Shown here one piece after another: positions 1-64,000 of a stretch of DNA of 64,000 nt; position 1 is the stretch's first letter, and every line of letters starts with the position of its first letter. The stretch is from Olivibacter sp. XZL3 (lineage in GTDB: Bacteria; Bacteroidota; Bacteroidia; Sphingobacteriales; Sphingobacteriaceae). Under the pieces are notes generated by a model, which saw only the letters and a program-made list of their open reading frames with translations, did no database searches and was not told the origin of the DNA. Made by a program: the position numbers and the translations under genes. Location of the stretch: positions 1-64,000 of the forward strand of contig NZ_SBJH01000055.1 of assembly GCF_004368405.1 (NCBI RefSeq). The letters are read 5' to 3'.

Positions 1-74
1 CCAAGAGAAATTAACAAAAATGTAAACGGCTCCGAAAAAATAGTGGCCTAGAAACTTGTAATTTATTAGAGTAT

Positions 75-88
75 ATGAAACGTTTCAT
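75..88. promoter_or_regulatory. LacI-family operator-like palindrome
   Basis: ATGAAACGTTTCAT is a perfect 14-bp palindrome with a central CG. That is the usual shape of LacI/GalR-family operators (TGnAAnCGnTTnCA). It lies 59 bp beyond the end of susD, so it probably controls the next gene to the left, outside the window, rather than susCD itself. The regulator is not in view. The function is inferred from shape only. Confidence 0.45.
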
Positions 89-146
89 GTCAAAAAAATT
101 AATTATGTCTCTAAACGGTTTCTGTTTCCTGTTGCGGATTAAAAAG

Positions 147-1790
147 TCAATAGCCGGGGTTCTGTTTAAGTTGGGGGTTCGTGTTCAGTGCTACCCGGGG
201 AATCGGGAACAGCTGTTTTTCGATATTGCCCGTAGCACGATGTGAAAACCATGATTTAGTAGTGAAAGCACCGAAGCGGATCAAATCGGTTCTACGATGG
301 GCTTCCTGATCGAATTCCCATCCTAGCTCATCCAGAAAACGACCGAAGCGGATGTCATTTCCACCTTCTTGTGTACTGCCGTAGCTATCTCTTTGTCCAT
401 AATCGTATCTACTGCCTTGCGCTAGTTCATTGCCGCTGACCACGGCTTTTTCCGGATGTTCGGGAAACGCACGTTGTCGTACATTGGTAACAATTGCTGC
501 GGCTTCATCGGCTCTTCCCAGTCGCAACAGACATTCGGCTTTCATCATAAGCACCTCTGCATAGCGATACACCGGATAGTCGTTGCTCAGCTGAACTGCG
601 GCACCTTGTTTGATTTCAAATTTGCCTAGCCGAAAGCCGTGTATAGCTTCTGATGCATCGATGGAAGGCACTTCATTGATATAATTAAGCGGTTCGCCGG
701 AATAGGCCCCTAATGCGCATAGGAGAATCTGTCCAGAGGCAGTATATTGCTGTCCCTGTATCCAGTTCTGCTTCATGCGTATATCATCTATGTCGTATGA
801 CTGAATAAATTGCGGTACAGCACACATGCCGCCCCAGGGCGCTGTTAAGAGGTTATAAGTGGCTTGGTTTTCGGGAGAGAGGGACTGCATATGGAGATCG
901 AAAGCATTCCATTCATTGGTAAAGTTTTCATCGAGCGGTAATGCAAAAACAATCTCTTTGGAATTTTCATTTTCGGTCAGAAAGACGTTCTTCTGGTCAC
1001 CTTCCAAAATGTATCCTGCGCTTGAATTTATTATAGCGTCACACGCTTCCAGACATTTCTGCCATTGGGCCACACCGCTATAAACTTCAGCGTTAAGATA
1101 GGTCTTTGCCAATAATGTATAGGCAGCCCATTTGTTGAATTTACCGTATGTGCTTGCGTTATTTTCTTCCGTCAATAAGTCGATGTTAGATTCAATTTCG
1201 CTGATTATGAAGTCATATACTTCTTTCCGACTGCTCTGCTCTGGTAAAAATCCTTCCGGAAGGTTGAACTGCGTGACAATTGGAACGTTACCGAACATAT
1301 CGCAAAGGATATAGTAATATGATGCGCGCAAGATTTTTAGTTCTGCAAGAATGGCTTCTTTATTGTCCTGCGCCGGAATAGCATCCGATTCAATCTGATA
1401 AATCAGACGGTTGCAATTGGTGATGCCGGCATAAGTCCGGTTCCAAGCCTGAACCACAATCCCCTCATCGGAAGTCCACTGATGTTGATGTATTCTTTTG
1501 TAAATACCTCCATCTACCCAACCGTTCGGGCGGGCAGGAATCACTTGTTGATCGGCACTGAGTTCCTGTGCCCGCCATACGCCATCCCAATCGAGCAATA
1601 CAAAACGCCAATTGGAGTATGCTGTGCCTACAAGAGAGGTCAGGTCCTCTTCCGTAGGTTGAAATTTATCTGTAATAATTGTAGTATACGAGTCGTCTTT
1701 CAACTTCGTACATGCTAGCACCGTACATAGGGAAAGTCCCAATATCACTGATTTAGCAATTGCGTTGTGTCGTTTCATTTTTGAGGCCAT
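147..1790 (-). CDS. SusD/RagB-family outer-membrane lipoprotein
   Basis: This is the surface glycan- or nutrient-binding partner of the SusC transporter encoded just upstream; SusD proteins form the lid over the SusC barrel and pass ligand into it. The 547-residue protein has a basic start, a hydrophobic stretch and a lipobox-like V-L-A-C ending at Cys27, so it should be lipidated and exported. The middle and C-terminal parts have the helical layout of the RagB/SusD fold, with motifs such as ILRASYYY and YPVYRYAEVLMMKAE and the usual NPGY end. An internal ATG 12 nt downstream (MKRHN) is an equally good start. The gene lies 13 bp after susC and is surely cotranscribed. The substrate cannot be told from the sequence. 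Confidence 0.93.
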   Translation of the reverse strand: MASKMKRHNAIAKSVILGLSLCTVLACTKLKDDSYTTIITDKFQPTEEDLTSLVGTAYSNWRFVLLDWDGVWRAQELSADQQVIPARPNGWVDGGIYKRIHQHQWTSDEGIVVQAWNRTYAGITNCNRLIYQIESDAIPAQDNKEAILAELKILRASYYYILCDMFGNVPIVTQFNLPEGFLPEQSSRKEVYDFIISEIESNIDLLTEENNASTYGKFNKWAAYTLLAKTYLNAEVYSGVAQWQKCLEACDAIINSSAGYILEGDQKNVFLTENENSKEIVFALPLDENFTNEWNAFDLHMQSLSPENQATYNLLTAPWGGMCAVPQFIQSYDIDDIRMKQNWIQGQQYTASGQILLCALGAYSGEPLNYINEVPSIDASEAIHGFRLGKFEIKQGAAVQLSNDYPVYRYAEVLMMKAECLLRLGRADEAAAIVTNVRQRAFPEHPEKAVVSGNELAQGSRYDYGQRDSYGSTQEGGNDIRFGRFLDELGWEFDQEAHRRTDLIRFGAFTTKSWFSHRATGNIEKQLFPIPRVALNTNPQLKQNPGY

Positions 1791-1803
1791 TTAGGGTTAA
1801 AAA

Positions 1804-4800
1804 TTAAAAACTTATATTCACCCCGAGGGTAAACGTCCGCGTTGTTGGATATTTATCACGATCGTCATTGCCTGGGTCGAGCCCCAGACGATTTACTTCG
1901 GGATCAATTCCTTGGTATCCCGTTATGATGAAGGTGTTGAGCGACGCGGCATAAATACGGGCCCCCTTGATCACTTTATTTTTGATATTGTCGAAAGTAT
2001 ATCCCAAGGTGATATTATCGATTTTCCAATGATCTCCGTTTTCTACATAATAGCTATTGTATTCCAAGGGTGCTGATAATAGAGATTTACCGAAAACGGG
2101 TTCCTCTGAAGACGCCAGACGATTGTAGTTCTGAAGGGTTGGGTTTTCCAGATACATGCGTTGAAAGTTCAATATCTGATAATCAAAGGCGCCCCGCATG
2201 GTGACGGAAAGATCTAGATTCTTGTAACGGAAGTTGTTGTTCCAGCCGGCATAATACTTCGGTAAGCCATTACCTAGCACTTTTTTCTCTTCAAAGCTAT
2301 GGTTAAAGTCGTCATAGGGAATAGGGCTACCATCGGCTCCTTCGTATATCCATTTACCGGACTCATCGATATCTATTACTTTGAATCCGTAAAAATCGCC
2401 TATTTGTTGACCGATGTAGACGATATGGGTGAAGGTTTGAATCGGTTCCCCTGTAGAACCTGCCGTAAAGTAATTATTGGTAGTTTGATATAGCTCGTTG
2501 GAAAGGCTGATCAACTTGTTTTTATTGGTGGAAAACAGAAAGCTGGTATTCCATTCGAAATCGTCACGACGAATCGGAACAAGATTCAGATTTACCTCTA
2601 GACCATTGTTACGCATGGTACCGACATTGGCGCGGGTAGTGGTGACCAAATTAGGGGGGCTGGGTACTTGGTAATCATATAGTAAACCTTTGATATCCCG
2701 TATGTAATAATCTACATTTCCACTGATACGGCCTTTCAGCATGCTGAAATCCAAACCGAAATTACTTTCATGTTTTTCCTCCCATCGTATGTATGGGTTG
2801 GGATTGGTGGTGGGACCCAACGATTGTACCCATCGGCCATTGGAATAGATATAGCCGCCATAACCGAGTTGTGCTTGTGCCAAATAGGGGTTAGAAGTCG
2901 CATTTACGGCCGGCGGATTTCCGGTGACACCATATCCCGCTCTCAACTTTAAGTCGTCAAAAAGAGTTTGATTGGCCATAAATGTCTCGTTCGAAATGCG
3001 CCAACCGCCTGATACAGCAACAAATGTTCCCCATGGGCTTCGGGCTCCCATGAGTTGGCTGGCGCCTTCATGGCGCACACTGGCCAGCAATAGATACTTG
3101 TCCGCATAACTGTAAGTAATCCGTCCGAAAAAGCTGATCAAGTTCGTCGCAAATTTGTCACTCCCAATAGCTCCCTTCCCGTCTTTGATGGCATTGCCAA
3201 GCCCTATATTGTTATAGCCGAATACATCACTTGGAAAGTCCCAGTTTTGGATAAAATTACTTGAGGTTTCATTATCCTGATAACCATAGCCGCCTAAAAT
3301 GTTTCCGCGATGTCGACCGACGGTTTTAGAATACTCGGCCGTTAATTCTACGAGCCGATCGATAGTGAGGCGGTCACCGAGCGAAGCATAAGCATTCCGG
3401 CTATCGCGAATAGTCGATATATGGCGTTTGGTCTCTGCGTAACCGGCAGTTAGATTATCCCGAGAATAAGAAAACAACGCATTCAACTTTAGATCCTGTA
3501 TCGGATTATAGCTAACAGTGGCCGCCATTCTCGAGTTTACCGATCGGGTGAGACCGTCGCTCTCATACAAGCGAGATAAGGGATTTTCATAATTAAAATT
3601 GCTGGGTTGTTCGAACCAATTGCCATTATCGTCATAAATCGGCGAAGTTGGGTTGTAGATAAGTGCTTGGCGATACGTATAACCGTTGAAGGTCCCTCCG
3701 TCCTGTGTTTGGGTGAATTTGTTGGTCTGGTTCAGTAGACTAAGATTGAATCGCAGTTTGTCATCCAACATACTATGATTTATATCGACCCGGCCAGTGA
3801 AGGTTTGATTGTCCGATCGCTTTAATATTCCTTCTAGGTAGCGATAATTTGCTGATGCAAGATAGTTGGTTTTGTTGCTTCCTCCGCGAAAAGTGAGGTT
3901 ATGAATATGGGTTAGCGGTGTTTGCGATATTTCCTTTAACCAGTCGGTCTGGTCGCCGTGATCCCAGGACACCTCGCGTAAGCCAGCGGCGATCTGTCGA
4001 CGGTAGTTGTCTGCGGATAGAAGCTTGGGCTTTCTTAGAACGGTTTGTGTGCTGGCCGATCCCGCATAATCGACCACGTTAACGTCCATTCCCTTTGCTC
4101 TTTTAGTCGTTATAATAATAACGCCGTTGGTTCCCCGCACCCCATAAATGGCCGCCGCAGATCCATCCTTCAATACATCAATGGTTTCTATATCTTCGGG
4201 AGCGACTGTTTTCAAAGTTCCGGGGATACCATCAATAATGACAAGCGGGTCGCTGTTGGCGCCGAAGAGGGTGGTGTTTCCGCGTAGCAATATCTGGCTG
4301 TTGGCGGTGGGGTTTCCGCTGGGTGTTCCAATGCTCAGTCCGGCGACTTTACCCTGTAACAGTTGTCCGGCATCCTGCACAGGAGCCTTGACAAAGTTTT
4401 CGGCGGTTACCGTCGCTACGGAACTTGTAAGGTCGCCTTTTCTTTGCTGTCCATAACCTATGACGACCACTTCGGACAATTGTTCGTTATTCGGGGAAAG
4501 CTGTACATGAATCGTTTGCCGATTATTTACGGGTACTTTTTGAGAATCATAACCGATAAATATGAAAGTAAGGGTGTCGCGGATATCCGCTTTGAGCGTA
4601 AAAATACCATTTTCGGTTGTTGTAGCGCCCCGGCCGGATAACTTTGCGTTTATGGAAACTCCGGCAAGCGGTGAACCCTGTTCGTCTTTTACCGTTCCGC
4701 TGATGTCCAGTAAATTTGTTTGCGCGTTTGTATAAAGCGCTGATAAAAGACTCCATAAAAAGATAACCAAATAGCGATTAATCTTTCTAGTTTTCAAATT

Positions 4801-4812
4801 GCAACTGTTCAT
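1804..4812 (-). CDS. SusC/RagA-family TonB-dependent outer-membrane transporter
   Basis: This protein imports a ligand handed over by SusD, using TonB energy, through a 22-strand barrel (family knowledge). The 1002-residue protein starts with a signal peptide ending near TNAQ. A carboxypeptidase-D regulatory-like domain follows at about 35-115 (ISGTVKDEQGSPLAGV). Next are the SusC signature SEVVVIGYGQQRKGDLT at about 112-130, the plug with DPLVIIDGIPG and IYGVRGTNGVIIITTK, and the barrel ending in the aromatic NISF. It has no STN domain, so it is not the FecA-like type that signals to an anti-sigma factor, and no sigma/anti-sigma pair lies upstream. A promoter candidate about 400 bp upstream would leave a long leader. 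Confidence 0.95.
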   Translation of the reverse strand: MNSCNLKTRKINRYLVIFLWSLLSALYTNAQTNLLDISGTVKDEQGSPLAGVSINAKLSGRGATTTENGIFTLKADIRDTLTFIFIGYDSQKVPVNNRQTIHVQLSPNNEQLSEVVVIGYGQQRKGDLTSSVATVTAENFVKAPVQDAGQLLQGKVAGLSIGTPSGNPTANSQILLRGNTTLFGANSDPLVIIDGIPGTLKTVAPEDIETIDVLKDGSAAAIYGVRGTNGVIIITTKRAKGMDVNVVDYAGSASTQTVLRKPKLLSADNYRRQIAAGLREVSWDHGDQTDWLKEISQTPLTHIHNLTFRGGSNKTNYLASANYRYLEGILKRSDNQTFTGRVDINHSMLDDKLRFNLSLLNQTNKFTQTQDGGTFNGYTYRQALIYNPTSPIYDDNGNWFEQPSNFNYENPLSRLYESDGLTRSVNSRMAATVSYNPIQDLKLNALFSYSRDNLTAGYAETKRHISTIRDSRNAYASLGDRLTIDRLVELTAEYSKTVGRHRGNILGGYGYQDNETSSNFIQNWDFPSDVFGYNNIGLGNAIKDGKGAIGSDKFATNLISFFGRITYSYADKYLLLASVRHEGASQLMGARSPWGTFVAVSGGWRISNETFMANQTLFDDLKLRAGYGVTGNPPAVNATSNPYLAQAQLGYGGYIYSNGRWVQSLGPTTNPNPYIRWEEKHESNFGLDFSMLKGRISGNVDYYIRDIKGLLYDYQVPSPPNLVTTTRANVGTMRNNGLEVNLNLVPIRRDDFEWNTSFLFSTNKNKLISLSNELYQTTNNYFTAGSTGEPIQTFTHIVYIGQQIGDFYGFKVIDIDESGKWIYEGADGSPIPYDDFNHSFEEKKVLGNGLPKYYAGWNNNFRYKNLDLSVTMRGAFDYQILNFQRMYLENPTLQNYNRLASSEEPVFGKSLLSAPLEYNSYYVENGDHWKIDNITLGYTFDNIKNKVIKGARIYAASLNTFIITGYQGIDPEVNRLGLDPGNDDRDKYPTTRTFTLGVNISF

Positions 4813-5467
4813 AATAATGGTTTTATGGTTAGTGTGATGGTGAAAATTAGCTCGCTGTATTTAATTGTGCATTTGACGTTTATTTAAAAAGTTAAAAAAA
4901 TGGTTTTTATCGATGTTCGACAGCTGTATGTCGCTGAGATGATCAAGCTTGGAAAGGGAAGATCTTACAAATTCTTACGTAAAACGGTTTGAATGCTTCT
5001 TTCCGCTTGGCAGATGTCAAGACGCCTTCTCGATATTCCAACTTTCCGAGAGTTGGCTGTTAACACATTTTATGAAAGACTGTCGGCAGACATCGGATAT
5101 TAAGTGTTTATTACACACTTTTTGGAAACGAAAAAAAAAATTGATGTCGGTTAATAATGGCTATGTTCATGGCTTTATGGCTTATAATATTAGTATATCT
5201 ATTGGTTGAGAGCAAATCTAATGAACGGTTAAGTTAAAAGCCAAATAATTTTTTTGTTTTTCTTGCTTTTTTTGACTATTTTAAGTCGCCCGCCGGCAAC
5301 GCTGTTTCGTTTTAGCGGTTCGAGATCCGTCTAGCCAAATGTAACAATGGCGGCCAAATCGAATTTTGAGATGGCTTTAAACCATCCAGTATATAGGTTT
5401 TGGCCCTTTCATGTTGAGCGTGTGCCAGGTTTCCCGCTGTAAACTGTTTCGGTGTTTTTCCAAACTC
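4813..5467. other. Intergenic region: susC leader and promoter
   Basis: This 655-bp gap lies between the histidine kinase and susC, both on the minus strand. It is AT-rich. It holds one good minus-strand promoter candidate (5213-5245), which implies a leader of about 395 nt before the susC start. Two AAACGGTTT-like words occur, at about 4981-4991 and 5222-5231. I see no convincing gene, no intrinsic terminator for the kinase and no recognisable riboswitch. Confidence 0.6.
5213..5245 (-). promoter_or_regulatory. Promoter candidate for susC-susD
   Basis: Read on the minus strand, TTTG (5245-5242) is followed after 21 nt by TAGATTTG (5220-5213). This fits the Bacteroidota -33/-7 consensus TTTG...TAnnTTTG with a spacer 2 nt longer than at the tRNA promoters in this window. 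The spacer contains a GAACGGTTA word that could be an operator. Transcription would start near 5207. Confidence 0.55.
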
Positions 5468-6999
5468 CTATTCCATTGAAGCGTCTATCGGAATCGTAAA
5501 GCAGAATGTGCTTCCGTTTGTACCGTCACTCTCCACCCATATATTGCCGCCATGTTTTTTTATAATTTCTGAAGAAATGTTTAAGCCCAGCCCGACTCCG
5601 GGGATTTTTCGCCGAATGGCGTTGCTTGCCCTGGAAAAAAGCCCAAAAAGCCGCTCCTTTTCGCCAACAGGAATGCCAATGCCGTTATCGCTGATGCATA
5701 CTTGAACAGAGCTGGAATTGTCGGTAACCGATAGTTCGATATGCACGCGCGCGCTTCCAAAACAGTATTTGATGGCATTCCCGATCAGGTTGTTAAGCAC
5801 CTGCTCAATCCGTAGCCGGTCAGCGCTTATATTTCTTCCTACCGAACCGTGTATATGGATCTCGGCGTCAGGATTAATAAGTGTATGATTTTCAATAACT
5901 TCTCGAACCAGTGTATCCATGGAAAACTCCGTGAAGTCAAGGGGATGCGTGCCCGAAGTAACCTTGGAGAGATCGAGCAGTTGATGAACCATATCGTTTA
6001 GCTTGAGAAGCTGTTGTTTGGTTTTTTCCATCGAAGTAGTAGGCGCTGGCGCTAAACTTAAGTGTTCAATCTGTCTTTCAAACAATTGTATATAGCCCCA
6101 AGCTGCCGTGATAGGCGTTTTCAGTTCATGGCTGGCTACGCTAATGAAATTATCTTTCAACGTTTCTAGTTCCTTTTCCTTGGTAATATCTTCGAAAGCC
6201 ATTAACAGCATTTGGGTGTCGCTTTCCACTCGATATAGTTTTCTCGCGTTTAGCAGCATGCTTTTTTTTCCTATTTTTTCAAAATGATGCGTAATTTCAT
6301 AATCCTCAAAATGCGTGTTTTCCGGAATAATGGTCTCCAATAACTGCCGTAAAGCTGGGATATCCCATTGTCGATTGCCTAGCTCATAAATGTAACGCTC
6401 AAGTGTTTCTTCTCGACTGACCTGGAAGGTCCGGTAAAATGCCCTATTGGCTTTGCGTACAATAAGTTTGGCATCAAGTACCAATACGGGCTCCCTCACC
6501 GTGTTGATAATGCTGTCTGCATACGTTAAGTTGCTTTTTAAAAGGTCCTCTTTTTCTTTCTTATGGGTGTAATCACGTAAAATCTTGGTGAATCCCAAAA
6601 GCTTATCCTGCTCATCGTGCAGAGGGAATAACATACCCTGCGCCCAAAACGTTGATCCGTCTTTGCGTATATGATAGCGCTCATCCACTGCTTTTCCTTC
6701 TGACAGGGCGGCGTTGATTTCCTTTTGTGCTTGTTTACTCTTCCTATCTTCGGCGGTGAAAATTATAGCGAAGTGTGTTCCTATTATATCTTGCTCAGTA
6801 TACCCCAAGATTCTTTCGGCGCCGACATTCCATGTATTGATGAGACCCTTTGTGTCTGTTGTGAAAAGGGCATAATCTTCCAGGCTCTCGAATACGTTTT
6901 TATAGAATGAATCGTCCCTTCTGAAAAACTCCTGTTCCCTGCTATCTCTTTTGTTTCTTTTTTTGTCGTACCGGCTTCTCTATCGAACTTATTTTCCAT
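5468..6999 (-). CDS. PAS-PAS sensor histidine kinase, N-terminus out of frame
   Basis: This is a hybrid-less sensor histidine kinase that autophosphorylates on His and presumably signals to an unlinked response regulator. The long frame encodes most of a first PAS domain, a second PAS domain, an H-box (SHELKTPITAAWGY), an N-box (NLIGNAIKY) and G-boxes (DNGIGI, GVGLGL). No transmembrane segment is seen, so it is likely cytoplasmic. The reading frame holding the start of PAS 1 (FYKNVFESLEDYALF, NVGAERILGYT) runs back to a TAG without any ATG, GTG or TTG start. The natural start, ATG at 6999 (MENKFDREAGTTKK), is in another frame. The two meet at seven A (plus strand T, 6958-6964), read as A-AAA-AAA. 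One extra A, or a -1 slip, would give a 510-residue kinase. It could be a real mutation, programmed slippage or a sequencing error. Confidence 0.8.
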
Positions 7000-7128
7000 A
7001 ATATTCAAATGTCTACTATATATAAAAATTCAACATTGCAAATTGTTTAATAAAACAGCGCTTCGATAAGTAAGTGAGAAATAATGGGCAAGCCACGCTA
7101 TGGTGAAGATGGTTTTTAGGCTTAAACG

Positions 7129-7155
7129 AAAAAGGGGAAATCATTTGATTTCCCC
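7129..7155 (-). terminator. Intrinsic terminator after tRNA-Arg
   Basis: A perfect 10-bp stem (GGGGAAATCA paired with TGATTTCCCC, two-base loop) is followed on the minus strand by TTTTT. It lies 7 bp beyond the tRNA 3' end. Confidence 0.85.
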
Positions 7156-7161
7156 TTTAAG

Positions 7162-7235
7162 TGCACTTGAAGGGAGTCGAACCCCTAACCTCCTGATCCG
7201 TAGTCAGGTGCTCTATCCAATTAAGCTACAAGTGC
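7162..7235 (-). tRNA. tRNA-Arg (anticodon ACG)
   Basis: A complete cloverleaf can be drawn. The acceptor stem is GCACTTG/CAAGTGC, the D arm is GCTTAATTGGATAGAGC, and the anticodon stem CCTGA/TCAGG has loop CTACGGA, giving anticodon ACG (read as ICG, Arg CGN codons). The T arm is AGGGG-TTCGACT-CCCTT and the discriminator base is A. The 3' CCA is not encoded. It has its own promoter and terminator and so is a single-gene unit. Confidence 0.97.
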
Positions 7236-7251
7236 GTTCCGAATTGGAATG

Positions 7252-7282
7252 CAAAGATATAAACGATTATTAAAAATCCAAA
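7252..7282 (-). promoter_or_regulatory. Promoter of tRNA-Arg
   Basis: On the minus strand TTTG (7282-7279), a 19-nt spacer and TATCTTTG (7259-7252) form an exact match to the Bacteroidota housekeeping consensus. The predicted start is about 10 nt before the tRNA. Confidence 0.85.
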
Positions 7283-7480
7283 ATAATCGCACAAAAATAG
7301 TAATCAGGTTTTTTGCTTTTACCTTAAAGCCCTGAGTACGTGGTTAAAAAAAATAGCGATAATGGTTCCTCCAGCAGGTGATTTTCGGCCCTAAGCGTTA
7401 GTGGCAGGTCCTGGCATAGAATATGCAGCCTAAATGTTTATTTTGACCAAACTTATCGCTAGTTTTGAAGTTAAAAGAAC

Positions 7481-8308
7481 ATGTACAACAACTTTCCTTT
7501 GCAAAGAAAAAAAATACGTGTTGGCGATATCAGCATTTCTTATTTGCTAAAAGATGAAGTTCGGCCCCATAAAACAGTCATCTTTATCCACGGATTTCCT
7601 TTTAGTAAAAACATGTGGCATTATCAGCTTGAGGCACTTCCCAATGGAATAAGAGGCATTGCTGTTGATGTGCGGGGCCACGGTGGAAGTACCAGCGGGC
7701 ATGGTTATTTTAGCATAGACGTCTTCGCACGCGATTTAATTGCTTTTATAGAAAAACTAGGATTGACAAAAGTGGTGCTTTGCGGTATTTCCATGGGTGG
7801 TTACATCGCATTGCGCGCCCTACAGATAGCTCCCTCTCGTTTTTATGGGATGGTATTGGCGGATACCAATGCTGAAGCCGACTCAAATGAGGCCAAGATC
7901 AAGCGTTTTGACACCATACAGTCGGTATTGAAATATGGCAGACGAACGTTTGCTATCGGTTTTGTGAAAAATGTTTTTTCTGCGTCGAGTTTGCTTAGCC
8001 GACCGGAGGAGGTGGAGCTGATTCGTAGCAGTATCCGTAGAAACGACGTGCGCAGTATTTGTGCGACACTGCTGGCCTTGGCTTCAAGGACGGATACAAC
8101 GGATAGCTTAACTTCGATATCTTTCCCCTGTCTGATTATAAGAGGGAGTGAAGACAAACTAATGACGCGCGAACAGGCGAATGCACTAAAGGAGCAAATT
8201 AAATTTGCAGATTTGGAGGAAATCGACCAATGTGGGCATCTTCCGAACCTGGAAGCGCCGGAAAAATTCAATCAGGCTTTAATTCAATACTTAGCCAAGT
8301 TGGCTTAG
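7481..8308 (+). CDS. Alpha/beta-fold hydrolase
   Basis: This 275-residue protein has the alpha/beta hydrolase layout: oxyanion-hole HGFPF after strand 3 (about residues 42-46), nucleophile elbow GISMGG (about 106-111), the acid in GSEDKLM (about 226-232), and the catalytic His in CGHLPNLE near the C-terminus (about 254). There is no signal peptide, so it should be cytoplasmic. Relatives include esterases, 3-oxoadipate enol-lactonases and haloperoxidase-like enzymes; the substrate cannot be predicted. It is a single-gene unit, convergent with the small 62-residue gene that follows. Confidence 0.9.
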   Translation: MYNNFPLQRKKIRVGDISISYLLKDEVRPHKTVIFIHGFPFSKNMWHYQLEALPNGIRGIAVDVRGHGGSTSGHGYFSIDVFARDLIAFIEKLGLTKVVLCGISMGGYIALRALQIAPSRFYGMVLADTNAEADSNEAKIKRFDTIQSVLKYGRRTFAIGFVKNVFSASSLLSRPEEVELIRSSIRRNDVRSICATLLALASRTDTTDSLTSISFPCLIIRGSEDKLMTREQANALKEQIKFADLEEIDQCGHLPNLEAPEKFNQALIQYLAKLA

Positions 8309-8493
8309 TTATGTGTATTGTGCTTTGTAGGCGGCTGTTCGCTGTATTTTCTCTTTTCCGCCGGGTTTTGAAGAGTAGCGGGCTCCTCTTTGTACTGAGA
8401 GTCGTGCTTCTTCTTTACTACTTTATTGTCCTCTGGCGTAGATTCATCAGAATCGACGGGCTCGAATTTGCTGGTGTCTTTATCTTTTTTCAT
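8305..8493 (-). CDS. Small charged, probably disordered protein
   Basis: This 62-codon frame encodes a very hydrophilic protein rich in Lys, Glu, Asp, Pro and Asn (MKKDKDTSKFEPVDSDE at the start), with no hydrophobic core and no Cys. Such composition suggests a disordered protein. Its stop overlaps the end of the hydrolase gene by 4 bp in convergent orientation. The amino-acid content looks protein-like rather than like an antisense shadow, and it fills an otherwise empty gap. I do not recognise a family, and it may not be a real gene. Confidence 0.45.
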   Translation of the reverse strand: MKKDKDTSKFEPVDSDESTPEDNKVVKKKHDSQYKEEPATLQNPAEKRKYSEQPPTKHNTHN

Positions 8494-8612
8494 TTTGGAA
8501 TAAATGTTTTTCTTAGCGCGGAAACCTAGCGGTGGTTTTATCCCACGTACTATTTACGTTGATTTAACAGGAAAACCTATTGATTTGTTTTATCGGCTTG
8601 GGCATTTATCCG

Positions 8613-8620
8613 TAGATTTG
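8613..8620 (+). promoter_or_regulatory. -7 element candidate for gap
   Basis: TAGATTTG matches the -7 consensus 24 bp before the gap start codon. The best TTTG upstream (8584-8587) is 25 nt away, longer than the 19-21 nt seen elsewhere, so the -33 assignment is weak. Confidence 0.4.
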
Positions 8621-8644
8621 CCGTTTGCTAATATATAAAAACAG

Positions 8645-9637
8645 ATGAGGGTAGCTATTAACGGTTTTGGCCGTATCGGTCGGAATACTTTACGCAATTT
8701 AATACGGAGAGATAGTGCCATTGATGTGGTGGCCATCAACGATTTGGCAGATGTACAGACGCTAGCTCATTTATTTAAGTACGATTCGGTGCACGGAGCG
8801 TTTGTGGGCGACGTGATGGTAGAGGGCGACACGCTGCTGGTGAACGGTAAACAGATTAAGGTGGTTAATGAGCACGCTCCTACGGATCTCCCTTGGAAGG
8901 CCCTACAGGTTGATGTGGTGGTGGAAAGTACCGGTAGATTTACGACGCACGCTTTAGCTGCCCAACACCTGAAGGCAGGAGCAAAGCAGGTCTTGATCTC
9001 AGCTCCGTCGCCGGATAAGGAGGTGCCAACGGTGGTGCTGGGCGTGAACGATGCGGTGATTGACTGGAGCACGCCGATTTTGTCGAACGCTTCCTGTACT
9101 ACAAACAATGTAGCTCCGCTTATTAAGGTGTTGGACGCCCATTGGAAGATTGTTGACGGCTATATTACCACGGTGCATTCCATGACGGGCGATCAAAACC
9201 TACACGATGCCGCGCATAAGGACCTGAGGAGGGCCCGGGCTGCATCGGCATCTATTATACCCACCACCACGGGCGCTGCCAAGGCGGTTACGAACGTGTT
9301 TCCTCATTTGGAAGGAAAGTTGGGCGGTGCCGGTATTCGCGTACCTGTGCTAAACGGTTCCTTGACGGATTTTACCTGTACCTTGGAGAAACAGCCGTCG
9401 GTTGCCGAAATTAACGAGGCCTTCGCGCTTGCCGCGAAGCAGGATCTAAAGGGTATTCTGCAATACACGGAGGATCCAATCGTGTCGATAGACATAATTA
9501 ATTCGCCCTTCTCATGTGTTTTCGATGCACAGTTAACGTCGGTGGTGGGTGGCCTGGTAAAGGTGGTGGGCTGGTATGACAATGAATTCGGTTATTCCAA
9601 CCGACTTGTTGATTTGCTGCTCAAGATTAAAGGCTAG
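8645..9637 (+). CDS. gap: Glyceraldehyde-3-phosphate dehydrogenase, type I
   Basis: The enzyme oxidises glyceraldehyde 3-phosphate to 1,3-bisphosphoglycerate with NAD(P)+ in glycolysis. The 330-residue length is normal. The N-terminal Rossmann motif INGFGRIGR, the catalytic Cys in SNASCTTN (about residue 154), the His in TVHSMTGDQ and the C-terminal WYDNEFGYS are all present. It lies 334 bp before pgk in the same direction, the substrate-product partner step. Each gene has its own promoter candidate. Confidence 0.97.
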   Translation: MRVAINGFGRIGRNTLRNLIRRDSAIDVVAINDLADVQTLAHLFKYDSVHGAFVGDVMVEGDTLLVNGKQIKVVNEHAPTDLPWKALQVDVVVESTGRFTTHALAAQHLKAGAKQVLISAPSPDKEVPTVVLGVNDAVIDWSTPILSNASCTTNNVAPLIKVLDAHWKIVDGYITTVHSMTGDQNLHDAAHKDLRRARAASASIIPTTTGAAKAVTNVFPHLEGKLGGAGIRVPVLNGSLTDFTCTLEKQPSVAEINEAFALAAKQDLKGILQYTEDPIVSIDIINSPFSCVFDAQLTSVVGGLVKVVGWYDNEFGYSNRLVDLLLKIKG

Positions 9638-9971
9638 CATTGGATGGTGGCCAGGCTCCGAACACTTTATGCGGATTGTTTGCCGACTGGGATATCGAAT
9701 GTAAAACACGAAAATCGGCTCATTTAAAATCTGTGTTAATTCGTGTCTTCTGCGGACTCCATTATTGCAGAACCAAGCATTTTTCTCTATGTTTGTTGCG
9801 GGCGCATGCAGATAGTTTGCGGCCTTGTACTTAAGAAAAGCGTATAACATATCATATTTAAAATGGAACCTGCATAAGGGGCCGTGCGAAGAGAGGGTTG
9901 AACAGATATGGTCTATACCTGCCTGCGGTGGGTGGGTAAGCTTCATTGCCATTTAAAAACAAGTTATTACA
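9638..9971. other. gap-pgk intergenic region
   Basis: This 334-bp spacer contains a promoter candidate for pgk (9764-9795) and a GC-rich leader of about 170 nt after it. No credible gene is present on either strand. Confidence 0.55.
9764..9795 (+). promoter_or_regulatory. Promoter candidate for pgk
   Basis: ATTG (9764-9767, three of four -33 bases), a 20-nt spacer and a perfect -7 TATGTTTG (9788-9795). It would let pgk be expressed independently of gap. Confidence 0.5.
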
Positions 9972-11162
9972 ATGAAAACTATTGAAGATTTTAATTTTTC
10001 CGGAAAAAAGGCTTTGGTGCGGGTTGATTTTAATGTGCCATTAGATGAAAATTTTAATATCACAGACGATAATCGCATAAAGGGGGCCAAGCCAACGATC
10101 GAAAAAATCTTGAAGGACGGGGGTGCCGTTATCTTAATGTCTCATCTGGGGCGGCCAAAAGAGGGGCCTACCGACAAGTATTCGCTGAAACATATCGTGG
10201 ATCACCTTTCCAAGGAACTGGGCGTACAGGTTGATTTTGCGAACGATTGTATCGGACAGGAGGCTATTGACAAAGCAGCGAACTTGAAGGATGGTGAGGT
10301 GTTGCTGTTAGAAAATCTACGGTTCTACAAAGAAGAGGAAAAGGGGGACGAAGCTTTTGCCGAGAAACTAGCGGCTTTAGGCGATGTGTACGTAAACGAT
10401 GCTTTCGGTACGGCACATAGGGCGCATGCTTCAACGGCGGTAATCGCCAAGTTCTTTCCAGATGCAAAATACTTTGGTTACTTGATGGCTGCCGAATTAA
10501 AGAATGCGGAAAAAGTATTGAATAGTCCTGAAAGGCCTTTTACGGCGATCATGGGCGGAGCGAAAGTTTCTGATAAATTGGAGCTGATTGAGGCGCTTTT
10601 GGATAAAGTGGATAACCTTATCATTGGAGGCGGGATGGCCTATACCTTCGTAAAAGCAAAAGGTGGCGAAATCGGCCAATCATTGGTGGAGCTGGATAAG
10701 CTTGATCTGGCAAATAGTTTGGTGGAAAAAGCGAAAGAAAAAGGCGTTCAACTGATTTTACCCACGGATTCACAGATTGCCGATAAGTTTGCCAACGATG
10801 CAGCGGTTTACGACGGACCGAACAATGAGATTCCGGCTGACAAAATGGGCTTGGACATTGGAGCGGAGTCGGCAAAGGCTTTTGCTGAAGTGATCAGGTC
10901 GTCCAAGACGGTTTTGTGGAATGGTCCGATGGGTGTTTTTGAGATGGATACCTTCGCGAAAGGTACCAAAGCGGTTGCAGATGCGGTCGTGGAGGCTACT
11001 AAGGCGGGTGCTTTTTCGCTGATAGGTGGTGGCGATTCTGCTGCAGCGGTTACTAAATTCAATTTAACGGAGGAAGTAAGCTACGTGAGCACCGGTGGGG
11101 GCGCCTTATTAGAATATATGGAAGGAAAAGAATTACCCGGCGTGAAGGCCGTAAACGAATAA
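9972..11162 (+). CDS. pgk: Phosphoglycerate kinase
   Basis: The enzyme transfers phosphate from 1,3-bisphosphoglycerate to ADP in glycolysis. The 396-residue monomer is of usual length. Substrate-binding RVDFNVPLD (about 17-25) and SHLGRP (about 57-62) are clear, as are [21 protein letters not shown], the hinge [10 protein letters not shown], and the nucleotide-binding GGGDSAAAV near the C-terminus. It follows gap and is closed by a strong terminator. Confidence 0.97.
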
Positions 11163-11176
11163 TTTTTCACGCTACT

Positions 11177-11218
11177 AAAAAGGGCTGTATCGTGCACAAG
11201 CGATGCAGCCCTTTTTTT
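11177..11218. terminator. Bidirectional terminator, pgk / BON lipoprotein
   Basis: GGGCTGTATCG pairs with CGATGCAGCCC (one G-U pair, 8-base loop), with seven T on the right and five A on the left. It can end pgk on the plus strand and the BON gene on the minus strand. Confidence 0.88.
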
Positions 11219-11226
11219 CAAAGGCC

Positions 11227-11538
11227 TTAGCGGACGGGTTCGTTCGAGTCCACCGCTGTTTGTGCCATACTGGCAATGGTCGCCTTGTTGACTACCGACT
11301 TGATGCTTTTAATACCCTTTGCTGTTTCCTGTGCTTCCCGCATACTTTCTTCGTCTGGAAAGGTGCCGGTAAATGTGGCAACGCCATCTGCTACGACTAC
11401 TTGAGCACCCGGCTCGAGTACGTATTCGATTTCTTGTTGTGCCCGTTGATCTTTCAACGACTTGGAACTACAAGATGTTAACCAAAAACACACCCCTATT
11501 ACTATAATAGGCAATGCGAATAACTGCTTGGCATTCAT
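11227..11538 (-). CDS. BON-domain lipoprotein
   Basis: This 103-residue protein starts with a lipoprotein signal whose lipobox is L-T-S-C (Cys at about 23). It is followed by one BON-like domain, with the usual beta-alpha-beta pattern around VVVADGVATFTGTFPDEE and IKSIKSVVNK. BON domains bind membranes or other envelope proteins in OsmY-type stress proteins. The protein should be anchored in the periplasm or outer membrane. It is a single gene, convergent with pgk; the function is only known at domain level. Confidence 0.8.
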   Translation of the reverse strand: MNAKQLFALPIIVIGVCFWLTSCSSKSLKDQRAQQEIEYVLEPGAQVVVADGVATFTGTFPDEESMREAQETAKGIKSIKSVVNKATIASMAQTAVDSNEPVR

Positions 11539-11959
11539 GACTCCTGAAATTTAATTCTTAAAATTTATAATTGGCCGCTCTTCAGTTTGTATATACAGGC
11601 GGTACCTGTATGACAATTCTGCTTACGTATTGTTTTAAACTGTTATTCCTCAGTTTCTTAATGTACCATAAATTTAAGAACAATACCTAAATGTTACAAT
11701 ACTTGATCATTTTTTTTCGTCCGTTGCAGATCTCTTCCGCTTGACCGCTACCGGGTGATCAGTCACCGCGTTACTGGCAGAAAGAGATTTAAAGCGTTTT
11801 AAACGGTGCTTTACGCCACGGCCTATCGGTTATCAATAAGCAAAGAAAATGGCTTGCGGTGGGAAGAGGTCCCTGTGGAAAACTTTTTTGTGGGGGAAAG
11901 TGGGAGAAAGTGGAAGATTTACCTAATTTTACATTCGATTATTTGGATAAACTGTATAG
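11539..11959. other. dcw upstream region
   Basis: This 421-bp region separates the BON gene (minus) from mraZ (plus). It holds a 7-bp inverted repeat with 5-nt loop (ATACAGG/CCTGTAT, 11593-11611), a TGTGGAAAA word at 11874-11882 and the MraZ-box repeats at 11890-11914. No consensus TAnnTTTG promoter was found; TAATTTTA at 11924-11931 is one base off. Confidence 0.55.
11890..11914 (+). promoter_or_regulatory. MraZ-box repeats upstream of mraZ
   Basis: GTGGG (11890), GTGGG (11900) and GTGGA (11910) repeat with an exact 10-bp period, and GAAA fills each spacer. MraZ is known to bind TGGGN direct repeats 10 bp apart in its own promoter in E. coli, and AAAGTG-type repeats in Mollicutes. Another GTGGG lies at 11859 and a GTGGA at 11875. 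The array sits 46-70 bp before the mraZ start, so autoregulation of the whole cluster is likely. Confidence 0.75.
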
Positions 11960-12424
11960 ATGGCTCATTTTCTCGGAGAATTTGAATGCAAGCTGGATAC
12001 CAAAGGAAGGATGGTATTACCTGCCGGCCTCAAAAGGCAAATGCCAGAGGTTGAGCGGGAGGGGCTTGTCATTAACCGAGGCTTGGAGGCGCATCTGGTG
12101 ATTTATCCAAGAAAAGAGTGGGATCGCATCATGGAAGAGCTGAGTAAGTTGAACACTTTTGAGCGCAAGACGAGAGAATTTGTGCGAAAATTTATGCGCG
12201 GCGCTACGGAGCTTAGCTTGGATGCCGCGAATAGGGTGTTGGTGCCGAAACCCTTGTTGGAATATGCAGGGATAGAAGGAGAGGTAGTGCTGGCGAGTCA
12301 GTTCAACAAAATAGAAATGTGGTCGAAAGATGCATATGATGCGCAATGGGATGATGAAGGGGATGACTTTGCTTCTTTGGCAGAGGAGGTAATGGGAAAC
12401 TTAAATAAAAGGCAAGATGGATAG
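11960..12424 (+). CDS. mraZ: Transcriptional regulator MraZ
   Basis: MraZ is the DNA-binding first gene of the dcw cluster and binds repeats in its own promoter. The 154-residue protein contains two AbrB-like MraZ half-domains, each with the signature D-x-x-x-R: DTKGRMVLP at about 13-21 and DAANRVLVP at about 91-99. The protein forms ring-shaped oligomers in known cases. Its stop overlaps the rsmH start by 8 bp, indicating translational coupling. The GTGGG repeats upstream support autoregulation. Confidence 0.95.
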   Translation: MAHFLGEFECKLDTKGRMVLPAGLKRQMPEVEREGLVINRGLEAHLVIYPRKEWDRIMEELSKLNTFERKTREFVRKFMRGATELSLDAANRVLVPKPLLEYAGIEGEVVLASQFNKIEMWSKDAYDAQWDDEGDDFASLAEEVMGNLNKRQDG

Positions 12425-13328
12425 CACTTATCACATGCCGGTCATGTTACAGGAATGCATAGAGGCGCTCGCGATAAAGCCTGATGGCGTTTATGTGGAT
12501 GTTACGTTTGGCGGGGGCGGTCACTCAAAGGCTATTGTCGAACGGCTCAATGAGGACGGGCGCTTGATTGCTTTTGATCAGGACCCGGATGCGCTAAGCA
12601 ATGCCTTGCAAGATGAACGCTTTAGCTTGATCCATCAGAATTTTAGGTATCTAAAGAATAACCTCCGCTTAAATGGGGTGAGACAGGTTGATGGTATTTT
12701 GGCAGATTTAGGGGTGTCTTCTCATCAATTTGACGAAGCGAACAGGGGTTTTTCTATTCGCTTTGATGCCGACTTAGATATGCGCATGGATCAGGTGGGT
12801 GATGTGGATGCAAAAGCGGTGTTGAACTCCTACAGTGAGGAGGAGCTGCATCGGGTGTTCGGAATGTATGGGGAAATTCAGAATGCGAAGAGCTTGGCAA
12901 AGATCATTGTGACGGCTCGACTCACAAAGCCGATCAATACGGTGTCTGATCTCAAGGCGATCGTGTCAAAATTGGTGCCCCGAGGGAAGGAAAATAAGTA
13001 TTATGCGCAGTTGTTTCAAGCGCTACGGATAGAAGTAAATAAGGAGTTGGAGGCTTTGCAGGAGTTTTTGATGCAGGCGGAGTCGGTGTTGAAGCCGGGG
13101 GGGCGACTGGTGGTTATGTCGTACCATTCGCTCGAAGATCGGTTGGTGAAGAATTTTATGGCTAAAGGAAAATTTCGGGGCGAGGTGGAAAAGGATTTTT
13201 ACGGAAATGAGATCAAGCCTTTTAAGCTGGTGTACCGCAAGGCTGTTGTGGCTTCGGATGACGAAATAAAGCAGAACAGCCGGGCCAGAAGTGCAAAGTT
13301 GCGGGTGGCCGAAAAGCTAAACGGTTAG
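12417..13328 (+). CDS. rsmH: 16S rRNA (cytosine-1402-N4)-methyltransferase
   Basis: RsmH (MraW) methylates C1402 of 16S rRNA with S-adenosylmethionine. The 303-residue protein shows the N-terminal HMPVMLQE, SAM-binding VDVTFGGGGHS (about 24-34), ADLGVSSHQFD (about 96-106), and the C-terminal SYHSLEDRLVKNF (about 235-247). Length is normal. It overlaps mraZ and is followed by the ftsL-like gene after 3 bp. Confidence 0.97.
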   Translation: MDSTYHMPVMLQECIEALAIKPDGVYVDVTFGGGGHSKAIVERLNEDGRLIAFDQDPDALSNALQDERFSLIHQNFRYLKNNLRLNGVRQVDGILADLGVSSHQFDEANRGFSIRFDADLDMRMDQVGDVDAKAVLNSYSEEELHRVFGMYGEIQNAKSLAKIIVTARLTKPINTVSDLKAIVSKLVPRGKENKYYAQLFQALRIEVNKELEALQEFLMQAESVLKPGGRLVVMSYHSLEDRLVKNFMAKGKFRGEVEKDFYGNEIKPFKLVYRKAVVASDDEIKQNSRARSAKLRVAEKLNG

Positions 13329-13331
13329 CAT

Positions 13332-13745
13332 ATGTTGAACAAGTACAAAAATGAGGGACTAAGCGAAGAGCAACAGGAAGCCTTAGAAAACGAGGTGGAA
13401 ACGAAGGTGGATGAGTCAAAGGATTTTTTAAAATCCTTACTGACGCCTAAGGGTTTTTCTGCTGCACGGGCAGTAGCGGCGGTTCCCTTTATCGGTTACT
13501 TGGCTCTTTTGGCCATTATATATATAGCAAATAGGCATTTTGCGGAGGACAGTGTACGGGAGATCGATGCCTTGTCAAAGGAGGTGAAATATTTAAGCTG
13601 GGAATATAAGTCGCTTAAGGCGGATCTCATGTTGAAGAGTACGCAGAGTGAGGTGGCGAAAAAGGTGGATACTATCGGACTTAAGATCTTGGTGGAGCCA
13701 CCAAAGAAAATTGTTTTAGGACAAGATAATACCGTTGACAAATAG
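13332..13745 (+). CDS. FtsL-like divisome protein
   Basis: This 137-residue protein occupies the ftsL position between rsmH and the transpeptidase gene. It has a long charged cytoplasmic N-terminus (about 1-45), one membrane segment (about 48-68, FIGYLALLAIIYIA) and a periplasmic heptad-like region (REIDALSKEVKYLSWEYKSL) suited to a coiled coil. That is the bitopic FtsL layout. FtsL binds FtsB and FtsQ and helps activate FtsW/FtsI. Sequence similarity alone is weak, so the call rests on position and topology. It ends directly before the next ATG. Confidence 0.8.
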   Translation: MLNKYKNEGLSEEQQEALENEVETKVDESKDFLKSLLTPKGFSAARAVAAVPFIGYLALLAIIYIANRHFAEDSVREIDALSKEVKYLSWEYKSLKADLMLKSTQSEVAKKVDTIGLKILVEPPKKIVLGQDNTVDK

Positions 13746-15827
13746 ATGAATATCAGAACAGACATATTGTTGCGTGTTTACCTCTCCTTTGGGGCGATGG
13801 TGCTTTTCGCTGTGGCTGTCCTATACAAAATGTTCAGCCTACAGGTGGTTCAAGGGTCACACTGGCGGGCGATGGCAGATAGCTTATCTACACGCTATCA
13901 AACGGTGGAAGCTACACGCGGAAATATTTTTTCGGTGGATGGCAGCTTGTTGGCTACATCAGTGCCCGAGTATGATGTACGCATGGATATGATGGCACCC
14001 GGCATTTTGGAGGACGATGTCTTTTATGCTAAAGTGGATTCGCTCGCTGCAAGTTTGGCTTCTTTTTTTCAAGATAAGTCTGTTGAACAATACCGTAGGC
14101 TGTTGCGCAAGGCGAGAAAGGACAAGAATCGTTATTTTCTGGTGAAGCGGAATGTAAGTTTTCAGGATATGAAGGCGGTTCGCTCGTTTCCGATATTTAA
14201 GTTAGGAAAGTATAAAGGTGGTCTTATTGCAGAGCAAAAGAATAAGCGGATTTTGCCTTTCAAAACGCTTGCTGCGCGCACTATCGGGTATAAAAATGAC
14301 AATGTGCAACCGGTTGGTTTAGAGGGGGCTTATGCTGAATACATGGACGGACTGAGTGGTAGCCGGTTGGTACAAAGGATAGCCGGCGGAAGCTGGATGC
14401 CGATTAATGAGGATACGGAAGTAGCCCCAACGGATGGGGCGGATATCATTTCGACCATCGACATCAATATGCAGGATATTGCACAGAAAGCCCTTGAAAA
14501 GCAGTTGATTGCCAGCGATGCAGATAATGGCTGTGTGATTTTGATGGAGGTGTCAACGGGAGAAGTACGGGCGGTAGCCAATTTCACTAGGGTGGAAGAG
14601 GGCGTTTATAGAGAAAAGTTCAATTATGCCATCGCGCAGAGTTCCGAGCCGGGATCTACATTTAAACTCGCTTCTTACATGGCTGCGATTGAGGATGGCA
14701 AAATCGATACCAGCGATGTGGTGGATACGGAAGATGGAACCTTTAGGGTGTACCGGCATACCATTCGTGATTCTCATAAAGGGGATGGTAAAATTTCGGT
14801 TAAACGCGCTTTTGAGGTGTCGTCCAATACAGCGGTAACCAAGTTGATTTACCAGCACTACAAGGAGAATCCTTCCGCTTTTACAGACCGCTTATACGCC
14901 ATGCATTTGAATGAGCCGCTCGGTCTGCAAATACCCGGGGAAGGACAGCCTTTGATCAAAACGCCTAAAAGCAGGTCGTGGAGCGGATTGACACTGCCTC
15001 AAATGGCTTACGGTTATGAGCTGAAGATGACGCCTTTACAGATGCTTACCTTGTACAACGCGGTAGCAAATGATGGCAAAATGATTGCGCCGCTCTTTGT
15101 AAAAGAGATTCGGCGTCTCGGAAATACGATAGAAAAGTTTGAGGCAAGGGTAATTAATGAAAAGATTGCGTCTGATCAAACAATTGCTAAAATGAAGGGC
15201 ATGTTGGAAGGGGTAGTAGAAGAAGGGACCGCAAAGCAACTGAAAAATTCGCTCTTCAAGATGGCCGGTAAAACAGGTACTGCCCAAATGGCAGACGGAG
15301 CGGCCGGGTATAAAACGAAACGAAGGTACCAAGGGTCTTTCGCCGGCTATTTTCCGGCCGACAATCCGAAATACTCAATGATTGTTGTGGTACAAAACCC
15401 GCGGAAAGGCGGATACTATGCCACTACGGTGGCGGCACCCGTTTTTAAGGAAATCGCGGAGCAGGTGTACGCCGGAGACAGTGGAATGTATCGTGATTTT
15501 AAGCAGTTACAGATGGCGTCTGTTGATGCGGCGCCGCCGATTAAATACGGGTTTCAAAAGGATAGTCAATACGTGTTCGGAGCTTTAGGGCTGAAATCAA
15601 CACAGTCCCTTAAGCAAGACACCGCGGAAGTATTGTTGTCAGATGATCATCTTCCCGAAGGGAAAGTGCCCGATTTAAAAGGGATGGGACTTAAAGACGC
15701 GATGTACCTGCTAGGGAATATTGGCATGAGGACCTTTGTGAAGGGAAAAGGCCGTGTGGTAAGGCAATCAGTTAATCCAGGCGAGCTGATTAATAAGGGT
15801 GGAACTATTACGATTGAATTGGAATGA
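13746..15827 (+). CDS. ftsI: Division transpeptidase FtsI/PBP with PASTA domain
   Basis: This class B penicillin-binding protein cross-links septal peptidoglycan with FtsW. The 693-residue protein has an N-terminal membrane anchor (about 8-30) and a pedestal domain with ATRGNIFSVDG. The transpeptidase domain carries the SxxK motif in PGSTFKLAS (about 303-311), SSNTAV (about 359-364) and KTGTAQ (about 506-511). A C-terminal PASTA domain (about 640-693, VPDLKGMGLKDAMYLL) is present; it is absent from E. coli FtsI but common in this phylum. It abuts ftsL and overlaps murE by ATGA. Confidence 0.95.
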   Translation: MNIRTDILLRVYLSFGAMVLFAVAVLYKMFSLQVVQGSHWRAMADSLSTRYQTVEATRGNIFSVDGSLLATSVPEYDVRMDMMAPGILEDDVFYAKVDSLAASLASFFQDKSVEQYRRLLRKARKDKNRYFLVKRNVSFQDMKAVRSFPIFKLGKYKGGLIAEQKNKRILPFKTLAARTIGYKNDNVQPVGLEGAYAEYMDGLSGSRLVQRIAGGSWMPINEDTEVAPTDGADIISTIDINMQDIAQKALEKQLIASDADNGCVILMEVSTGEVRAVANFTRVEEGVYREKFNYAIAQSSEPGSTFKLASYMAAIEDGKIDTSDVVDTEDGTFRVYRHTIRDSHKGDGKISVKRAFEVSSNTAVTKLIYQHYKENPSAFTDRLYAMHLNEPLGLQIPGEGQPLIKTPKSRSWSGLTLPQMAYGYELKMTPLQMLTLYNAVANDGKMIAPLFVKEIRRLGNTIEKFEARVINEKIASDQTIAKMKGMLEGVVEEGTAKQLKNSLFKMAGKTGTAQMADGAAGYKTKRRYQGSFAGYFPADNPKYSMIVVVQNPRKGGYYATTVAAPVFKEIAEQVYAGDSGMYRDFKQLQMASVDAAPPIKYGFQKDSQYVFGALGLKSTQSLKQDTAEVLLSDDHLPEGKVPDLKGMGLKDAMYLLGNIGMRTFVKGKGRVVRQSVNPGELINKGGTITIELE

Positions 15828-17287
15828 GTGCACTATCAAAAATATTAAGGGATGTCTCTATAAAACGTGCTGTGGGCAGCATGGAAGTAGATGTGCATGC
15901 AATTTGTTTTGATTCTCGTAAGGTAAAAGAAGGTGATTTGTTTGTAGCGATAAAAGGTACGCTTACCGATGGCCACGCTTTTATTGACAAAGCGGTTGCT
16001 TTAGGGGCAAAAGCGGTAATATGCGAACAGCTACCACAAGATACCAGCGGACATATTACCTATATCGAAGTGAACGACGCCAGTTTTTCCCTAGGTTTGA
16101 TAGTGGCTAATTTTTATGATAATCCCTCCACTAAATTGAAACTGGTTGGAGTGACGGGCACCAATGGAAAAACGACCGTAGCGACCCTCCTCTACAAGCT
16201 CTTTATAGAGATGGGCTTTCGTGTCGGTTTGCTTTCAACGGTACAAAATAAAATTGATGGGCGTGTTATAGCTTCTACGCATACCACACCGGATCCCGTG
16301 AGCCTGAATGCGCTGCTGAGTGAGATGGTGACCGCCGGCTGCGATTATTGTTTTATGGAAGTAAGTTCTCATGCCGTTGCGCAGCATCGCATTGCGGGTC
16401 TTTCTTTTGTAGGAGGCGTTTTTACCAATTTGACGCATGATCATCTTGATTTTCACAAAACATTCGATGCGTATTTGAAAGCAAAAAAGGCTTTTTTTGA
16501 TGCCTTGCCCAAATCTGCTTTTGCCTTAGTCAATGTCGATGATAAACACGGAAGGGTGATGGTGCAAAATACGGGCGCTTATAAAAAGACTTACGGTCTC
16601 AAAAATATCGCCGATTATAAAGGAAGGATTGTAGAAAGTCATTTCAACGGGATGTTGATGCATATTGACGGTAGGGAAGTGTGGACGCGCTTGGTCGGGG
16701 CCTTTAATGCGTACAACCTATTGGCGGTATACAGTGTAGCGGTTCTTTTGGAACAGGATACAACGAAGGTGTTGACGGTTTTAAGTCGATTAACGGGGGC
16801 GGAGGGGAGGTTTGATACGCTATTGTCGGGCACGGGTATCGTGGGGATTGTGGATTATGCACATACGCCGGATGCGGTGGAAAACGTGTTGAGGACGATC
16901 GTGGAGTTGCGAAAAAATAAGGAACAGATTATCACCGTATTGGGCTGTGGAGGCGATAGGGATAAGACCAAAAGGCCGGAGATGGCAGCGGTTGCAGCGA
17001 AGTTGAGTGATAAAGTGATTTTGACTTCCGATAATCCAAGGAGTGAAGATCCTCAGCAGATCATTCGGGAGATGGAGGTGGGGGTTCCTGCCGATAAAAG
17101 AAGAAATGTTTTTTCGATTACAGATAGGCATGAGGCGATAAAAGCGGCGGTTCATCTCGCGCAAGCAACCGACATCATTTTGGTAGCCGGGAAAGGGCAC
17201 GAGAAGTATCAGGAGATCATGGGCGAAAAAAAGCCTTTCGATGATAAAGCCATATTAAGTGAACTTTTTAAAGAGTTAGGAAGCTAA
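15824..17287 (+). CDS. murE: UDP-MurNAc-tripeptide synthetase, meso-DAP type
   Basis: MurE adds the third amino acid to UDP-MurNAc-L-Ala-D-Glu in the cytoplasm. The 487-residue protein has the Mur ligase P-loop GTNGKTT (about 110-116), the THTTPDP loop and the DNPR motif in [11 protein letters not shown] (about 405), which marks the meso-diaminopimelate-adding type. This agrees with a dapA gene further on. A C-terminal AGKGHE motif is present. Its start overlaps the ftsI stop. In this cluster murE is followed directly by mraY with no murF, as is usual in Bacteroidota. Confidence 0.97.
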
Positions 17288-17313
17288 GTAACAAAGACAA
17301 GATAACCAAAGGA

Positions 17314-18558
17314 ATGCTGTATTATTTATTTACATACTTACATAATCATTTTAACCTGCCTGGCGCTGGAGTGTTTCAGTACATCTCCTTTCGTTTTGGT
17401 ATGACGGTTATATTGTCGCTTGTTATTACTACCGTCTATGGCGGACGCTTAATTGGGCTGTTGCGTAAAAAGCAGGTCGGTGAAACCGTGCGCAGTTTGG
17501 GCTTAGAAGGAGAGACGCAAAAGCAGGGCACGCCTACAATGGGCGGGCTGATTATTATAGCAGGAATTTTATTGCCTACTTTGCTGTTTGCTAAGCTCGA
17601 GAATATTTACGTAGTGCTCATGATTATTGCTACCGTTTGGATGGGAGCGGTTGGTTTTATTGACGACTATATAAAGGTTTTCCGTAAAAATAAAGAAGGA
17701 TTGGCGGGTAAATTCAAAGTCGTAGGTCAGGTCGGTTTAGGAATTATTATTGCCTGGACGATGTATTATCATCCATCTATTGTAAGCAGACAAAAGGTGA
17801 ATGGGCCTGTTAAAGGAGAAAATATAGAAATCCAGCAAAATTTTGACGGTACGAAAAGTTACTACAACGTAGAAGTGAAGTCTTCCAAAACCAATATCCC
17901 TTTTTATAAGAATAATGAGTTCGATTATGGAAAGGTATTGAGTGTTTTCGGTGTGCCGGATGGGAAATATGTGTTTTTTGTTTTTCTGGCTTTCGTAGTG
18001 TTTATTATTACCGCGGTGTCAAACGGTGCGAATATTACCGATGGCATAGATGGCCTCGCTACGGGGACTTCAGCTATTATTGGAGTCACACTCGCCATTT
18101 TAGCCTATGTGTCCGGTAACAGTATTTTTGCCGATTACTTAAACATCATGTATATCCCTAACTCGGGCGAATTGGTAGTGTTTGCCGGAGCTTTTGTGGG
18201 GGCCTGCGTCGGCTTTTTATGGTATAACTCGTATCCCGCGCAGGTTTTTATGGGCGACACGGGCAGCTTAGCCATTGGCGGAATCATCGCGGCTTTTGCC
18301 ATCATGATCCGCAAGGAACTACTTATTCCGGTGCTTTGCGGCATTTTCTTGATTGAGCTTGTTTCGGTAATCATGCAGGTGTCTTATTTTAAATATACCA
18401 AGAAAAAATTTGGGGAAGGACGACGTATCTTTTTGATGTCGCCTTTGCATCATCACTATCAAAAAAAGGGTTACCATGAGTCCAAAATTGTGACGCGTTT
18501 TTGGATTGTGGGGATTATTTTGGCGGTTATTACCATCGTCACATTAAAGGTGAGATAA
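17314..18558 (+). CDS. mraY: Phospho-MurNAc-pentapeptide transferase
   Basis: MraY joins phospho-MurNAc-pentapeptide to undecaprenyl phosphate, making lipid I in the inner membrane. The 414-residue protein has about ten membrane segments and the family motifs KQGTPTMGG (about 69), [13 protein letters not shown] (about 112), [10 protein letters not shown] (about 234), FMGDTGSLA (about 311) and [11 protein letters not shown] (about 375). An insert of about 60 residues between about 150 and 210 makes it longer than the 360-residue E. coli enzyme; this insert is typical of the phylum. It lies 26 bp after murE. Confidence 0.96.
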
Positions 18559-18561
18559 TAA

Positions 18562-19935
18562 ATGAAGAACACAGATACGAATACACTTCATAAAAAGCCG
18601 CGACTTGTTGTCTTAGGGGCAGGTGAAAGCGGTGTGGGAGCGGCTGTTTTAGGCGTAAAACAGGGCTTTGATGTGTTTGTGTCTGATGGATCTGCTATCA
18701 GAGACATATATAAAAAAGGATTACAGGATTGGGGCATACCCTACGAAGAAAGCGAGCATTCAATTGAAAAGATTTTAGCGGCCGATTTGGTTATCAAAAG
18801 TCCGGGTATACCGGAAAAGGCACCGGCGGTGAAGGCACTTAAGGAACAGGGTGTTCCGGTTATCGGGGAGATCGAATTTGCCGGACGCTATACAAATGCG
18901 AAAACCGTCTGCATAACGGGGTCAAACGGTAAGTCGACCACCACAATGCTTACCTATCATATTATGAAAAAGGCGGGCTTAAATGTTGGACTGGCCGGAA
19001 ATATTGGAAAAAGTTTTGCCCTGCAGGTGGCTACTGAAGAATATGACGTATATGTGCTTGAAGTCAGCAGCTTTATGTTGGATGACATGTATAACTTTCG
19101 GGCGGATATAGCGGTGTTGCTTAATATAACGCCCGACCACTTGGATCGCTATGACTATAACATGGAAAATTATGTCAATTCCAAGTTTAGAATAACGAGA
19201 AATCAACATGTCGATGACGTTTTTATTTATTGTAAGGATGATCCGGAGACGGTCAAGGCGCTGGCAGGCAAAGAAATTACGGCAACCAAGTACCCCTTTA
19301 GCTTAACCGAGGAGGTGCAGTATGGCGCCTATGTGAATGAACAGAAAGAAATAATTATAACATTACCTAATCAGGAAAAATTTATCATGTCTATCAACGA
19401 TTTAGCATTACAGGGAAAACACAACGTGTACAATAATATGGCTTCCGGGATTGTTGCCAAAGTATGGGAGTTGCGGAATGAATCTATTCGGGAGAGCATG
19501 GGCGACTTTGTGAATATTCCGCATCGTTTAGAACATGTAACCAAGATTTCGGGGATCGAATTTATAAACGATTCGAAAGCAACTAATGTGAACTCCGTAT
19601 GGTATGCATTGGAAAGTTTGCCCGGAAAGATTGTGCTTATCATGGGCGGAGTAGATAAGGGTAATGATTATAGTATGCTTCGGGAGCTGGTACAGAGTAA
19701 AGTGCGGGGAATCGTTTGCTTGGGTAAAGATAACCGTAATATTCATAATGCGTTCGAAGAGGATACCGAGGTAATTGTAAACACCCAGACCATGAGCGAG
19801 GCCGTGCAGATTGCTTATCATATTGCGCAGAAAGGAGATACCGTGTTATTATCGCCTGCGTGTGCAAGCTTTGACCTTTTTAAAAATTACGAAGATAGAG
19901 GCGATCAGTTTAAAGCGGCAGTAAGGGAGCTTTAA
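18562..19935 (+). CDS. murD: UDP-MurNAc-L-alanine--D-glutamate ligase
   Basis: MurD adds D-Glu to UDP-MurNAc-L-Ala. The 457-residue protein has the Rossmann-like N-terminal GAGESGVGAA (about 19-28), the P-loop GSNGKSTTT (about 120-128), NITPDHLDRY (about 190) and INDSKATN (about 334), then GGVDKGNDY and LLSPACASFD near the end, all Mur-ligase landmarks. It follows mraY by 3 bp and precedes ftsW by 32 bp. Confidence 0.97.
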   Translation: MKNTDTNTLHKKPRLVVLGAGESGVGAAVLGVKQGFDVFVSDGSAIRDIYKKGLQDWGIPYEESEHSIEKILAADLVIKSPGIPEKAPAVKALKEQGVPVIGEIEFAGRYTNAKTVCITGSNGKSTTTMLTYHIMKKAGLNVGLAGNIGKSFALQVATEEYDVYVLEVSSFMLDDMYNFRADIAVLLNITPDHLDRYDYNMENYVNSKFRITRNQHVDDVFIYCKDDPETVKALAGKEITATKYPFSLTEEVQYGAYVNEQKEIIITLPNQEKFIMSINDLALQGKHNVYNNMASGIVAKVWELRNESIRESMGDFVNIPHRLEHVTKISGIEFINDSKATNVNSVWYALESLPGKIVLIMGGVDKGNDYSMLRELVQSKVRGIVCLGKDNRNIHNAFEEDTEVIVNTQTMSEAVQIAYHIAQKGDTVLLSPACASFDLFKNYEDRGDQFKAAVREL

Positions 19936-19967
19936 TTAAACCCGACTTCTTCATTAATAGCGGAACT

Positions 19968-21161
19968 ATGGAGCGTATATTCAACAAACTCAAAGGAGAT
20001 AAATGGATTTGGATAATTGTTATACTGTTATCTGTTTGGTCTTTATTGGCTGTTTATAGCTCTACGGGTACCTTGGCTTATAAGGAAGGCCGAGGAACCG
20101 AAACCTACCTGATAAAGCACTTTACGCTCATTTTCGCGGGGCTTATCTTGATGTACTTTTCACATCTGCTGGACTATCGATATTATGCAGGGATTTCGAA
20201 AATCCTGATGATTATTACCATTCCACTCTTGCTGTATACGCTTTTGTTTACTGAATCGGTGAACGACGCAAATAGGTGGGTTACCATACCGGTTATTAAT
20301 CAGACATTTCAAACTTCTGATATGGCTAAATTGGCGCTGATTACCTTTTTGGCTAGGATGTTAACGAGAAAACAGGAGAACATAAAGGATGTAAAGCGCG
20401 CTTTTGTGCCGATAATGGGTTCCGTATGTGTGGTAATCATTTTGATTGCTATCGCAAACATGTCGACCGCTATCATGCTTTTTGCCGTGAGTATTTTGCT
20501 ACTTATTATCGGGCGGATCAGTATTAAGCAGATTGCTTATGTGAGTGTTGCCGGTGTGTTTTTGCTGACTTTGGTAGTGCTTTTAGGACCCCGGCGGCAA
20601 ACTTATGTGTCGCGTATCAGCACCTTTTTAGGCGAAGGGCAGCCGGATCCCGACAAGGAGTTTCAGGCTAATCAAGCTAAGATAGCTATTGCTACCGGCG
20701 GCCTTTTTGGAAAAGGCCCGGGGAATAGCACACAACGTAATGTGCTGCCGCACCCTTATTCGGATTTCATTTTCGCAATTATTATTGAAGAATATGGCGC
20801 CGTGGGAGGAGTGGTGCTAGCCATTTTGTACCTTGTTTTTATGTACCGATGTATTCGTATTGTGACACAAAGTCCGAAAGCTTTCGGCGCTTTGCTGGCA
20901 GCCGGACTCGGCTTCAGTTTAACGATACAGGCGTTTGGAAACATGGCGGTTGCGGTCGGCCTGGGGCCGGTAACGGGCGTTCCGCTGCCTTTAGTGAGTA
21001 TGGGCGGAACCTCTATCTTATTCACTAGTGTTGCCTTTGGCATCATCTTGAGCGTCAGTCGGAATATCGACGAGCTCAAATCGAAAGACAAGGAAAGGGA
21101 AGTTGGCACGAAAAAAGTAAATGATAAGGTAATTGTTGGAGAGATTCCTGCAATGGTTTAA
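19968..21161 (+). CDS. ftsW: Septal peptidoglycan polymerase FtsW
   Basis: FtsW is the SEDS-family glycosyltransferase that polymerises lipid II at the septum with its partner FtsI. The 397-residue protein has about ten membrane helices. It carries motifs such as LDYRYYAG, NDANRWVTIP, FQTSDMAKLALI, the loop with QANQAKIAIATGGLFGKGPG (about 231-250), HPYSDFIFAIIIEEYG (about 263) and the conserved GVPLPLVSMGGTS (about 339). Start ATG 19968 fits the first membrane segment. It ends 10 bp before the murG ATG. Confidence 0.95.
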   Translation: MERIFNKLKGDKWIWIIVILLSVWSLLAVYSSTGTLAYKEGRGTETYLIKHFTLIFAGLILMYFSHLLDYRYYAGISKILMIITIPLLLYTLLFTESVNDANRWVTIPVINQTFQTSDMAKLALITFLARMLTRKQENIKDVKRAFVPIMGSVCVVIILIAIANMSTAIMLFAVSILLLIIGRISIKQIAYVSVAGVFLLTLVVLLGPRRQTYVSRISTFLGEGQPDPDKEFQANQAKIAIATGGLFGKGPGNSTQRNVLPHPYSDFIFAIIIEEYGAVGGVVLAILYLVFMYRCIRIVTQSPKAFGALLAAGLGFSLTIQAFGNMAVAVGLGPVTGVPLPLVSMGGTSILFTSVAFGIILSVSRNIDELKSKDKEREVGTKKVNDKVIVGEIPAMV

Positions 21162-21171
21162 ATTCAAGGGT

Positions 21172-22278
21172 ATGGAAAATAAGACAAAACGTGTAATCAT
21201 TAGTGGCGGCGGCACAGGCGGACATATCTTCCCTGCGATCGCAATCGCTAATGCGTTGAAACGTCTGGAACCCAAGATTGAGATTTTGTTCGTTGGTGCC
21301 AATGGTAGAATGGAGATGGATAAGGTTCCTGCGGCTGGCTATAAGATTATCGGTCTGGATATTCAGGGTATCAATAGAAAGTCGTTACTTAAGAATATAT
21401 TGCTACCCTTTAAGTTGTGGAAAAGTGTACAGCGGGCCCGCACGATTATCAAAAATTTTCGTCCAGATGCGGTAGTTGGAGTCGGCGGTTATGCTTCAGG
21501 GCCATTATTGCATGCTGCTGGAAGGTTGGGTATTCCATACCTAATACAAGAGCAGAATTCCTATGCGGGGATAACGAATAAAAAGCTTGGGGGAAAGGCG
21601 GCGAAAATCAGTGTTGCCTTTGAAGGGATGGATCGCTTTTTTCCTAAGGAGAAATTGCTGGTTACCGGAAATCCTATTCGGCGCGATGCGGTAGATATAC
21701 AAGGTAAAGAGTTCGAGGCGAAAGCATTGCTGGGCCTGGATCATGATAAGAAGACGATTTTAGTGACGGGCGGAAGCTTAGGGGCTAAAACCTTAAATGA
21801 TAGCATACTGGCTGGGCTGCAAAAAATGCGCGCGGCGAATCTGCAGGTTATTTGGCAGTGTGGAAGCTATTATTATGAACAGCTTCAGGTTTTATTGCAA
21901 GAAGTGGGAATGGAGGATGTGTGTTTAAAGCCATTTTTGCATCGTATGGATCTGGCCTATGCGGCGGCGGATGTGATTGTTGCCCGTGCCGGGGCAGGAA
22001 CCATCGCCGAATTATGTGCTGTGGGGAAACCCGTGATTTTGGTTCCATCGCCAAATGTGGCGGAAGATCATCAGACAAAAAATGCTTTGGCCCTGATTAA
22101 GAAACATGCGGCGCTTATGGTGGAAGACCACCAAGCCCGGGAAACATTAATGGACGAATTGATTGCGCTGATAAAAGACAGAGAGCAATGTAAAGTGCTC
22201 GCTGCGCACATTAAACAATTAGCAAAAATGGATGCAGATGAAGTAATCGCTCGGGAAGTGTTAAAGCTTATTCCCTAA
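21172..22278 (+). CDS. murG: UDP-GlcNAc:lipid I N-acetylglucosaminyltransferase
   Basis: MurG converts lipid I to lipid II on the cytoplasmic face of the membrane. From ATG 21172 the product has 368 residues and opens directly with the donor/acceptor loop SGGGTGGHIFPA. A second glycine loop GVGGYASGP, QEQNSYAG, VTGGSLGAKTLND and the UDP-GlcNAc site VARAGAGTIAELCAVGKP follow. An in-frame TTG 39 nt upstream would lie inside ftsW and is less likely. The order ftsW-murG-murC is the usual one. Confidence 0.96.
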   Translation: MENKTKRVIISGGGTGGHIFPAIAIANALKRLEPKIEILFVGANGRMEMDKVPAAGYKIIGLDIQGINRKSLLKNILLPFKLWKSVQRARTIIKNFRPDAVVGVGGYASGPLLHAAGRLGIPYLIQEQNSYAGITNKKLGGKAAKISVAFEGMDRFFPKEKLLVTGNPIRRDAVDIQGKEFEAKALLGLDHDKKTILVTGGSLGAKTLNDSILAGLQKMRAANLQVIWQCGSYYYEQLQVLLQEVGMEDVCLKPFLHRMDLAYAAADVIVARAGAGTIAELCAVGKPVILVPSPNVAEDHQTKNALALIKKHAALMVEDHQARETLMDELIALIKDREQCKVLAAHIKQLAKMDADEVIAREVLKLIP

Positions 22279-22315
22279 GCGAGGTGCTGCTATATAAAGA
22301 TTGATCTTTGGATTT

Positions 22316-23680
22316 ATGGTATTGACAAACGTTAAGCAGGTATTCTTAATCGGTATAGGTGGTATTGGTATGAGTGCCCTTGCCCGTTATTTTCATCATA
22401 AGGGAATGCGCGTGTCTGGCTACGATAAAACCGAAACTTCACTAACAAGGCAGCTGTGTAGTGAAGGGATGGCAGTGTTTTACACGGATAAAACGGAGTT
22501 GATTCCTGCCGGTTTTGCTGAAGACCCATCCAGTAGTTTAGTCATTTATACGCCAGCGGTTCCGGCAGATTTGAATATTTTAACGTTTTTCAAGGCCTTA
22601 GGCTATCGCTTGTTTAAACGGTCAGAAGTTCTCGGGAAAATAAGTGAGGCTCATTTTACCATTGCGGTGGCCGGTACGCACGGGAAAACGACTACAAGTA
22701 GTATGATTGCGCATATTTTAACGAGTTGCAGCCGTCCTTGTTCGGCTTTCCTCGGAGGGATCGCTGCCAATTATGATACGAACCTGCTGCTTGCGGATAC
22801 CGACTTGCTGGTTGTAGAAGCGGATGAGTTTGATCGGTCGTTTCTAACCTTGCATCCGGATATTGCTATCGTAACGGCTACCGATGCGGATCATTTGGAC
22901 ATATATGGCAATGCAGAACAGGTGCTGGAATCGTTTCAGCTCTTTATCGGTCAGGTGTCGCCTAATGGCAAACGTATCGTAAAAGCGGGCTTGAAATTGC
23001 TGGCCGATATACGCTATGCCGTTGAAGTGCCGGTCGACGCTTACGCAACGGATGTTCAAATAAGAGATCGATCCTTTTATTTTGATTATGTAGGTCGCCA
23101 CAGTACCATTTCGGATATCAAAATGGGAATCGCGGGGAAGCACAACATTGAAAATGCGGTTGCAGCGATCACGGCTGCGAAATTATTAGGTATTGACGAT
23201 TTGCTGATAAAAACGGCATTGGCTTCCTTTAAAGGGGTTAAAAGACGCTTTGAATACATTGTGAATAGCAATGACGTTGTTTATGTCGATGACTACGCGC
23301 ATCATCCCGAGGAGCTAAAGGCTTGTTTATCGGCCATGAAGGAACTTTATGGTGAGAAAGAAATTACCTGCATATTTCAGCCTCACCTGTTTACGCGAAC
23401 AAGAGATTTTATCAACGACTTTGCGGAGGTGCTGGGCATGGCCGATGTGTTGATTTTGATGGACATATATCCTGCGCGGGAGCAACCGATAACCGGGGTG
23501 ACCTCCGACTGGCTCCTGAGCAAGGTGGCTTTGAAAAAGAAATATAAATTGTCGGCAGAAGAGATCTTGGCTTATGTGAAGAAGGAGCGTCCGGAAGTGC
23601 TGCTTACGGTGGGCGCGGGTAATATAGATTTATTGGTGAACCCCATAAAAGAAAGGTTGACGAATGTTGGATCGCGTTAA
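22316..23680 (+). CDS. murC: UDP-MurNAc--L-alanine ligase
   Basis: MurC adds L-Ala to UDP-MurNAc, the first step of the stem peptide. From ATG 22316 the protein has 454 residues. It has the N-terminal GIGGIGMSALA (about 13-23), the P-loop GTHGKTTTS (about 119-127), EADEFDRSFL (about 166), the VDDYAHHPEE motif (about 323) and FQPHLFTRT (about 350). An upstream in-frame TTG at 22301 is not needed. Its last 17 bp overlap ftsQ. Confidence 0.96.
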   Translation: MVLTNVKQVFLIGIGGIGMSALARYFHHKGMRVSGYDKTETSLTRQLCSEGMAVFYTDKTELIPAGFAEDPSSSLVIYTPAVPADLNILTFFKALGYRLFKRSEVLGKISEAHFTIAVAGTHGKTTTSSMIAHILTSCSRPCSAFLGGIAANYDTNLLLADTDLLVVEADEFDRSFLTLHPDIAIVTATDADHLDIYGNAEQVLESFQLFIGQVSPNGKRIVKAGLKLLADIRYAVEVPVDAYATDVQIRDRSFYFDYVGRHSTISDIKMGIAGKHNIENAVAAITAAKLLGIDDLLIKTALASFKGVKRRFEYIVNSNDVVYVDDYAHHPEELKACLSAMKELYGEKEITCIFQPHLFTRTRDFINDFAEVLGMADVLILMDIYPAREQPITGVTSDWLLSKVALKKKYKLSAEEILAYVKKERPEVLLTVGAGNIDLLVNPIKERLTNVGSR

Positions 23681-24488
23681 AACAATTAATTGGCGCCGTG
23701 TCGCCTATTTATTGACCTGGGCGCTGAGCTTAGCCGGCTTTTTCGTGTTAATGGGCTTTATTAATACGAAGAAGACAGGAATGGCCTGCAAAGGCGTTAA
23801 GATCATCGTGCCCGGTTCACAAGCTTTCGTTTCTCAAGAAGAGGTGTACGGTATCATTGAGCAGCAAGACGGGCCGCTTGTTGGTCACCTTGTTAAGCAG
23901 GTGCCGATACACGACCTGGAAAATAAGCTGAAAGAGAACCCTTTTATAAGAGATGTGCGGGTTTTTACGGAAATGGATGGGACGGTGCACGTTAAGATTG
24001 AACAACGAGAAGCCGTTATGCGCGTTATAAATAATGTCGGGAACGACTTTTATATAGATAAAGAGCGGATAAAGTTTCCCACGTCAAGGTTGTACGCGCC
24101 ACATATCATTGTGGCCAACGGAAACATTTTAGAACGTTTTGAAGGTTCACGGGATACGGTACACAATACCTTGGTGAAAGATCTGTACAAGGTGGCGGTA
24201 TTTTTAGGTACAGATTCTTTATGGAACAGCCAAGTAGAACAGCTATACGTAAACGAGGAGCAGGACATTGAAATTGTACCTCGGGTAGGAAACCAGCGGA
24301 TTATTTTAGGGAATGCAGATTCATTGGCAGATAAATTTAACAGACTGATGGTCTTTTATAAGCAAATTGTTCCAAAGGCAGGATGGGGAACCTATAAGGC
24401 CGTCAATTTAAAGTTTGTGAATCAAATCGTTTGCGAAAAGGCAGACAGTATCATACAAAAAGAAAAAAGTAATAAACAGCATATTTAA
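23664..24488 (+). CDS. ftsQ: Cell division protein FtsQ-like
   Basis: This 274-residue bitopic protein sits in the ftsQ position. It has a short basic cytoplasmic tail, one membrane segment (about 13-33, LLTWALSLAGFFVLMGFI) and a periplasmic POTRA-like part with LKENPFIRDVRVFTEMDGTV (about 89-108) followed by the beta domain. FtsQ links FtsL/FtsB to the divisome. The start is inside murC (17-bp overlap), a sign of translational coupling. Sequence is diverged from proteobacterial FtsQ, so position and topology carry much of the call. Confidence 0.88.
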   Translation: MLDRVKTINWRRVAYLLTWALSLAGFFVLMGFINTKKTGMACKGVKIIVPGSQAFVSQEEVYGIIEQQDGPLVGHLVKQVPIHDLENKLKENPFIRDVRVFTEMDGTVHVKIEQREAVMRVINNVGNDFYIDKERIKFPTSRLYAPHIIVANGNILERFEGSRDTVHNTLVKDLYKVAVFLGTDSLWNSQVEQLYVNEEQDIEIVPRVGNQRIILGNADSLADKFNRLMVFYKQIVPKAGWGTYKAVNLKFVNQIVCEKADSIIQKEKSNKQHI

Positions 24489-24500
24489 CACGCATTAGAC

Positions 24501-25835
24501 ATGGAAAAACGAACTACTAATCCGAAGGACGCTCCTATAGTTGTTGGTCTAGATATTGGTACCACAAAGATCTGCGTAACGGTAGGTCGAAGGAGCGAAC
24601 ATAATAAAATAGAGGTATTAGGCATTGGAAAAGCCGAATCGCTGGGGGTGAGCCGTGGAGTAGTCGCTAATATCCAAAAAACGGTAACCAGTATCGTGAA
24701 AGCAGTGGAGGAGGCGAGTGCGCAATCTAACGTTGATATTAAAGTTGTAAATGTCGGTATTGCTGGCCAACATATTAAAAGCTTACAACATCGCGGTATT
24801 TTAACACGCAAAGACGACAATGAAATCGGTAGAAAAGATATCGAAAAGTTGGTGGAGGATATGTATAAGTTGGTACTGCCTCCGGGCGAGGAGATTATCC
24901 ATGTGCTGCCTCAAGAGTTTACCATCGATAATGAGCCTGGTATAAAAGACCCAATAGGGATGGCTGGGCGTCGGATGGAGGCTAATTTTCACATTATTTC
25001 CGGACATGTCAGTGCGGTGCGAAACATAAAACGTTGTGTTGAATATGCAAGCTTGGAAGCGCAGGAGCTGATACTGGAACCTCTCGCTTCCTCAGAAGCG
25101 GTGCTTAGTCCGGAAGAAAAGGACGCCGGCGTCGTTTTAGTGGATATCGGTGGTGGAACCACGGATGTGGCTATCTTCCATGAAGGTATTATTCGGCATA
25201 CTGCGGTCATTCCGTTGGGAGGCAACATAGTGACGGAAGACATCAAACAAGGCTGTTCGGTGCTTCGAAATCAGGCTGAATTATTAAAAGTGAGGTTTGG
25301 ATCGGCTCTGGCAGAGGAGAACCGCGAAAACGAAATTATCTGTGTACCCGGTTTGCGTGGCAGGGAGCATAAAGAGATTTCTGTGAAAAACCTGGCTTAT
25401 ATTATTCAGGCACGAATGGAAGAGATTATCGAACATGTTTATTATGAGATTAAGTCATCGGGCTATGAACGTAAGCTTATCGGCGGAATCGTCATTACAG
25501 GCGGTGGTGCTCAACTAAAGCATTTGGTTCAGTTGGTCGAGTACGTAACCGGTTTAGAGTGTCGCATTGGTATGCCTAACGAGCACCTGTCCAAAAACGA
25601 GGTGCTTCCGAAGAATACGTATGACGAATTGAAGAGCCCGCTTTACGCGACCGGTATTGGATTGCTTATTAAAGGAATCGAATCGGCCGAATACAATGAG
25701 GTGGATCATCCAATAAAAAGTCAGGCAGTGAAGGGTATTGCCGAGGAGGGAAAAAAGACTTTCGGCTTCCTGGATAAGATAATACGTTACATCAGTGACG
25801 ACAGCAAAATAGAGGATACTGACTATATTAAATAG
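24501..25835 (+). CDS. ftsA: Cell division protein FtsA
   Basis: FtsA is the actin-like membrane anchor that tethers FtsZ and recruits later divisome proteins. The 444-residue protein shows the phosphate-1 motif GLDIGTTKICV (about 17-27), the 1C/SHS2 region around IHVLPQEFTIDN, phosphate-2 VLVDIGGGTTDVA (about 212-224) and the adenosine motif GGIVITGGGAQLKHL (about 328). A C-terminal amphipathic region (FGFLDKIIRYI) fits membrane targeting. It lies 12 bp after ftsQ and 220 bp before ftsZ. Confidence 0.96.
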   Translation: MEKRTTNPKDAPIVVGLDIGTTKICVTVGRRSEHNKIEVLGIGKAESLGVSRGVVANIQKTVTSIVKAVEEASAQSNVDIKVVNVGIAGQHIKSLQHRGILTRKDDNEIGRKDIEKLVEDMYKLVLPPGEEIIHVLPQEFTIDNEPGIKDPIGMAGRRMEANFHIISGHVSAVRNIKRCVEYASLEAQELILEPLASSEAVLSPEEKDAGVVLVDIGGGTTDVAIFHEGIIRHTAVIPLGGNIVTEDIKQGCSVLRNQAELLKVRFGSALAEENRENEIICVPGLRGREHKEISVKNLAYIIQARMEEIIEHVYYEIKSSGYERKLIGGIVITGGGAQLKHLVQLVEYVTGLECRIGMPNEHLSKNEVLPKNTYDELKSPLYATGIGLLIKGIESAEYNEVDHPIKSQAVKGIAEEGKKTFGFLDKIIRYISDDSKIEDTDYIK

Positions 25836-25853
25836 TTTTCAACACTTTGTTTT

Positions 25854-25895
25854 TTTTCCACATTATAAACAAATGTGGAAAACAATTGTGGAAAA
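25854..25895. repeat. Three DnaA-box-like 9-mers between ftsA and ftsZ
   Basis: TTTTCCACA (25854-25862) faces TGTGGAAAA (25874-25882), and a second TGTGGAAAA follows at 25887-25895. Each differs by one base from the DnaA box TTATCCACA or its complement. The first two also form an 11-bp inverted repeat (TTTTCCACATT/AATGTGGAAAA) with a 7-nt loop. No T-run follows, so it is not a simple terminator. The same 9-mer occurs upstream of mraZ (11874-11882). DnaA or another regulator may bind; this is inference. Confidence 0.5.
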
Positions 25896-26055
25896 AGTAT
25901 TAATATTACAATGCGAAAGTTGTGTGCAGGCTCGGTTGGGATAGCGCTCATAAAGAGCAGATTAAGATAGCACGGGGCCGCATACTTTTACAAAGTTGAA
26001 AAGGAGCAGGGAATAAAATATTTCATAGAGCCTTTAAGGAACAAATTATACACGT

Positions 26056-27765
26056 ATGAAATTTGAAATGCTTAAAGAACAATCATCTATTATAAAGGTA
26101 ATAGGTGTTGGCGGAGGTGGTGGCAATGCGGTTAACCACATGTACAGACAGGGTATTAGCGGTGTGGACTTTATCATTTGCAATACCGATGCACAAGCAT
26201 TAGAGTTAAGTCCTATCCCGAACAAGGTGCAGTTAGGGGCTAGTTTAACGGAAGGAATGGGTGCAGGTTCGGATCCGGACGTAGGGGAGAATTCGGCGAT
26301 AGAGAGTATCGAGGACATCAAGCGCATGCTGGGTGCCAACACGAAGATGCTGTTTATCACGGCCGGGATGGGTGGAGGAACCGGTACCGGGGCGAGTCCT
26401 GTTATTGCAAAGGCTGCACGGGAGATTGGCATCTTAACCGTTGCCATTGTTACGACTCCTTTCGCTTTTGAAGGAAAAAGACGCAGAAGCCAAGCGGAAG
26501 AGGGATTGGGAGAATTGAGAAAATATGTAGATTCTTACCTCGTAATATCCAACGATCGCTTAAGAGAAATATTCGGTAACTTGACCATGAGTTCGGCCTT
26601 TGCTAAAGCGGACGATATTTTGACAACGGCAGCCAAAGGTATCGCCGAAATTATTACCATTCCGGGTTACATTAACGTGGACTTTAAAGACGTTCGTACG
26701 GTAATGAATGATAGCGGCGTGGCGATTATGGGTAACGCGAAAGCGAACGGTGAAGATCGTGCACAAAAGGCTGTTGAAGGTGCCTTGGCGTCTCCCTTGT
26801 TAAAAGATAGCGAAATTGAAGGCGCTCGTTATATTTTGTTGAACATCTCTTCAGGAACACAAGAGGTTACCATGGACGAGATTTCAGTGATTACCGACTA
26901 TATTCAGGAAAGAGCTGGCTTTACAGCAGAGATTATCTGGGGCAATTGTTTGGATGAGTCTTTAGATAACGACCTGTCTGTAACGATCATTGCAACCGGT
27001 TTCCAAACCACCGAGGAGCGGAAGCAGGAGGAAAACAATAAGCGTATTGCTATTCCGCTCGAAGAGGAGAAAATCCCCTTGGTAAGGCCCGTTAACCAGA
27101 TTATTAATAAACAGAAAGAGGAGGAGCCGGAAAAAGCTCCGGCGGAACCTGTGCAGGTAAAGGTGCAACCAACGGCTATGCCGCAGGTTGATTTGTTCAG
27201 CGGGTTCAGCAGGCCTTCAAATCAAAATCAGGTAGAGAATAAAGCGGTTGCTCCAAAAAAGGAAGAGATTATTCGGCATACCTTAATGGAAGAGGAGCCG
27301 GAGGTTGAGAAGGCAAAACCGTCGGATGAATATCAGCTTAAAGTGGCAGAAAGTGAGTTCTTTTTTACCAGCGAAGCAAACGATAGCCAACAATTGCCAT
27401 CGGAACCGGAACCCAAAGAATACAGCGCTCCAGAGACGCTTAATTTAAACGAAGCACCGAATGCCGAAAGTACACCTGTAGCAAAGCAACAGGCAGACGA
27501 ATATAAAACGGATGAAAGTATTGAAGAACAGCTAAGAAAGACTAAAGAACGAATCCTTCGTTTAAAAGATCTGAGCATGAAGTTACGTTCCACCAATGGT
27601 TTGCAGGAAATAGAAAATGAGCCGGCATACAGAAGGAAGCAACGTTCATTAGATCAGGTGCCACACTCCTCTGAATCGCAGGTGTCAAGATTTACACTAT
27701 CTTCTGAAGACGGGGTGACGGAAATAAGACCTAATAACTCTTTTCTTCACGATAATGTTGACTAA
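26056..27765 (+). CDS. ftsZ: Cell division GTPase FtsZ
   Basis: FtsZ is the tubulin homologue that forms the division ring. The 569-residue protein has the GTP-binding GVGGGGGNAVNHM (about 17-29), the tubulin signature GGGTGTGAS (about 109-117), the T7-loop region VDFKDVRTVMNDSG (about 208) and a full C-terminal activation domain to about 320. A roughly 240-residue acidic, Pro/Glu-rich linker follows; it is much longer than in E. coli (383 residues in all) but usual in Bacteroidota. The end (LHDNVD) likely carries the FtsA-binding tail. A good terminator follows 20 bp later. Confidence 0.97.
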   Translation: MKFEMLKEQSSIIKVIGVGGGGGNAVNHMYRQGISGVDFIICNTDAQALELSPIPNKVQLGASLTEGMGAGSDPDVGENSAIESIEDIKRMLGANTKMLFITAGMGGGTGTGASPVIAKAAREIGILTVAIVTTPFAFEGKRRRSQAEEGLGELRKYVDSYLVISNDRLREIFGNLTMSSAFAKADDILTTAAKGIAEIITIPGYINVDFKDVRTVMNDSGVAIMGNAKANGEDRAQKAVEGALASPLLKDSEIEGARYILLNISSGTQEVTMDEISVITDYIQERAGFTAEIIWGNCLDESLDNDLSVTIIATGFQTTEERKQEENNKRIAIPLEEEKIPLVRPVNQIINKQKEEEPEKAPAEPVQVKVQPTAMPQVDLFSGFSRPSNQNQVENKAVAPKKEEIIRHTLMEEEPEVEKAKPSDEYQLKVAESEFFFTSEANDSQQLPSEPEPKEYSAPETLNLNEAPNAESTPVAKQQADEYKTDESIEEQLRKTKERILRLKDLSMKLRSTNGLQEIENEPAYRRKQRSLDQVPHSSESQVSRFTLSSEDGVTEIRPNNSFLHDNVD

Positions 27766-27785
27766 GATACGATAAACCACATTAG

Positions 27786-27823
27786 AAAGGCCGGAAGGGG
27801 TGCGCGCTCCTTCTGGCCTTTTT
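27786..27823 (+). terminator. Intrinsic terminator after ftsZ
   Basis: AAGGCCGGAAGG pairs with CCTTCTGGCCTT (one G-U pair) around a short loop, followed by a T-run. It closes the dcw cluster. Confidence 0.88.
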
Positions 27824-27883
27824 GTTTAAAAAATGCATAAAAGAGAAGTTTTTATACCCATTTTGAAGATGGTTCATTAGAAA

Positions 27884-27915
27884 GTTGATAATTCTGGCGT
27901 GAAATTTTATCTTTG
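27884..27915 (+). promoter_or_regulatory. Promoter candidate for the oxoamine synthase gene
   Basis: GTTG (27884-27887), a 20-nt spacer and a perfect -7 TATCTTTG (27908-27915). The start point would be near 27921. Confidence 0.6.
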
Positions 27916-28081
27916 TAGACGAATTTAATAACCACGTATTGTGGCTTTTAGGAAATCAGAACAGCAGTGATACACCCGTGTAGCGTAAATTTGAACGGGC
28001 ATATTTCAATTTGTTTTCTACAAAAGACCTAAGTTGGATTTGTGGTTTTGAGAGGTATTAATTAAATTAAACGTATTTACT

Positions 28082-29323
28082 TTGGATTTATTCGATAAAA
28101 TATCAAAAAATTTAGGTCCAATTGGACAACATCACAAGTGGTCGCATGGTTACTTTTCCTTTCCGAAATTGGAAGGTGAAATTGGCCCGCACATGAAGTT
28201 TAGAGGAAAAGACCACTTGGTTTGGAGTCTAAACAATTACCTAGGGTTGGCAAATCATCCCGAAGTTCGTGCCACAGATGCAGAGGCGGCGAAGCTTTAC
28301 GGTATGGCGTATCCTATGGGCGCAAGGATGATGTCTGGGAACTCTAATCAACACGAGCGGTTAGAACAGGACCTTGCAGCATTTGTAGGAAAGGAAGATG
28401 CTTTTCTTTTGAATTATGGCTACCAAGGGATGGTTTCCATTATAGATGCCTTGGTAGATCGCAACGACGTCATCGTGTACGACGCGGAGTCTCATGCATG
28501 CATCATCGACGGAGTCAGGTTGCACATGGGTAAGCGCTATGTTTATCAGCATAACGACGTAGGAAGTTGTAAGAAACAGTTGGAACGGGCAACGAAGATC
28601 GTCGAACAGACGGGAGGCGCGATATTAGTTATTACAGAAGGCGTTTTCGGTATGTCGGGTGCCCAAGGCAAGTTAAAGGAGATCAACGTACTAAAAGAGC
28701 AGTTTGATTTCAGATTGTTGGTAGATGATGCCCATGGTTTTGGAACAATGGGGCCAACTGGAGCCGGTACACACGAAGCACAAAACTGTATCGATGGTGT
28801 GGATATCTATTTTGGTACTTTCGCTAAGTCAATGGCTGGTATTGGTGCTTTTGTTGCGGCAAAAGAGGAGATCGTTACGTTCCTACGCTATAACATGCGA
28901 TCTCAAACCTTTGCGAAATCCTTGCCTATGCCAATGGTCGTAGGGCTTCAAAAGCGGTTGGAGTTATTGAAAAACGAGCCAGGTCTGCGCGAGAAACTAT
29001 GGGAAGTGGCGCTGTCTTTACAGAACGGATTAAGGGATAATGGCTTTGATATCGGCCATACGAATACGATGGTTACTCCTGTCTTTTTGAAGGGAGACTT
29101 ATCAGAGGCGACGGCCTTAACGATGGACTTAAGGGAGAATTATGGCATCTTTTGTTCGATTGTTGTTTATCCGGTAATTCCAAAAGGGCAGATTGAGTTG
29201 AGATTGATCCCAACCGCAAAGCACACCTCGGAAGATGTGAAACGGACAATTTTTGCGTTTTCTGAAATTTCGGAAAAACTAAATAACGGCTATTATAAAG
29301 AACAGCAGGTAGTACCCGCCTAG
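28082..29323 (+). CDS. Alpha-oxoamine synthase family PLP enzyme
   Basis: This family condenses an amino acid with an acyl-CoA and releases CO2 (serine palmitoyltransferase, 2-amino-3-ketobutyrate CoA ligase, 8-amino-7-oxononanoate synthase, cysteate acyltransferase). The 413-residue protein has NNYLGLANHP, the His that stacks on PLP in DAESHACIIDG (about 138), the PLP Asp in VDDAHGFG (about 217) and the PLP lysine in GTFAKSMAG (about 250). The only start fitting the conserved N-terminus MDLFDKI is a TTG; no in-frame ATG lies upstream. It is an AOS family member, but the sphingolipid, sulfonolipid or threonine route cannot be decided here. Confidence 0.85.
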   Translation: MDLFDKISKNLGPIGQHHKWSHGYFSFPKLEGEIGPHMKFRGKDHLVWSLNNYLGLANHPEVRATDAEAAKLYGMAYPMGARMMSGNSNQHERLEQDLAAFVGKEDAFLLNYGYQGMVSIIDALVDRNDVIVYDAESHACIIDGVRLHMGKRYVYQHNDVGSCKKQLERATKIVEQTGGAILVITEGVFGMSGAQGKLKEINVLKEQFDFRLLVDDAHGFGTMGPTGAGTHEAQNCIDGVDIYFGTFAKSMAGIGAFVAAKEEIVTFLRYNMRSQTFAKSLPMPMVVGLQKRLELLKNEPGLREKLWEVALSLQNGLRDNGFDIGHTNTMVTPVFLKGDLSEATALTMDLRENYGIFCSIVVYPVIPKGQIELRLIPTAKHTSEDVKRTIFAFSEISEKLNNGYYKEQQVVPA

Positions 29324-29343
29324 CTGAAACCAGCAGCCATATA

Positions 29344-29380
29344 CAACAAAAAAGCCTCCAACTTGGGGGCTTTTTTGTTG
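29344..29380. terminator. Bidirectional terminator between the synthase gene and dapA
   Basis: A 16-bp stem (CAACAAAAAAGCCTCC with GGGGGCTTTTTTGTTG, one G-T pair) closes on a 5-base loop. A/T runs inside both arms allow termination in either direction between these convergent genes. Confidence 0.9.
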
Positions 29381-29411
29381 ATGTTTTGTTCTTCTGATAA
29401 ATAAGAAGGCG

Positions 29412-30317
29412 TTAATCGGACTCAGTAGCTTTGGTTTTCGCTTGGAGATCGTTAACGGCGCGGGCTATTTTGACTTTCGTTTCATCGCTAACATTTACCA
29501 ACGGAAGCCGCACATAATTTTTGCAAACACCGAGTTCCTGAAGCATTTGCTTTACGCCTGCGGGATTTCCTTCAATGAAGCAGAGATCGTCGATATTTAA
29601 CAGCTCGTAATGTAGTTTGCGCGCTTCTTCGTAGTGCCACTTGTTGCAATAGTTCACGAGCTGTTGCGTTTGTTTCGGAAATGCGTTCCCAACTACGGTA
29701 ATAACACCTACGGCTCCCAAAGACATCATGGGCAAGGTGAGCGCATCGTCTCCCGAGATCAATAGGAAGCCCTCCGGTTTGTTTGCCATGATTCGGGTAA
29801 AGTGTTCAAAATTGGCCGAGGCCTCTTTGACGCCGATAATATGCTTGAAATCGTTGGCTAAACGGATGATGGTATCAACGGATATCATGCTTCCCGTACG
29901 GCCTGGTACGTTATACAGGATAATAGGAAGCTCGGTTGCTTCGGCTATCGCTTTATAGTGCTGATAGATTCCTTCTTGAGTGGGTTTATTATAGTAGGGG
30001 CTTACCGATAAAATTGCTTGGTATGCAGGGTTTTTAAATTCCTTTATTTGCAGTACCAATTCGGCTGTATTGTTGCCGCCAAAGCCGGCAATCAAGGGTA
30101 CACGACCTGCGACTCGCTCTGCCGTGAAATCTAAAATGCGTTTCTTTTCTTCCTTTGTTAAAGTAGCTACTTCTCCGGTGGTACCCATACTGACCAGGTA
30201 ATCCATACCGCCGTCTATTTGATACTCAATCAAATTGGCTAATCCGTCAAAGTCGATACTCCCATCGCTGTTGAATGGGGTCACTAATGCCACGCCGGCA
30301 CCATATAGGCTATTCAT
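29412..30317 (-). CDS. dapA: 4-hydroxy-tetrahydrodipicolinate synthase
   Basis: DapA condenses pyruvate with aspartate semialdehyde, the first committed step to lysine and meso-diaminopimelate. The 301-residue class I aldolase has GTTGEVATL (about 45-53), the Tyr motif LYNVPGRTG (about 134-142) and the Schiff-base Lys in GVKEASANF (about 164). It supplies the DAP that MurE of this window uses. It lies 66 bp after ligA on the same strand and may be cotranscribed. Confidence 0.95.
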   Translation of the reverse strand: MNSLYGAGVALVTPFNSDGSIDFDGLANLIEYQIDGGMDYLVSMGTTGEVATLTKEEKKRILDFTAERVAGRVPLIAGFGGNNTAELVLQIKEFKNPAYQAILSVSPYYNKPTQEGIYQHYKAIAEATELPIILYNVPGRTGSMISVDTIIRLANDFKHIIGVKEASANFEHFTRIMANKPEGFLLISGDDALTLPMMSLGAVGVITVVGNAFPKQTQQLVNYCNKWHYEEARKLHYELLNIDDLCFIEGNPAGVKQMLQELGVCKNYVRLPLVNVSDETKVKIARAVNDLQAKTKATESD

Positions 30318-30383
30318 TTTCCTTTTTTACGTTTTGTTTATTAATCTCTTTATTTAAATTCGCATGAAATAGATCTTGCAAAG

Positions 30384-32420
<2,037 letters not shown>

Positions 32421-32425
32421 TTAGG

Positions 32426-32482
32426 GAGTAGTTGGTAGGCCGGAGGTCAGTAGGCAATAGTGAATAGAGAGTAGGTAATGGA
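32426..32482. repeat. Degenerate 7-bp tandem repeat
   Basis: About eight imperfect 7-mers follow one another upstream of ligA: GAGTAGT, TGGTAGG, CCGGAGG, CAGTAGG (after one extra T), CAATAGT, GAATAGA, GAGTAGG and TAATGGA. The core is nnGTAGn. It looks like a drifting simple repeat rather than a coding sequence or a protein-binding array. Confidence 0.55.
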
Positions 32483-32542
32483 GGAGTCAGCGTGTTGCCA
32501 GATTAAGACGGGCTTCTATATATAAATGCACGCCTCTCATAT

Positions 32543-32588
32543 AAAAAGGGCCGTCGCCTATTATCTTCGACAAAGATAGGAGACGGCC
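32543..32588 (-). terminator. Intrinsic terminator after the small membrane protein gene
   Basis: On the minus strand GGCCGTCTCCTATCTT pairs with AAGATAATAGGCGACGGCC (one mismatch, short bulge), followed by TTTTT. It starts 5 bp beyond the stop codon. Confidence 0.88.
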
Positions 32589-32593
32589 TCTGC

Positions 32594-32779
32594 CTATTCG
32601 TTAAACTTGCGTTTTGGGCGCTTGTATAGCACTGCCGCAATAATCGTGACCAAAGCTACGCCTAAAATTAGATATGCCACAGCTTTAGGTGCACTGTACT
32701 CTTCACCGTGTCCAACTTGATTAGCTATGGCTAAGTTTGAATAAATCGCTGCTATTAATATAAAAAATAACTTCTTCAT
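32594..32779 (-). CDS. Small membrane protein
   Basis: This 61-residue protein has a signal-like N-terminus (MKKLFFILIAAIYSNLAIA), a short polar stretch, one membrane helix (AYLILGVALVTIIAAVLY) and a basic tail (KRPKRKFNE). A purine-rich GGAGGG lies about 13 nt before this ATG, a rare clear ribosome-binding signal in this window, and supports the start over one 39 nt upstream. It has its own terminator. I do not recognise a family or function. Confidence 0.65.
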   Translation of the reverse strand: MKKLFFILIAAIYSNLAIANQVGHGEEYSAPKAVAYLILGVALVTIIAAVLYKRPKRKFNE

Positions 32780-33000
32780 TTCCTGATCCCTCCTTAATTC
32801 AAAATAAAACAAAAACACGTTGCGTGATTTTTAGGTGTTCATTGATCGTTAAAAAATAAATATAAGAAAAAATATATAAAAACCGAAATTTAAACCCAAT
32901 TTGTTTATATAATGTGAAGTTCATCTAGCTTTTATACATTTTTTCTCGATAAATCATACGTGTTGTCGGTTGATTCCCTCCGAAATGTTTTTTGGCCTTG

Positions 33001-35727
33001 CTACTTTTTAAGGAACTCGCGCAATACGTAGTGGAGTATCCCGCCGTTTTTGTAATAGGCAATTTCTATTGCGGAGTCGAATCTAGCTTTCACTTTAAAG
33101 GTGGTGGTATTTCCCTGCTCGCCTGTTGCTTTTACCTCCAAAGTTTTATGGGGGCTCAAGTCGTTCGCTAAACCCGTGATGCTGAATGTCTCTTTGCCGG
33201 TCAGCCCGAGCGTTTCAGCGTTTTCACCTTCGAGGAATTCCAAGGGAGCTATGCCCATGCCTACTAAATTACTCCTGTGTATGCGCTCGAAACTTTCGGC
33301 GATTACCGCTTTCACACCTAGTAAGTTGGTGCCTTTTGCAGCCCAATCTCTCGATGATCCGCTTCCATACTCCTTACCCGCGAGGATAATGAGTGGCGTA
33401 TGGTCGTTGCGATAGCCCGCAGCAGCGTCGTAGATATTAAGCGTTTCCCCAGTTGGAAAATAGGTAGTATAACCGCCTTCTTTATCAGCGATTTTGTTCC
33501 TGATACGAACGTTAGCAAAGGTTCCTCTCATCATCACCTCATGATTACCACGCCTGGAACCATAAGAATTGAAGTCTTTAACTTCCACACCTTTACTTTT
33601 TAAGTATTGTCCAGCCGCGGTATCCGACTTAAAGGAGCCTGCGGGAGAGATATGGTCGGTGGTGATCGAGTCGCCCAAGTACAATAGTACACGCGCGTCA
33701 TTGATATCTTCAAGCGGCATAGGCTCGCTGCTGATGTCTTTAAAGAATGGCGCTTCCTGAATGTAGGTCGAGTTTTCATCCCATTGATAGTCGCTACCGG
33801 TAGGTGCCGTTAGATTTTGCCATTGCTCGTTGCCATCAAAGATAACGTCATATACTTTCTTGAAATCTTCTTGTTTGAGGGCGGATTGAATAGCCTCGTT
33901 AATTTCGTCCTGGGTGGGCCATATATCTTTTAAATATACGGGCTCTCCATTCGGATCGGTGTCGATCGGATCATTGAAAATATCGACGTCGATTCTTCCG
34001 ATGAGCGCATATACGACGACAAGCATAGGGGAGGCGAGGAAGTTCATTTTTACCTGCGGATGTACACGCGCTTCGAAGTTTCTATTACCGCTTAAAATGG
34101 AAGCAACCACCAGTTCGGCGTCGTCTACTGCTTCGGCTATGTGTGGCGGTAAAGGGCCACTATTACCAATGCATGAGGTACATCCATAGCCCACGTGATG
34201 GAACCGTAGCGCTTCTAAGTCGGCCAGTAAACCCGCACGTTCTAAATATGCCGTGACGACTTTAGACCCAGGGGCTAAGCTTGTTTTGACCCAGGGCTTG
34301 GTGCGTAATCCACGGGATACCGCCTTTTTCGCAACTAAACCGGCGCCGAGCATCACCGCGGGGTTAGAAGTGTTCGTACAGCTTGTTATAGCCGCAATTA
34401 CAATGGAGCCGTCGCTCAGTTCATATTCTTCGTTATTTTTGACAATACGGACCGTTTTCAGCTCGTTACTTTCCACCGCGGCTTCTGAAGAGGCTTGTTG
34501 TGGAGTTTTGGTAGTGAACTGCGTTCTCGAACCGCCCTCTGATAACCAGGTATTGACCGCTCTATTGTTATAAGGTACGTAGGTACGACTGTATTCCTGT
34601 TCCAAGAGCTCGCCGAACTTATGGTAGAGATCTTTGATCAGAATCTTGTCTTGTGGCCGTTTCGGACCCGCAACCGTAGGCTCCAGCGACCCGAGGTCGA
34701 GATGAAGTATTTCTGTGTAATTAATAGACTCATCACCGGTGCGCCATAACAGATTCTCTTTACAATACGTTTCTACGAGGTGAATATGTTCTTCCGATCG
34801 ACTGGTACGGCGCATATAATCCAGCGTCTGGTCGTCAATTGGAAAATAGGTTACTGTACAGCCAAACTCGGGCGACATATTAGAGATGGTAGCCCGATCA
34901 GTTACCGTTAAATTGTCCAGTCCATCACCAAAGACCTCTACGAATTTTCCGACGACACCGTAATCCCTGAGTAATTTGGTGATGGCAAGAACCATGTCGG
35001 TTGCCGTACATCCTTCGGGTATTTTTCCAGTGAGTTTCAGGCCAATAACTTGGGGGCAGGTGAAATATATCGGTTGTCCTAACATAGCAGCCTCTGCCTC
35101 GATGCCTCCGACACCCCATCCCAAAACACCGATTCCATTGACCATGGGTGTATGGGAGTCGGTGCCTACTAATGTGTCGGGAAAATGCCAGCCCTCTCTG
35201 TCAATAACACCTTTTGCCAGATACTCCAGATTTACCTGGTGACAGATGCCCATGCCGGGCGGAACCACGGTAAAATTATTTAAGCCTTTTTGGGCCCATT
35301 TTAGCAATTGATAACGCTCGGCGTTTCGCTCGTACTCCAGATCGACATTTTTTTCGTAAGCATAATCAGTGCCGAAATAGTCTACTTGCACAGAGTGATC
35401 GATTACGAGATCAACCGGGATCGCTGGATTGATTTTTTGTCCATCTTTCCCCTTTCTGATGACTTCCGCGCGGATAGAGGCAATGTCAACCACAGCCGGT
35501 ACGCCGGTAAAATCTTGCATTAACACCCTTGCTGGTTTAAAAGGAATCTCTTTGTCGGTGCCTGCCGGATCCCAATGAATAAGTGTATCTAAGTGCTCAT
35601 CTGTAACGGAGAATCCGTCGTGATTGCGTACAACATTTTCTAATAAGATGCGGATGGAAAAAGGAAGTTTCTCTATGGGATGTCCTTCTTTTTGTAACTG
35701 ACTAAGTGAAGCTCTTTTTTTGTCCAT
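33001..35727 (-). CDS. acnA: Aconitate hydratase A (IRP1-like)
   Basis: Aconitase interconverts citrate and isocitrate in the TCA cycle using a [4Fe-4S] cluster. The 908-residue protein resembles AcnA/IRP1: RVLMQDFTGVPAVVD (about 67-81), GTDSHTPMVNG (about 188), cluster Cys in ITSCTNTSN and in GYGCTSCIGN, and YGSGSSRDWAAKG near the C-terminus. The N-terminus is some 15 residues shorter than in relatives, but an in-frame stop just upstream excludes a longer start. A 10-codon reading frame (35761-35729) ends one base before the start codon. Confidence 0.96.
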   Translation of the reverse strand: MDKKRASLSQLQKEGHPIEKLPFSIRILLENVVRNHDGFSVTDEHLDTLIHWDPAGTDKEIPFKPARVLMQDFTGVPAVVDIASIRAEVIRKGKDGQKINPAIPVDLVIDHSVQVDYFGTDYAYEKNVDLEYERNAERYQLLKWAQKGLNNFTVVPPGMGICHQVNLEYLAKGVIDREGWHFPDTLVGTDSHTPMVNGIGVLGWGVGGIEAEAAMLGQPIYFTCPQVIGLKLTGKIPEGCTATDMVLAITKLLRDYGVVGKFVEVFGDGLDNLTVTDRATISNMSPEFGCTVTYFPIDDQTLDYMRRTSRSEEHIHLVETYCKENLLWRTGDESINYTEILHLDLGSLEPTVAGPKRPQDKILIKDLYHKFGELLEQEYSRTYVPYNNRAVNTWLSEGGSRTQFTTKTPQQASSEAAVESNELKTVRIVKNNEEYELSDGSIVIAAITSCTNTSNPAVMLGAGLVAKKAVSRGLRTKPWVKTSLAPGSKVVTAYLERAGLLADLEALRFHHVGYGCTSCIGNSGPLPPHIAEAVDDAELVVASILSGNRNFEARVHPQVKMNFLASPMLVVVYALIGRIDVDIFNDPIDTDPNGEPVYLKDIWPTQDEINEAIQSALKQEDFKKVYDVIFDGNEQWQNLTAPTGSDYQWDENSTYIQEAPFFKDISSEPMPLEDINDARVLLYLGDSITTDHISPAGSFKSDTAAGQYLKSKGVEVKDFNSYGSRRGNHEVMMRGTFANVRIRNKIADKEGGYTTYFPTGETLNIYDAAAGYRNDHTPLIILAGKEYGSGSSRDWAAKGTNLLGVKAVIAESFERIHRSNLVGMGIAPLEFLEGENAETLGLTGKETFSITGLANDLSPHKTLEVKATGEQGNTTTFKVKARFDSAIEIAYYKNGGILHYVLREFLKK

Positions 35728-35950
35728 TTTAGTTTAGTTTAGTATTCTTATAATACTTCATTTAGTCAAAAAAGTTTTTATTTATCGCATTCGTGAATTT
35801 TAAATGACTTATAAAAGCGTTCCTACCTGGCCGCAGGTCAGCAACAGAGATAAAAACGTCATGAACGGTTCTCGATAGCCTTTTGAGCCGATTGCAAGGA
35901 GCTCATTCATTTACTGAGAATAAAAAGCTGAATAAATAAACAGATACCCC

Positions 35951-35990
35951 AAAAAAAAGCCAAGGTGCTGGCATAAAAAGCACCTTGGCT
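35951..35990 (-). terminator. Intrinsic terminator after the SIMPL gene
   Basis: AGCCAAGGTGCT pairs perfectly with AGCACCTTGGCT around a 9-base loop, followed on the minus strand by seven or more T. Confidence 0.93.
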
Positions 35991-36014
35991 GTAAGGGGTG
36001 TTGTTCTGTGTTTG

Positions 36015-36719
36015 TTATTTTATCTCAAAAACTACCCTAAACTGATAGTTGACTTTTATTTTCTTAAAATCTATATCCAATGATTCCTCTGTGGCAAAGT
36101 CGGCGCTTTTTCCCCGTAAGGTCGCCACCGTCGAATACATGGCCTGCGGACTGGAAGCGTCGGTGTTATTGTCGTTTATTTCCAAGGCCTTGCCTAAGGT
36201 GTCGCCTAAGGCCTCAACAAGTACCATCGCCTTCTCCTGTGCGTTTTTAACTGCTCTTATACGGAGTTCGTTTCTTATTTCAGCCATCCGGCTGTGATCG
36301 TAACTTGCAATTCTGGTAGACTGAATGCCCTTTTCGTCTACATTGGACAGAATGCCGTTGATGGCTTGCAAATCGGCTACCTTTATTTTATATTGCTTGC
36401 TTGCCAAAAAGCCGGGATCTTTTTTCTTTTTCGGATCTATGTAATTATAGCTAGCGATATTTTCTATGGTAAAGTCCTCTTCTTTAATTCCCGCGTTCTT
36501 TACGGCAGAAGCCAATTGTTTTTCAAGCTCATCTATAGTGACTTTATTTTTGTTGTCCTTAATATACTCTTTTAAAGAAATGGAAACATAAATAATATCG
36601 GGTGTAATCTCTTGCTCGGCAGATCCGTATACTTCTATCTTTCTTCTGGTGTCTATATTTTGTGCGGAAGCCGATAGCGCGATGACTCCTAATAGTACGG
36701 CGGTTAATATCTTTTTCAT
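36015..36719 (-). CDS. SIMPL-domain (DUF541) periplasmic protein
   Basis: This 234-residue protein has a signal peptide (MKKILTAVLLGVIALSASAQ) and a SIMPL domain, recognisable by IEVYGSAEQEITPDIIYV (about 28-45), the central IRNELRIRAVKNAQEKA (about 148) and the C-terminal VNYQFRVVFEI. SIMPL proteins (for example YggE/BP26) are exported and linked to stress tolerance, and the biochemical role is unclear. From ATG 36719; a TTG 9 nt upstream is less likely. It is the last gene of the ileS-side run and is followed by a terminator. Confidence 0.88.
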   Translation of the reverse strand: MKKILTAVLLGVIALSASAQNIDTRRKIEVYGSAEQEITPDIIYVSISLKEYIKDNKNKVTIDELEKQLASAVKNAGIKEEDFTIENIASYNYIDPKKKKDPGFLASKQYKIKVADLQAINGILSNVDEKGIQSTRIASYDHSRMAEIRNELRIRAVKNAQEKAMVLVEALGDTLGKALEINDNNTDASSPQAMYSTVATLRGKSADFATEESLDIDFKKIKVNYQFRVVFEIK

Positions 36720-36868
36720 CTGATTCAATTTATTCTTTTTCGGTGACGGAGTTTTGCATACTTGTTACACGTTTGCGTCACATCGTGTATGCAATCCCTG
36801 TACCATAAGTTTCCTATAAAAACGAGTAGAAGAAAGAAAATGCTACATCGGGGTGTTAATTTGAAATT

Positions 36869-37519
36869 TTATTCTTCAATTACCTCGCTATGGTAGCTGG
36901 CCGGTTCTTGAATTTCTTCTTTAAAGTAGCGCTTTTGAAAGATGAGTATAATGACGACGCCTACGGAAATGGCTGAGTCTGCCAGATTGAATACCGGTCT
37001 GAAAAAAACAAACTCTTCATTTGGCCAAAGCGGAAACCAGGAAGGAAAGGTGCCTTGCAATAGGGGAAAGTAGAACATATCGACCACTTTTCCATGAAAT
37101 ACACTGCTATAACCGCCACCAGGGGGAAATAAGATGGCTTTTTCGTACCAAGTGCTTTCACTGAATATCATTCCATAAAAGGTAGAATCGATGATATTGC
37201 CTACGGCTCCGGCAAATATTAGGGCGATGCACAGGATGAGTCCTCGGTGGTATTTACGTTTGATCATATAGATCAAACCATAGCCGATACCTATCACTGC
37301 CAGAATGCGGAATATCGATAGCGCTAATTTGCCACTTTCTCCTCCGAATTCCATACCGAAGGCCATACCGTTGTTTTCGGTAAAGTGAATCAGTACCCGA
37401 TTGCCGATGATTTTAAATTCTTGTCCTAAGGTCATATGGAGTTTGACCCAGAATTTGATGACTTGATCTAAAAATAAAACAATTAATATGAGGGAAAGCG
37501 GTCTCGTATATCCTTTCAT
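36869..37519 (-). CDS. lspA: Lipoprotein signal peptidase II
   Basis: LspA cleaves prolipoprotein signal peptides in the inner membrane, for instance for the SusD and BON lipoproteins here. The 216-residue protein has four membrane segments, ENNGMAFGM, and the two catalytic Asp in NIIDSTFYG and FNLADSAIS. About 70 residues separate these Asp, against roughly 29 in E. coli LspA, because of an aromatic, Pro/Gly-rich loop; this long loop is a known feature of the phylum. It follows ileS and the DksA-like gene, a conserved neighbourhood. Confidence 0.94.
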   Translation of the reverse strand: MKGYTRPLSLILIVLFLDQVIKFWVKLHMTLGQEFKIIGNRVLIHFTENNGMAFGMEFGGESGKLALSIFRILAVIGIGYGLIYMIKRKYHRGLILCIALIFAGAVGNIIDSTFYGMIFSESTWYEKAILFPPGGGYSSVFHGKVVDMFYFPLLQGTFPSWFPLWPNEEFVFFRPVFNLADSAISVGVVIILIFQKRYFKEEIQEPASYHSEVIEE

Positions 37520-37541
37520 TACTTCGTTCGCACAGAATCAA

Positions 37542-37594
37542 TTAGCCATTTCCCATTGGCAACAATAGGCGGTTTTACCGCGGGAAATGGCTAA
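37542..37594. repeat. Long inverted repeat between dksA-like gene and lspA
   Basis: TTAGCCATTTCCC (37542-37554) pairs with GGGAAATGGCTAA (37582-37594), 13 perfect pairs. The loop holds a second hairpin, GCGGT-TTT-ACCGC (37569-37581). No T-run follows on the minus strand, so it may be an RNA stability or processing element rather than a terminator. Confidence 0.6.
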
Positions 37595-37602
37595 AGTTGT
37601 TA

Positions 37603-37986
37603 TTAATATTGTTTCAATTTAGCTTCCATACTTAACGTGGTATGAGGAACGGCACGCAAACGTTCCTTTTGGATCAATTTGCCGGTTTCCCTGCATACGC
37701 CGTAAGTTTTGTTTTCTATTCTAACCAACGCCGCCTCTAAATTGTCTATAAACTTCTTTTGGCGAGCAGCGAGCTGATTGATCTGCTCTTTCTCAAGCGT
37801 TGCCGATCCATCTTCTAAGGTCTTGAAGGTACCGGCGGTATCGTCTGTACCATTGCTGTTCGGATTGCTTAAAGATTTAGTTAAAGAAGCTAATTCTTCT
37901 TTTGCTACACGAAGTTTTTCTAAGATAATTTCTTTAAACTCAAGTAGTTCGGCATCGCTGTAACGTGTCTTTTCTGTGTTTTCCAT
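37603..37986 (-). CDS. TraR/DksA-family protein lacking the four-Cys finger
   Basis: DksA-family proteins enter the RNA polymerase secondary channel and change promoter output, often with ppGpp. This 127-residue protein has a long helical hairpin (about 10-90) and a C-terminal finger region YGVCRETGKLIQKERL. Only one Cys of the usual CxxC...CxxC set remains, so it is unlikely to bind zinc in the normal way. Zinc-less forms are known in the family. It lies between ileS and lspA. Confidence 0.85.
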   Translation of the reverse strand: MENTEKTRYSDAELLEFKEIILEKLRVAKEELASLTKSLSNPNSNGTDDTAGTFKTLEDGSATLEKEQINQLAARQKKFIDNLEAALVRIENKTYGVCRETGKLIQKERLRAVPHTTLSMEAKLKQY

Positions 37987-38065
37987 TTTTTAATTTTTTT
38001 AACAAGAATCTCAGTCTGAAAAGGTTTTAAAAGACCTTATTTCCTACTGGTGATAGATTCTAAAA

Positions 38066-41000
38066 CTACACTTTTTCGATTAATACATTTAGCTCAGTTT
38101 CTTCTATTTCAACACGTTCTCCACTGGTTAAGTTGTTTTCAACTTTAAACGAGTTGGCTAGGATCTCTGTGCTAATATAGGATAAATTATCTTTAATAGC
38201 ATCAGCAATAAAGGAACTGTTGCTTACGGTAACGTCGATCTTGTCGGTCACCTCAAACTTAAGCTCCTTACGGAGTGTCTGAATCCGGTTTACAAGTTCG
38301 CGGGCCAGGCCTTCGTTTTTGAGCTGCGGCGTGATATGAACATCTAAGGCCACCGTAAGTTTGTCTAAGTTGGCTACTTGCCATCCGGCCACATCTTCAG
38401 CAATGATTTCTACGTCTTCTAAGCTAATGGTATAGGGGGCCTCTGTTAAGGTATAAGAACCCGATGTTTCCAATTGGTTGATTTCCGTTTCTCCAAATGC
38501 TTGGATGGCTCCTGCCACCAATTTCATATCTTTTCCAACTTTTGGGCCTAATGCCTTAAAGTTGGGCCTGATTTTTTTGCGTATGATTCCGGAGGTATCC
38601 TTGATAAACTCTATTTCCTTAATATTCGTCTCCGACAAGATCAAATCCTTCACTTTTTCCACGTTCTCCTTGAATGTATCATCTAACACCGGAAGTAAGA
38701 TTTTGTTTAGCGGCTGGCGAACATTTATTCCGACTTTTTTTCGTAAGGATAGGGTCAGCGACGATATATCCTGTGCTAATGTCATCCGCTGTTCCAGGTC
38801 TTTATCCACGAGCGACTCGTTATAGGCCGGATAGAAAGAAAGGTGGACAGAGTCGGCCGGATCTTTTTTTGTAGCCTGATTGAGGTCTAAAAACAACTGA
38901 TCGCTGAAAAAAGGAGCGATAGGAGACATCAATTTAGCGATTGTATCCAAACAGGTATAAAGCGTTTGATATGCGGAGATCTTGTCGTGGCTATACTCAC
39001 CTTTCCAGAAGCGGCGGCGACATAGCCGTACATACCAGTTACTGAGATGTTCATCTACGAAGTTCTGAATCGCCCGCGCCGCCTTTGTGGGTTCGAAATC
39101 GTGGTAAAAGGCATCCACCTCTTTCGTTAAACTATTGAGGAGCGAGATAATCCACCGATCGATCTCCGGGCGATCTTGGTAAGCGATTTCCGCTTCTTGA
39201 TAGGCGAAGCCGTCAATATTGGCGTAGAGCGCGAAGAAAGCGTAAGTATTGTATAGCGTACCGAAGAATTTGCGTCGTACTTCATCCAGCCCTTCTTCAT
39301 TGAACTTGAGGTTATCCCAAGGAGCGGCATTGCTGATCATATACCAACGGGTGGCATCTGCACTATATTTTGAAATGGTGGCGAAAGGATCTACGGCGTT
39401 GCCAAGCCGCTTCGACATCTTATTCCCATTTTTATCCAGCACCAAGCCGTTCGAAACGACGTTTTTGAATGCTACTGAATCGCACAGCATGGTGGCAATG
39501 GCGTGTAAGGTAAAAAACCAGCCGCGGGTTTGATCCACGCCTTCGGCAATAAAATCGGCTGGGAAAGCACCATCGAAACCTTCTTTAAACGGTAGCTTTT
39601 CTCCTTTGGCCAACTTCTCATGATCCAGTCCCCATTGTGCATAGGGCATAGACCCCGAGTCGAACCACACATCGATAAGGTCGGGCTCTCTAAACAATTT
39701 CTGGTTATTTGGAGAAACGAGAACTATGTCGTCTACATAGGGGCGGTGAAGGTCAAACTTTTGGGTGTCGAGCTTCACCAGATAATCACGAAGCTTGGCA
39801 TTTTCCTCTTCGCTTAACACCTCGGTACTTAAGCTAAAGGTAATATGTTCGCGCAGTTCTGGAACAGAGCCAATACAAAGCTCTTCGTTTTCGTCTTCTG
39901 AACGCCAGATAGGCAGGGGCGTGCCCCAATACCTCGAGCGTGAGAGATTCCAATCAACCAAGTTTTCCAGCCAGTTTCCGAAACGTCCGGTACCGGTAGC
40001 TTCCGGTTTCCAGTTAATGGTTTTATTAAGTGCAACCAGCCGTTCTTTAACTGCTGTCGTTTTAATAAACCAACTGTCTAGAGGATAATACAGAATCGGC
40101 TTATCCGTGCGCCAACAGTGAGGGTAGCTGTGTTCGTAGCGTTTAACGTCGAAAGCCTTGTTTTCTTCTTTTAATTTAATAGCGATTAATACATCGGTTG
40201 CCTTGAAACCCGGTTCTTGTCGCTCTTCATCGCTATAGTATTCTTCTTTTACAAAGCGTCCGGCAAAGTCGGTAATTTCTTTTACAAATCGTCCTTGTTT
40301 GTCAACAATAGGAACGTCTTTGCCATGCTCATCTTTCACCAAAACCCCGGGAACGCCATTTTCGCGACAAGCCCGGAAGTCGTCCGCACCAAATGTTGCC
40401 GCAGCGTGTACAATACCCGTACCGTCTTCGGTTGTCACAAAATCACCGGGTATTACCCGGAAGGCATTCTTTTGCAATTCTTCGCTGCTAACATAAGGCA
40501 ACAATTGCTCATAGCGTAAATTAAGCAAATCTTCCCCTTTGAATTCAGCTTTAAGCTCCCAAGGGATTAACTTATCGCCTTCCTTATAATCTTGGAAAGA
40601 AAGGTCTTTAGTGTCCGGCTTAAAATATTTACCGACTAAATCTTTCGCCAATATAATACTTATGGGTTCGAAGGTATAGGGATTAAAGGTTCTTATCTTT
40701 ACATAAGTAATGTTCTTACCCACAACAAGTGCACAGTTAGCAGGTAATGTCCACGGGGTAGTTGTCCAGGCGATGATAGCCGTATCTTCCCCTTCCTCTT
40801 CAAATAGTTGAGGCATCAAGGGATGAAGCTGATCTTTAACGATCCGGAATTCGGCGACGATCGTGGTGTCCTTAACCGGCTTATAAGTCCCGGGCTGGTT
40901 TAGCTCGTGGGAGCTTAGGCCTGTTCCTGCTGCTGGCGAATAAGGTTGGATGGTATATCCCTTATACAATAGATCCTTCTTATATAACTCTTTAAGTATC

Positions 41001-41479
41001 CACCAAATGGTTTCTATATAATCATTTTGATAGGTGATGTAGGGAGCCTTTAGGTCAACCCAATATCCCATTTTTTCGGTAAGATCGTTCCATACATCGG
41101 TGTAACGCATCACTTCCCGTTTGCAGGCATCATTATATTCTTCGACAGATATTTTCTTTCCGATATCTTCCTTTGTAATACCCAAGGTTTTTTCAACAGC
41201 GAGCTCGATAGGAAGTCCGTGCGTATCCCATCCACCTTTCCGCTTCACCTGAAAACCTTTTAAGGTTTTATACCGGCAAAAGATGTCTTTAATGGTACGT
41301 GCCATGACGTGATGTATGCCCGGCATTCCGTTAGCTGACGGTGGCCCTTCATAAAAAGTATAGGGTTTCGTAGAAGGCCTGCTGGTAATGCTTTTCTCAA
41401 ACACGTTCTTTGCCTGCCAATTAGCCAGGATATTATTGCCTATATTGGGTAAATCGAGCTGTTTATATTCCTTGTACAT
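38066..41479 (-). CDS. ileS: Isoleucyl-tRNA synthetase, IleRS2 type with GIHH motif
   Basis: IleRS charges tRNA-Ile. The 1137-residue length and sequence match the eukaryote-like IleRS2 group rather than the about 940-residue IleRS1 of E. coli. The signature region reads GPPSANGMPGIHHVMARTIK: where IleRS2 usually has H-x-G-H, here residues 54-57 are G-I-H-H, the first and third positions exchanged. The second class I motif is KMSKR (about 687). The editing domain (about 230-420) and C-terminal anticodon part are complete. The gene heads an ileS-dksA-lspA run, with a promoter candidate 29 bp upstream. Confidence 0.96.
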   Translation of the reverse strand: MYKEYKQLDLPNIGNNILANWQAKNVFEKSITSRPSTKPYTFYEGPPSANGMPGIHHVMARTIKDIFCRYKTLKGFQVKRKGGWDTHGLPIELAVEKTLGITKEDIGKKISVEEYNDACKREVMRYTDVWNDLTEKMGYWVDLKAPYITYQNDYIETIWWILKELYKKDLLYKGYTIQPYSPAAGTGLSSHELNQPGTYKPVKDTTIVAEFRIVKDQLHPLMPQLFEEEGEDTAIIAWTTTPWTLPANCALVVGKNITYVKIRTFNPYTFEPISIILAKDLVGKYFKPDTKDLSFQDYKEGDKLIPWELKAEFKGEDLLNLRYEQLLPYVSSEELQKNAFRVIPGDFVTTEDGTGIVHAAATFGADDFRACRENGVPGVLVKDEHGKDVPIVDKQGRFVKEITDFAGRFVKEEYYSDEERQEPGFKATDVLIAIKLKEENKAFDVKRYEHSYPHCWRTDKPILYYPLDSWFIKTTAVKERLVALNKTINWKPEATGTGRFGNWLENLVDWNLSRSRYWGTPLPIWRSEDENEELCIGSVPELREHITFSLSTEVLSEEENAKLRDYLVKLDTQKFDLHRPYVDDIVLVSPNNQKLFREPDLIDVWFDSGSMPYAQWGLDHEKLAKGEKLPFKEGFDGAFPADFIAEGVDQTRGWFFTLHAIATMLCDSVAFKNVVSNGLVLDKNGNKMSKRLGNAVDPFATISKYSADATRWYMISNAAPWDNLKFNEEGLDEVRRKFFGTLYNTYAFFALYANIDGFAYQEAEIAYQDRPEIDRWIISLLNSLTKEVDAFYHDFEPTKAARAIQNFVDEHLSNWYVRLCRRRFWKGEYSHDKISAYQTLYTCLDTIAKLMSPIAPFFSDQLFLDLNQATKKDPADSVHLSFYPAYNESLVDKDLEQRMTLAQDISSLTLSLRKKVGINVRQPLNKILLPVLDDTFKENVEKVKDLILSETNIKEIEFIKDTSGIIRKKIRPNFKALGPKVGKDMKLVAGAIQAFGETEINQLETSGSYTLTEAPYTISLEDVEIIAEDVAGWQVANLDKLTVALDVHITPQLKNEGLARELVNRIQTLRKELKFEVTDKIDVTVSNSSFIADAIKDNLSYISTEILANSFKVENNLTSGERVEIEETELNVLIEKV

Positions 41480-41507
41480 CAGTGTATTATTCCAGAAATT
41501 AAGGTTG

Positions 41508-41538
41508 CAAAGTTAAGATATTAAGGCGAAAAGTGAAA
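41508..41538 (-). promoter_or_regulatory. Promoter candidate for ileS
   Basis: On the minus strand TTTC (41538-41535), 19 nt and a perfect -7 TAACTTTG (41515-41508), giving a leader of about 22 nt before the start codon. Confidence 0.6.
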
Positions 41539-41651
41539 GCGGTGTTCCGCCTTCGGTACTTATTCCCTTATTTTAGTTCAATTTATGCCGACGGATGGCT
41601 ACAAAGCTAAAATTTATTATCTTTAGCTGACAGTTTTGCTGTTATCATATT

Positions 41652-41888
41652 ATGAATAAATATTTAAAACGCGGTATCGCCATTACCGTTATAGGTGTCT
41701 TGGTGTGTATGTTCGGTATGTATTTGAAGGGGATAGACAGTAGTCTCTATGGGCTTACGTTAACCCTAGGCGTCATTGTGTTCGGAATCGGATTCGTTAC
41801 CATTGTGTATAGCCTAATGAGGAAAATTGAACGGCAAAGTATCCTTGAATCCCGGGATCAGCAACGATCTGAAAAAGAAGAAAACTGA
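41652..41888 (+). CDS. Small two-helix membrane protein
   Basis: This 78-residue protein has two membrane helices (about 8-26, IAITVIGVLVCMFGMYL; about 33-56) and a charged C-terminal tail (ESRDQQRSEKEEN). It begins 10 nt after a T-rich stretch and ends 2 bp before dgkA, so it is likely cotranscribed with dgkA and recO. I do not recognise a family; the short size and tail suggest a regulator or scaffold, but nothing in the sequence shows it. Confidence 0.75.
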   Translation: MNKYLKRGIAITVIGVLVCMFGMYLKGIDSSLYGLTLTLGVIVFGIGFVTIVYSLMRKIERQSILESRDQQRSEKEEN

Positions 41889-41890
41889 TT

Positions 41891-42265
41891 ATGATGTTTT
41901 TACGCGCGCTTAAATTTGCTTTCCACGGCATTCGCGATTCTTTCAAAACCGAAAGGAATTTTAGAATTCAAGTGGCATTTGCGGTAGGCGCGGCTATTTT
42001 AGGCGGTCTATTGGGTATCAATCCGGCTGAGTGGCTTTGGATCGGGCTGTCTATTTTTTTAGTGCTGGCGGCAGAGCTTTTTAATACGGCCCTCGAAGCG
42101 GTAACCGATCTGGCGTCACCCGCTAAGCATAACTTGGCCAAAAAGGCGAAGGACGCCGCAGCAGCAGGGGTTTTAATGCTTGCTATATTTTCCATTATTT
42201 GCGGATTCATTATTTTTTTGCCTAAACTTGCGCAAGTAATAAAGCATTTGACTCGTGTTACATAA
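41891..42265 (+). CDS. dgkA: Diacylglycerol/undecaprenol kinase family protein
   Basis: DgkA-type membrane kinases phosphorylate diacylglycerol or undecaprenol with ATP. The 124-residue protein has an N-terminal amphipathic helix, three membrane segments and the family motifs ERNFRIQVAFA (about 22-32), AAELFNTALEAVTDLAS (about 61-77) and AKDAAAAGVLM (about 86-96). Gram-positive relatives use undecaprenol, and lipid II synthesis is abundant in this window, so either substrate is possible. A start one codon later is also possible. It overlaps recO by 11 bp. Confidence 0.9.
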   Translation: MMFLRALKFAFHGIRDSFKTERNFRIQVAFAVGAAILGGLLGINPAEWLWIGLSIFLVLAAELFNTALEAVTDLASPAKHNLAKKAKDAAAAGVLMLAIFSIICGFIIFLPKLAQVIKHLTRVT

Positions 42266-42977
42266 AACCAGGGGAATCGTCCTTAAAACTACTCCTTATG
42301 CAGAAACGAGTGTAGTAGTGCAAGTATTCACAGAGAAGTTTGGCATGCAGGCTTACTTGATCAATGGCGTGAAAAAAGCGAAAGCCAAAATTCATCAGAA
42401 TATACTGCAACCGCTGCATTTGTTGGATCTCATTGTCTATCAAAAAAACGCAGCTGGACTAAATCGGATAGCAGAAGCTAGGCAGCTGCCAATTTTTCAG
42501 CGGATTCCGTATGATATTATAAAAAGCTCGATGGCTTTGTTCATAACGGAAATGGTATATAAGAGTGTGAGGCAGCAAGGGCCGGATGGGCAACTTTTCG
42601 ACTATCTGTTTAACGCGACTTGTTGGTTGGACTCTTCGGAGGAGACGCCTGTGAATTTTCATTTATTTTTTCTATTGAAACTTACGAAGTACCTTGGTTT
42701 CTACCCGGCCTCGCGTTTGGCCGGCCAAGCCTATTTTGATCTAAAAGAGGGCGTTTTTACTCCCTTTACACCGGGTCATATCTTCGCTTTGCACGAGCCG
42801 CATACCAGTCAATGGAATGCCTTGCTAAATAGCAGGTTAACGACACTCGGCGCAACTCGTATCGGGAATCAGGACAGAAAAGTACTGTTGCAAAAATTAA
42901 TAGACTTCTATCAACTCCATATTGACGGTTTAGGCGAAATTAAATCGCTCGAGATACTGGAAGAAGTTTTAGCGTGA
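42255..42977 (+). CDS. recO: DNA repair protein RecO
   Basis: RecO loads RecA on gapped DNA with RecR. The 240-residue protein begins with the family N-terminus MLHKTRGIVLKTTPYAE and VVQVFTEKFG, an OB fold, then a helical C-terminal part with LKLTKYLGFYPA. The start is GTG at 42255, inside the end of dgkA, since this gives the conserved N-terminus. No zinc-finger Cys cluster is present. Confidence 0.92.
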   Translation: MLHKTRGIVLKTTPYAETSVVVQVFTEKFGMQAYLINGVKKAKAKIHQNILQPLHLLDLIVYQKNAAGLNRIAEARQLPIFQRIPYDIIKSSMALFITEMVYKSVRQQGPDGQLFDYLFNATCWLDSSEETPVNFHLFFLLKLTKYLGFYPASRLAGQAYFDLKEGVFTPFTPGHIFALHEPHTSQWNALLNSRLTTLGATRIGNQDRKVLLQKLIDFYQLHIDGLGEIKSLEILEEVLA

Positions 42978-43002
42978 GCTTATACTATCATCAACTAATA
43001 AC

Positions 43003-43968
43003 ATGTTTACAATTCCAACTTTCTTTAAAAGTCTTTTAACAGGTGTATTGCTTTTTGTCGCTGGCTACTGCCATGCACAGGACAGTGATGTCAAGCCGGA
43101 TTCGCTCATCATCAGAAGGCATGTCGATTTTCTCGCAGCTACCAATTTAGCAGGTAGAGGAACGGGAAGTAAGGGCCTGAAAAAGGCCGCCAAGTACATT
43201 GAACGTCATTTTAAAGCGTATGGATTAACTCCCATGGGAGGCAAGGGCTATAAACAGCCTTTCATTGCGAAGGTAGTGAGGGTGCCTGTTCCGGATAGCT
43301 TGCGGAAAGCCTATAATTTGATCGCCTATCTGGACAACAAGGCGGCCCACACGGTTGTAGTCGGTGCCCATTATGATCACTTAGGTTTAGGGCGGCAAGG
43401 CGGTTCTAAAGATCCTTCACCGGAAGGCAAGATTCATCATGGCGCTGACGACAATGCCTCTGGCGTGGCCGGACTATTGGAGTTGGCGAGATGTTTTTCA
43501 CAGAACGACCTGCAAGAGAACTATAACATTCTTTTTATCGCTTTTTCTGGCGAGGAACTGGGACTTTTAGGTTCTAAGCATTACGTGGAACACCCTGTTA
43601 TCCCGCTGAACGAGCTGAGCTTTATGGTGAATATGGATATGATCGGTCGGTACGACCCCTCTCGCGGCGTGGGGATAGGCGGCTTCGGTACGAGTGATAA
43701 TTGGCCGACAATTTTTGAAGGGATCACCAGCGATATCCAATATTTTACTGATAGAAGTGGGAGCGGGGGCTCCGATCATGGATCCTTTTACGCCAAGGGA
43801 ATACCGGTTCTTTTCTTTCACACAGGTGGACATGCAGATTATCATATGCCCACAGACACTGCCGAAAAGGTGGATGTGAAGGCAGAGGCGGCAATCGTTG
43901 ATTTGGAAATGCGAATTATTTTAAAAGCAATGAAAGAAAATAAGCTTAACTTTACGGAAGTCAAGTAA
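43003..43968 (+). CDS. Secreted M28-family metallopeptidase
   Basis: M28 enzymes are co-catalytic zinc aminopeptidases. The 321-residue protein has a signal peptide (FKSLLTGVLLFVAGYCHAQ) and all zinc-site motifs: HYDHLG (about 124), GADDNASG (about 148), GEELGL (about 184) and a C-terminal HTGGHADYHMPTDT (about 274-288). It should act in the periplasm or outside the cell. No extra domain is seen. A second M28 enzyme is at 60196-61776. Confidence 0.92.
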   Translation: MFTIPTFFKSLLTGVLLFVAGYCHAQDSDVKPDSLIIRRHVDFLAATNLAGRGTGSKGLKKAAKYIERHFKAYGLTPMGGKGYKQPFIAKVVRVPVPDSLRKAYNLIAYLDNKAAHTVVVGAHYDHLGLGRQGGSKDPSPEGKIHHGADDNASGVAGLLELARCFSQNDLQENYNILFIAFSGEELGLLGSKHYVEHPVIPLNELSFMVNMDMIGRYDPSRGVGIGGFGTSDNWPTIFEGITSDIQYFTDRSGSGGSDHGSFYAKGIPVLFFHTGGHADYHMPTDTAEKVDVKAEAAIVDLEMRIILKAMKENKLNFTEVK

Positions 43969-44039
43969 CAAACCAAGTATTTGCAAATCGATATAGGGCT
44001 ATTGCCGAATGCAGAATATAACAAGAAAAGCGATTAACA

Positions 44040-44936
44040 ATGAAATTTGGACAGGTTGAAGACCCCGGTAAAATAAATTTTAAACTGCCAGAAACCCATT
44101 CGGAAACGCTCCGGATGCTTAACACTTCTGCGCCTAAAGAGACTTTTGACGTGAGTGTTGGATGTGCTAAGTGGAACAAACAAGACTTGAAAGGCTTTTA
44201 TCCACGTGGAACAAAAGATGAATTATCGTATTATGCAACGCAGTTTAATGCGATTGAGTTGAATGCGACCTTTTATAATGCGCCGGATCAACAGCAGGTG
44301 TTGACATGGAAAAATAAGGTGCCTGCCGATTTTAAGTTTTTCCCGAAACTTCCCGCTCAAATAAGCCATTATAGGCGTTTGCTGAACGTCGATGAAGCTA
44401 CCTTGGCCTTTTGCGACGCAGTTAGTTTTTTTGAGGAAAAGTTGGGGATGGTCTTTTTGCAGCTCCATGATAATTTTAAACCGACAAATTTCGATCGTTT
44501 ATCGGCTTATTTAGCTTCTTTTCCGAAAGGAATACCCTTGGCAGTAGAAGTTAGAAATGAAGTATGGTTTGAAGAGAAAGCGATTTTTGACCAGTATACA
44601 GCCTTATTGGAAGAACATGGCGTCGCCAACGTTATCGTGGATACAGCCGGACGTAGAGATATGCTGCATATGCGACTAACTTCTCCCGAAGCCTTTGTAC
44701 GCTATGTGGGGGCAAATCATACAAGCGATTACCAGCGTTTAGACGACTGGGTCAATAGAATAAAGCAATGGAGGGATGAAGGACTGCAATCCTTGTACTT
44801 TTTTGTACATCAAAATATCGAGAAAGAATCACCCCTTCTTTCTGCTTATTTTATTGAGAAATTGAATAAAGTTTTGGGGCTTAATCTGAACATTCCGAAG
44901 GGCTTGGCTGATGGCGGACAGGGAAAATTGCTCTAA
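44040..44936 (+). CDS. DUF72-family protein
   Basis: This 298-residue protein belongs to the DUF72 TIM-barrel family (YecE-like), recognised by VGCAKWNKQDLKGFYP (about 40-55), a central EVRNEVWF (about 173) and the C-terminal YFFVHQN (about 255-261). The biochemical role is unknown; relatives are cytoplasmic. The stop codon lies inside the left arm of the following hairpin. It is 71 bp after the M28 peptidase gene and may share its transcript. Confidence 0.88.
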   Translation: MKFGQVEDPGKINFKLPETHSETLRMLNTSAPKETFDVSVGCAKWNKQDLKGFYPRGTKDELSYYATQFNAIELNATFYNAPDQQQVLTWKNKVPADFKFFPKLPAQISHYRRLLNVDEATLAFCDAVSFFEEKLGMVFLQLHDNFKPTNFDRLSAYLASFPKGIPLAVEVRNEVWFEEKAIFDQYTALLEEHGVANVIVDTAGRRDMLHMRLTSPEAFVRYVGANHTSDYQRLDDWVNRIKQWRDEGLQSLYFFVHQNIEKESPLLSAYFIEKLNKVLGLNLNIPKGLADGGQGKLL

Positions 44937-44974
44937 CGAAGGAAGGGACGATTTTTGCTGCCCCTTCCTTCGTT
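44935..44974. terminator. Hairpin between DUF72 gene and coiled-coil gene
   Basis: AACGAAGGAAGGG pairs perfectly with CCCTTCCTTCGTT across a 14-base loop. Only weak T-rich tails follow, so it is a probable bidirectional terminator for two convergent genes. Confidence 0.75.
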
Positions 44975-44979
44975 TAAAT

Positions 44980-45615
44980 TTAAAGCCTTTTGTTCAATTC
45001 ATCCTGCAATTGGCGATTTAGCTTTTGCTCTCTTTCCATGGCTTTCTTGCGGTGCTGGTCGAATTCGGCACGCAACTCTTCCAGTGTTTTCTTGGCGTCA
45101 GCTGTGACTAAATGGCTTTGGCTGTAACGATATATATAGAATATAAGTGCCAGTGCTAAAATTCCGATAATACACCAAACCAATAAATTATACGTGCTTT
45201 TCGGTAAAAGAATACCTAAAAAACTAAAGCTTTCTTTTTGTTCTTTGGCCGCTTTAAGTTCTTGACCGACGTGCTGCAAGCTGTCTTTTAGAGAAGCAAC
45301 TTCATTATCGTGATTGCTAAGCGTTCCATGGATATTCGCTAGTTGGACTTGCATTGCCTTGATCGAGTCGGTGATGTTGGCTTCCAGCTTTTCCAAAGAA
45401 GTTTTTCGTACGACTTTATATTCCTGAAAATTATTGGAAGAGCTGTTAATATAATCAAACTGACTTGCAATTGACCCTCCGTTTAGCCCTTGTGGTGGTT
45501 TCCCCTGTGATGCTTTAGCCGTCTTAGCAGGAGTGCCTGTAGTATTTTGCGCTTGCGCATTAGCTAAACAAAGGGAAAGGGCGAAAATGATTAGTGAAAA
45601 TTTTAGTCTTTGCAT
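44980..45615 (-). CDS. Coiled-coil single-pass membrane protein
   Basis: This 211-residue protein has a signal peptide (MQRLKFSLIIFALSLCLANA), a low-complexity linker, a heptad-rich region (about 70-125), one membrane segment (about 147-165, LLVWCIIGILALALIFYIY) and a second charged coiled coil at the C-terminus (ALERE-type, EREQKLNRQLQDELNK). I recall similar Bacteroidota proteins that are often labelled as a tRNA (guanine-N1)-methyltransferase; nothing in this sequence supports a methyltransferase fold. The start at 45615 is favoured because a -7 element at 45651 lies between it and an upstream ATG. Function unknown. Confidence 0.85.
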   Translation of the reverse strand: MQRLKFSLIIFALSLCLANAQAQNTTGTPAKTAKASQGKPPQGLNGGSIASQFDYINSSSNNFQEYKVVRKTSLEKLEANITDSIKAMQVQLANIHGTLSNHDNEVASLKDSLQHVGQELKAAKEQKESFSFLGILLPKSTYNLLVWCIIGILALALIFYIYRYSQSHLVTADAKKTLEELRAEFDQHRKKAMEREQKLNRQLQDELNKRL

Positions 45616-45650
45616 GAGTAATATAATTGTGTTTGACGTATTAACTCCGG

Positions 45651-45658
45651 CAAATATA
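45651..45658 (-). promoter_or_regulatory. -7 element candidate for the coiled-coil gene
   Basis: TATATTTG on the minus strand is a perfect -7, about 36 bp before the chosen start codon. There is no good -33 element at the right distance. It helps exclude the ATG at 45681. Confidence 0.4.
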
Positions 45659-45796
45659 AGATAAACCTTATAGAATGCCATGGCTTTTCCGGGATCAGTC
45701 GAGCTTTTCCTAGATGCTTCGGTAAATCGATTGCGCCATTCCTGGGTGGAGGAGAAACAACAAACCCCAGCTATTGCCGGGGTTTTAATGGTTTTG

Positions 45797-45871
45797 TGGA
45801 GGCTACTGGATTCGAACCAGTGACCCTCTGCTTGTAAGGCAGATGCTCTGAACCAGCTGAGCTAAGCCTCC
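45797..45871 (-). tRNA. tRNA-Val (anticodon TAC), second copy
   Basis: The 75-nt cloverleaf has acceptor GGAGGCT/AGCCTCC, D arm GCTCAGCTGGTTCAGAGC, anticodon stem TCTGC/GCAGA with loop CTTACAA (anticodon TAC), T arm ACTGG-TTCGAAT-CCAGT and discriminator A. CCA is not encoded. It is identical to the copy at 45929-46003 and lies 57 bp downstream of it, probably on one transcript. Confidence 0.97.
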
Positions 45872-45928
45872 AAAATGATTATCTCCGAAGAAGACAAATA
45901 AAATTTTTAGATTATAAAGAACTTTCTG

Positions 45929-46003
45929 TGGAGGCTACTGGATTCGAACCAGTGACCCTCTGCTTGTAAGGCAGATGCTCTGAACCAGCTGAGCTAAGCC
46001 TCC
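45929..46003 (-). tRNA. tRNA-Val (anticodon TAC), first copy
   Basis: This has the same 75-nt sequence and folding as the copy at 45797-45871. It is the promoter-proximal member; the promoter is at 46043-46073 and a GCGCC-TTTT-GGCGC hairpin (46009-46022) lies in the leader. Confidence 0.97.
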
Positions 46004-46026
46004 TTTTAGCGCCTTTTGGCGCGTTG

Positions 46027-46161
46027 TTCCCGTTTGGGACTGCAAATATAGAGTTGTTCAGCAACAATGCAAAATATTTTTTAACTATTTCGCCGTTTAA
46101 AAGGTAAAATATTAATTGTGAATGTTTTATTTTTTTTAAGTCAGATTTCACGTTTGGGACT
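46027..46161. repeat. 15-bp direct repeats flanking the tRNA-Val promoter
   Basis: TTCCCGTTTGGGACT (46027-46041) and TTCACGTTTGGGACT (46147-46161) match at 14 of 15 bases and are 120 bp apart. They bracket the promoter region. They could be the remains of duplication or recombination at the tRNA locus. Confidence 0.5.
46043..46073 (-). promoter_or_regulatory. Promoter of the tRNA-Val pair
   Basis: TTTG (46073-46070), 19 nt and TATATTTG (46050-46043) on the minus strand: a perfect -33/-7 match with the same spacing as the tRNA-Arg promoter. Confidence 0.85.
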
Positions 46162-46401
46162 TAAAGAAATGGAATGTTCCAAAACATCCATGAAATACCT
46201 CGATCGCCAATGAAAGCGCATTTCTCTGCAGTTATGAGCTGATGTGGAACCCGTCAGATACTACATGCGCTATCCCTTATTGTTTTAGCGGAGATTTTCC
46301 CAGCTTGCATGCGCGAGAATTAAAAAAAGATTAGAGTTTGATTTTGATTTATCATTTGTTTGTCATACTTTTATAAGTACCGATTACAAACCTAAAGTGT
46401 T

Positions 46402-46433
46402 AAATGGGCGATCCCATACTGGATCGCTCATTT
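46402..46433. terminator. Hairpin beyond the glutathione peroxidase gene
   Basis: AAATGGGCGATCC pairs with GGATCGCTCATTT (one mismatch, 6-base loop). No clear T-run follows on either strand, so termination is plausible but unproven. Confidence 0.4.
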
Positions 46434-46495
46434 ATATGAAAGAAGCTCCGGACGGTTCGTTCGGATCGGAACCGCGATCCTTAAATCAGGTCTCT

Positions 46496-47008
46496 TTATA
46501 GTTGAGAAGTGATTTCGGGCGACAAAGGTTTTACCGCCGAGCGGTATCGATGCACTAATTGTCCATTTTCATCAATAAGGAATTTTTCGAAATTCCATTT
46601 AATCTCGCCTGCTAAATTTGGATTGGCTGTTGAGGTCAAATAGGCAAAAATGGGGTTAATGTCATCACCCTTTACGCTGGTTTTTTCTGCAAGCAAAAAG
46701 GTAACGCCATAATTTTGCTCACAAAAGGATTTTATATCTTCATTTGAACCCGGTTCTTGTGACCCAAAGTTATTTGCAGGAAACCCGATGACCACTAATT
46801 TACCGGCAAACCTTTTTGAGAGTTCTTCAAGCTCCTTATACTGTGGGGTGAAGCCGCACTTGGAAGCGGTATTTACTAATAGGAGCTTTTTTCCCCTGAA
46901 ATCTTTCAGGTTAATTGTTTTTCCATCAATTGATGTAAATGAAAATTGATAAATGTTTTCGGATGGGAGCGTGATCAACAGGCTCATGATCAAAAGCAGC
47001 GTTTTCAT
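46496..47008 (-). CDS. Glutathione peroxidase family protein
   Basis: This thiol peroxidase reduces hydrogen or lipid peroxides, probably using thioredoxin rather than glutathione. The 170-residue protein opens with a hydrophobic signal-like segment and has the peroxidatic Cys in NTASKCGFT (about 51), the Gln in FGSQEPGSNED (about 87), and the Trp in WNFEKFL. The Cys replaces selenocysteine. A second Cys (FCEQNYG) could be the resolving one. It follows the BadF-type kinase gene by 12 bp and likely shares its transcript. Confidence 0.9.
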   Translation of the reverse strand: MKTLLLIMSLLITLPSENIYQFSFTSIDGKTINLKDFRGKKLLLVNTASKCGFTPQYKELEELSKRFAGKLVVIGFPANNFGSQEPGSNEDIKSFCEQNYGVTFLLAEKTSVKGDDINPIFAYLTSTANPNLAGEIKWNFEKFLIDENGQLVHRYRSAVKPLSPEITSQL

Positions 47009-47020
47009 GGTTCAACGGTT

Positions 47021-47872
47021 TTAAACTGTTTCTCTTTCGATAACGAAGTTAAACAATTCTTCAATAGGCTGCTTAATTATTTTGCCGATTTGTACGGCGT
47101 ACTGTTCGCATACAATGCGCAATTGATCACTGAAATAATAGGCAATAGATCCTACGAAGTGAAATAGATGGCTTTGATAGTCGGGAAACAGTAGGATATT
47201 CGTTTTGACGAACTCTTCAAATCCCCGATGCAATAAACCCATTATATAAGGATGCGTTTGGTTGCTCTCCATAAAAGGGGCGAAAGAGGCCAGATAAGTG
47301 TTGGGCGAATTTCTTTGATAAACGTTTTTTATAACAATTTCTTTGTTAATTCTATACGTGTTTTCAAATTTTCTGGAGAGCTCTTCCGGTAGCGCGCCAT
47401 AAAGAAACGCTGTCACCAAGGTTTTTCCGAACCAGGCCCCTGAACCTTCGTCACCCAGAATAAAACCCAGTCCTTGTTTGGTTGGCTGTACTTGTTCTCC
47501 GTCGAAAAAAGTAACATTCGAGCCGGTTCCGAGCACTGCTGTATAACCACTGTCATTACCGCAGGTTGCATAAGCCGAGCCGATAAGATCTGTTTCTACG
47601 GATATAAAGGCTTTCTTGAAAATCTGGGAAAGTGCGTTGGAAACCATTTCCCTTCTGTCAGGATTGGTACATCCTGATCCAAAAAAGTACACTTCTGTAA
47701 TGAGATCTGCATAAGGAGTGATGTCCGCTATGTTTTGCACAATCTTAACGATGTCCTTCTCGGTCGTAAAAAAAGGGTTTAATCCCCTCGTTCTAAAAGT
47801 TAAAGGTTCGCTGTTAGGGAGTGCGAGCATCCAGTCAGATTTATACGATCCGCTATCTACAACCAATATCAT
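47021..47872 (-). CDS. BadF/BadG/N-acetylglucosamine kinase-like ATPase
   Basis: This 283-residue cytoplasmic protein of the ASKHA superfamily has the phosphate-binding VDSGSYKSDW (about 5-14), GSGCTNP, the central LGTGSNVTFFDG (about 117-128) and GFILGDEGSGAWFG (about 138-151). These are hallmarks of the BadF/NAGK family, and N-acetylglucosamine kinase is the likeliest activity. The sugar substrate is not proven. It precedes the peroxidase gene by 12 bp. A -7 element at 47913 may serve as its promoter. Confidence 0.85.
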   Translation of the reverse strand: MILVVDSGSYKSDWMLALPNSEPLTFRTRGLNPFFTTEKDIVKIVQNIADITPYADLITEVYFFGSGCTNPDRREMVSNALSQIFKKAFISVETDLIGSAYATCGNDSGYTAVLGTGSNVTFFDGEQVQPTKQGLGFILGDEGSGAWFGKTLVTAFLYGALPEELSRKFENTYRINKEIVIKNVYQRNSPNTYLASFAPFMESNQTHPYIMGLLHRGFEEFVKTNILLFPDYQSHLFHFVGSIAYYFSDQLRIVCEQYAVQIGKIIKQPIEELFNFVIERETV

Positions 47873-47912
47873 ATTAAAATTCGGTAGGTTCTATGTGTTA
47901 ACGTTTTAACTA

Positions 47913-47920
47913 CAAATATA
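47913..47920 (-). promoter_or_regulatory. -7 element candidate for the kinase-peroxidase pair
   Basis: TATATTTG on the minus strand is a perfect -7, 40 bp before the kinase start codon. The expected -33 position shows no TTTG. Confidence 0.4.
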
Positions 47921-47959
47921 CTAAAATACTGGATTATCCGCTATAACTGTCCACAGCAA

Positions 47960-49267
47960 TTAATTAAGGGTGAGCGATCCGGCAATCTGCTTTAAGCCGA
48001 TCTCCGCCATTTTAGCATCGTATTGGGCGTTGCTAAAACGAACGCTGGCATCGACATAGTTTCTCTGGGCCTCCCGGAATTCCAACGGTGTAATGCTTCC
48101 CAGACGGTATTTTTCAAGCGTTATGTCCATGTTTTGTTTAGCCACCATTTGATTCCCTTTTTCTCTGTCTACGAGCTCAAGATTGACGAGATAGGTCTGA
48201 TAAGCTGAGGAAAGCTGCGACAAAAGGGCTTGATTGGTTTTTTCGAGGTTAATACTTGCATTTTCAATGGCGAGGGCTGCATTTTTTTCGTTCCGTTTTT
48301 GTAGGAAGCCATTGAATATGTTTATAGATGTTGCGATGCCATAACTGAAACCGTTGCCTTGGCTCTTGGTAGAGAAACCCAGCTCGGCTGTCGAACGGGT
48401 CCGTGTGTAGGCGGAACTTACGCCTATTGTGGGATAGCGCTGTCCTTTTATTTCCTTTAATTCCAATTGAGCAATTCGCCGATTAATCAGCGCGGCCTGC
48501 AGATCTGGGTTATGTTGCAGCGCGAGGTTTAATAAGTTGTCATATTTGAGATTGTCTTCAATACTTATGCTGTCCGTAACATCAAAAAGTGTGTTCACAT
48601 CGCGGGCAAGAATCTCGTTTAGTCGAATTTTGGTGTTGCTAAAAAGTACGTTCTGACGCATCAAGTTCGTCGTATCCGTGTTTAAATCAACTTTTGATGC
48701 TAACACTTCCAACTTGGACGCTCTTCCTATTTGATAACGATTCTCTGCCATCTCCAAGCGGTACTTCGATAAATCGAGAGCTGTTCGTAAGGCTGTCAAC
48801 TGTTGCTTCTGTTGAACCAGATTAAAGTACTCGCTAACTACATTGAATACGGTGGATAGGATGGCTTGCTTCAAATTGGCATCGCCCAGCTTTTGTAATT
48901 CTTTCAATTGATCGTAACGGGCAAACATTTGAAAACCATCAAAGATAGTCCAGTCTAAACTTGCTCCGTAGGCCATAGAGGTGCTTCTGGCGCCCTGTAG
49001 CGACCGCGTCTCGCCGCTTAACAGCGTTTGCGTGGTATTTTGCACCGCGGCGGAGGCCGAGGCATCGCCCGTGATGGTTGGTAACATGCCTGCGTTAGCG
49101 ACGTTCGCGTTGTTTTTGGCTACCGCTACATCATTACTGACAAGCCTTATGTCGTAATTTTGCTTAAGCGCGATAGCTATCGCTTCTTCCAGATTGAGCG
49201 TCTCCTGCGCGGAGAGAATAAAGGGTATGAGATATAATGGAAAAAAAATATATAATAATTTTTTCAT
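47960..49267 (-). CDS. TolC-family outer-membrane efflux protein
   Basis: This protein is the outer-membrane channel of an RND pump. The 435-residue protein has a signal peptide ending near LSAQ and TolC-like tandem repeats of helices and strands, with LNLEEAIAIALKQNYDI near the N-terminus and a second ANQ/QAALINRRIAQLELKEI repeat. The start used is ATG 49267; a TTG 6 nt upstream is not needed. It lies 13 bp after the pump gene. Confidence 0.93.
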   Translation of the reverse strand: MKKLLYIFFPLYLIPFILSAQETLNLEEAIAIALKQNYDIRLVSNDVAVAKNNANVANAGMLPTITGDASASAAVQNTTQTLLSGETRSLQGARSTSMAYGASLDWTIFDGFQMFARYDQLKELQKLGDANLKQAILSTVFNVVSEYFNLVQQKQQLTALRTALDLSKYRLEMAENRYQIGRASKLEVLASKVDLNTDTTNLMRQNVLFSNTKIRLNEILARDVNTLFDVTDSISIEDNLKYDNLLNLALQHNPDLQAALINRRIAQLELKEIKGQRYPTIGVSSAYTRTRSTAELGFSTKSQGNGFSYGIATSINIFNGFLQKRNEKNAALAIENASINLEKTNQALLSQLSSAYQTYLVNLELVDREKGNQMVAKQNMDITLEKYRLGSITPLEFREAQRNYVDASVRFSNAQYDAKMAEIGLKQIAGSLTLN

Positions 49268-49280
49268 AAACAATCAGCTG

Positions 49281-52200
49281 TTATAGCGTAGCTTGTGCGG
49301 CCTTTAGTTCCTGTCTTTCGATTTCTTCTGCTTCTTTTAGGTCTAAATTGGGCTTGTACTGCCTAGACCACGACAAGTAAATGGCGGGAATTACAAATAA
49401 GGTAAGAATCAGAGAAAAGATCGTTCCTCCTACAATTACCACGCCCATTCCTATTCTACTGGTAGCTGCAGCTCCCAAAGCCATGGCGATAGGAAGAGCG
49501 CCTAGCGCAATGGCTAAGCTGGTCATTAATATGGGGCGTAGACGTGCCTCCGATGCCTCTAGAATAGCCTCTTTTACCGTTTTGCCCTCTTCTTTAAGTT
49601 GATTGGCGAATTCCACGATCAGAATCCCGTTTTTCGTTACTAACCCAATCAGCATGATGGTGCCAATTTGGCTGAATACATTCCAACTTTCGCCGACGAC
49701 CCACAGGGATAAAAGCGCCCCGGCAACGGCCATCGGAACAGTAAGGATGATGATAAAGGGATCTAAAAAGCTCTCAAATTGGGCTGCTAAGATGAGGTAA
49801 ACTAGTAATAAGGCTAGTCCGAAAGCAAATAAGGTGTTGGATCCGCTTTCTTTGAAATCGCGCGATTCGCCTCCCAAATCGGTAGAGAAGCTCTCGTCGA
49901 GCACTTTGGCGGCGATTCTATCCATGGCGTCGATTCCTTCTCCAAGACTTACACCTGGCGCTAAGCCGGCCGAAACGGTGGCAGACATGAAGCGGTTGTT
50001 GTGGTATAACTGTGGGGGACTGGAACGTTCTTCTAGCGTTACCACATTGTCGAGCTGAATTAATTGGCCTGTGTTGCTACGTACAAATATAGATGCTAGA
50101 TCCACAGGCGAGCTGCGATCTGCATCGTCGAATTGACCGATTACCTGATATTGTTTGCCGTTCATGATGAAGTATGCAAAACGCTGTCCGCTCAATGAGA
50201 GCTGCAAGGTCTGGGCTACATCCAGAACCGATACCCCAAGGCTTTGTGCTTTGTCGCGATCAATACTTATGTTGAGCTCCGGCTTGTTGAATTTCAAGTC
50301 GACGTCCACCATCGAAAATGTGGGGTCGTTATTCGCTTCATCCATAAACGCCGGTATTTTTTCCTGCAATTTTTCAAATGTGGGCGCCTGGATTATATAT
50401 TGTATCGGTAATCCACCTCTTCTGTTTACGGAAATGGTAGGGGTTTGCGTAACGAATGTGCGTGCTTCCGTGTATTTTCTGGTCTGCTTGGTCAACGCCT
50501 CTGCAATCTCAGCTTGTGAACGTACCCTGTCCTCCGGAGCCACTAAACTCATTCGCATTCGTCCACTATTGATGGAAGAGGAGCCGAACCCGGGTGAGGT
50601 CATTACTAAATTCACCGATTTCTCCGGAATGGAGTCGTTTACGAGCTGGGTAAGTTCGGTCATGAAACGATCCATATAGTCGTAAGAGCTTCCTTCAGGA
50701 GCCGTTACGTTTACCCGAATTAGACTTCGGTCTTCGTATGGAGCTGTTTCTTTTTTTATATGTGTCCAAAAAAACGCGATCAGCCCGAAGCAGCTAAGAA
50801 GAATGGGAAAGCTAAGCCATTTGCGCTGTAAGAAAACGGACAGTATTCTGCCATATCCGGATGTCATCTTAACGAAGTACGGTTCGGTGAGGGTGTAAAA
50901 TCGGGAGTGTTTCGTGCCTCCCTTTCTCATGAGGTAGGCGTTTAACATCGGCGTCAGGGTTAGCGACACAAATGCCGAGATCAGTACCGCCGATGCGATA
51001 ACGACACCAAATTCCCTGAAAAGCCTACCCACAAATCCTTCCAAGAACATTACTGGAAGAAAAACTGCCGCTAAGGTGATCGAGATGGAAATAACGGCGA
51101 AAAAAATCTCATTCGATCCCTTGATCGCTGCCTGCATCGGGGACATCCCTTCTTCCACCTTTTTGTAAATGTTTTCCGTCACAACGATCCCGTCGTCTAC
51201 AACAAGTCCGGTTGCTAGTACAATGGCAAGTAAGGTCAGTACGTTAATGGAAAAACCAAAAAGGTACATAATAAAGAAGGTAGCGATCAGCGAAACTGGA
51301 ATATCAATCAAAGGCCGAAAGGCGATACCCCAGTTTCTGAAAAATAAAAATATGATCAAAATAACCAGTACCAAGGCAATGGCAATAGTTTCGGCTACCT
51401 CCGTGACTGATTTCTTAATGAACAAGGTGTTATCTAAAGCAACGTCAAGTAGAATATCTGTTGGGATTTCGTTTTTTATTTGTTCTATTCTACTATAGAA
51501 GGCATCGGCAATTTCTATGTAGTTTGTTCCCGGTTGCGGGATAACCGCTAAGCCCACCATAGGAACGCCCGATTCGGTCATCTTGGTTTCGATGTTTTCA
51601 GGACCTAAGACTGCCCGGCCAATATCGCTGAACCGAATGATCCGATTGCCATCCGTTTTAATTATCAACTTATTGAAATCCTCTTCCGTTGCCAAGTTCC
51701 CAAGCGTTTTGACGGTAAGCTCCGTATTCGCTCCGGTAATTTTTCCGGAAGGCAATTCCACATTTTGCAAAGTAAGTGCATTGCGTACATCCAAGGGCGT
51801 TAAGCCATAGGCAGCTAGGCGCATGGGCTCGATCCATAGGCGCATGGCATAGCGTTGTTGTCCCCAAATTTGTACAGTACTTACTCCGGGGAGGGTTTGC
51901 AGACGTTGCGCGATGACGTTTTCTGCAATATCATTTAAGTCTAAAGGGTCTCTGGTGTCACTTCGTACCGTTAAGGTTAGGATAGGCTCCGAATCGGCAT
52001 CCGCTTTAGAAACAACTGGCGGTGCATCAATGTCCTGAGGTAAGCTTCTGAGTGCTTGAGACACCTTATCCCGAACATCGTTTGCTGCTTCTTCCAGGTT
52101 TTTACCAAGCACAAACTCCACGTTAATATTGCTGGATCCTTGGTTACTGGAAGACGAAATATTGCGAATACCGTCAATTTGATTAATGGACTTTTCAAGG

Positions 52201-52397
52201 GGTTCGGTAATTTGCGATTCAATGATGTCCGGATTTGCCCCGGCATAGTTCGTGCGGACCGAAACAACGGGAGGGTCTATAGAAGGGAATTCGCGAATGC
52301 CCAGAAATGTATAGCCAATGATTCCAAACAGAATCAATATCAAGTTCAGGACGATCGTCAGAACCGGACGTTTTATGCTGGTAGTTGAAAGACTCAT
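49281..52397 (-). CDS. RND efflux pump, AcrB/MexB-like
   Basis: This is the inner-membrane proton-driven pump of a tripartite efflux system. The 1038-residue protein has twelve membrane segments, the proton-relay Asp pair in TGLVVDDGIVVTEN (about 407-408) and the Lys in GLVTKNGILIVEFANQ (about 935), plus porter-domain repeats. It resembles the hydrophobe/amphiphile exporter (HAE-1) group; substrates cannot be predicted. Its start overlaps the stop of the membrane-fusion gene by ATGA. Confidence 0.95.
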   Translation of the reverse strand: MSLSTTSIKRPVLTIVLNLILILFGIIGYTFLGIREFPSIDPPVVSVRTNYAGANPDIIESQITEPLEKSINQIDGIRNISSSSNQGSSNINVEFVLGKNLEEAANDVRDKVSQALRSLPQDIDAPPVVSKADADSEPILTLTVRSDTRDPLDLNDIAENVIAQRLQTLPGVSTVQIWGQQRYAMRLWIEPMRLAAYGLTPLDVRNALTLQNVELPSGKITGANTELTVKTLGNLATEEDFNKLIIKTDGNRIIRFSDIGRAVLGPENIETKMTESGVPMVGLAVIPQPGTNYIEIADAFYSRIEQIKNEIPTDILLDVALDNTLFIKKSVTEVAETIAIALVLVILIIFLFFRNWGIAFRPLIDIPVSLIATFFIMYLFGFSINVLTLLAIVLATGLVVDDGIVVTENIYKKVEEGMSPMQAAIKGSNEIFFAVISISITLAAVFLPVMFLEGFVGRLFREFGVVIASAVLISAFVSLTLTPMLNAYLMRKGGTKHSRFYTLTEPYFVKMTSGYGRILSVFLQRKWLSFPILLSCFGLIAFFWTHIKKETAPYEDRSLIRVNVTAPEGSSYDYMDRFMTELTQLVNDSIPEKSVNLVMTSPGFGSSSINSGRMRMSLVAPEDRVRSQAEIAEALTKQTRKYTEARTFVTQTPTISVNRRGGLPIQYIIQAPTFEKLQEKIPAFMDEANNDPTFSMVDVDLKFNKPELNISIDRDKAQSLGVSVLDVAQTLQLSLSGQRFAYFIMNGKQYQVIGQFDDADRSSPVDLASIFVRSNTGQLIQLDNVVTLEERSSPPQLYHNNRFMSATVSAGLAPGVSLGEGIDAMDRIAAKVLDESFSTDLGGESRDFKESGSNTLFAFGLALLLVYLILAAQFESFLDPFIIILTVPMAVAGALLSLWVVGESWNVFSQIGTIMLIGLVTKNGILIVEFANQLKEEGKTVKEAILEASEARLRPILMTSLAIALGALPIAMALGAAATSRIGMGVVIVGGTIFSLILTLFVIPAIYLSWSRQYKPNLDLKEAEEIERQELKAAQATL

Positions 52398-53458
52398 GGC
52401 TTACTTGTTAAATTTACATCGACGTCCATCCCATTTTTAAGGGCCATAACACCGGAGGTGAGTACCGTATCACCGATAGAAACGCCCTTGCTAACCAGTA
52501 TGTCGGTGCTTGTTCTACTATCACTTTCTATATCGACTGCGGTGGCCTTTCCGCCTTTATATAGAAAAACTTGTTTGCCGCCTTGCACAGGGATTACAGC
52601 TTCTGTTGGAACTAAGACGGCCTCTTTTACCATATTGATAGGTAGCTGCACGCGGGCGAAAGATCCGGGAAACAATTCGCCCGATTCGTTAGAAGCGAGC
52701 GCCCTGATCTGTATGGTCCTGGTCTGTGCGTCGATTCCAGGCTCGATGGCATATATCTTCGCATTAAATTGCTTTGAAGAGCCACTGATAGCAAAATTCA
52801 AGGGTAGCCCTTCCTTTATTTGAGCGCTGTATTTTTCTGGAACGGAAAATAAAACTTTTACCGGATTAACGCTCATCAAACTGGCAACAACCGTTGTTGG
52901 CGTAAGATATTCGCCGGCCGATACCGAACGAAGGCCGATTTTCCCGCTAAACGGTGCCCTTACCTTGGTTTTGGCAATTTGAGCCTTTACTAGTTGTGTT
53001 TGCGCTCTAGCCGATTGCAAATCGGCGTGTGCTACGTCTTTTTCCTGCGTACTGATAGCCTCTTTGTCCAGCAAAAGGGTGGCTCTCCGTGCATTTTCCT
53101 CAGCAAGTTTTTCTTCGGTTTGCCGTTGTAATAACTGAGCCTGTAATTCGGTGTCATCAATGTTGAACAAAATTTGCCCTTTTGTCACATACGAACCTTC
53201 TTGAAAATAGAGATTACGTATAATACCGGAAACCTCGCTCCGTATTTGAACTTGTTCGTTCGGTTCTATACTGCCCGATACCGTTAATACATTCTCGAAA
53301 TCCTTAGGCGAAACGACTATTCCGCTTACGGTTATGGGAGCCCCTTTGGGACTTTCATCGGGCGGCGCGATCTTACCGCCTTTTTCACTGGAAAATTTAT
53401 AGGCTACAAATGCAATAAGGCCTACAATAATAATTAAGTAAATGTACTTTCTCTTCAT
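52394..53458 (-). CDS. RND pump membrane-fusion protein (AcrA-like)
   Basis: The periplasmic adaptor links the AcrB-like pump to the TolC-like channel. The 354-residue protein has one N-terminal membrane anchor (IYLIIIVGLIAFVAYKF), a lipoyl-type barrel with GSYVTKGQILFNIDD (about 85-99), an alpha-hairpin (about 105-150), APFSGKIGLRSVSAGEY and a beta-barrel C-terminus. It is the first gene of the MFP-RND-TolC operon. There is no adjacent regulator. Confidence 0.93.
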   Translation of the reverse strand: MKRKYIYLIIIVGLIAFVAYKFSSEKGGKIAPPDESPKGAPITVSGIVVSPKDFENVLTVSGSIEPNEQVQIRSEVSGIIRNLYFQEGSYVTKGQILFNIDDTELQAQLLQRQTEEKLAEENARRATLLLDKEAISTQEKDVAHADLQSARAQTQLVKAQIAKTKVRAPFSGKIGLRSVSAGEYLTPTTVVASLMSVNPVKVLFSVPEKYSAQIKEGLPLNFAISGSSKQFNAKIYAIEPGIDAQTRTIQIRALASNESGELFPGSFARVQLPINMVKEAVLVPTEAVIPVQGGKQVFLYKGGKATAVDIESDSRTSTDILVSKGVSIGDTVLTSGVMALKNGMDVDVNLTSKP

Positions 53459-53657
53459 TCAGAAAAAAATTGACTGCGTTTTAGTTTTTATTGTACACAA
53501 GATATTGCTCACAAAAGTTGATCTGACGGATTTAACTAAGTGTTACAAGGTATAAAGTTAAGACTATTTGCCGTATAGTTTTGCAACATTATTGATGTTA
53601 AAAGCGGCTGTAATCGATTCGAAAGCGAATAGGTGTAGCGATGCTATTGTAAATTAC

Positions 53658-53665
53658 TACCTTTG
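53658..53665 (+). promoter_or_regulatory. -7 element candidate for the M61 peptidase gene
   Basis: TACCTTTG is a perfect -7, 20 bp before ATG 53685; no -33 TTTG lies at the usual distance. Its position supports the later start codon over the one at 53568. Confidence 0.4.
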
Positions 53666-53684
53666 CAGCTTAATTCTTTCACCG

Positions 53685-55496
53685 ATGAACAAAATATTTA
53701 TCAAACTTTTAAGCTTTTTACTCATTATGGTTACAACCTCGTCCGCAGAAGCATTTGCGCCTAGCCCGATTCGTTTCGAAGTTTCTTTTAGAGAACCGCA
53801 GGCACATTATGCGGATATCAAGATGGAAATTGACGATGTGAACGGGGATTACCTCGACGTCAAAATGCCCGTTTGGGCGCCAGGTTCATACCTCGTGAGG
53901 GAGTTTCCGAAAAATGTAGAGGGATTTGAAGCGAAGGACGCTAATGGAAAGGCCTTAGTTAGTAAAAAAGTAACTAAGAATACGTGGAGGATTTCGACTA
54001 AAGGCGTTCGGGACTTGATCGTAAATTATCGGGTTTATGCGTTCGAAGTGTCTGTACGAACCAGTTTCGTTGATGCATCGCATGCGTTTTTATCTCCTAC
54101 AGGGATTTTTATGTATGTTGACAATCAAATCAATCGCTCTGCTGAAGTACTGGTAAATCCGCATCCGTCTTGGAACAAGATTTCGACCGGTTTAAAGGAG
54201 AAAGAGGGGCACGCCAACACCTATTTGGCGGCTAACTTCGACATATTGTTTGATGCGCCGATTGAGGTGGGAAATCAGGACGTCTTTCACTTTACCGCCG
54301 CAGGCGTGCCTCATGAGGTGGCCATGGTGGGCGGAGGCAATTACAACAAAGAAAGGTTAAGTAAAGATATGGCGAAGATCGTAGAGTCTGCTACGAAGAT
54401 CTTCGGCGAAAGTCCTAATGACAAGTATGTTTTCATTGTTCATAACTACCATGCAGGGGGTGGCGGCCTTGAACACCTAAACTCGACCGTATTGGGTGCG
54501 AGTCGCTTTTCCTATGGAACAGAGAATGGATATAAGTCGTTTCTGGGTTTAGTTGCTCATGAGTATTTTCACTTATGGAATATTAAAAGATTGCGTCCAG
54601 AAGCATTAGGACCTTTCAATTACGATGAAGAGAATTATACGACCAATCTTTGGATAGGGGAAGGTTTTACGGCATATTATGATAATCTATTGGTTCGGCG
54701 CACGGGTTTTTATACGGAAGACCTTTATCTGCAGAGCTTGGCCGCCGACGTGGCTGCTGTAGAGAATCGTCCCGGAAATCAAATTCAATCGCTCAGCGAA
54801 TCAAGTTTTGACGCCTGGATAAAATACTATCGTCCGGATGAGAACTCTTTGAATAGCGTGGTGTCTTATTATAATAAGGGCGCCTTAATAGCAATGATGA
54901 CCGATATCAAAATATTACATGCCACAAAGGGGGCTAAGCGTTTGGATGATGTGATGCGCGAAGCCTACAATACGTTTTATAAAGAGAAAGGCTTGGGATA
55001 TTCTGACGCTGCTTTTAAAGCGTTGGCAGAGAAAGTCGCCGGAACCTCTTTAGACGATATTTATGATTTGGTGAATCATGCAGGCTCGCCCGACTACAAC
55101 AAGTATTTACAATTTGTCGGTATGGAATTGGTCAATTTAAATGCCGGTTATGAGACGCCTGATCTGGGAGTGAAAACAGCTGCTTCCGAAGGCAAATTAA
55201 TTGTGCAAAGCGTGGTGCGCGGAGGCGGTGCATGGGACGGAGGCATCAACGTTAAAGATGAATTGATTGCCATTAATGGTTATCGGATAGATGCTGCCGC
55301 TAAGGAACTAGATCGGGTAATTCAGGCAAGCAAAATAGGCGATTCAGTAAATATACTTATTTCACGCGATGGTATGCTAAAGGAATTGTCAGTGCAAGTA
55401 CGGGCAAGTAAAACTGGAAAGTATGCTTTTATGCCGATTGAAAATGCTACCGCGGAACAACAGCAATTAAGAGAAAAATGGTTAGCTGAGCAATAA
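53685..55496 (+). CDS. M61-family metallopeptidase with C-terminal PDZ
   Basis: M61 enzymes are zinc aminopeptidases related to glycyl aminopeptidase. The 603-residue protein has a signal peptide (KLLSFLLIMVTTSSAEA), an N-terminal beta-sandwich domain (about 25-175), the HExxH zinc motif in VAHEYFHLWN (about 288) with the downstream Glu in IGEGFTAYY, and a C-terminal PDZ domain (about 475-570, VVRGGGAWDGGINVKDELIA). An upstream start at 53568 gives a non-signal extension and is unlikely. It is exported. Confidence 0.93.
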   Translation: MNKIFIKLLSFLLIMVTTSSAEAFAPSPIRFEVSFREPQAHYADIKMEIDDVNGDYLDVKMPVWAPGSYLVREFPKNVEGFEAKDANGKALVSKKVTKNTWRISTKGVRDLIVNYRVYAFEVSVRTSFVDASHAFLSPTGIFMYVDNQINRSAEVLVNPHPSWNKISTGLKEKEGHANTYLAANFDILFDAPIEVGNQDVFHFTAAGVPHEVAMVGGGNYNKERLSKDMAKIVESATKIFGESPNDKYVFIVHNYHAGGGGLEHLNSTVLGASRFSYGTENGYKSFLGLVAHEYFHLWNIKRLRPEALGPFNYDEENYTTNLWIGEGFTAYYDNLLVRRTGFYTEDLYLQSLAADVAAVENRPGNQIQSLSESSFDAWIKYYRPDENSLNSVVSYYNKGALIAMMTDIKILHATKGAKRLDDVMREAYNTFYKEKGLGYSDAAFKALAEKVAGTSLDDIYDLVNHAGSPDYNKYLQFVGMELVNLNAGYETPDLGVKTAASEGKLIVQSVVRGGGAWDGGINVKDELIAINGYRIDAAAKELDRVIQASKIGDSVNILISRDGMLKELSVQVRASKTGKYAFMPIENATAEQQQLREKWLAEQ

Positions 55497-55517
55497 AGAG
55501 GTAGATTTATTGAGAGG

Positions 55518-55564
55518 TGTCTCCTATGTTTGTTGAAGACAAACATAGGAGACATTTCTTTTTT
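55518..55564 (+). terminator. Intrinsic terminator after the M61 gene
   Basis: TGTCTCCTATGTTTGT pairs perfectly with ACAAACATAGGAGACA around a 5-base loop, followed by a T-rich tail on the plus strand. On the minus strand it also lies just beyond the next gene's stop codon. Confidence 0.93.
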
Positions 55565-55565
55565 G

Positions 55566-56060
55566 CTAGAAAGCGAAGCGGATAGAAAAGCCAAAGCCGG
55601 CAAAGTCTAAGCCCGTGTTATCGGGAGCAAAGCGCATTTCCGGTTTCCAATCCAAGGATAGGTTGATGGGGGCTCCATCAATTTTATAGTCCAATCCTAG
55701 CACGCCGTCGATGCTAAAAGCAGCTCCACTGTTATCGGTTTCCTTATTTTTGTAAGTTCCAAGACCCGCACCTGCACCATAATACCACCTCAAGCCTGGC
55801 GCGCCATCAAAATCATTATGAATTTCATATAAACCAACAAGTTTAAAAGTCGACGATTTACTGTTAGAACGGAAGTTTAATATGACGTCTAAAGCATTCT
55901 GACCCTGCAAAAAGGTTTTAAAGGTTACTCCGTTAGCAACACCAAAGCGCCCCCCAATTGCACTTTTATATTCGTAACCATCGGTAGCTTGAGCTTGCGT
56001 ATTAAGGGATACCATCGAAAGTGAGACAACGCCTAATACAATAAAAAGCAATCTTTTCAT
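55566..56060 (-). CDS. Small exported beta-barrel-like protein
   Basis: This 164-residue protein has a signal peptide (MKRLLFIVLGVVSLSMVSLNTQAQ) and alternating hydrophobic/polar strands rich in Gly and aromatic residues (YYGAGAGLGTY, GVLGLDYKID), ending in the aromatic SIRFAF. That is the layout of small outer-membrane beta-barrel proteins common in this phylum. I do not recognise the exact family. It has a promoter candidate at 56108 and a strong hairpin after it. Confidence 0.8.
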   Translation of the reverse strand: MKRLLFIVLGVVSLSMVSLNTQAQATDGYEYKSAIGGRFGVANGVTFKTFLQGQNALDVILNFRSNSKSSTFKLVGLYEIHNDFDGAPGLRWYYGAGAGLGTYKNKETDNSGAAFSIDGVLGLDYKIDGAPINLSLDWKPEMRFAPDNTGLDFAGFGFSIRFAF

Positions 56061-56107
56061 AGAAATAATCTTAAATAAATGTAATGTATTGATTATGTTA
56101 TAAGCGC

Positions 56108-56138
56108 CAAAGTTACGCTAACTTGTTACAAAAACAAT
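56108..56138 (-). promoter_or_regulatory. Promoter candidate for the beta-barrel gene
   Basis: On the minus strand ATTG (56138-56135), 19 nt and TAACTTTG (56115-56108), three of four -33 bases and a perfect -7. The leader is about 40 nt. Confidence 0.5.
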
Positions 56139-56305
56139 TTTTGACCCATATTATTGTTCGCTGTAAGTGAGTCTCGATAGCTTGTTTGCTAACTGCCTCA
56201 TGGGGCAATGGGCCGTGTGCGCTCGCGCCAATGTGGGGGCCAGAACGGAAAGGAATACCAGGTGCCAAACATGTAACCCATCACGCGTGCCCGGAACGAG
56301 CGCGA

Positions 56306-57172
56306 CTATTTAATCTTTCTAATCGCTTTATTCGCGCGAGCCGTCGCAATGTCAATTTTATATTGATACCACTGGTCTTTAAAAATCTTTCGCATCGTAT
56401 TGTCAAAATGACGCGTGATCACGAGGTTTCTAAAGCCGCGCCATTTGTCGATTCTTTTAGACGGCAAGGCCCGTACACTGATTGAATAACCCTCCGTCAC
56501 ATATTGTATATAGTGCCAATAGCCGGAAGGCATCAATAAGGTCTCTCCAGGATGGATTTCGGCCTCGTATCCGCTTAGGTACTTAAGCGCGGGATATTTG
56601 GTGTAATCCGGATTTTTTAAGTTCGCAATACTGTGAAAGTTGTAAGGTAGCTTATACATAAGATCCGACTGATCCAAAGGAAACAGCCAAATCTTTTTTA
56701 TGCCTTTATACTGCGTAATAAATACATGAGACATATCTATATCGAAATGGTTCCGGGTACTCGATCCCTCGCCTCCAAAAAATAAAAAAGGAAGCCACTT
56801 GAGAACTTTTCCTCTCGTTAAATCATTGTAGATGATGTCATTATTTAATTCCGGTTTCAGCTTGATAAGGTTAAAAAGAAATATACGAAGGTCTGTAGGT
56901 TCCCGTTCAATCAGATCTAGGTATTCGGAAAACTTCATCTTTGCTACAGGAGCGCTTTTCGCCCTGTCATTTGAAGTATCCTCTTTGCCATATAGCTCGA
57001 TGATATGATCGCCTGCAATTTGTTTAAAGTAGTCGTAACTCCATTTACTGAATGCCGGGCTTTCCTTGCTGACGAAATCTTCTAAGATAACCGGCATACC
57101 TTTGTTGAAATACTGATCGAGGAACTCCTTTGAGCTCAACCCTGAACGCCTATCTGTCTTCTTTAGTTGCAC
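56306..57172 (-). CDS. Cupin-8/JmjC-like Fe(II)/2-oxoglutarate dioxygenase
   Basis: This 288-residue protein has the JmjC/cupin-8 fold. The iron ligands are H-F-D in TRNHFDIDMSH (about 140-150) and a His in SGYWHYIQY (about 217-225), with a 2-oxoglutarate-binding Lys in IKKIWLFP. No signal peptide is present. Relatives hydroxylate proteins, but the target is unknown. It is divergent from the MarR gene, with 224 bp between them. Confidence 0.85.
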   Translation of the reverse strand: MQLKKTDRRSGLSSKEFLDQYFNKGMPVILEDFVSKESPAFSKWSYDYFKQIAGDHIIELYGKEDTSNDRAKSAPVAKMKFSEYLDLIEREPTDLRIFLFNLIKLKPELNNDIIYNDLTRGKVLKWLPFLFFGGEGSSTRNHFDIDMSHVFITQYKGIKKIWLFPLDQSDLMYKLPYNFHSIANLKNPDYTKYPALKYLSGYEAEIHPGETLLMPSGYWHYIQYVTEGYSISVRALPSKRIDKWRGFRNLVITRHFDNTMRKIFKDQWYQYKIDIATARANKAIRKIK

Positions 57173-57182
57173 TTCTATATAG

Positions 57183-57199
57183 GTTATGACACGTATAAC
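57183..57199. promoter_or_regulatory. Candidate operator in the JmjC-MarR gap
   Basis: GTTAT (57183-57187) and ATAAC (57195-57199) form a dyad with a 7-bp spacer, inside the 224-bp divergent gap, 10 bp from the JmjC start codon. Two -7-like elements, at 57202-57209 (TAAGTTTG) and 57222-57229 (TACATTTG), follow on the minus strand. MarR-family operators have this size; the link is inferred. Confidence 0.3.
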
Positions 57200-57396
57200 T
57201 GCAAACTTATAAATTCTTTTGCAAATGTAGTATGGTTTTTATGTAGATAATCTATGCAAGGCTGATGCCAAAGTCTTACCTTGTAAAACGGCTCTTCGTT
57301 ATCGAGGTTCTTCATGGAGCAAGCAACGGAAAAGTTAAAAAGTGCTTGTTTCGTATGGAATTATACGTTAAATTCGATATGCGAGTATAACAAAAT

Positions 57397-57837
57397 ATGA
57401 ACCAAGACAGCACCGTCGACTATTACTTAAAGATCACGTGGCAATCCATTGCTAGTAAATACAATCAGCTGGCTGTTAAACACGGCATCACACAGGCTAC
57501 GGGATATCTTTTAATCAATATTAGGAAGGAAGGGATACCGGTAAGCCGGATAGCCGGATTATTAGGGGTGAAATCGACCAGTTTATCGCGTATGTTGCAA
57601 GGGATGGAGCAGCAAGGATTGATTTACAGAAAGGCTGATAATCAAGATAGACGCTCTGTCCGGGTGTTTTTAACTGAGGAAGGTCAGAGAAAAAGAGAAA
57701 TCGCAAAAAATATCGCAAGGGAATTTAATAGTTATCTGGATGGTTTTATGAAGGATGAGGAGCGGCGGAAGCTTATTGAGACCTTAAAGCGATTGAATGA
57801 ACTAGCTGTTAAATATGTTCCAAAGGAAGAGGGATAG
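57397..57837 (+). CDS. MarR-family transcriptional regulator
   Basis: This 146-residue protein has a winged helix-turn-helix: the recognition region VSRIAGLLGVKSTSLSRML (about 49-67) and wing KADNQDRRSVRVFLTEEG (about 78-95) are typical of MarR. Flanking helices form the dimer interface. It could repress itself and the divergent JmjC-like gene. The ligand is unknown. Confidence 0.9.
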   Translation: MNQDSTVDYYLKITWQSIASKYNQLAVKHGITQATGYLLINIRKEGIPVSRIAGLLGVKSTSLSRMLQGMEQQGLIYRKADNQDRRSVRVFLTEEGQRKREIAKNIAREFNSYLDGFMKDEERRKLIETLKRLNELAVKYVPKEEG

Positions 57838-57956
57838 TCCGACAGGGAGGTCTATATTATTTACTGTGTTTGAAAATTGTTAAAATTGAGATAAAGGTTT
57901 TTTGAAGTAAAAATTTTGTGTTAGGTTTGAACCTACTTATATTTAATGATAGCTCC

Positions 57957-58766
57957 ATGCATAATATGATCAAAAGTTTCCTAGTTGTTGCTTCTTCTTT
58001 GGTTTTACTTATTTTTAAGGTAAGTGCGCAAGACTACTCGCTCATAGCGGACGCGTATGTGGCTTCCTCAGGAGATAGTATTACCTATACTTTATATCAA
58101 GGAAGAGGTTTGGAGCCTTCTGAGATAGCACCGGAAGCGGTTAAAAATTTGATTTATGGCAATTATACGCAGGGAGGTAAAAAGGTAGCGGACACCATTC
58201 CGCTGGACAAGGAGTTTATAAAGTATACCGCTGTTCAGCAGAACGGCGGACAAAGTCTGCTGGCTATAGAGTTTGAGGGAGGAGCGGTTACCTACGACCA
58301 GCTGGTAGTGGAAGATTTTGCAAAGACGGAGAATTTGACAGACTTAGCACCCGTAATCGATTCGTCAGGATTTACCACCGAATATACAGCGAATACTTTT
58401 TTTACCGCTAAAGCGCTGACAATTACCGATAAGCCCAACGGCAACCTTTATAAGACGAAAGAATGCAAGCAGCTGGAAATTATACTGGAACAGAATCCTT
58501 ACAAATTGCAATATGGGGACGATATCACTGCGATCATTTTGCTCGATGGCAAGCCGATTGAAGGTACGAGTACCACTATTTACACCAAATCAGGAAACGG
58601 ACAGGTTCACGCGGCCAAGTATCGTTCGAACGCCGAGGGAAAGATATATTTTAAACTGAACAGATCGGGTTTATGGCTGCTCCAAACCGTATATGCAAAT
58701 CCAAGCGAGGAAAAAGGAATTAATTACAACTACTATCAAAGCTCCTTTTCGTTCCGCTTTCAATAA
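57957..58766 (+). CDS. DUF4198-like exported protein
   Basis: This 269-residue protein has a signal peptide (FLVVASSLVLLIFKVSAQ) and a beta-rich body resembling the DUF4198/NikM-type family: an early IADAYVASSGDSITYTLYQG and a C-terminal ITAIILLDGKPIEGT, then NAEGKIYFKLNRSGLWLLQT. Such proteins are linked with metal uptake in some bacteria, but no transporter lies nearby. An ATG 9 nt downstream (MIKSF) is an equally good start. The final 7 bp overlap the lutB stop on the other strand. Confidence 0.8.
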   Translation: MHNMIKSFLVVASSLVLLIFKVSAQDYSLIADAYVASSGDSITYTLYQGRGLEPSEIAPEAVKNLIYGNYTQGGKKVADTIPLDKEFIKYTAVQQNGGQSLLAIEFEGGAVTYDQLVVEDFAKTENLTDLAPVIDSSGFTTEYTANTFFTAKALTITDKPNGNLYKTKECKQLEIILEQNPYKLQYGDDITAIILLDGKPIEGTSTTIYTKSGNGQVHAAKYRSNAEGKIYFKLNRSGLWLLQTVYANPSEEKGINYNYYQSSFSFRFQ

Positions 58767-60154
58767 GTTTTGTCCTTTTTTTCCTGCTCCTTCCACTGTT
58801 TACTGAAGGATGTCTGGGCTATTGGGGGTAATGTTCTTTTGGAGCCCCAAGCTTTCGTAAAGAATTTCTTGAGAAAAAAGTTCTTCCATTTGCCATTGAA
58901 AAAGTCAATCCAATTTCTTTTAATTGCCACTTTTGCAAAAGTTTTCCATCCCCACTGTTCTACTTGCGGACTGAACCCTTCTTTAACGGAATCGCGTCGG
59001 TTTAATAAGAGCATTTTTTGTATGTCAATTTTGACCGGACATACCTCCGTACATTTGCCACAAAGGCTGCTTGCATAGCTCAGATGCTTGAACTCTTGCA
59101 GGCCCTTCATATGCGGCGTTATAATGGAGCCGATAGGTCCGCTATAGGTAGTGCCATAAGAATGGCCTCCGACATTTTTATATATAGGGCATGCATTTAG
59201 ACAGGCTCCACAACGGATGCAATAGAGCCCTTGCCTTTGCTCTTTTTGCGCCAATAAGTCGGTTCGACCATTATCCAGCAAAATGACATACATTTCTTCA
59301 GGGCCATCGGATTCGCCTTCGCGTTTAGGGCCACTTAATATCGTGTTATAAACGGTTAAACGCTGGCCGGTGCCATGATTGGCTAAAAGAGGCCAGTATA
59401 GATCTAAGTCGTTAATAGAAGGAATTAATTTTTCTATTCCTACAATTGCGATGTGGACTTTCGGGAAACTTGTACTCAATCTTGCATTGCCTTCATTCTC
59501 TGTGATGGCAATGCTACCTGTATCGGCAATGAGAAAATTAGCACCGGTGATACCAACATCGGCCAGTAAATATTCCTCTCTTAATAGCTCTCGCGCTTTT
59601 AAGGTCAGCTGTTCGGCCGTAGCATTTTCCGGCGTATCGAACTTTTCGTGAAAGAGCTTTGCTATATCGGCTAAGCTCAAATGCATGGCGGGTGTAACGA
59701 TGTGATAAGGCTTTTGGCCAAGTAGCTGGACGATATACTCGCCTAAGTCCGTTTCGACCGATTGTATCTGGTTGTTTTCGAGGAACGCATTCAGTTCAAT
59801 TTCCTCGGTTACCATCGATTTTGACTTTACAATCTTTTTTGCCTGTACTCTCCTTAAGATCGTTAGGATCTCGCGTTGCGCTTCAACTGTATCATTTGCC
59901 CAAATGACCTTACCTCCGTTCTTTTGGAAATTAGCTTCAAACTCCGGTAGGAGTTTGTCCAGATTTTCCATTACCCGCCATTTTATGCTATGGGCTTTGC
60001 GCTTTGCGTTTTCAAGGTTGTTCCATTGCTTCAGTCCATTGCTTACTGCATTGTCATATCGGTCGATATTGAAATTAATCACTTTTCGATGTTGCAAATC
60101 GAAGGCTTTGTGCTCACTAGCCGAAACGAAATCTAAAGCAGTTTTTGTAGACAT
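58760..60154 (-). CDS. lutB: LutB-like [4Fe-4S] LUD-domain protein
   Basis: LutB is part of the LutABC lactate utilization system. The 464-residue protein has an N-terminal LUD domain (about 60-300, with GITGANFLIADTGS) and two [4Fe-4S] motifs, CIRCGACLNACP (about 313-324) and CGKCTEVCP (about 364-372). It is normally partnered by LutA and LutC, but neither is adjacent here. It is the last gene of a tatC-rpiB-M28-lutB minus-strand run, 41 bp after the M28 gene. Confidence 0.9.
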   Translation of the reverse strand: MSTKTALDFVSASEHKAFDLQHRKVINFNIDRYDNAVSNGLKQWNNLENAKRKAHSIKWRVMENLDKLLPEFEANFQKNGGKVIWANDTVEAQREILTILRRVQAKKIVKSKSMVTEEIELNAFLENNQIQSVETDLGEYIVQLLGQKPYHIVTPAMHLSLADIAKLFHEKFDTPENATAEQLTLKARELLREEYLLADVGITGANFLIADTGSIAITENEGNARLSTSFPKVHIAIVGIEKLIPSINDLDLYWPLLANHGTGQRLTVYNTILSGPKREGESDGPEEMYVILLDNGRTDLLAQKEQRQGLYCIRCGACLNACPIYKNVGGHSYGTTYSGPIGSIITPHMKGLQEFKHLSYASSLCGKCTEVCPVKIDIQKMLLLNRRDSVKEGFSPQVEQWGWKTFAKVAIKRNWIDFFNGKWKNFFLKKFFTKAWGSKRTLPPIAQTSFSKQWKEQEKKDKTY

Positions 60155-60195
60155 AAAGCAAGGGGTTTCTTTCTAAGAACGTAAATATCCTTTAC

Positions 60196-61776
60196 TTATT
60201 TTTTGTTTGAATCCACGATTGGCTTAGTATCTCTTGTTACTAAATCCCAAGCAGTATAAAAAACGAGCTGTGCCCGCTTGCTCAATAGTCGAAAATCTAT
60301 TTTGTCAACAGTATCTCCAACATCGTGATAGTCTTCGTGTACCCCATTAAAATAGAAGATAACTGGGATATTGTTTTTTGCAAAATTATAGTGATCGGAG
60401 CGGTAATATATTCTTTCGGGGTCGTTTGGATCGTTGTATCGGTAATCTAAGTCCAGTCGTGTATATCGTTTATTAGCATCCTCGCTGATGCGGTGAAGTT
60501 CAGAACTGAGTTTATCTGAGCCCACAAGATAGACATATTCCTTTTTCGAGAAATGGGCTGGATCGATCCGGCCGATCATGTCAATATTTAAATTAGCTAT
60601 GGTGCTGCCGAGCGGGAGTACCGGATGACGCGTATAGTAGTCTGATCCCAGTAGGCCTTTTTCTTCTCCGGTTACTGTCATGAACAAGATGCTTCTTCTA
60701 GGCGGATGCCCGTCTTTTTTGGCTTGCGCAAATGCTTTTGCAATTTCAAGTACCCCAGTGACGCCCGAACCGTCGTCGTCTGCCCCGTTGTTTATTTGGC
60801 CGTCTGGGTTGATGCCGATATGATCATAATGAGCGGTGATGACTAAGAGCTCATCCTTTAAGTCGGTGCCCTCTAGGTAACCTAAAACATTCTGCGCTTT
60901 AACATCTACGATCTTATAACCAAAAGACAGTGACAGCGAAGTTTTGAACGCCTTGCTCGCCGGTTTTCGGCGTTCTGTAATTTCTTGTTTTAACTGTTCT
61001 AAGCTACTCCCTAACGACGCCAATATCAAATTGGCCGTTCGTGGAGGAAGATAGGCTATGGTTGGAGAAGAGTCTGAATGCGTGCTATCTAAAATCAAAT
61101 CTTCTTTTAGCCGTATCCGGTCTGCACGCCTCTTTCCTTTTACCTGTTGCATCAAGGTATCTGTACTTTCAGATACAGCTAAAATCAATTTTGGCTGCTT
61201 ACTGACGATATGTTGTATACGTTTACTGTTGCTGGTCGACCAAAGAGAGCCTTTGGCTTGTCCAGTTATGATAGATGTTCCGTTTGCATCCCGAGGCTCG
61301 TCTTCGTTAAGTAATAGCACGGTTTTACCCCTGATGTCGAGCTTGGCTAAGTCATCATAGCCTTTATCACTTATGCCGTAACCGATAAAAACTATTTCGT
61401 CGGCTTGTATATCTTGTTTTTGCTTTTGGCTAATGAGGAGAAAGTCTTTTTCGTGCTGAAGGGTATGGTCGCCCACCTTAAAACGATCGACTGTGAAGGT
61501 CTTTTTTGCCAACTCGACGGGTTGGAAATAGCTGTTATTGACCGGCGCCTTTAAACCAAGCCTGCTAAACTCCTTTGCAATATATGTAGCGGCTTTGTCC
61601 GCCCCCTTTGTGCCCGTTTCTCTACCTTCATATTCGTCTGAAGCAATAATTGTTAAGTGTTTTTTACTGGAAATTGGATCGATTAAATCAGCATAAGCTG
61701 ATGGGAGTTTATCCTGAGCTAAACAACTGTTAATAATGAGAAGATTTATCGTGCTGATAATTCCTTTAAGTGACAT
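60196..61776 (-). CDS. M28-family metallopeptidase with PA-like insert
   Basis: This 526-residue secreted zinc peptidase has a short signal peptide (STINLLIINSCLAQ) and M28 metal motifs HYDHIG (about 320), GADDDGSG (about 333), GEEKGL (about 371) and GVHEDYHDVGDTVDKID (about 487). Between the N-terminal region and the catalytic motifs is an insert of about 150 residues with a PA-like pattern (FIGYGISDKGYDDLA, RGKTVLLLNEDEP). It lies between rpiB (12 bp) and lutB (41 bp). Confidence 0.92.
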   Translation of the reverse strand: MSLKGIISTINLLIINSCLAQDKLPSAYADLIDPISSKKHLTIIASDEYEGRETGTKGADKAATYIAKEFSRLGLKAPVNNSYFQPVELAKKTFTVDRFKVGDHTLQHEKDFLLISQKQKQDIQADEIVFIGYGISDKGYDDLAKLDIRGKTVLLLNEDEPRDANGTSIITGQAKGSLWSTSNSKRIQHIVSKQPKLILAVSESTDTLMQQVKGKRRADRIRLKEDLILDSTHSDSSPTIAYLPPRTANLILASLGSSLEQLKQEITERRKPASKAFKTSLSLSFGYKIVDVKAQNVLGYLEGTDLKDELLVITAHYDHIGINPDGQINNGADDDGSGVTGVLEIAKAFAQAKKDGHPPRRSILFMTVTGEEKGLLGSDYYTRHPVLPLGSTIANLNIDMIGRIDPAHFSKKEYVYLVGSDKLSSELHRISEDANKRYTRLDLDYRYNDPNDPERIYYRSDHYNFAKNNIPVIFYFNGVHEDYHDVGDTVDKIDFRLLSKRAQLVFYTAWDLVTRDTKPIVDSNKK

Positions 61777-61788
61777 AATAAATATATT

Positions 61789-62232
61789 TTATAAACAGGC
61801 TATCTTATTTACGCGTGTACCGTGTCTTCCGCCTTCAAATGCGGTCGTAAGGAAAACCCGTACCATTTCTTTACATTCGTCTATTGAGGTGAAACGTGCC
61901 GGTAAACAGATGACGTTTGCGTCATTGTGTTGCCGTGCAAGTGCCGCGATTTCAGGCTTCCAGCAAATTGCGGCGCGTATGCCCTGGTGTTTGTTTGCCG
62001 TTATTGCAACCCCATTGGCGCTACCACATATTAAGACGCCCATGTCGCAGGTAGCATTCTCTACGGCGCTTGCTGTTGGATGCGCAAAGTCGGGGTAGTC
62101 TACAGAGTCACTACTGTCCGTTCCGAAATTGTGAACAGTATATCCGAGCTCTTCTAAGTATTTAATAATGGCCGATTTGTATTCGAAACCTGCATGGTCG
62201 CCGCCTATAGCGATCGTTTGAACTTGAATCAT
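61789..62232 (-). CDS. rpiB: Ribose 5-phosphate isomerase B
   Basis: RpiB interconverts ribose 5-phosphate and ribulose 5-phosphate. The 147-residue protein has GGDHAGFEYK (about 9-18), DYPDFAHPTA, and the active-site Cys region LICGSANGVAITANKHQGIR (about 67-86) with GRHGTRV near the end. The loop reads CGSANG where related enzymes usually have CGSGxG. It lies between tatC (20 bp) and the M28 gene. Confidence 0.94.
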   Translation of the reverse strand: MIQVQTIAIGGDHAGFEYKSAIIKYLEELGYTVHNFGTDSSDSVDYPDFAHPTASAVENATCDMGVLICGSANGVAITANKHQGIRAAICWKPEIAALARQHNDANVICLPARFTSIDECKEMVRVFLTTAFEGGRHGTRVNKIACL

Positions 62233-62252
62233 CGTTGTTAGAATATAGCGCT

Positions 62253-63137
62253 TTATTGTTGATTATTATAGAATGCTTTCTCTGCTTTCAGTTTGGTTTT
62301 CTCAACTCTTCCGGCAATAACTATGCTTAACTCATATAGTAAGAATAGCGGAAAGCTCACCGTTAGCATGGTCAAGATGTCGGGCGTAGGCGTTACGATA
62401 GCCGCTATCACAAGAATGACAATAATGGCATATCTTCTTGTTGCCTTCATAAACTGTGGAGTCATGATGCCAATTTTTGACAAGATATAAATGATGATCG
62501 GCAGTTCGAAAACGATCCCTGTTCCCAGCGTTAGTGTGGCCACCGAGGATAAATACGAATCTACGGTTATTTGATTATCGATTTCCGGACTTACGGTATA
62601 ATGGGCTAAGAAGTTAACCGACAAAGGCGCGATCATAAAATACCCAAAAAGGATACCCAGGATAAACAATAAGGTGGCATAGAACACAAATCCGTTGGCC
62701 GACTTTCGTTCAATATCTGTTAAAGCTGGTTTAATAAACAACCAGATCTCGTAAAGCACATAGGGAAAGCCTAAAACCAAGCCGATCAATAAAGACGAAT
62801 TTAGTTGCAAGGTAAATTGGCCGGCCATATCGGTGTTGATAATATTTATCGGGATATCGGTAACACAAAAATCCGGGCCTAAATTAAACTTTTCTCCAAT
62901 GCTGCACATCATCCTGTACGTCCAAAAATCGGGCTTCTTAGGGCCCATGATAATGGTGTCGAAGATAAAGTCGTAGAAGGCGAATGATAAGCCCATGAAT
63001 ACCGCAATAGCAATTGCCGACCGAATTAAATGCCATCTTAGAACCTCTAGATGATCGAAGAAGGACATTTCGGCTTCTATTGTCTTGCCTTTTTGTTTAA
63101 TGGTATCGATAATTTTTTTTCCAGAGATTTCACTCAT
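62253..63137 (-). CDS. tatC: Sec-independent protein translocase TatC
   Basis: TatC is the receptor of the twin-arginine export system, which carries folded proteins. The 294-residue protein has six membrane segments, the N-terminal MSFFDHLEVLRWHLIRS (about 24-40), LYEIWLFIKPALTDIE (about 134-149) and the late EL-PI-IYILSKIGI region, as in TatC. It heads a minus-strand run with rpiB, an M28 gene and lutB. No tatA is seen in this window. Confidence 0.95.
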   Translation of the reverse strand: MSEISGKKIIDTIKQKGKTIEAEMSFFDHLEVLRWHLIRSAIAIAVFMGLSFAFYDFIFDTIIMGPKKPDFWTYRMMCSIGEKFNLGPDFCVTDIPINIINTDMAGQFTLQLNSSLLIGLVLGFPYVLYEIWLFIKPALTDIERKSANGFVFYATLLFILGILFGYFMIAPLSVNFLAHYTVSPEIDNQITVDSYLSSVATLTLGTGIVFELPIIIYILSKIGIMTPQFMKATRRYAIIVILVIAAIVTPTPDILTMLTVSFPLFLLYELSIVIAGRVEKTKLKAEKAFYNNQQ

Positions 63138-63150
63138 AATATTAAGTAAT

Positions 63151-63180
63151 CAAATATAAATCTATCAACGTATAATGAAA
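63151..63180 (-). promoter_or_regulatory. Promoter candidate for tatC
   Basis: On the minus strand TTTC (63180-63177), 18 nt and TATATTTG (63158-63151), a perfect -7 about 14 bp before the tatC start codon. Confidence 0.5.
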
Positions 63181-63221
63181 CAGGTCAGTTGGACGGGCCA
63201 AAACACACTTCATAAGTAAAC

Positions 63222-63256
63222 AAAAATACCATTCTTAATATAAGAATGGTATTTTT
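63222..63256. terminator. Bidirectional terminator after accC
   Basis: AAAAATACCATTCTT pairs perfectly with AAGAATGGTATTTTT around a 5-base loop, with A/T runs in both arms. It would end accC transcription on the minus strand before tatC. Confidence 0.9.
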
Positions 63257-63386
63257 ATATGAAGATTATCGCTCAAATGCTCCTGTCTTAAAGAGGTCCA
63301 GCTTATAAAGCATATGTGTTTCTTGATCGAGCGCTAGGGACAAGGCTTTATGTTTTACCGATAGGCACTTGTCCATGCATCTATTT

Positions 63387-64000
63387 TTATTCAGAAAGAT
63401 CAAACGTTTCCATAAACTTCGTTGTAAAGTTTCCCGCTCTGAAATTAGGATCCTTCATTAATTTCAAATGTAAAGGAATTGTTGTTTTTATGCCTTCGAT
63501 AACAAATTCACTCAATGCTCGCTCCATGGTGGAAATTGCCTCCTCGCGGGTTTGTGCCACACAGATGAGTTTCGCAATCATCGAGTCATAATTAGGTGGA
63601 ATTTGATAGCCGGCATACACGTGTGTGTCCACTCTTACGCCGTGGCCGCCCGGTGAATGAAATGTAGTGATTCTTCCTGGCGACGGGCGGAAACCGTTAA
63701 ATGGATCTTCTGCGTTTATTCTGCACTCGATAGCGTGCATATTCGGTTCGTAATTTCTGCCGGATAAAGGCACGCCTGCGGCCACTTTGATTTGTTCTTT
63801 TATCAAATCGAAGTTAATTACCTCTTCTGTTACGGGATGTTCTACCTGAATACGGGTATTCATCTCCATAAAGTAGAAGTTCCGGTGTTTGTCTACTAAG
63901 AATTCGATCGTACCGGCACCTTCATAATTAACCGCTTTTGCCCCTGCGATCGCTGCGTCACCCATTTTTTGGCGCAATTCGGGGGTAATAAACGGAGAAG
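63387..64000 (-). CDS. accC: Biotin carboxylase subunit AccC, N-terminal part outside window
   Basis: AccC carboxylates biotin on AccB in fatty-acid synthesis. Only the C-terminal 204 or so residues are in the window; the frame is open to the right edge (TPELRQKM region). The ATP-grasp end [26 protein letters not shown] and the C-terminal biotin carboxylase domain ([28 protein letters not shown]) are present. A terminator follows about 130 bp downstream. Confidence 0.95.

Follow-up and report, generated by a model that had tools for sequence, protein, structure and literature searches.

Features of the Kinase Locus

The window (the whole stretch of 64,000 nucleotides of Olivibacter sp. XZL3 analyzed here) contains a sensor histidine kinase gene, the apparent start and the domains of which lie in two different reading frames. 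The locus is composed of the following features:

6787–6999, minus strand: ATG-led short frame, the apparent gene start, beginning MENKFDREAGTTKK (71 codons; open-frame reading and coding score)
5468–6979, minus strand: long frame with its stop, a PAS-PAS-HisKA-HATPase_c sensor kinase without a start codon of its own before 6808
6958–6964, minus strand: run of seven A (A7) in the overlap of the two frames, the presumed place of a one-base frame break
6806–6808, minus strand: TTG, the first start-type codon of the long frame, within PAS domain 1 (codon list and Pfam)
7161–7235, minus strand: tRNA-Arg (ACG) gene upstream of the kinase, at which the synteny with congeners ends

The ATG is located at 6999–6997 (minus strand), and its frame of 71 codons is closed by the stop at 6786–6784. 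The long frame, which is −1 relative to the ATG frame, opens past an in-frame TAG (6982–6980), runs from 6979 to 5471 as 503 stop-free codons and is terminated by the stop at 5470–5468. Plus-strand T7 at 6958–6964 corresponds to seven A on the minus strand, where the ATG frame reads ACA AAA AAA GAA; a −1 frame change at this point carries the ATG frame into the kinase frame. A7 is the sole run of six or more A or T within the first 700 bases from the ATG. It starts 35 nt downstream of the A of the ATG and is a homopolymer near the 5′ end, the length of which sets the frame.

No in-frame ATG, GTG or TTG occurs in the long frame before 6808, and this frame is not translatable in full from a start codon. 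TTG 6808 corresponds to residue 58 of the long-frame protein, and the PAS match spans residues 26–136. This codon was ruled out as the true start, since it would cut PAS domain 1 and the homology starts well upstream. A non-canonical start was ruled out as well, because ATT, ATC, ATA, CTG and ACG are all lacking among the 25 long-frame codons preceding the conserved FYKN. The original prediction, in which the start was placed in one frame and the PAS and kinase domains in another, is borne out by the open-frame reading and describes the locus exactly; the same is true of its statement that the long frame has no start of its own.

PAS folds, HisKA and HATPase_c are found above the Pfam cut-offs in the long frame, which is the domain set of a sensor histidine kinase. 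The long-frame protein contains SHELKTP, NLIGNAIKY, DNGIGIP and GVGLGL (the phospho-acceptor box and the N, G1 and G2 boxes, respectively), and the catalytic boxes are intact. NCBIfam matches are to generic kinases, none above the curated cut-off among the 25 of 88 families listed. The upstream neighbour is tRNA-Arg and the downstream neighbours are SusC/SusD-like genes (named from translations), and no response-regulator-like translation adjoining the kinase was found by reading of the ORF lists. The gene encodes an orphan sensor histidine kinase of ordinary PAS-PAS type.

Three of the four congeners have a match to the kinase at E 1e-60 (33–36% identity), and the fourth lacks one. Synteny with G001, G002 and G004 continues smoothly from the hydrolase/GAPDH/PGK side, while in G003 it comprises those three genes only; tRNA-Arg adjoins the hydrolase in all four congeners. 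The window ORFs below position 7000 (at least 90 codons, E 1e-15), including the kinase and the SusC/SusD-like genes, have no match in the fetched congener stretches, which for G001 reach only 1.5 kb past the tRNA. Given the lack of any congener match above 36% identity at E 1e-60 and the end of synteny at tRNA-Arg, the kinase is an accessory gene.

Two further tRNA genes of the window, both tRNA-Val (TAC; 45796–45871 and 45928–46003), lie 56 bases apart, have equal Rfam scores and are perhaps a tandem duplicate.

Coding Statistics around the Junction

Coding log-odds were obtained with an order-4 periodic model trained on the strain's own genome minus the kinase's own ORF. The scores for 6999–6958 are +4.4 in the ATG frame, −10.8 in the long frame and −0.1 in the remaining one. 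The ATG and long frames are about equal in coding score between 6957 and 6850, and the frame switch is not placed by the scores in this interval. All three frames are negative at 6849–6800, and from 6799 down the long frame alone is positive. By these readings, the sequence does change frame somewhere between 6979 and about 6910. The long-frame coding score is 0.0575 per nt, compared with a median of 0.0673 for 398 long ORFs, among which it ranks at the 20th percentile; GC content is ordinary.

All three frames are negative in the 50 nt preceding the ATG. Over its first 42 nt, the ATG frame has a score of 4.2, a value reached by 19 of 861 non-coding ATGs (0.022) and by 35 of 399 long-ORF starts (0.088). 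The likelihood ratio provided by the coding score at ATG 6999 is only about 4, and an upstream ATG in another frame is weak evidence alone. Above the ATG, one candidate regulatory element is present:

7006–7033, minus strand: possible Bacteroidota-type promoter, TTG + 17 nt + GACATTTG, with one mismatch to the consensus

The consensus on which this element is based is the TTG/TAnnTTTG of Bacteroidota promoters. The candidate is the best of all placements tried from 7161 to 6900.

Relatives of the Kinase and the Ancestral Start

Among 399 sampled genomes of the family (the own genome included, the best three candidates per genome scored), 10 reach E 1e-93. Six of the nine non-self relatives (L116, L117, L118, L016, L017 and L019) match from the N-terminus, with 34–40% identity over almost the whole length. 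All six are single-frame genes, each with an ATG of its own that lies in the kinase frame, 7–20 codons ahead of the conserved FY; runs of six or more A are absent from the first 200 nt of their open frames (L017 has T6). An earlier family sample, which overlaps this one and also includes the own genome, comprised 301 genomes with the best five candidates per genome scored. Among 395 genomes of the class, the own genome alone reaches E 1e-93. A peptide-pattern search in named genome contigs revealed eight distant relatives, the viral contigs contained no ortholog of the kinase, and all plasmid matches were below 60% identity among the 5000 records listed.

The frame break is private to this sequence among the relatives found, which are 34–40% identical. 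The combination typical of a pseudogene, a frame lesion in a gene that is intact in its relatives, is present here with respect to distant relatives only. As a separate observation, the kinase relatives L005, L006, L007, L020 and L021 carry an NCRFLQ stretch of the kind present in LOV light sensors, and the window kinase is without it.

The two frames could also be explained by the loss of a start codon in the long frame. In this case, the ancestral start would have been located about 11–12 residues before FYKN, at a codon which now reads AGG, and ATG 6999 and A7 would be bystanders. The codon concerned is as follows:

6938–6940, minus strand: long-frame AGG codon situated 11 residues ahead of FYKN, candidate lost start (position counted from the codon list)

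The distance from the ATG to the F of FYKN is 12 residues in L116, L117, L118 and L016 (four of the six relatives), 20 in L017 and 11 (or 8, 7) in L019, and AGG, at a distance of 11, is one substitution from ATG. In addition, the promoter-like element just above 6999 would presumably provide such a gene with a leader of ordinary length. However, codons one step from ATG are common, and by our own estimate one is expected at this place about half the time. Moreover, the ATG frame looks coding ahead of A7, and the presence of A7 in the overlap is left unexplained. The loss of a start codon is distinctly unlikely on this evidence. Relatives at 34–40% identity are too distant to locate the ancestral start, and no ortholog close enough to settle it was found in the congener, family, class, named, viral and plasmid searches. 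The interpretation in the original prediction is partly supported; start loss by substitution in the long frame was omitted from its list of options.

Probable Slip Mutation at the Poly(A) Tract

The locus is best explained by a slipped-strand indel of one base in the poly(A) tract at the 5′ end, which probably, with a chance somewhat better than even, broke the accessory kinase gene. Translation from ATG 6999 would then depart from the kinase frame at A7 and end after 71 codons, and no normal kinase would be made except via rare errors. The break most likely arose by a one-base slip of this kind at A7, and recently, because the remaining 503 codons are stop-free and the catalytic boxes are intact. 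The two frames, the missing start, the intact domains and the single-frame relatives are observed directly; the location of the slip at A7, its recency and its presence in the living strain beyond the assembly are inferred.

In a set of 399 long ORFs, the first 75 nt contain no more than 14 runs of seven or more A in total. The location of A7 inside the zone of about 70 nt bound to hold the break is therefore unlikely by chance, which is suggestive. Runs of this length are mildly denser at the 5′ ends (14 in the first 75 nt vs. 7.5 per later bin, Poisson P 0.023), and a tract of seven A is of unexceptional length in this genome. According to the cited excerpts of PMC2831843, poly(A) tracts of 5–8 sit toward the 5′ ends of genes, and one 5′ poly(A) tract was measured as varying about 1,000-fold above the point-mutation rate. 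The slip at A7 is preferred over the loss of the start codon, being perhaps six times as probable. Of the four options originally listed, slip mutation or pseudogene fits best, and programmed slippage failed all the tests that were run except for the heptamer itself. The finding is an ordinary one and belongs with the frameshifts at 5′ poly(A) tracts already described in the literature.

Reversible phase variation represents a special case of the slip mutation and is covered by the confidence given to the latter. Here, A7 would function as a contingency tract, and the sequenced clone would be in the OFF state. This possibility is favoured by the position of the tract, 35 nt from the beginning of the ATG frame of a regulator gene, by the mild enrichment of long A runs at the 5′ ends of long ORFs (P 0.023), and by published reversible switches of the 5′ poly(A) type (PMC2831843, cited from excerpts). 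However, seven A is short, 14 runs of at least this length already occur at the starts of the long ORFs, and the tract is not conserved, as it is missing from the first 200 nt of the six relatives. A reversible switch is unlikely on balance. A7 could further be regarded as a contingency or leak switch which sets the fraction of cells or molecules with the kinase; together with the A9 of a TetR-type gene (described below), it would then form a lineage class of tract-controlled regulators. This extended version is even more doubtful.

Programmed Slippage as an Unlikely Alternative

Synthesis of the kinase at a set low level could be realized via programmed −1 ribosomal frameshifting or via transcription slippage at A7. 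The original prediction described A-AAA-AAA as a canonical slippery heptamer at which a −1 slip joins the two frames. This is formally right: A_AAA_AAA stands in the right frame, acts in the right direction and conforms to X_XXY_YYZ in the zero frame. However, the heptamer is frequent in ordinary ORFs of this genome: 221 long ORFs (415-kb sample of the own genome) contain 39 in-frame copies of AAAAAAA and 31 of AAAAAAG. The fold of the 78 nt downstream is no better than those of shuffled sequences (z −0.40; 66 of 200 shuffles are as good). No SD-like word was seen by eye 6–17 nt upstream (word list from the excerpted text of PMC4066793), and the frame transition is without conservation in all six single-frame relatives (34–40% identical).

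In the same excerpts of PMC4066793, downstream structures are described as not always found in prokaryotic frameshifting cases. Unstimulated frameshift-prone heptamers are given there as reaching 2.1 to 10 times the 0.055% background in E. coli, which is the range of the group and not the value of A_AAA_AAA itself. Slippage of E. coli RNA polymerase requires at least seven T and still more A (PMC6260861, in part), and the proven tssM slippage cases carry eleven and nine A (PMC4256274, in part). The heptamer and polymerase slippage rates are E. coli values and may not be those of this lineage. The lack of structure, of an SD-like word and of conservation, the commonness of the heptamer and the low published rates led to the rejection of programmed slippage as the main interpretation; it is considered very improbable.

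Possible Sequencing Error and Frame Breaks in the Genome

The frame break could be a sequencing or assembly error, in which case the true chromosome would contain an in-frame kinase and the length of the A tract would have been miscalled. The genome is a draft assembly of 122 contigs, and two of the three in-gene frame breaks read by eye in 782 kb sit at A runs, namely this A7 and the A9 in a TetR-type gene of contig C90. In the cited part of Antonov et al. (PMC3711429), unclustered BLAST-validated frame breaks are expected to stem from sequencing errors and not from genuine indels. Since these authors lean to error for unclustered breaks, this explanation is put at about one in five. Against it, 144 A or T runs of 7–9 occur in 221 long ORFs (415 kb), including two further downstream in the kinase itself, which indicates that the assembly is not generally poor at homopolymers.

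A frame-change scan of 415 kb of the own genome gave 52 events, three of which passed the filter, two of these being read as gene junctions. The scan of 400 kb of congener G004 gave 58 events, with five left after the filter, all of them junctions by eye. A wider scan covering 782 kb, for which the model was retrained and the penalty relaxed, yielded 118 events. Of these, 11 passed the filter; on reading by eye, three were judged to be in-gene breaks and the other eight junctions or doubtful cases. The three in-gene breaks are those of this kinase, of a SusC-like gene (contig C93, 207082) and of the TetR-type gene (contig C90, 18650).

The SusC-like gene (L095, C93 at about 207082, minus strand) is frame-broken, with no A/T run of six or G/C run of five within 60 bases of the position called as the break. 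The TetR-type gene (L112, C90 18281–18863) appears to leave its frame at the A9 (18661). TetR_N is found in the first frame, and the C-terminal piece in the second frame is without a Pfam match; this break rests on eye reading. The gene has no match at E 1e-15 in the four congeners.

The sensitivity of the scan depends on the position of the lesion: 105 of 120 simulated mid-gene deletions were found vs. 29 of 118 placed 30–60 nt after the ATG. Due to this poor sensitivity near the start, the counts of early breaks are low bounds, and the rarity of such breaks is not established. In a scan for coding frames without an early start, 14 of 601 frames were flagged, and this gene ranked second. Six of the other 13 flagged frames were viewed; one is the break in the SusC-like gene, and five resemble shadows of genes that start further downstream, or leaders of such genes. 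The numbers from the scans are compatible with young pseudogenes at a normal background level and also with consensus errors at a low rate.

Comparison with Known Systems and Significance

The closest published likeness is found in the 5′ poly(A) tract frameshifts of Orsi et al. 2010 (PMC2831843, cited in part), with which the kinase shares a short tract in the first tens of bases, a change of frame and a very short truncated product. In contrast to the present case of one sequence of a sensor kinase, switching was measured there with fusions. The family kinases L116, L117, L118, L016, L017 and L019 are alignable almost over their full length but differ in being single-frame, with their own ATG and no run of six or more A in the first 200 nt. 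Programmed −1 genes with A_AAA_AAG/A, such as dnaX and those of IS elements (PMC3711429 and PMC4066793, both in excerpts), have the slippery heptamer in the correct frame in common with the kinase. Unlike them, the kinase is without a found stimulator or conservation, and its break comes right after the start codon. In the rescue of tssM by transcription slippage, a poly(A) run likewise stands ahead of a frame break, but the run consists of eleven A (nine in a second case) vs. seven here, and the tssM rescue is experimentally proven (cited part of PMC4256274).

For annotation, the consequence is that an automatic pipeline might call a truncated kinase with a later start or a pseudogene at this locus. 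Greater weight would be attached to the finding only if the tract were shown to switch. If the break is real, the kinase would add to the regulators silenced by slippage in a 5′ poly(A) tract, and its loss would matter for the sensing repertoire of the strain.
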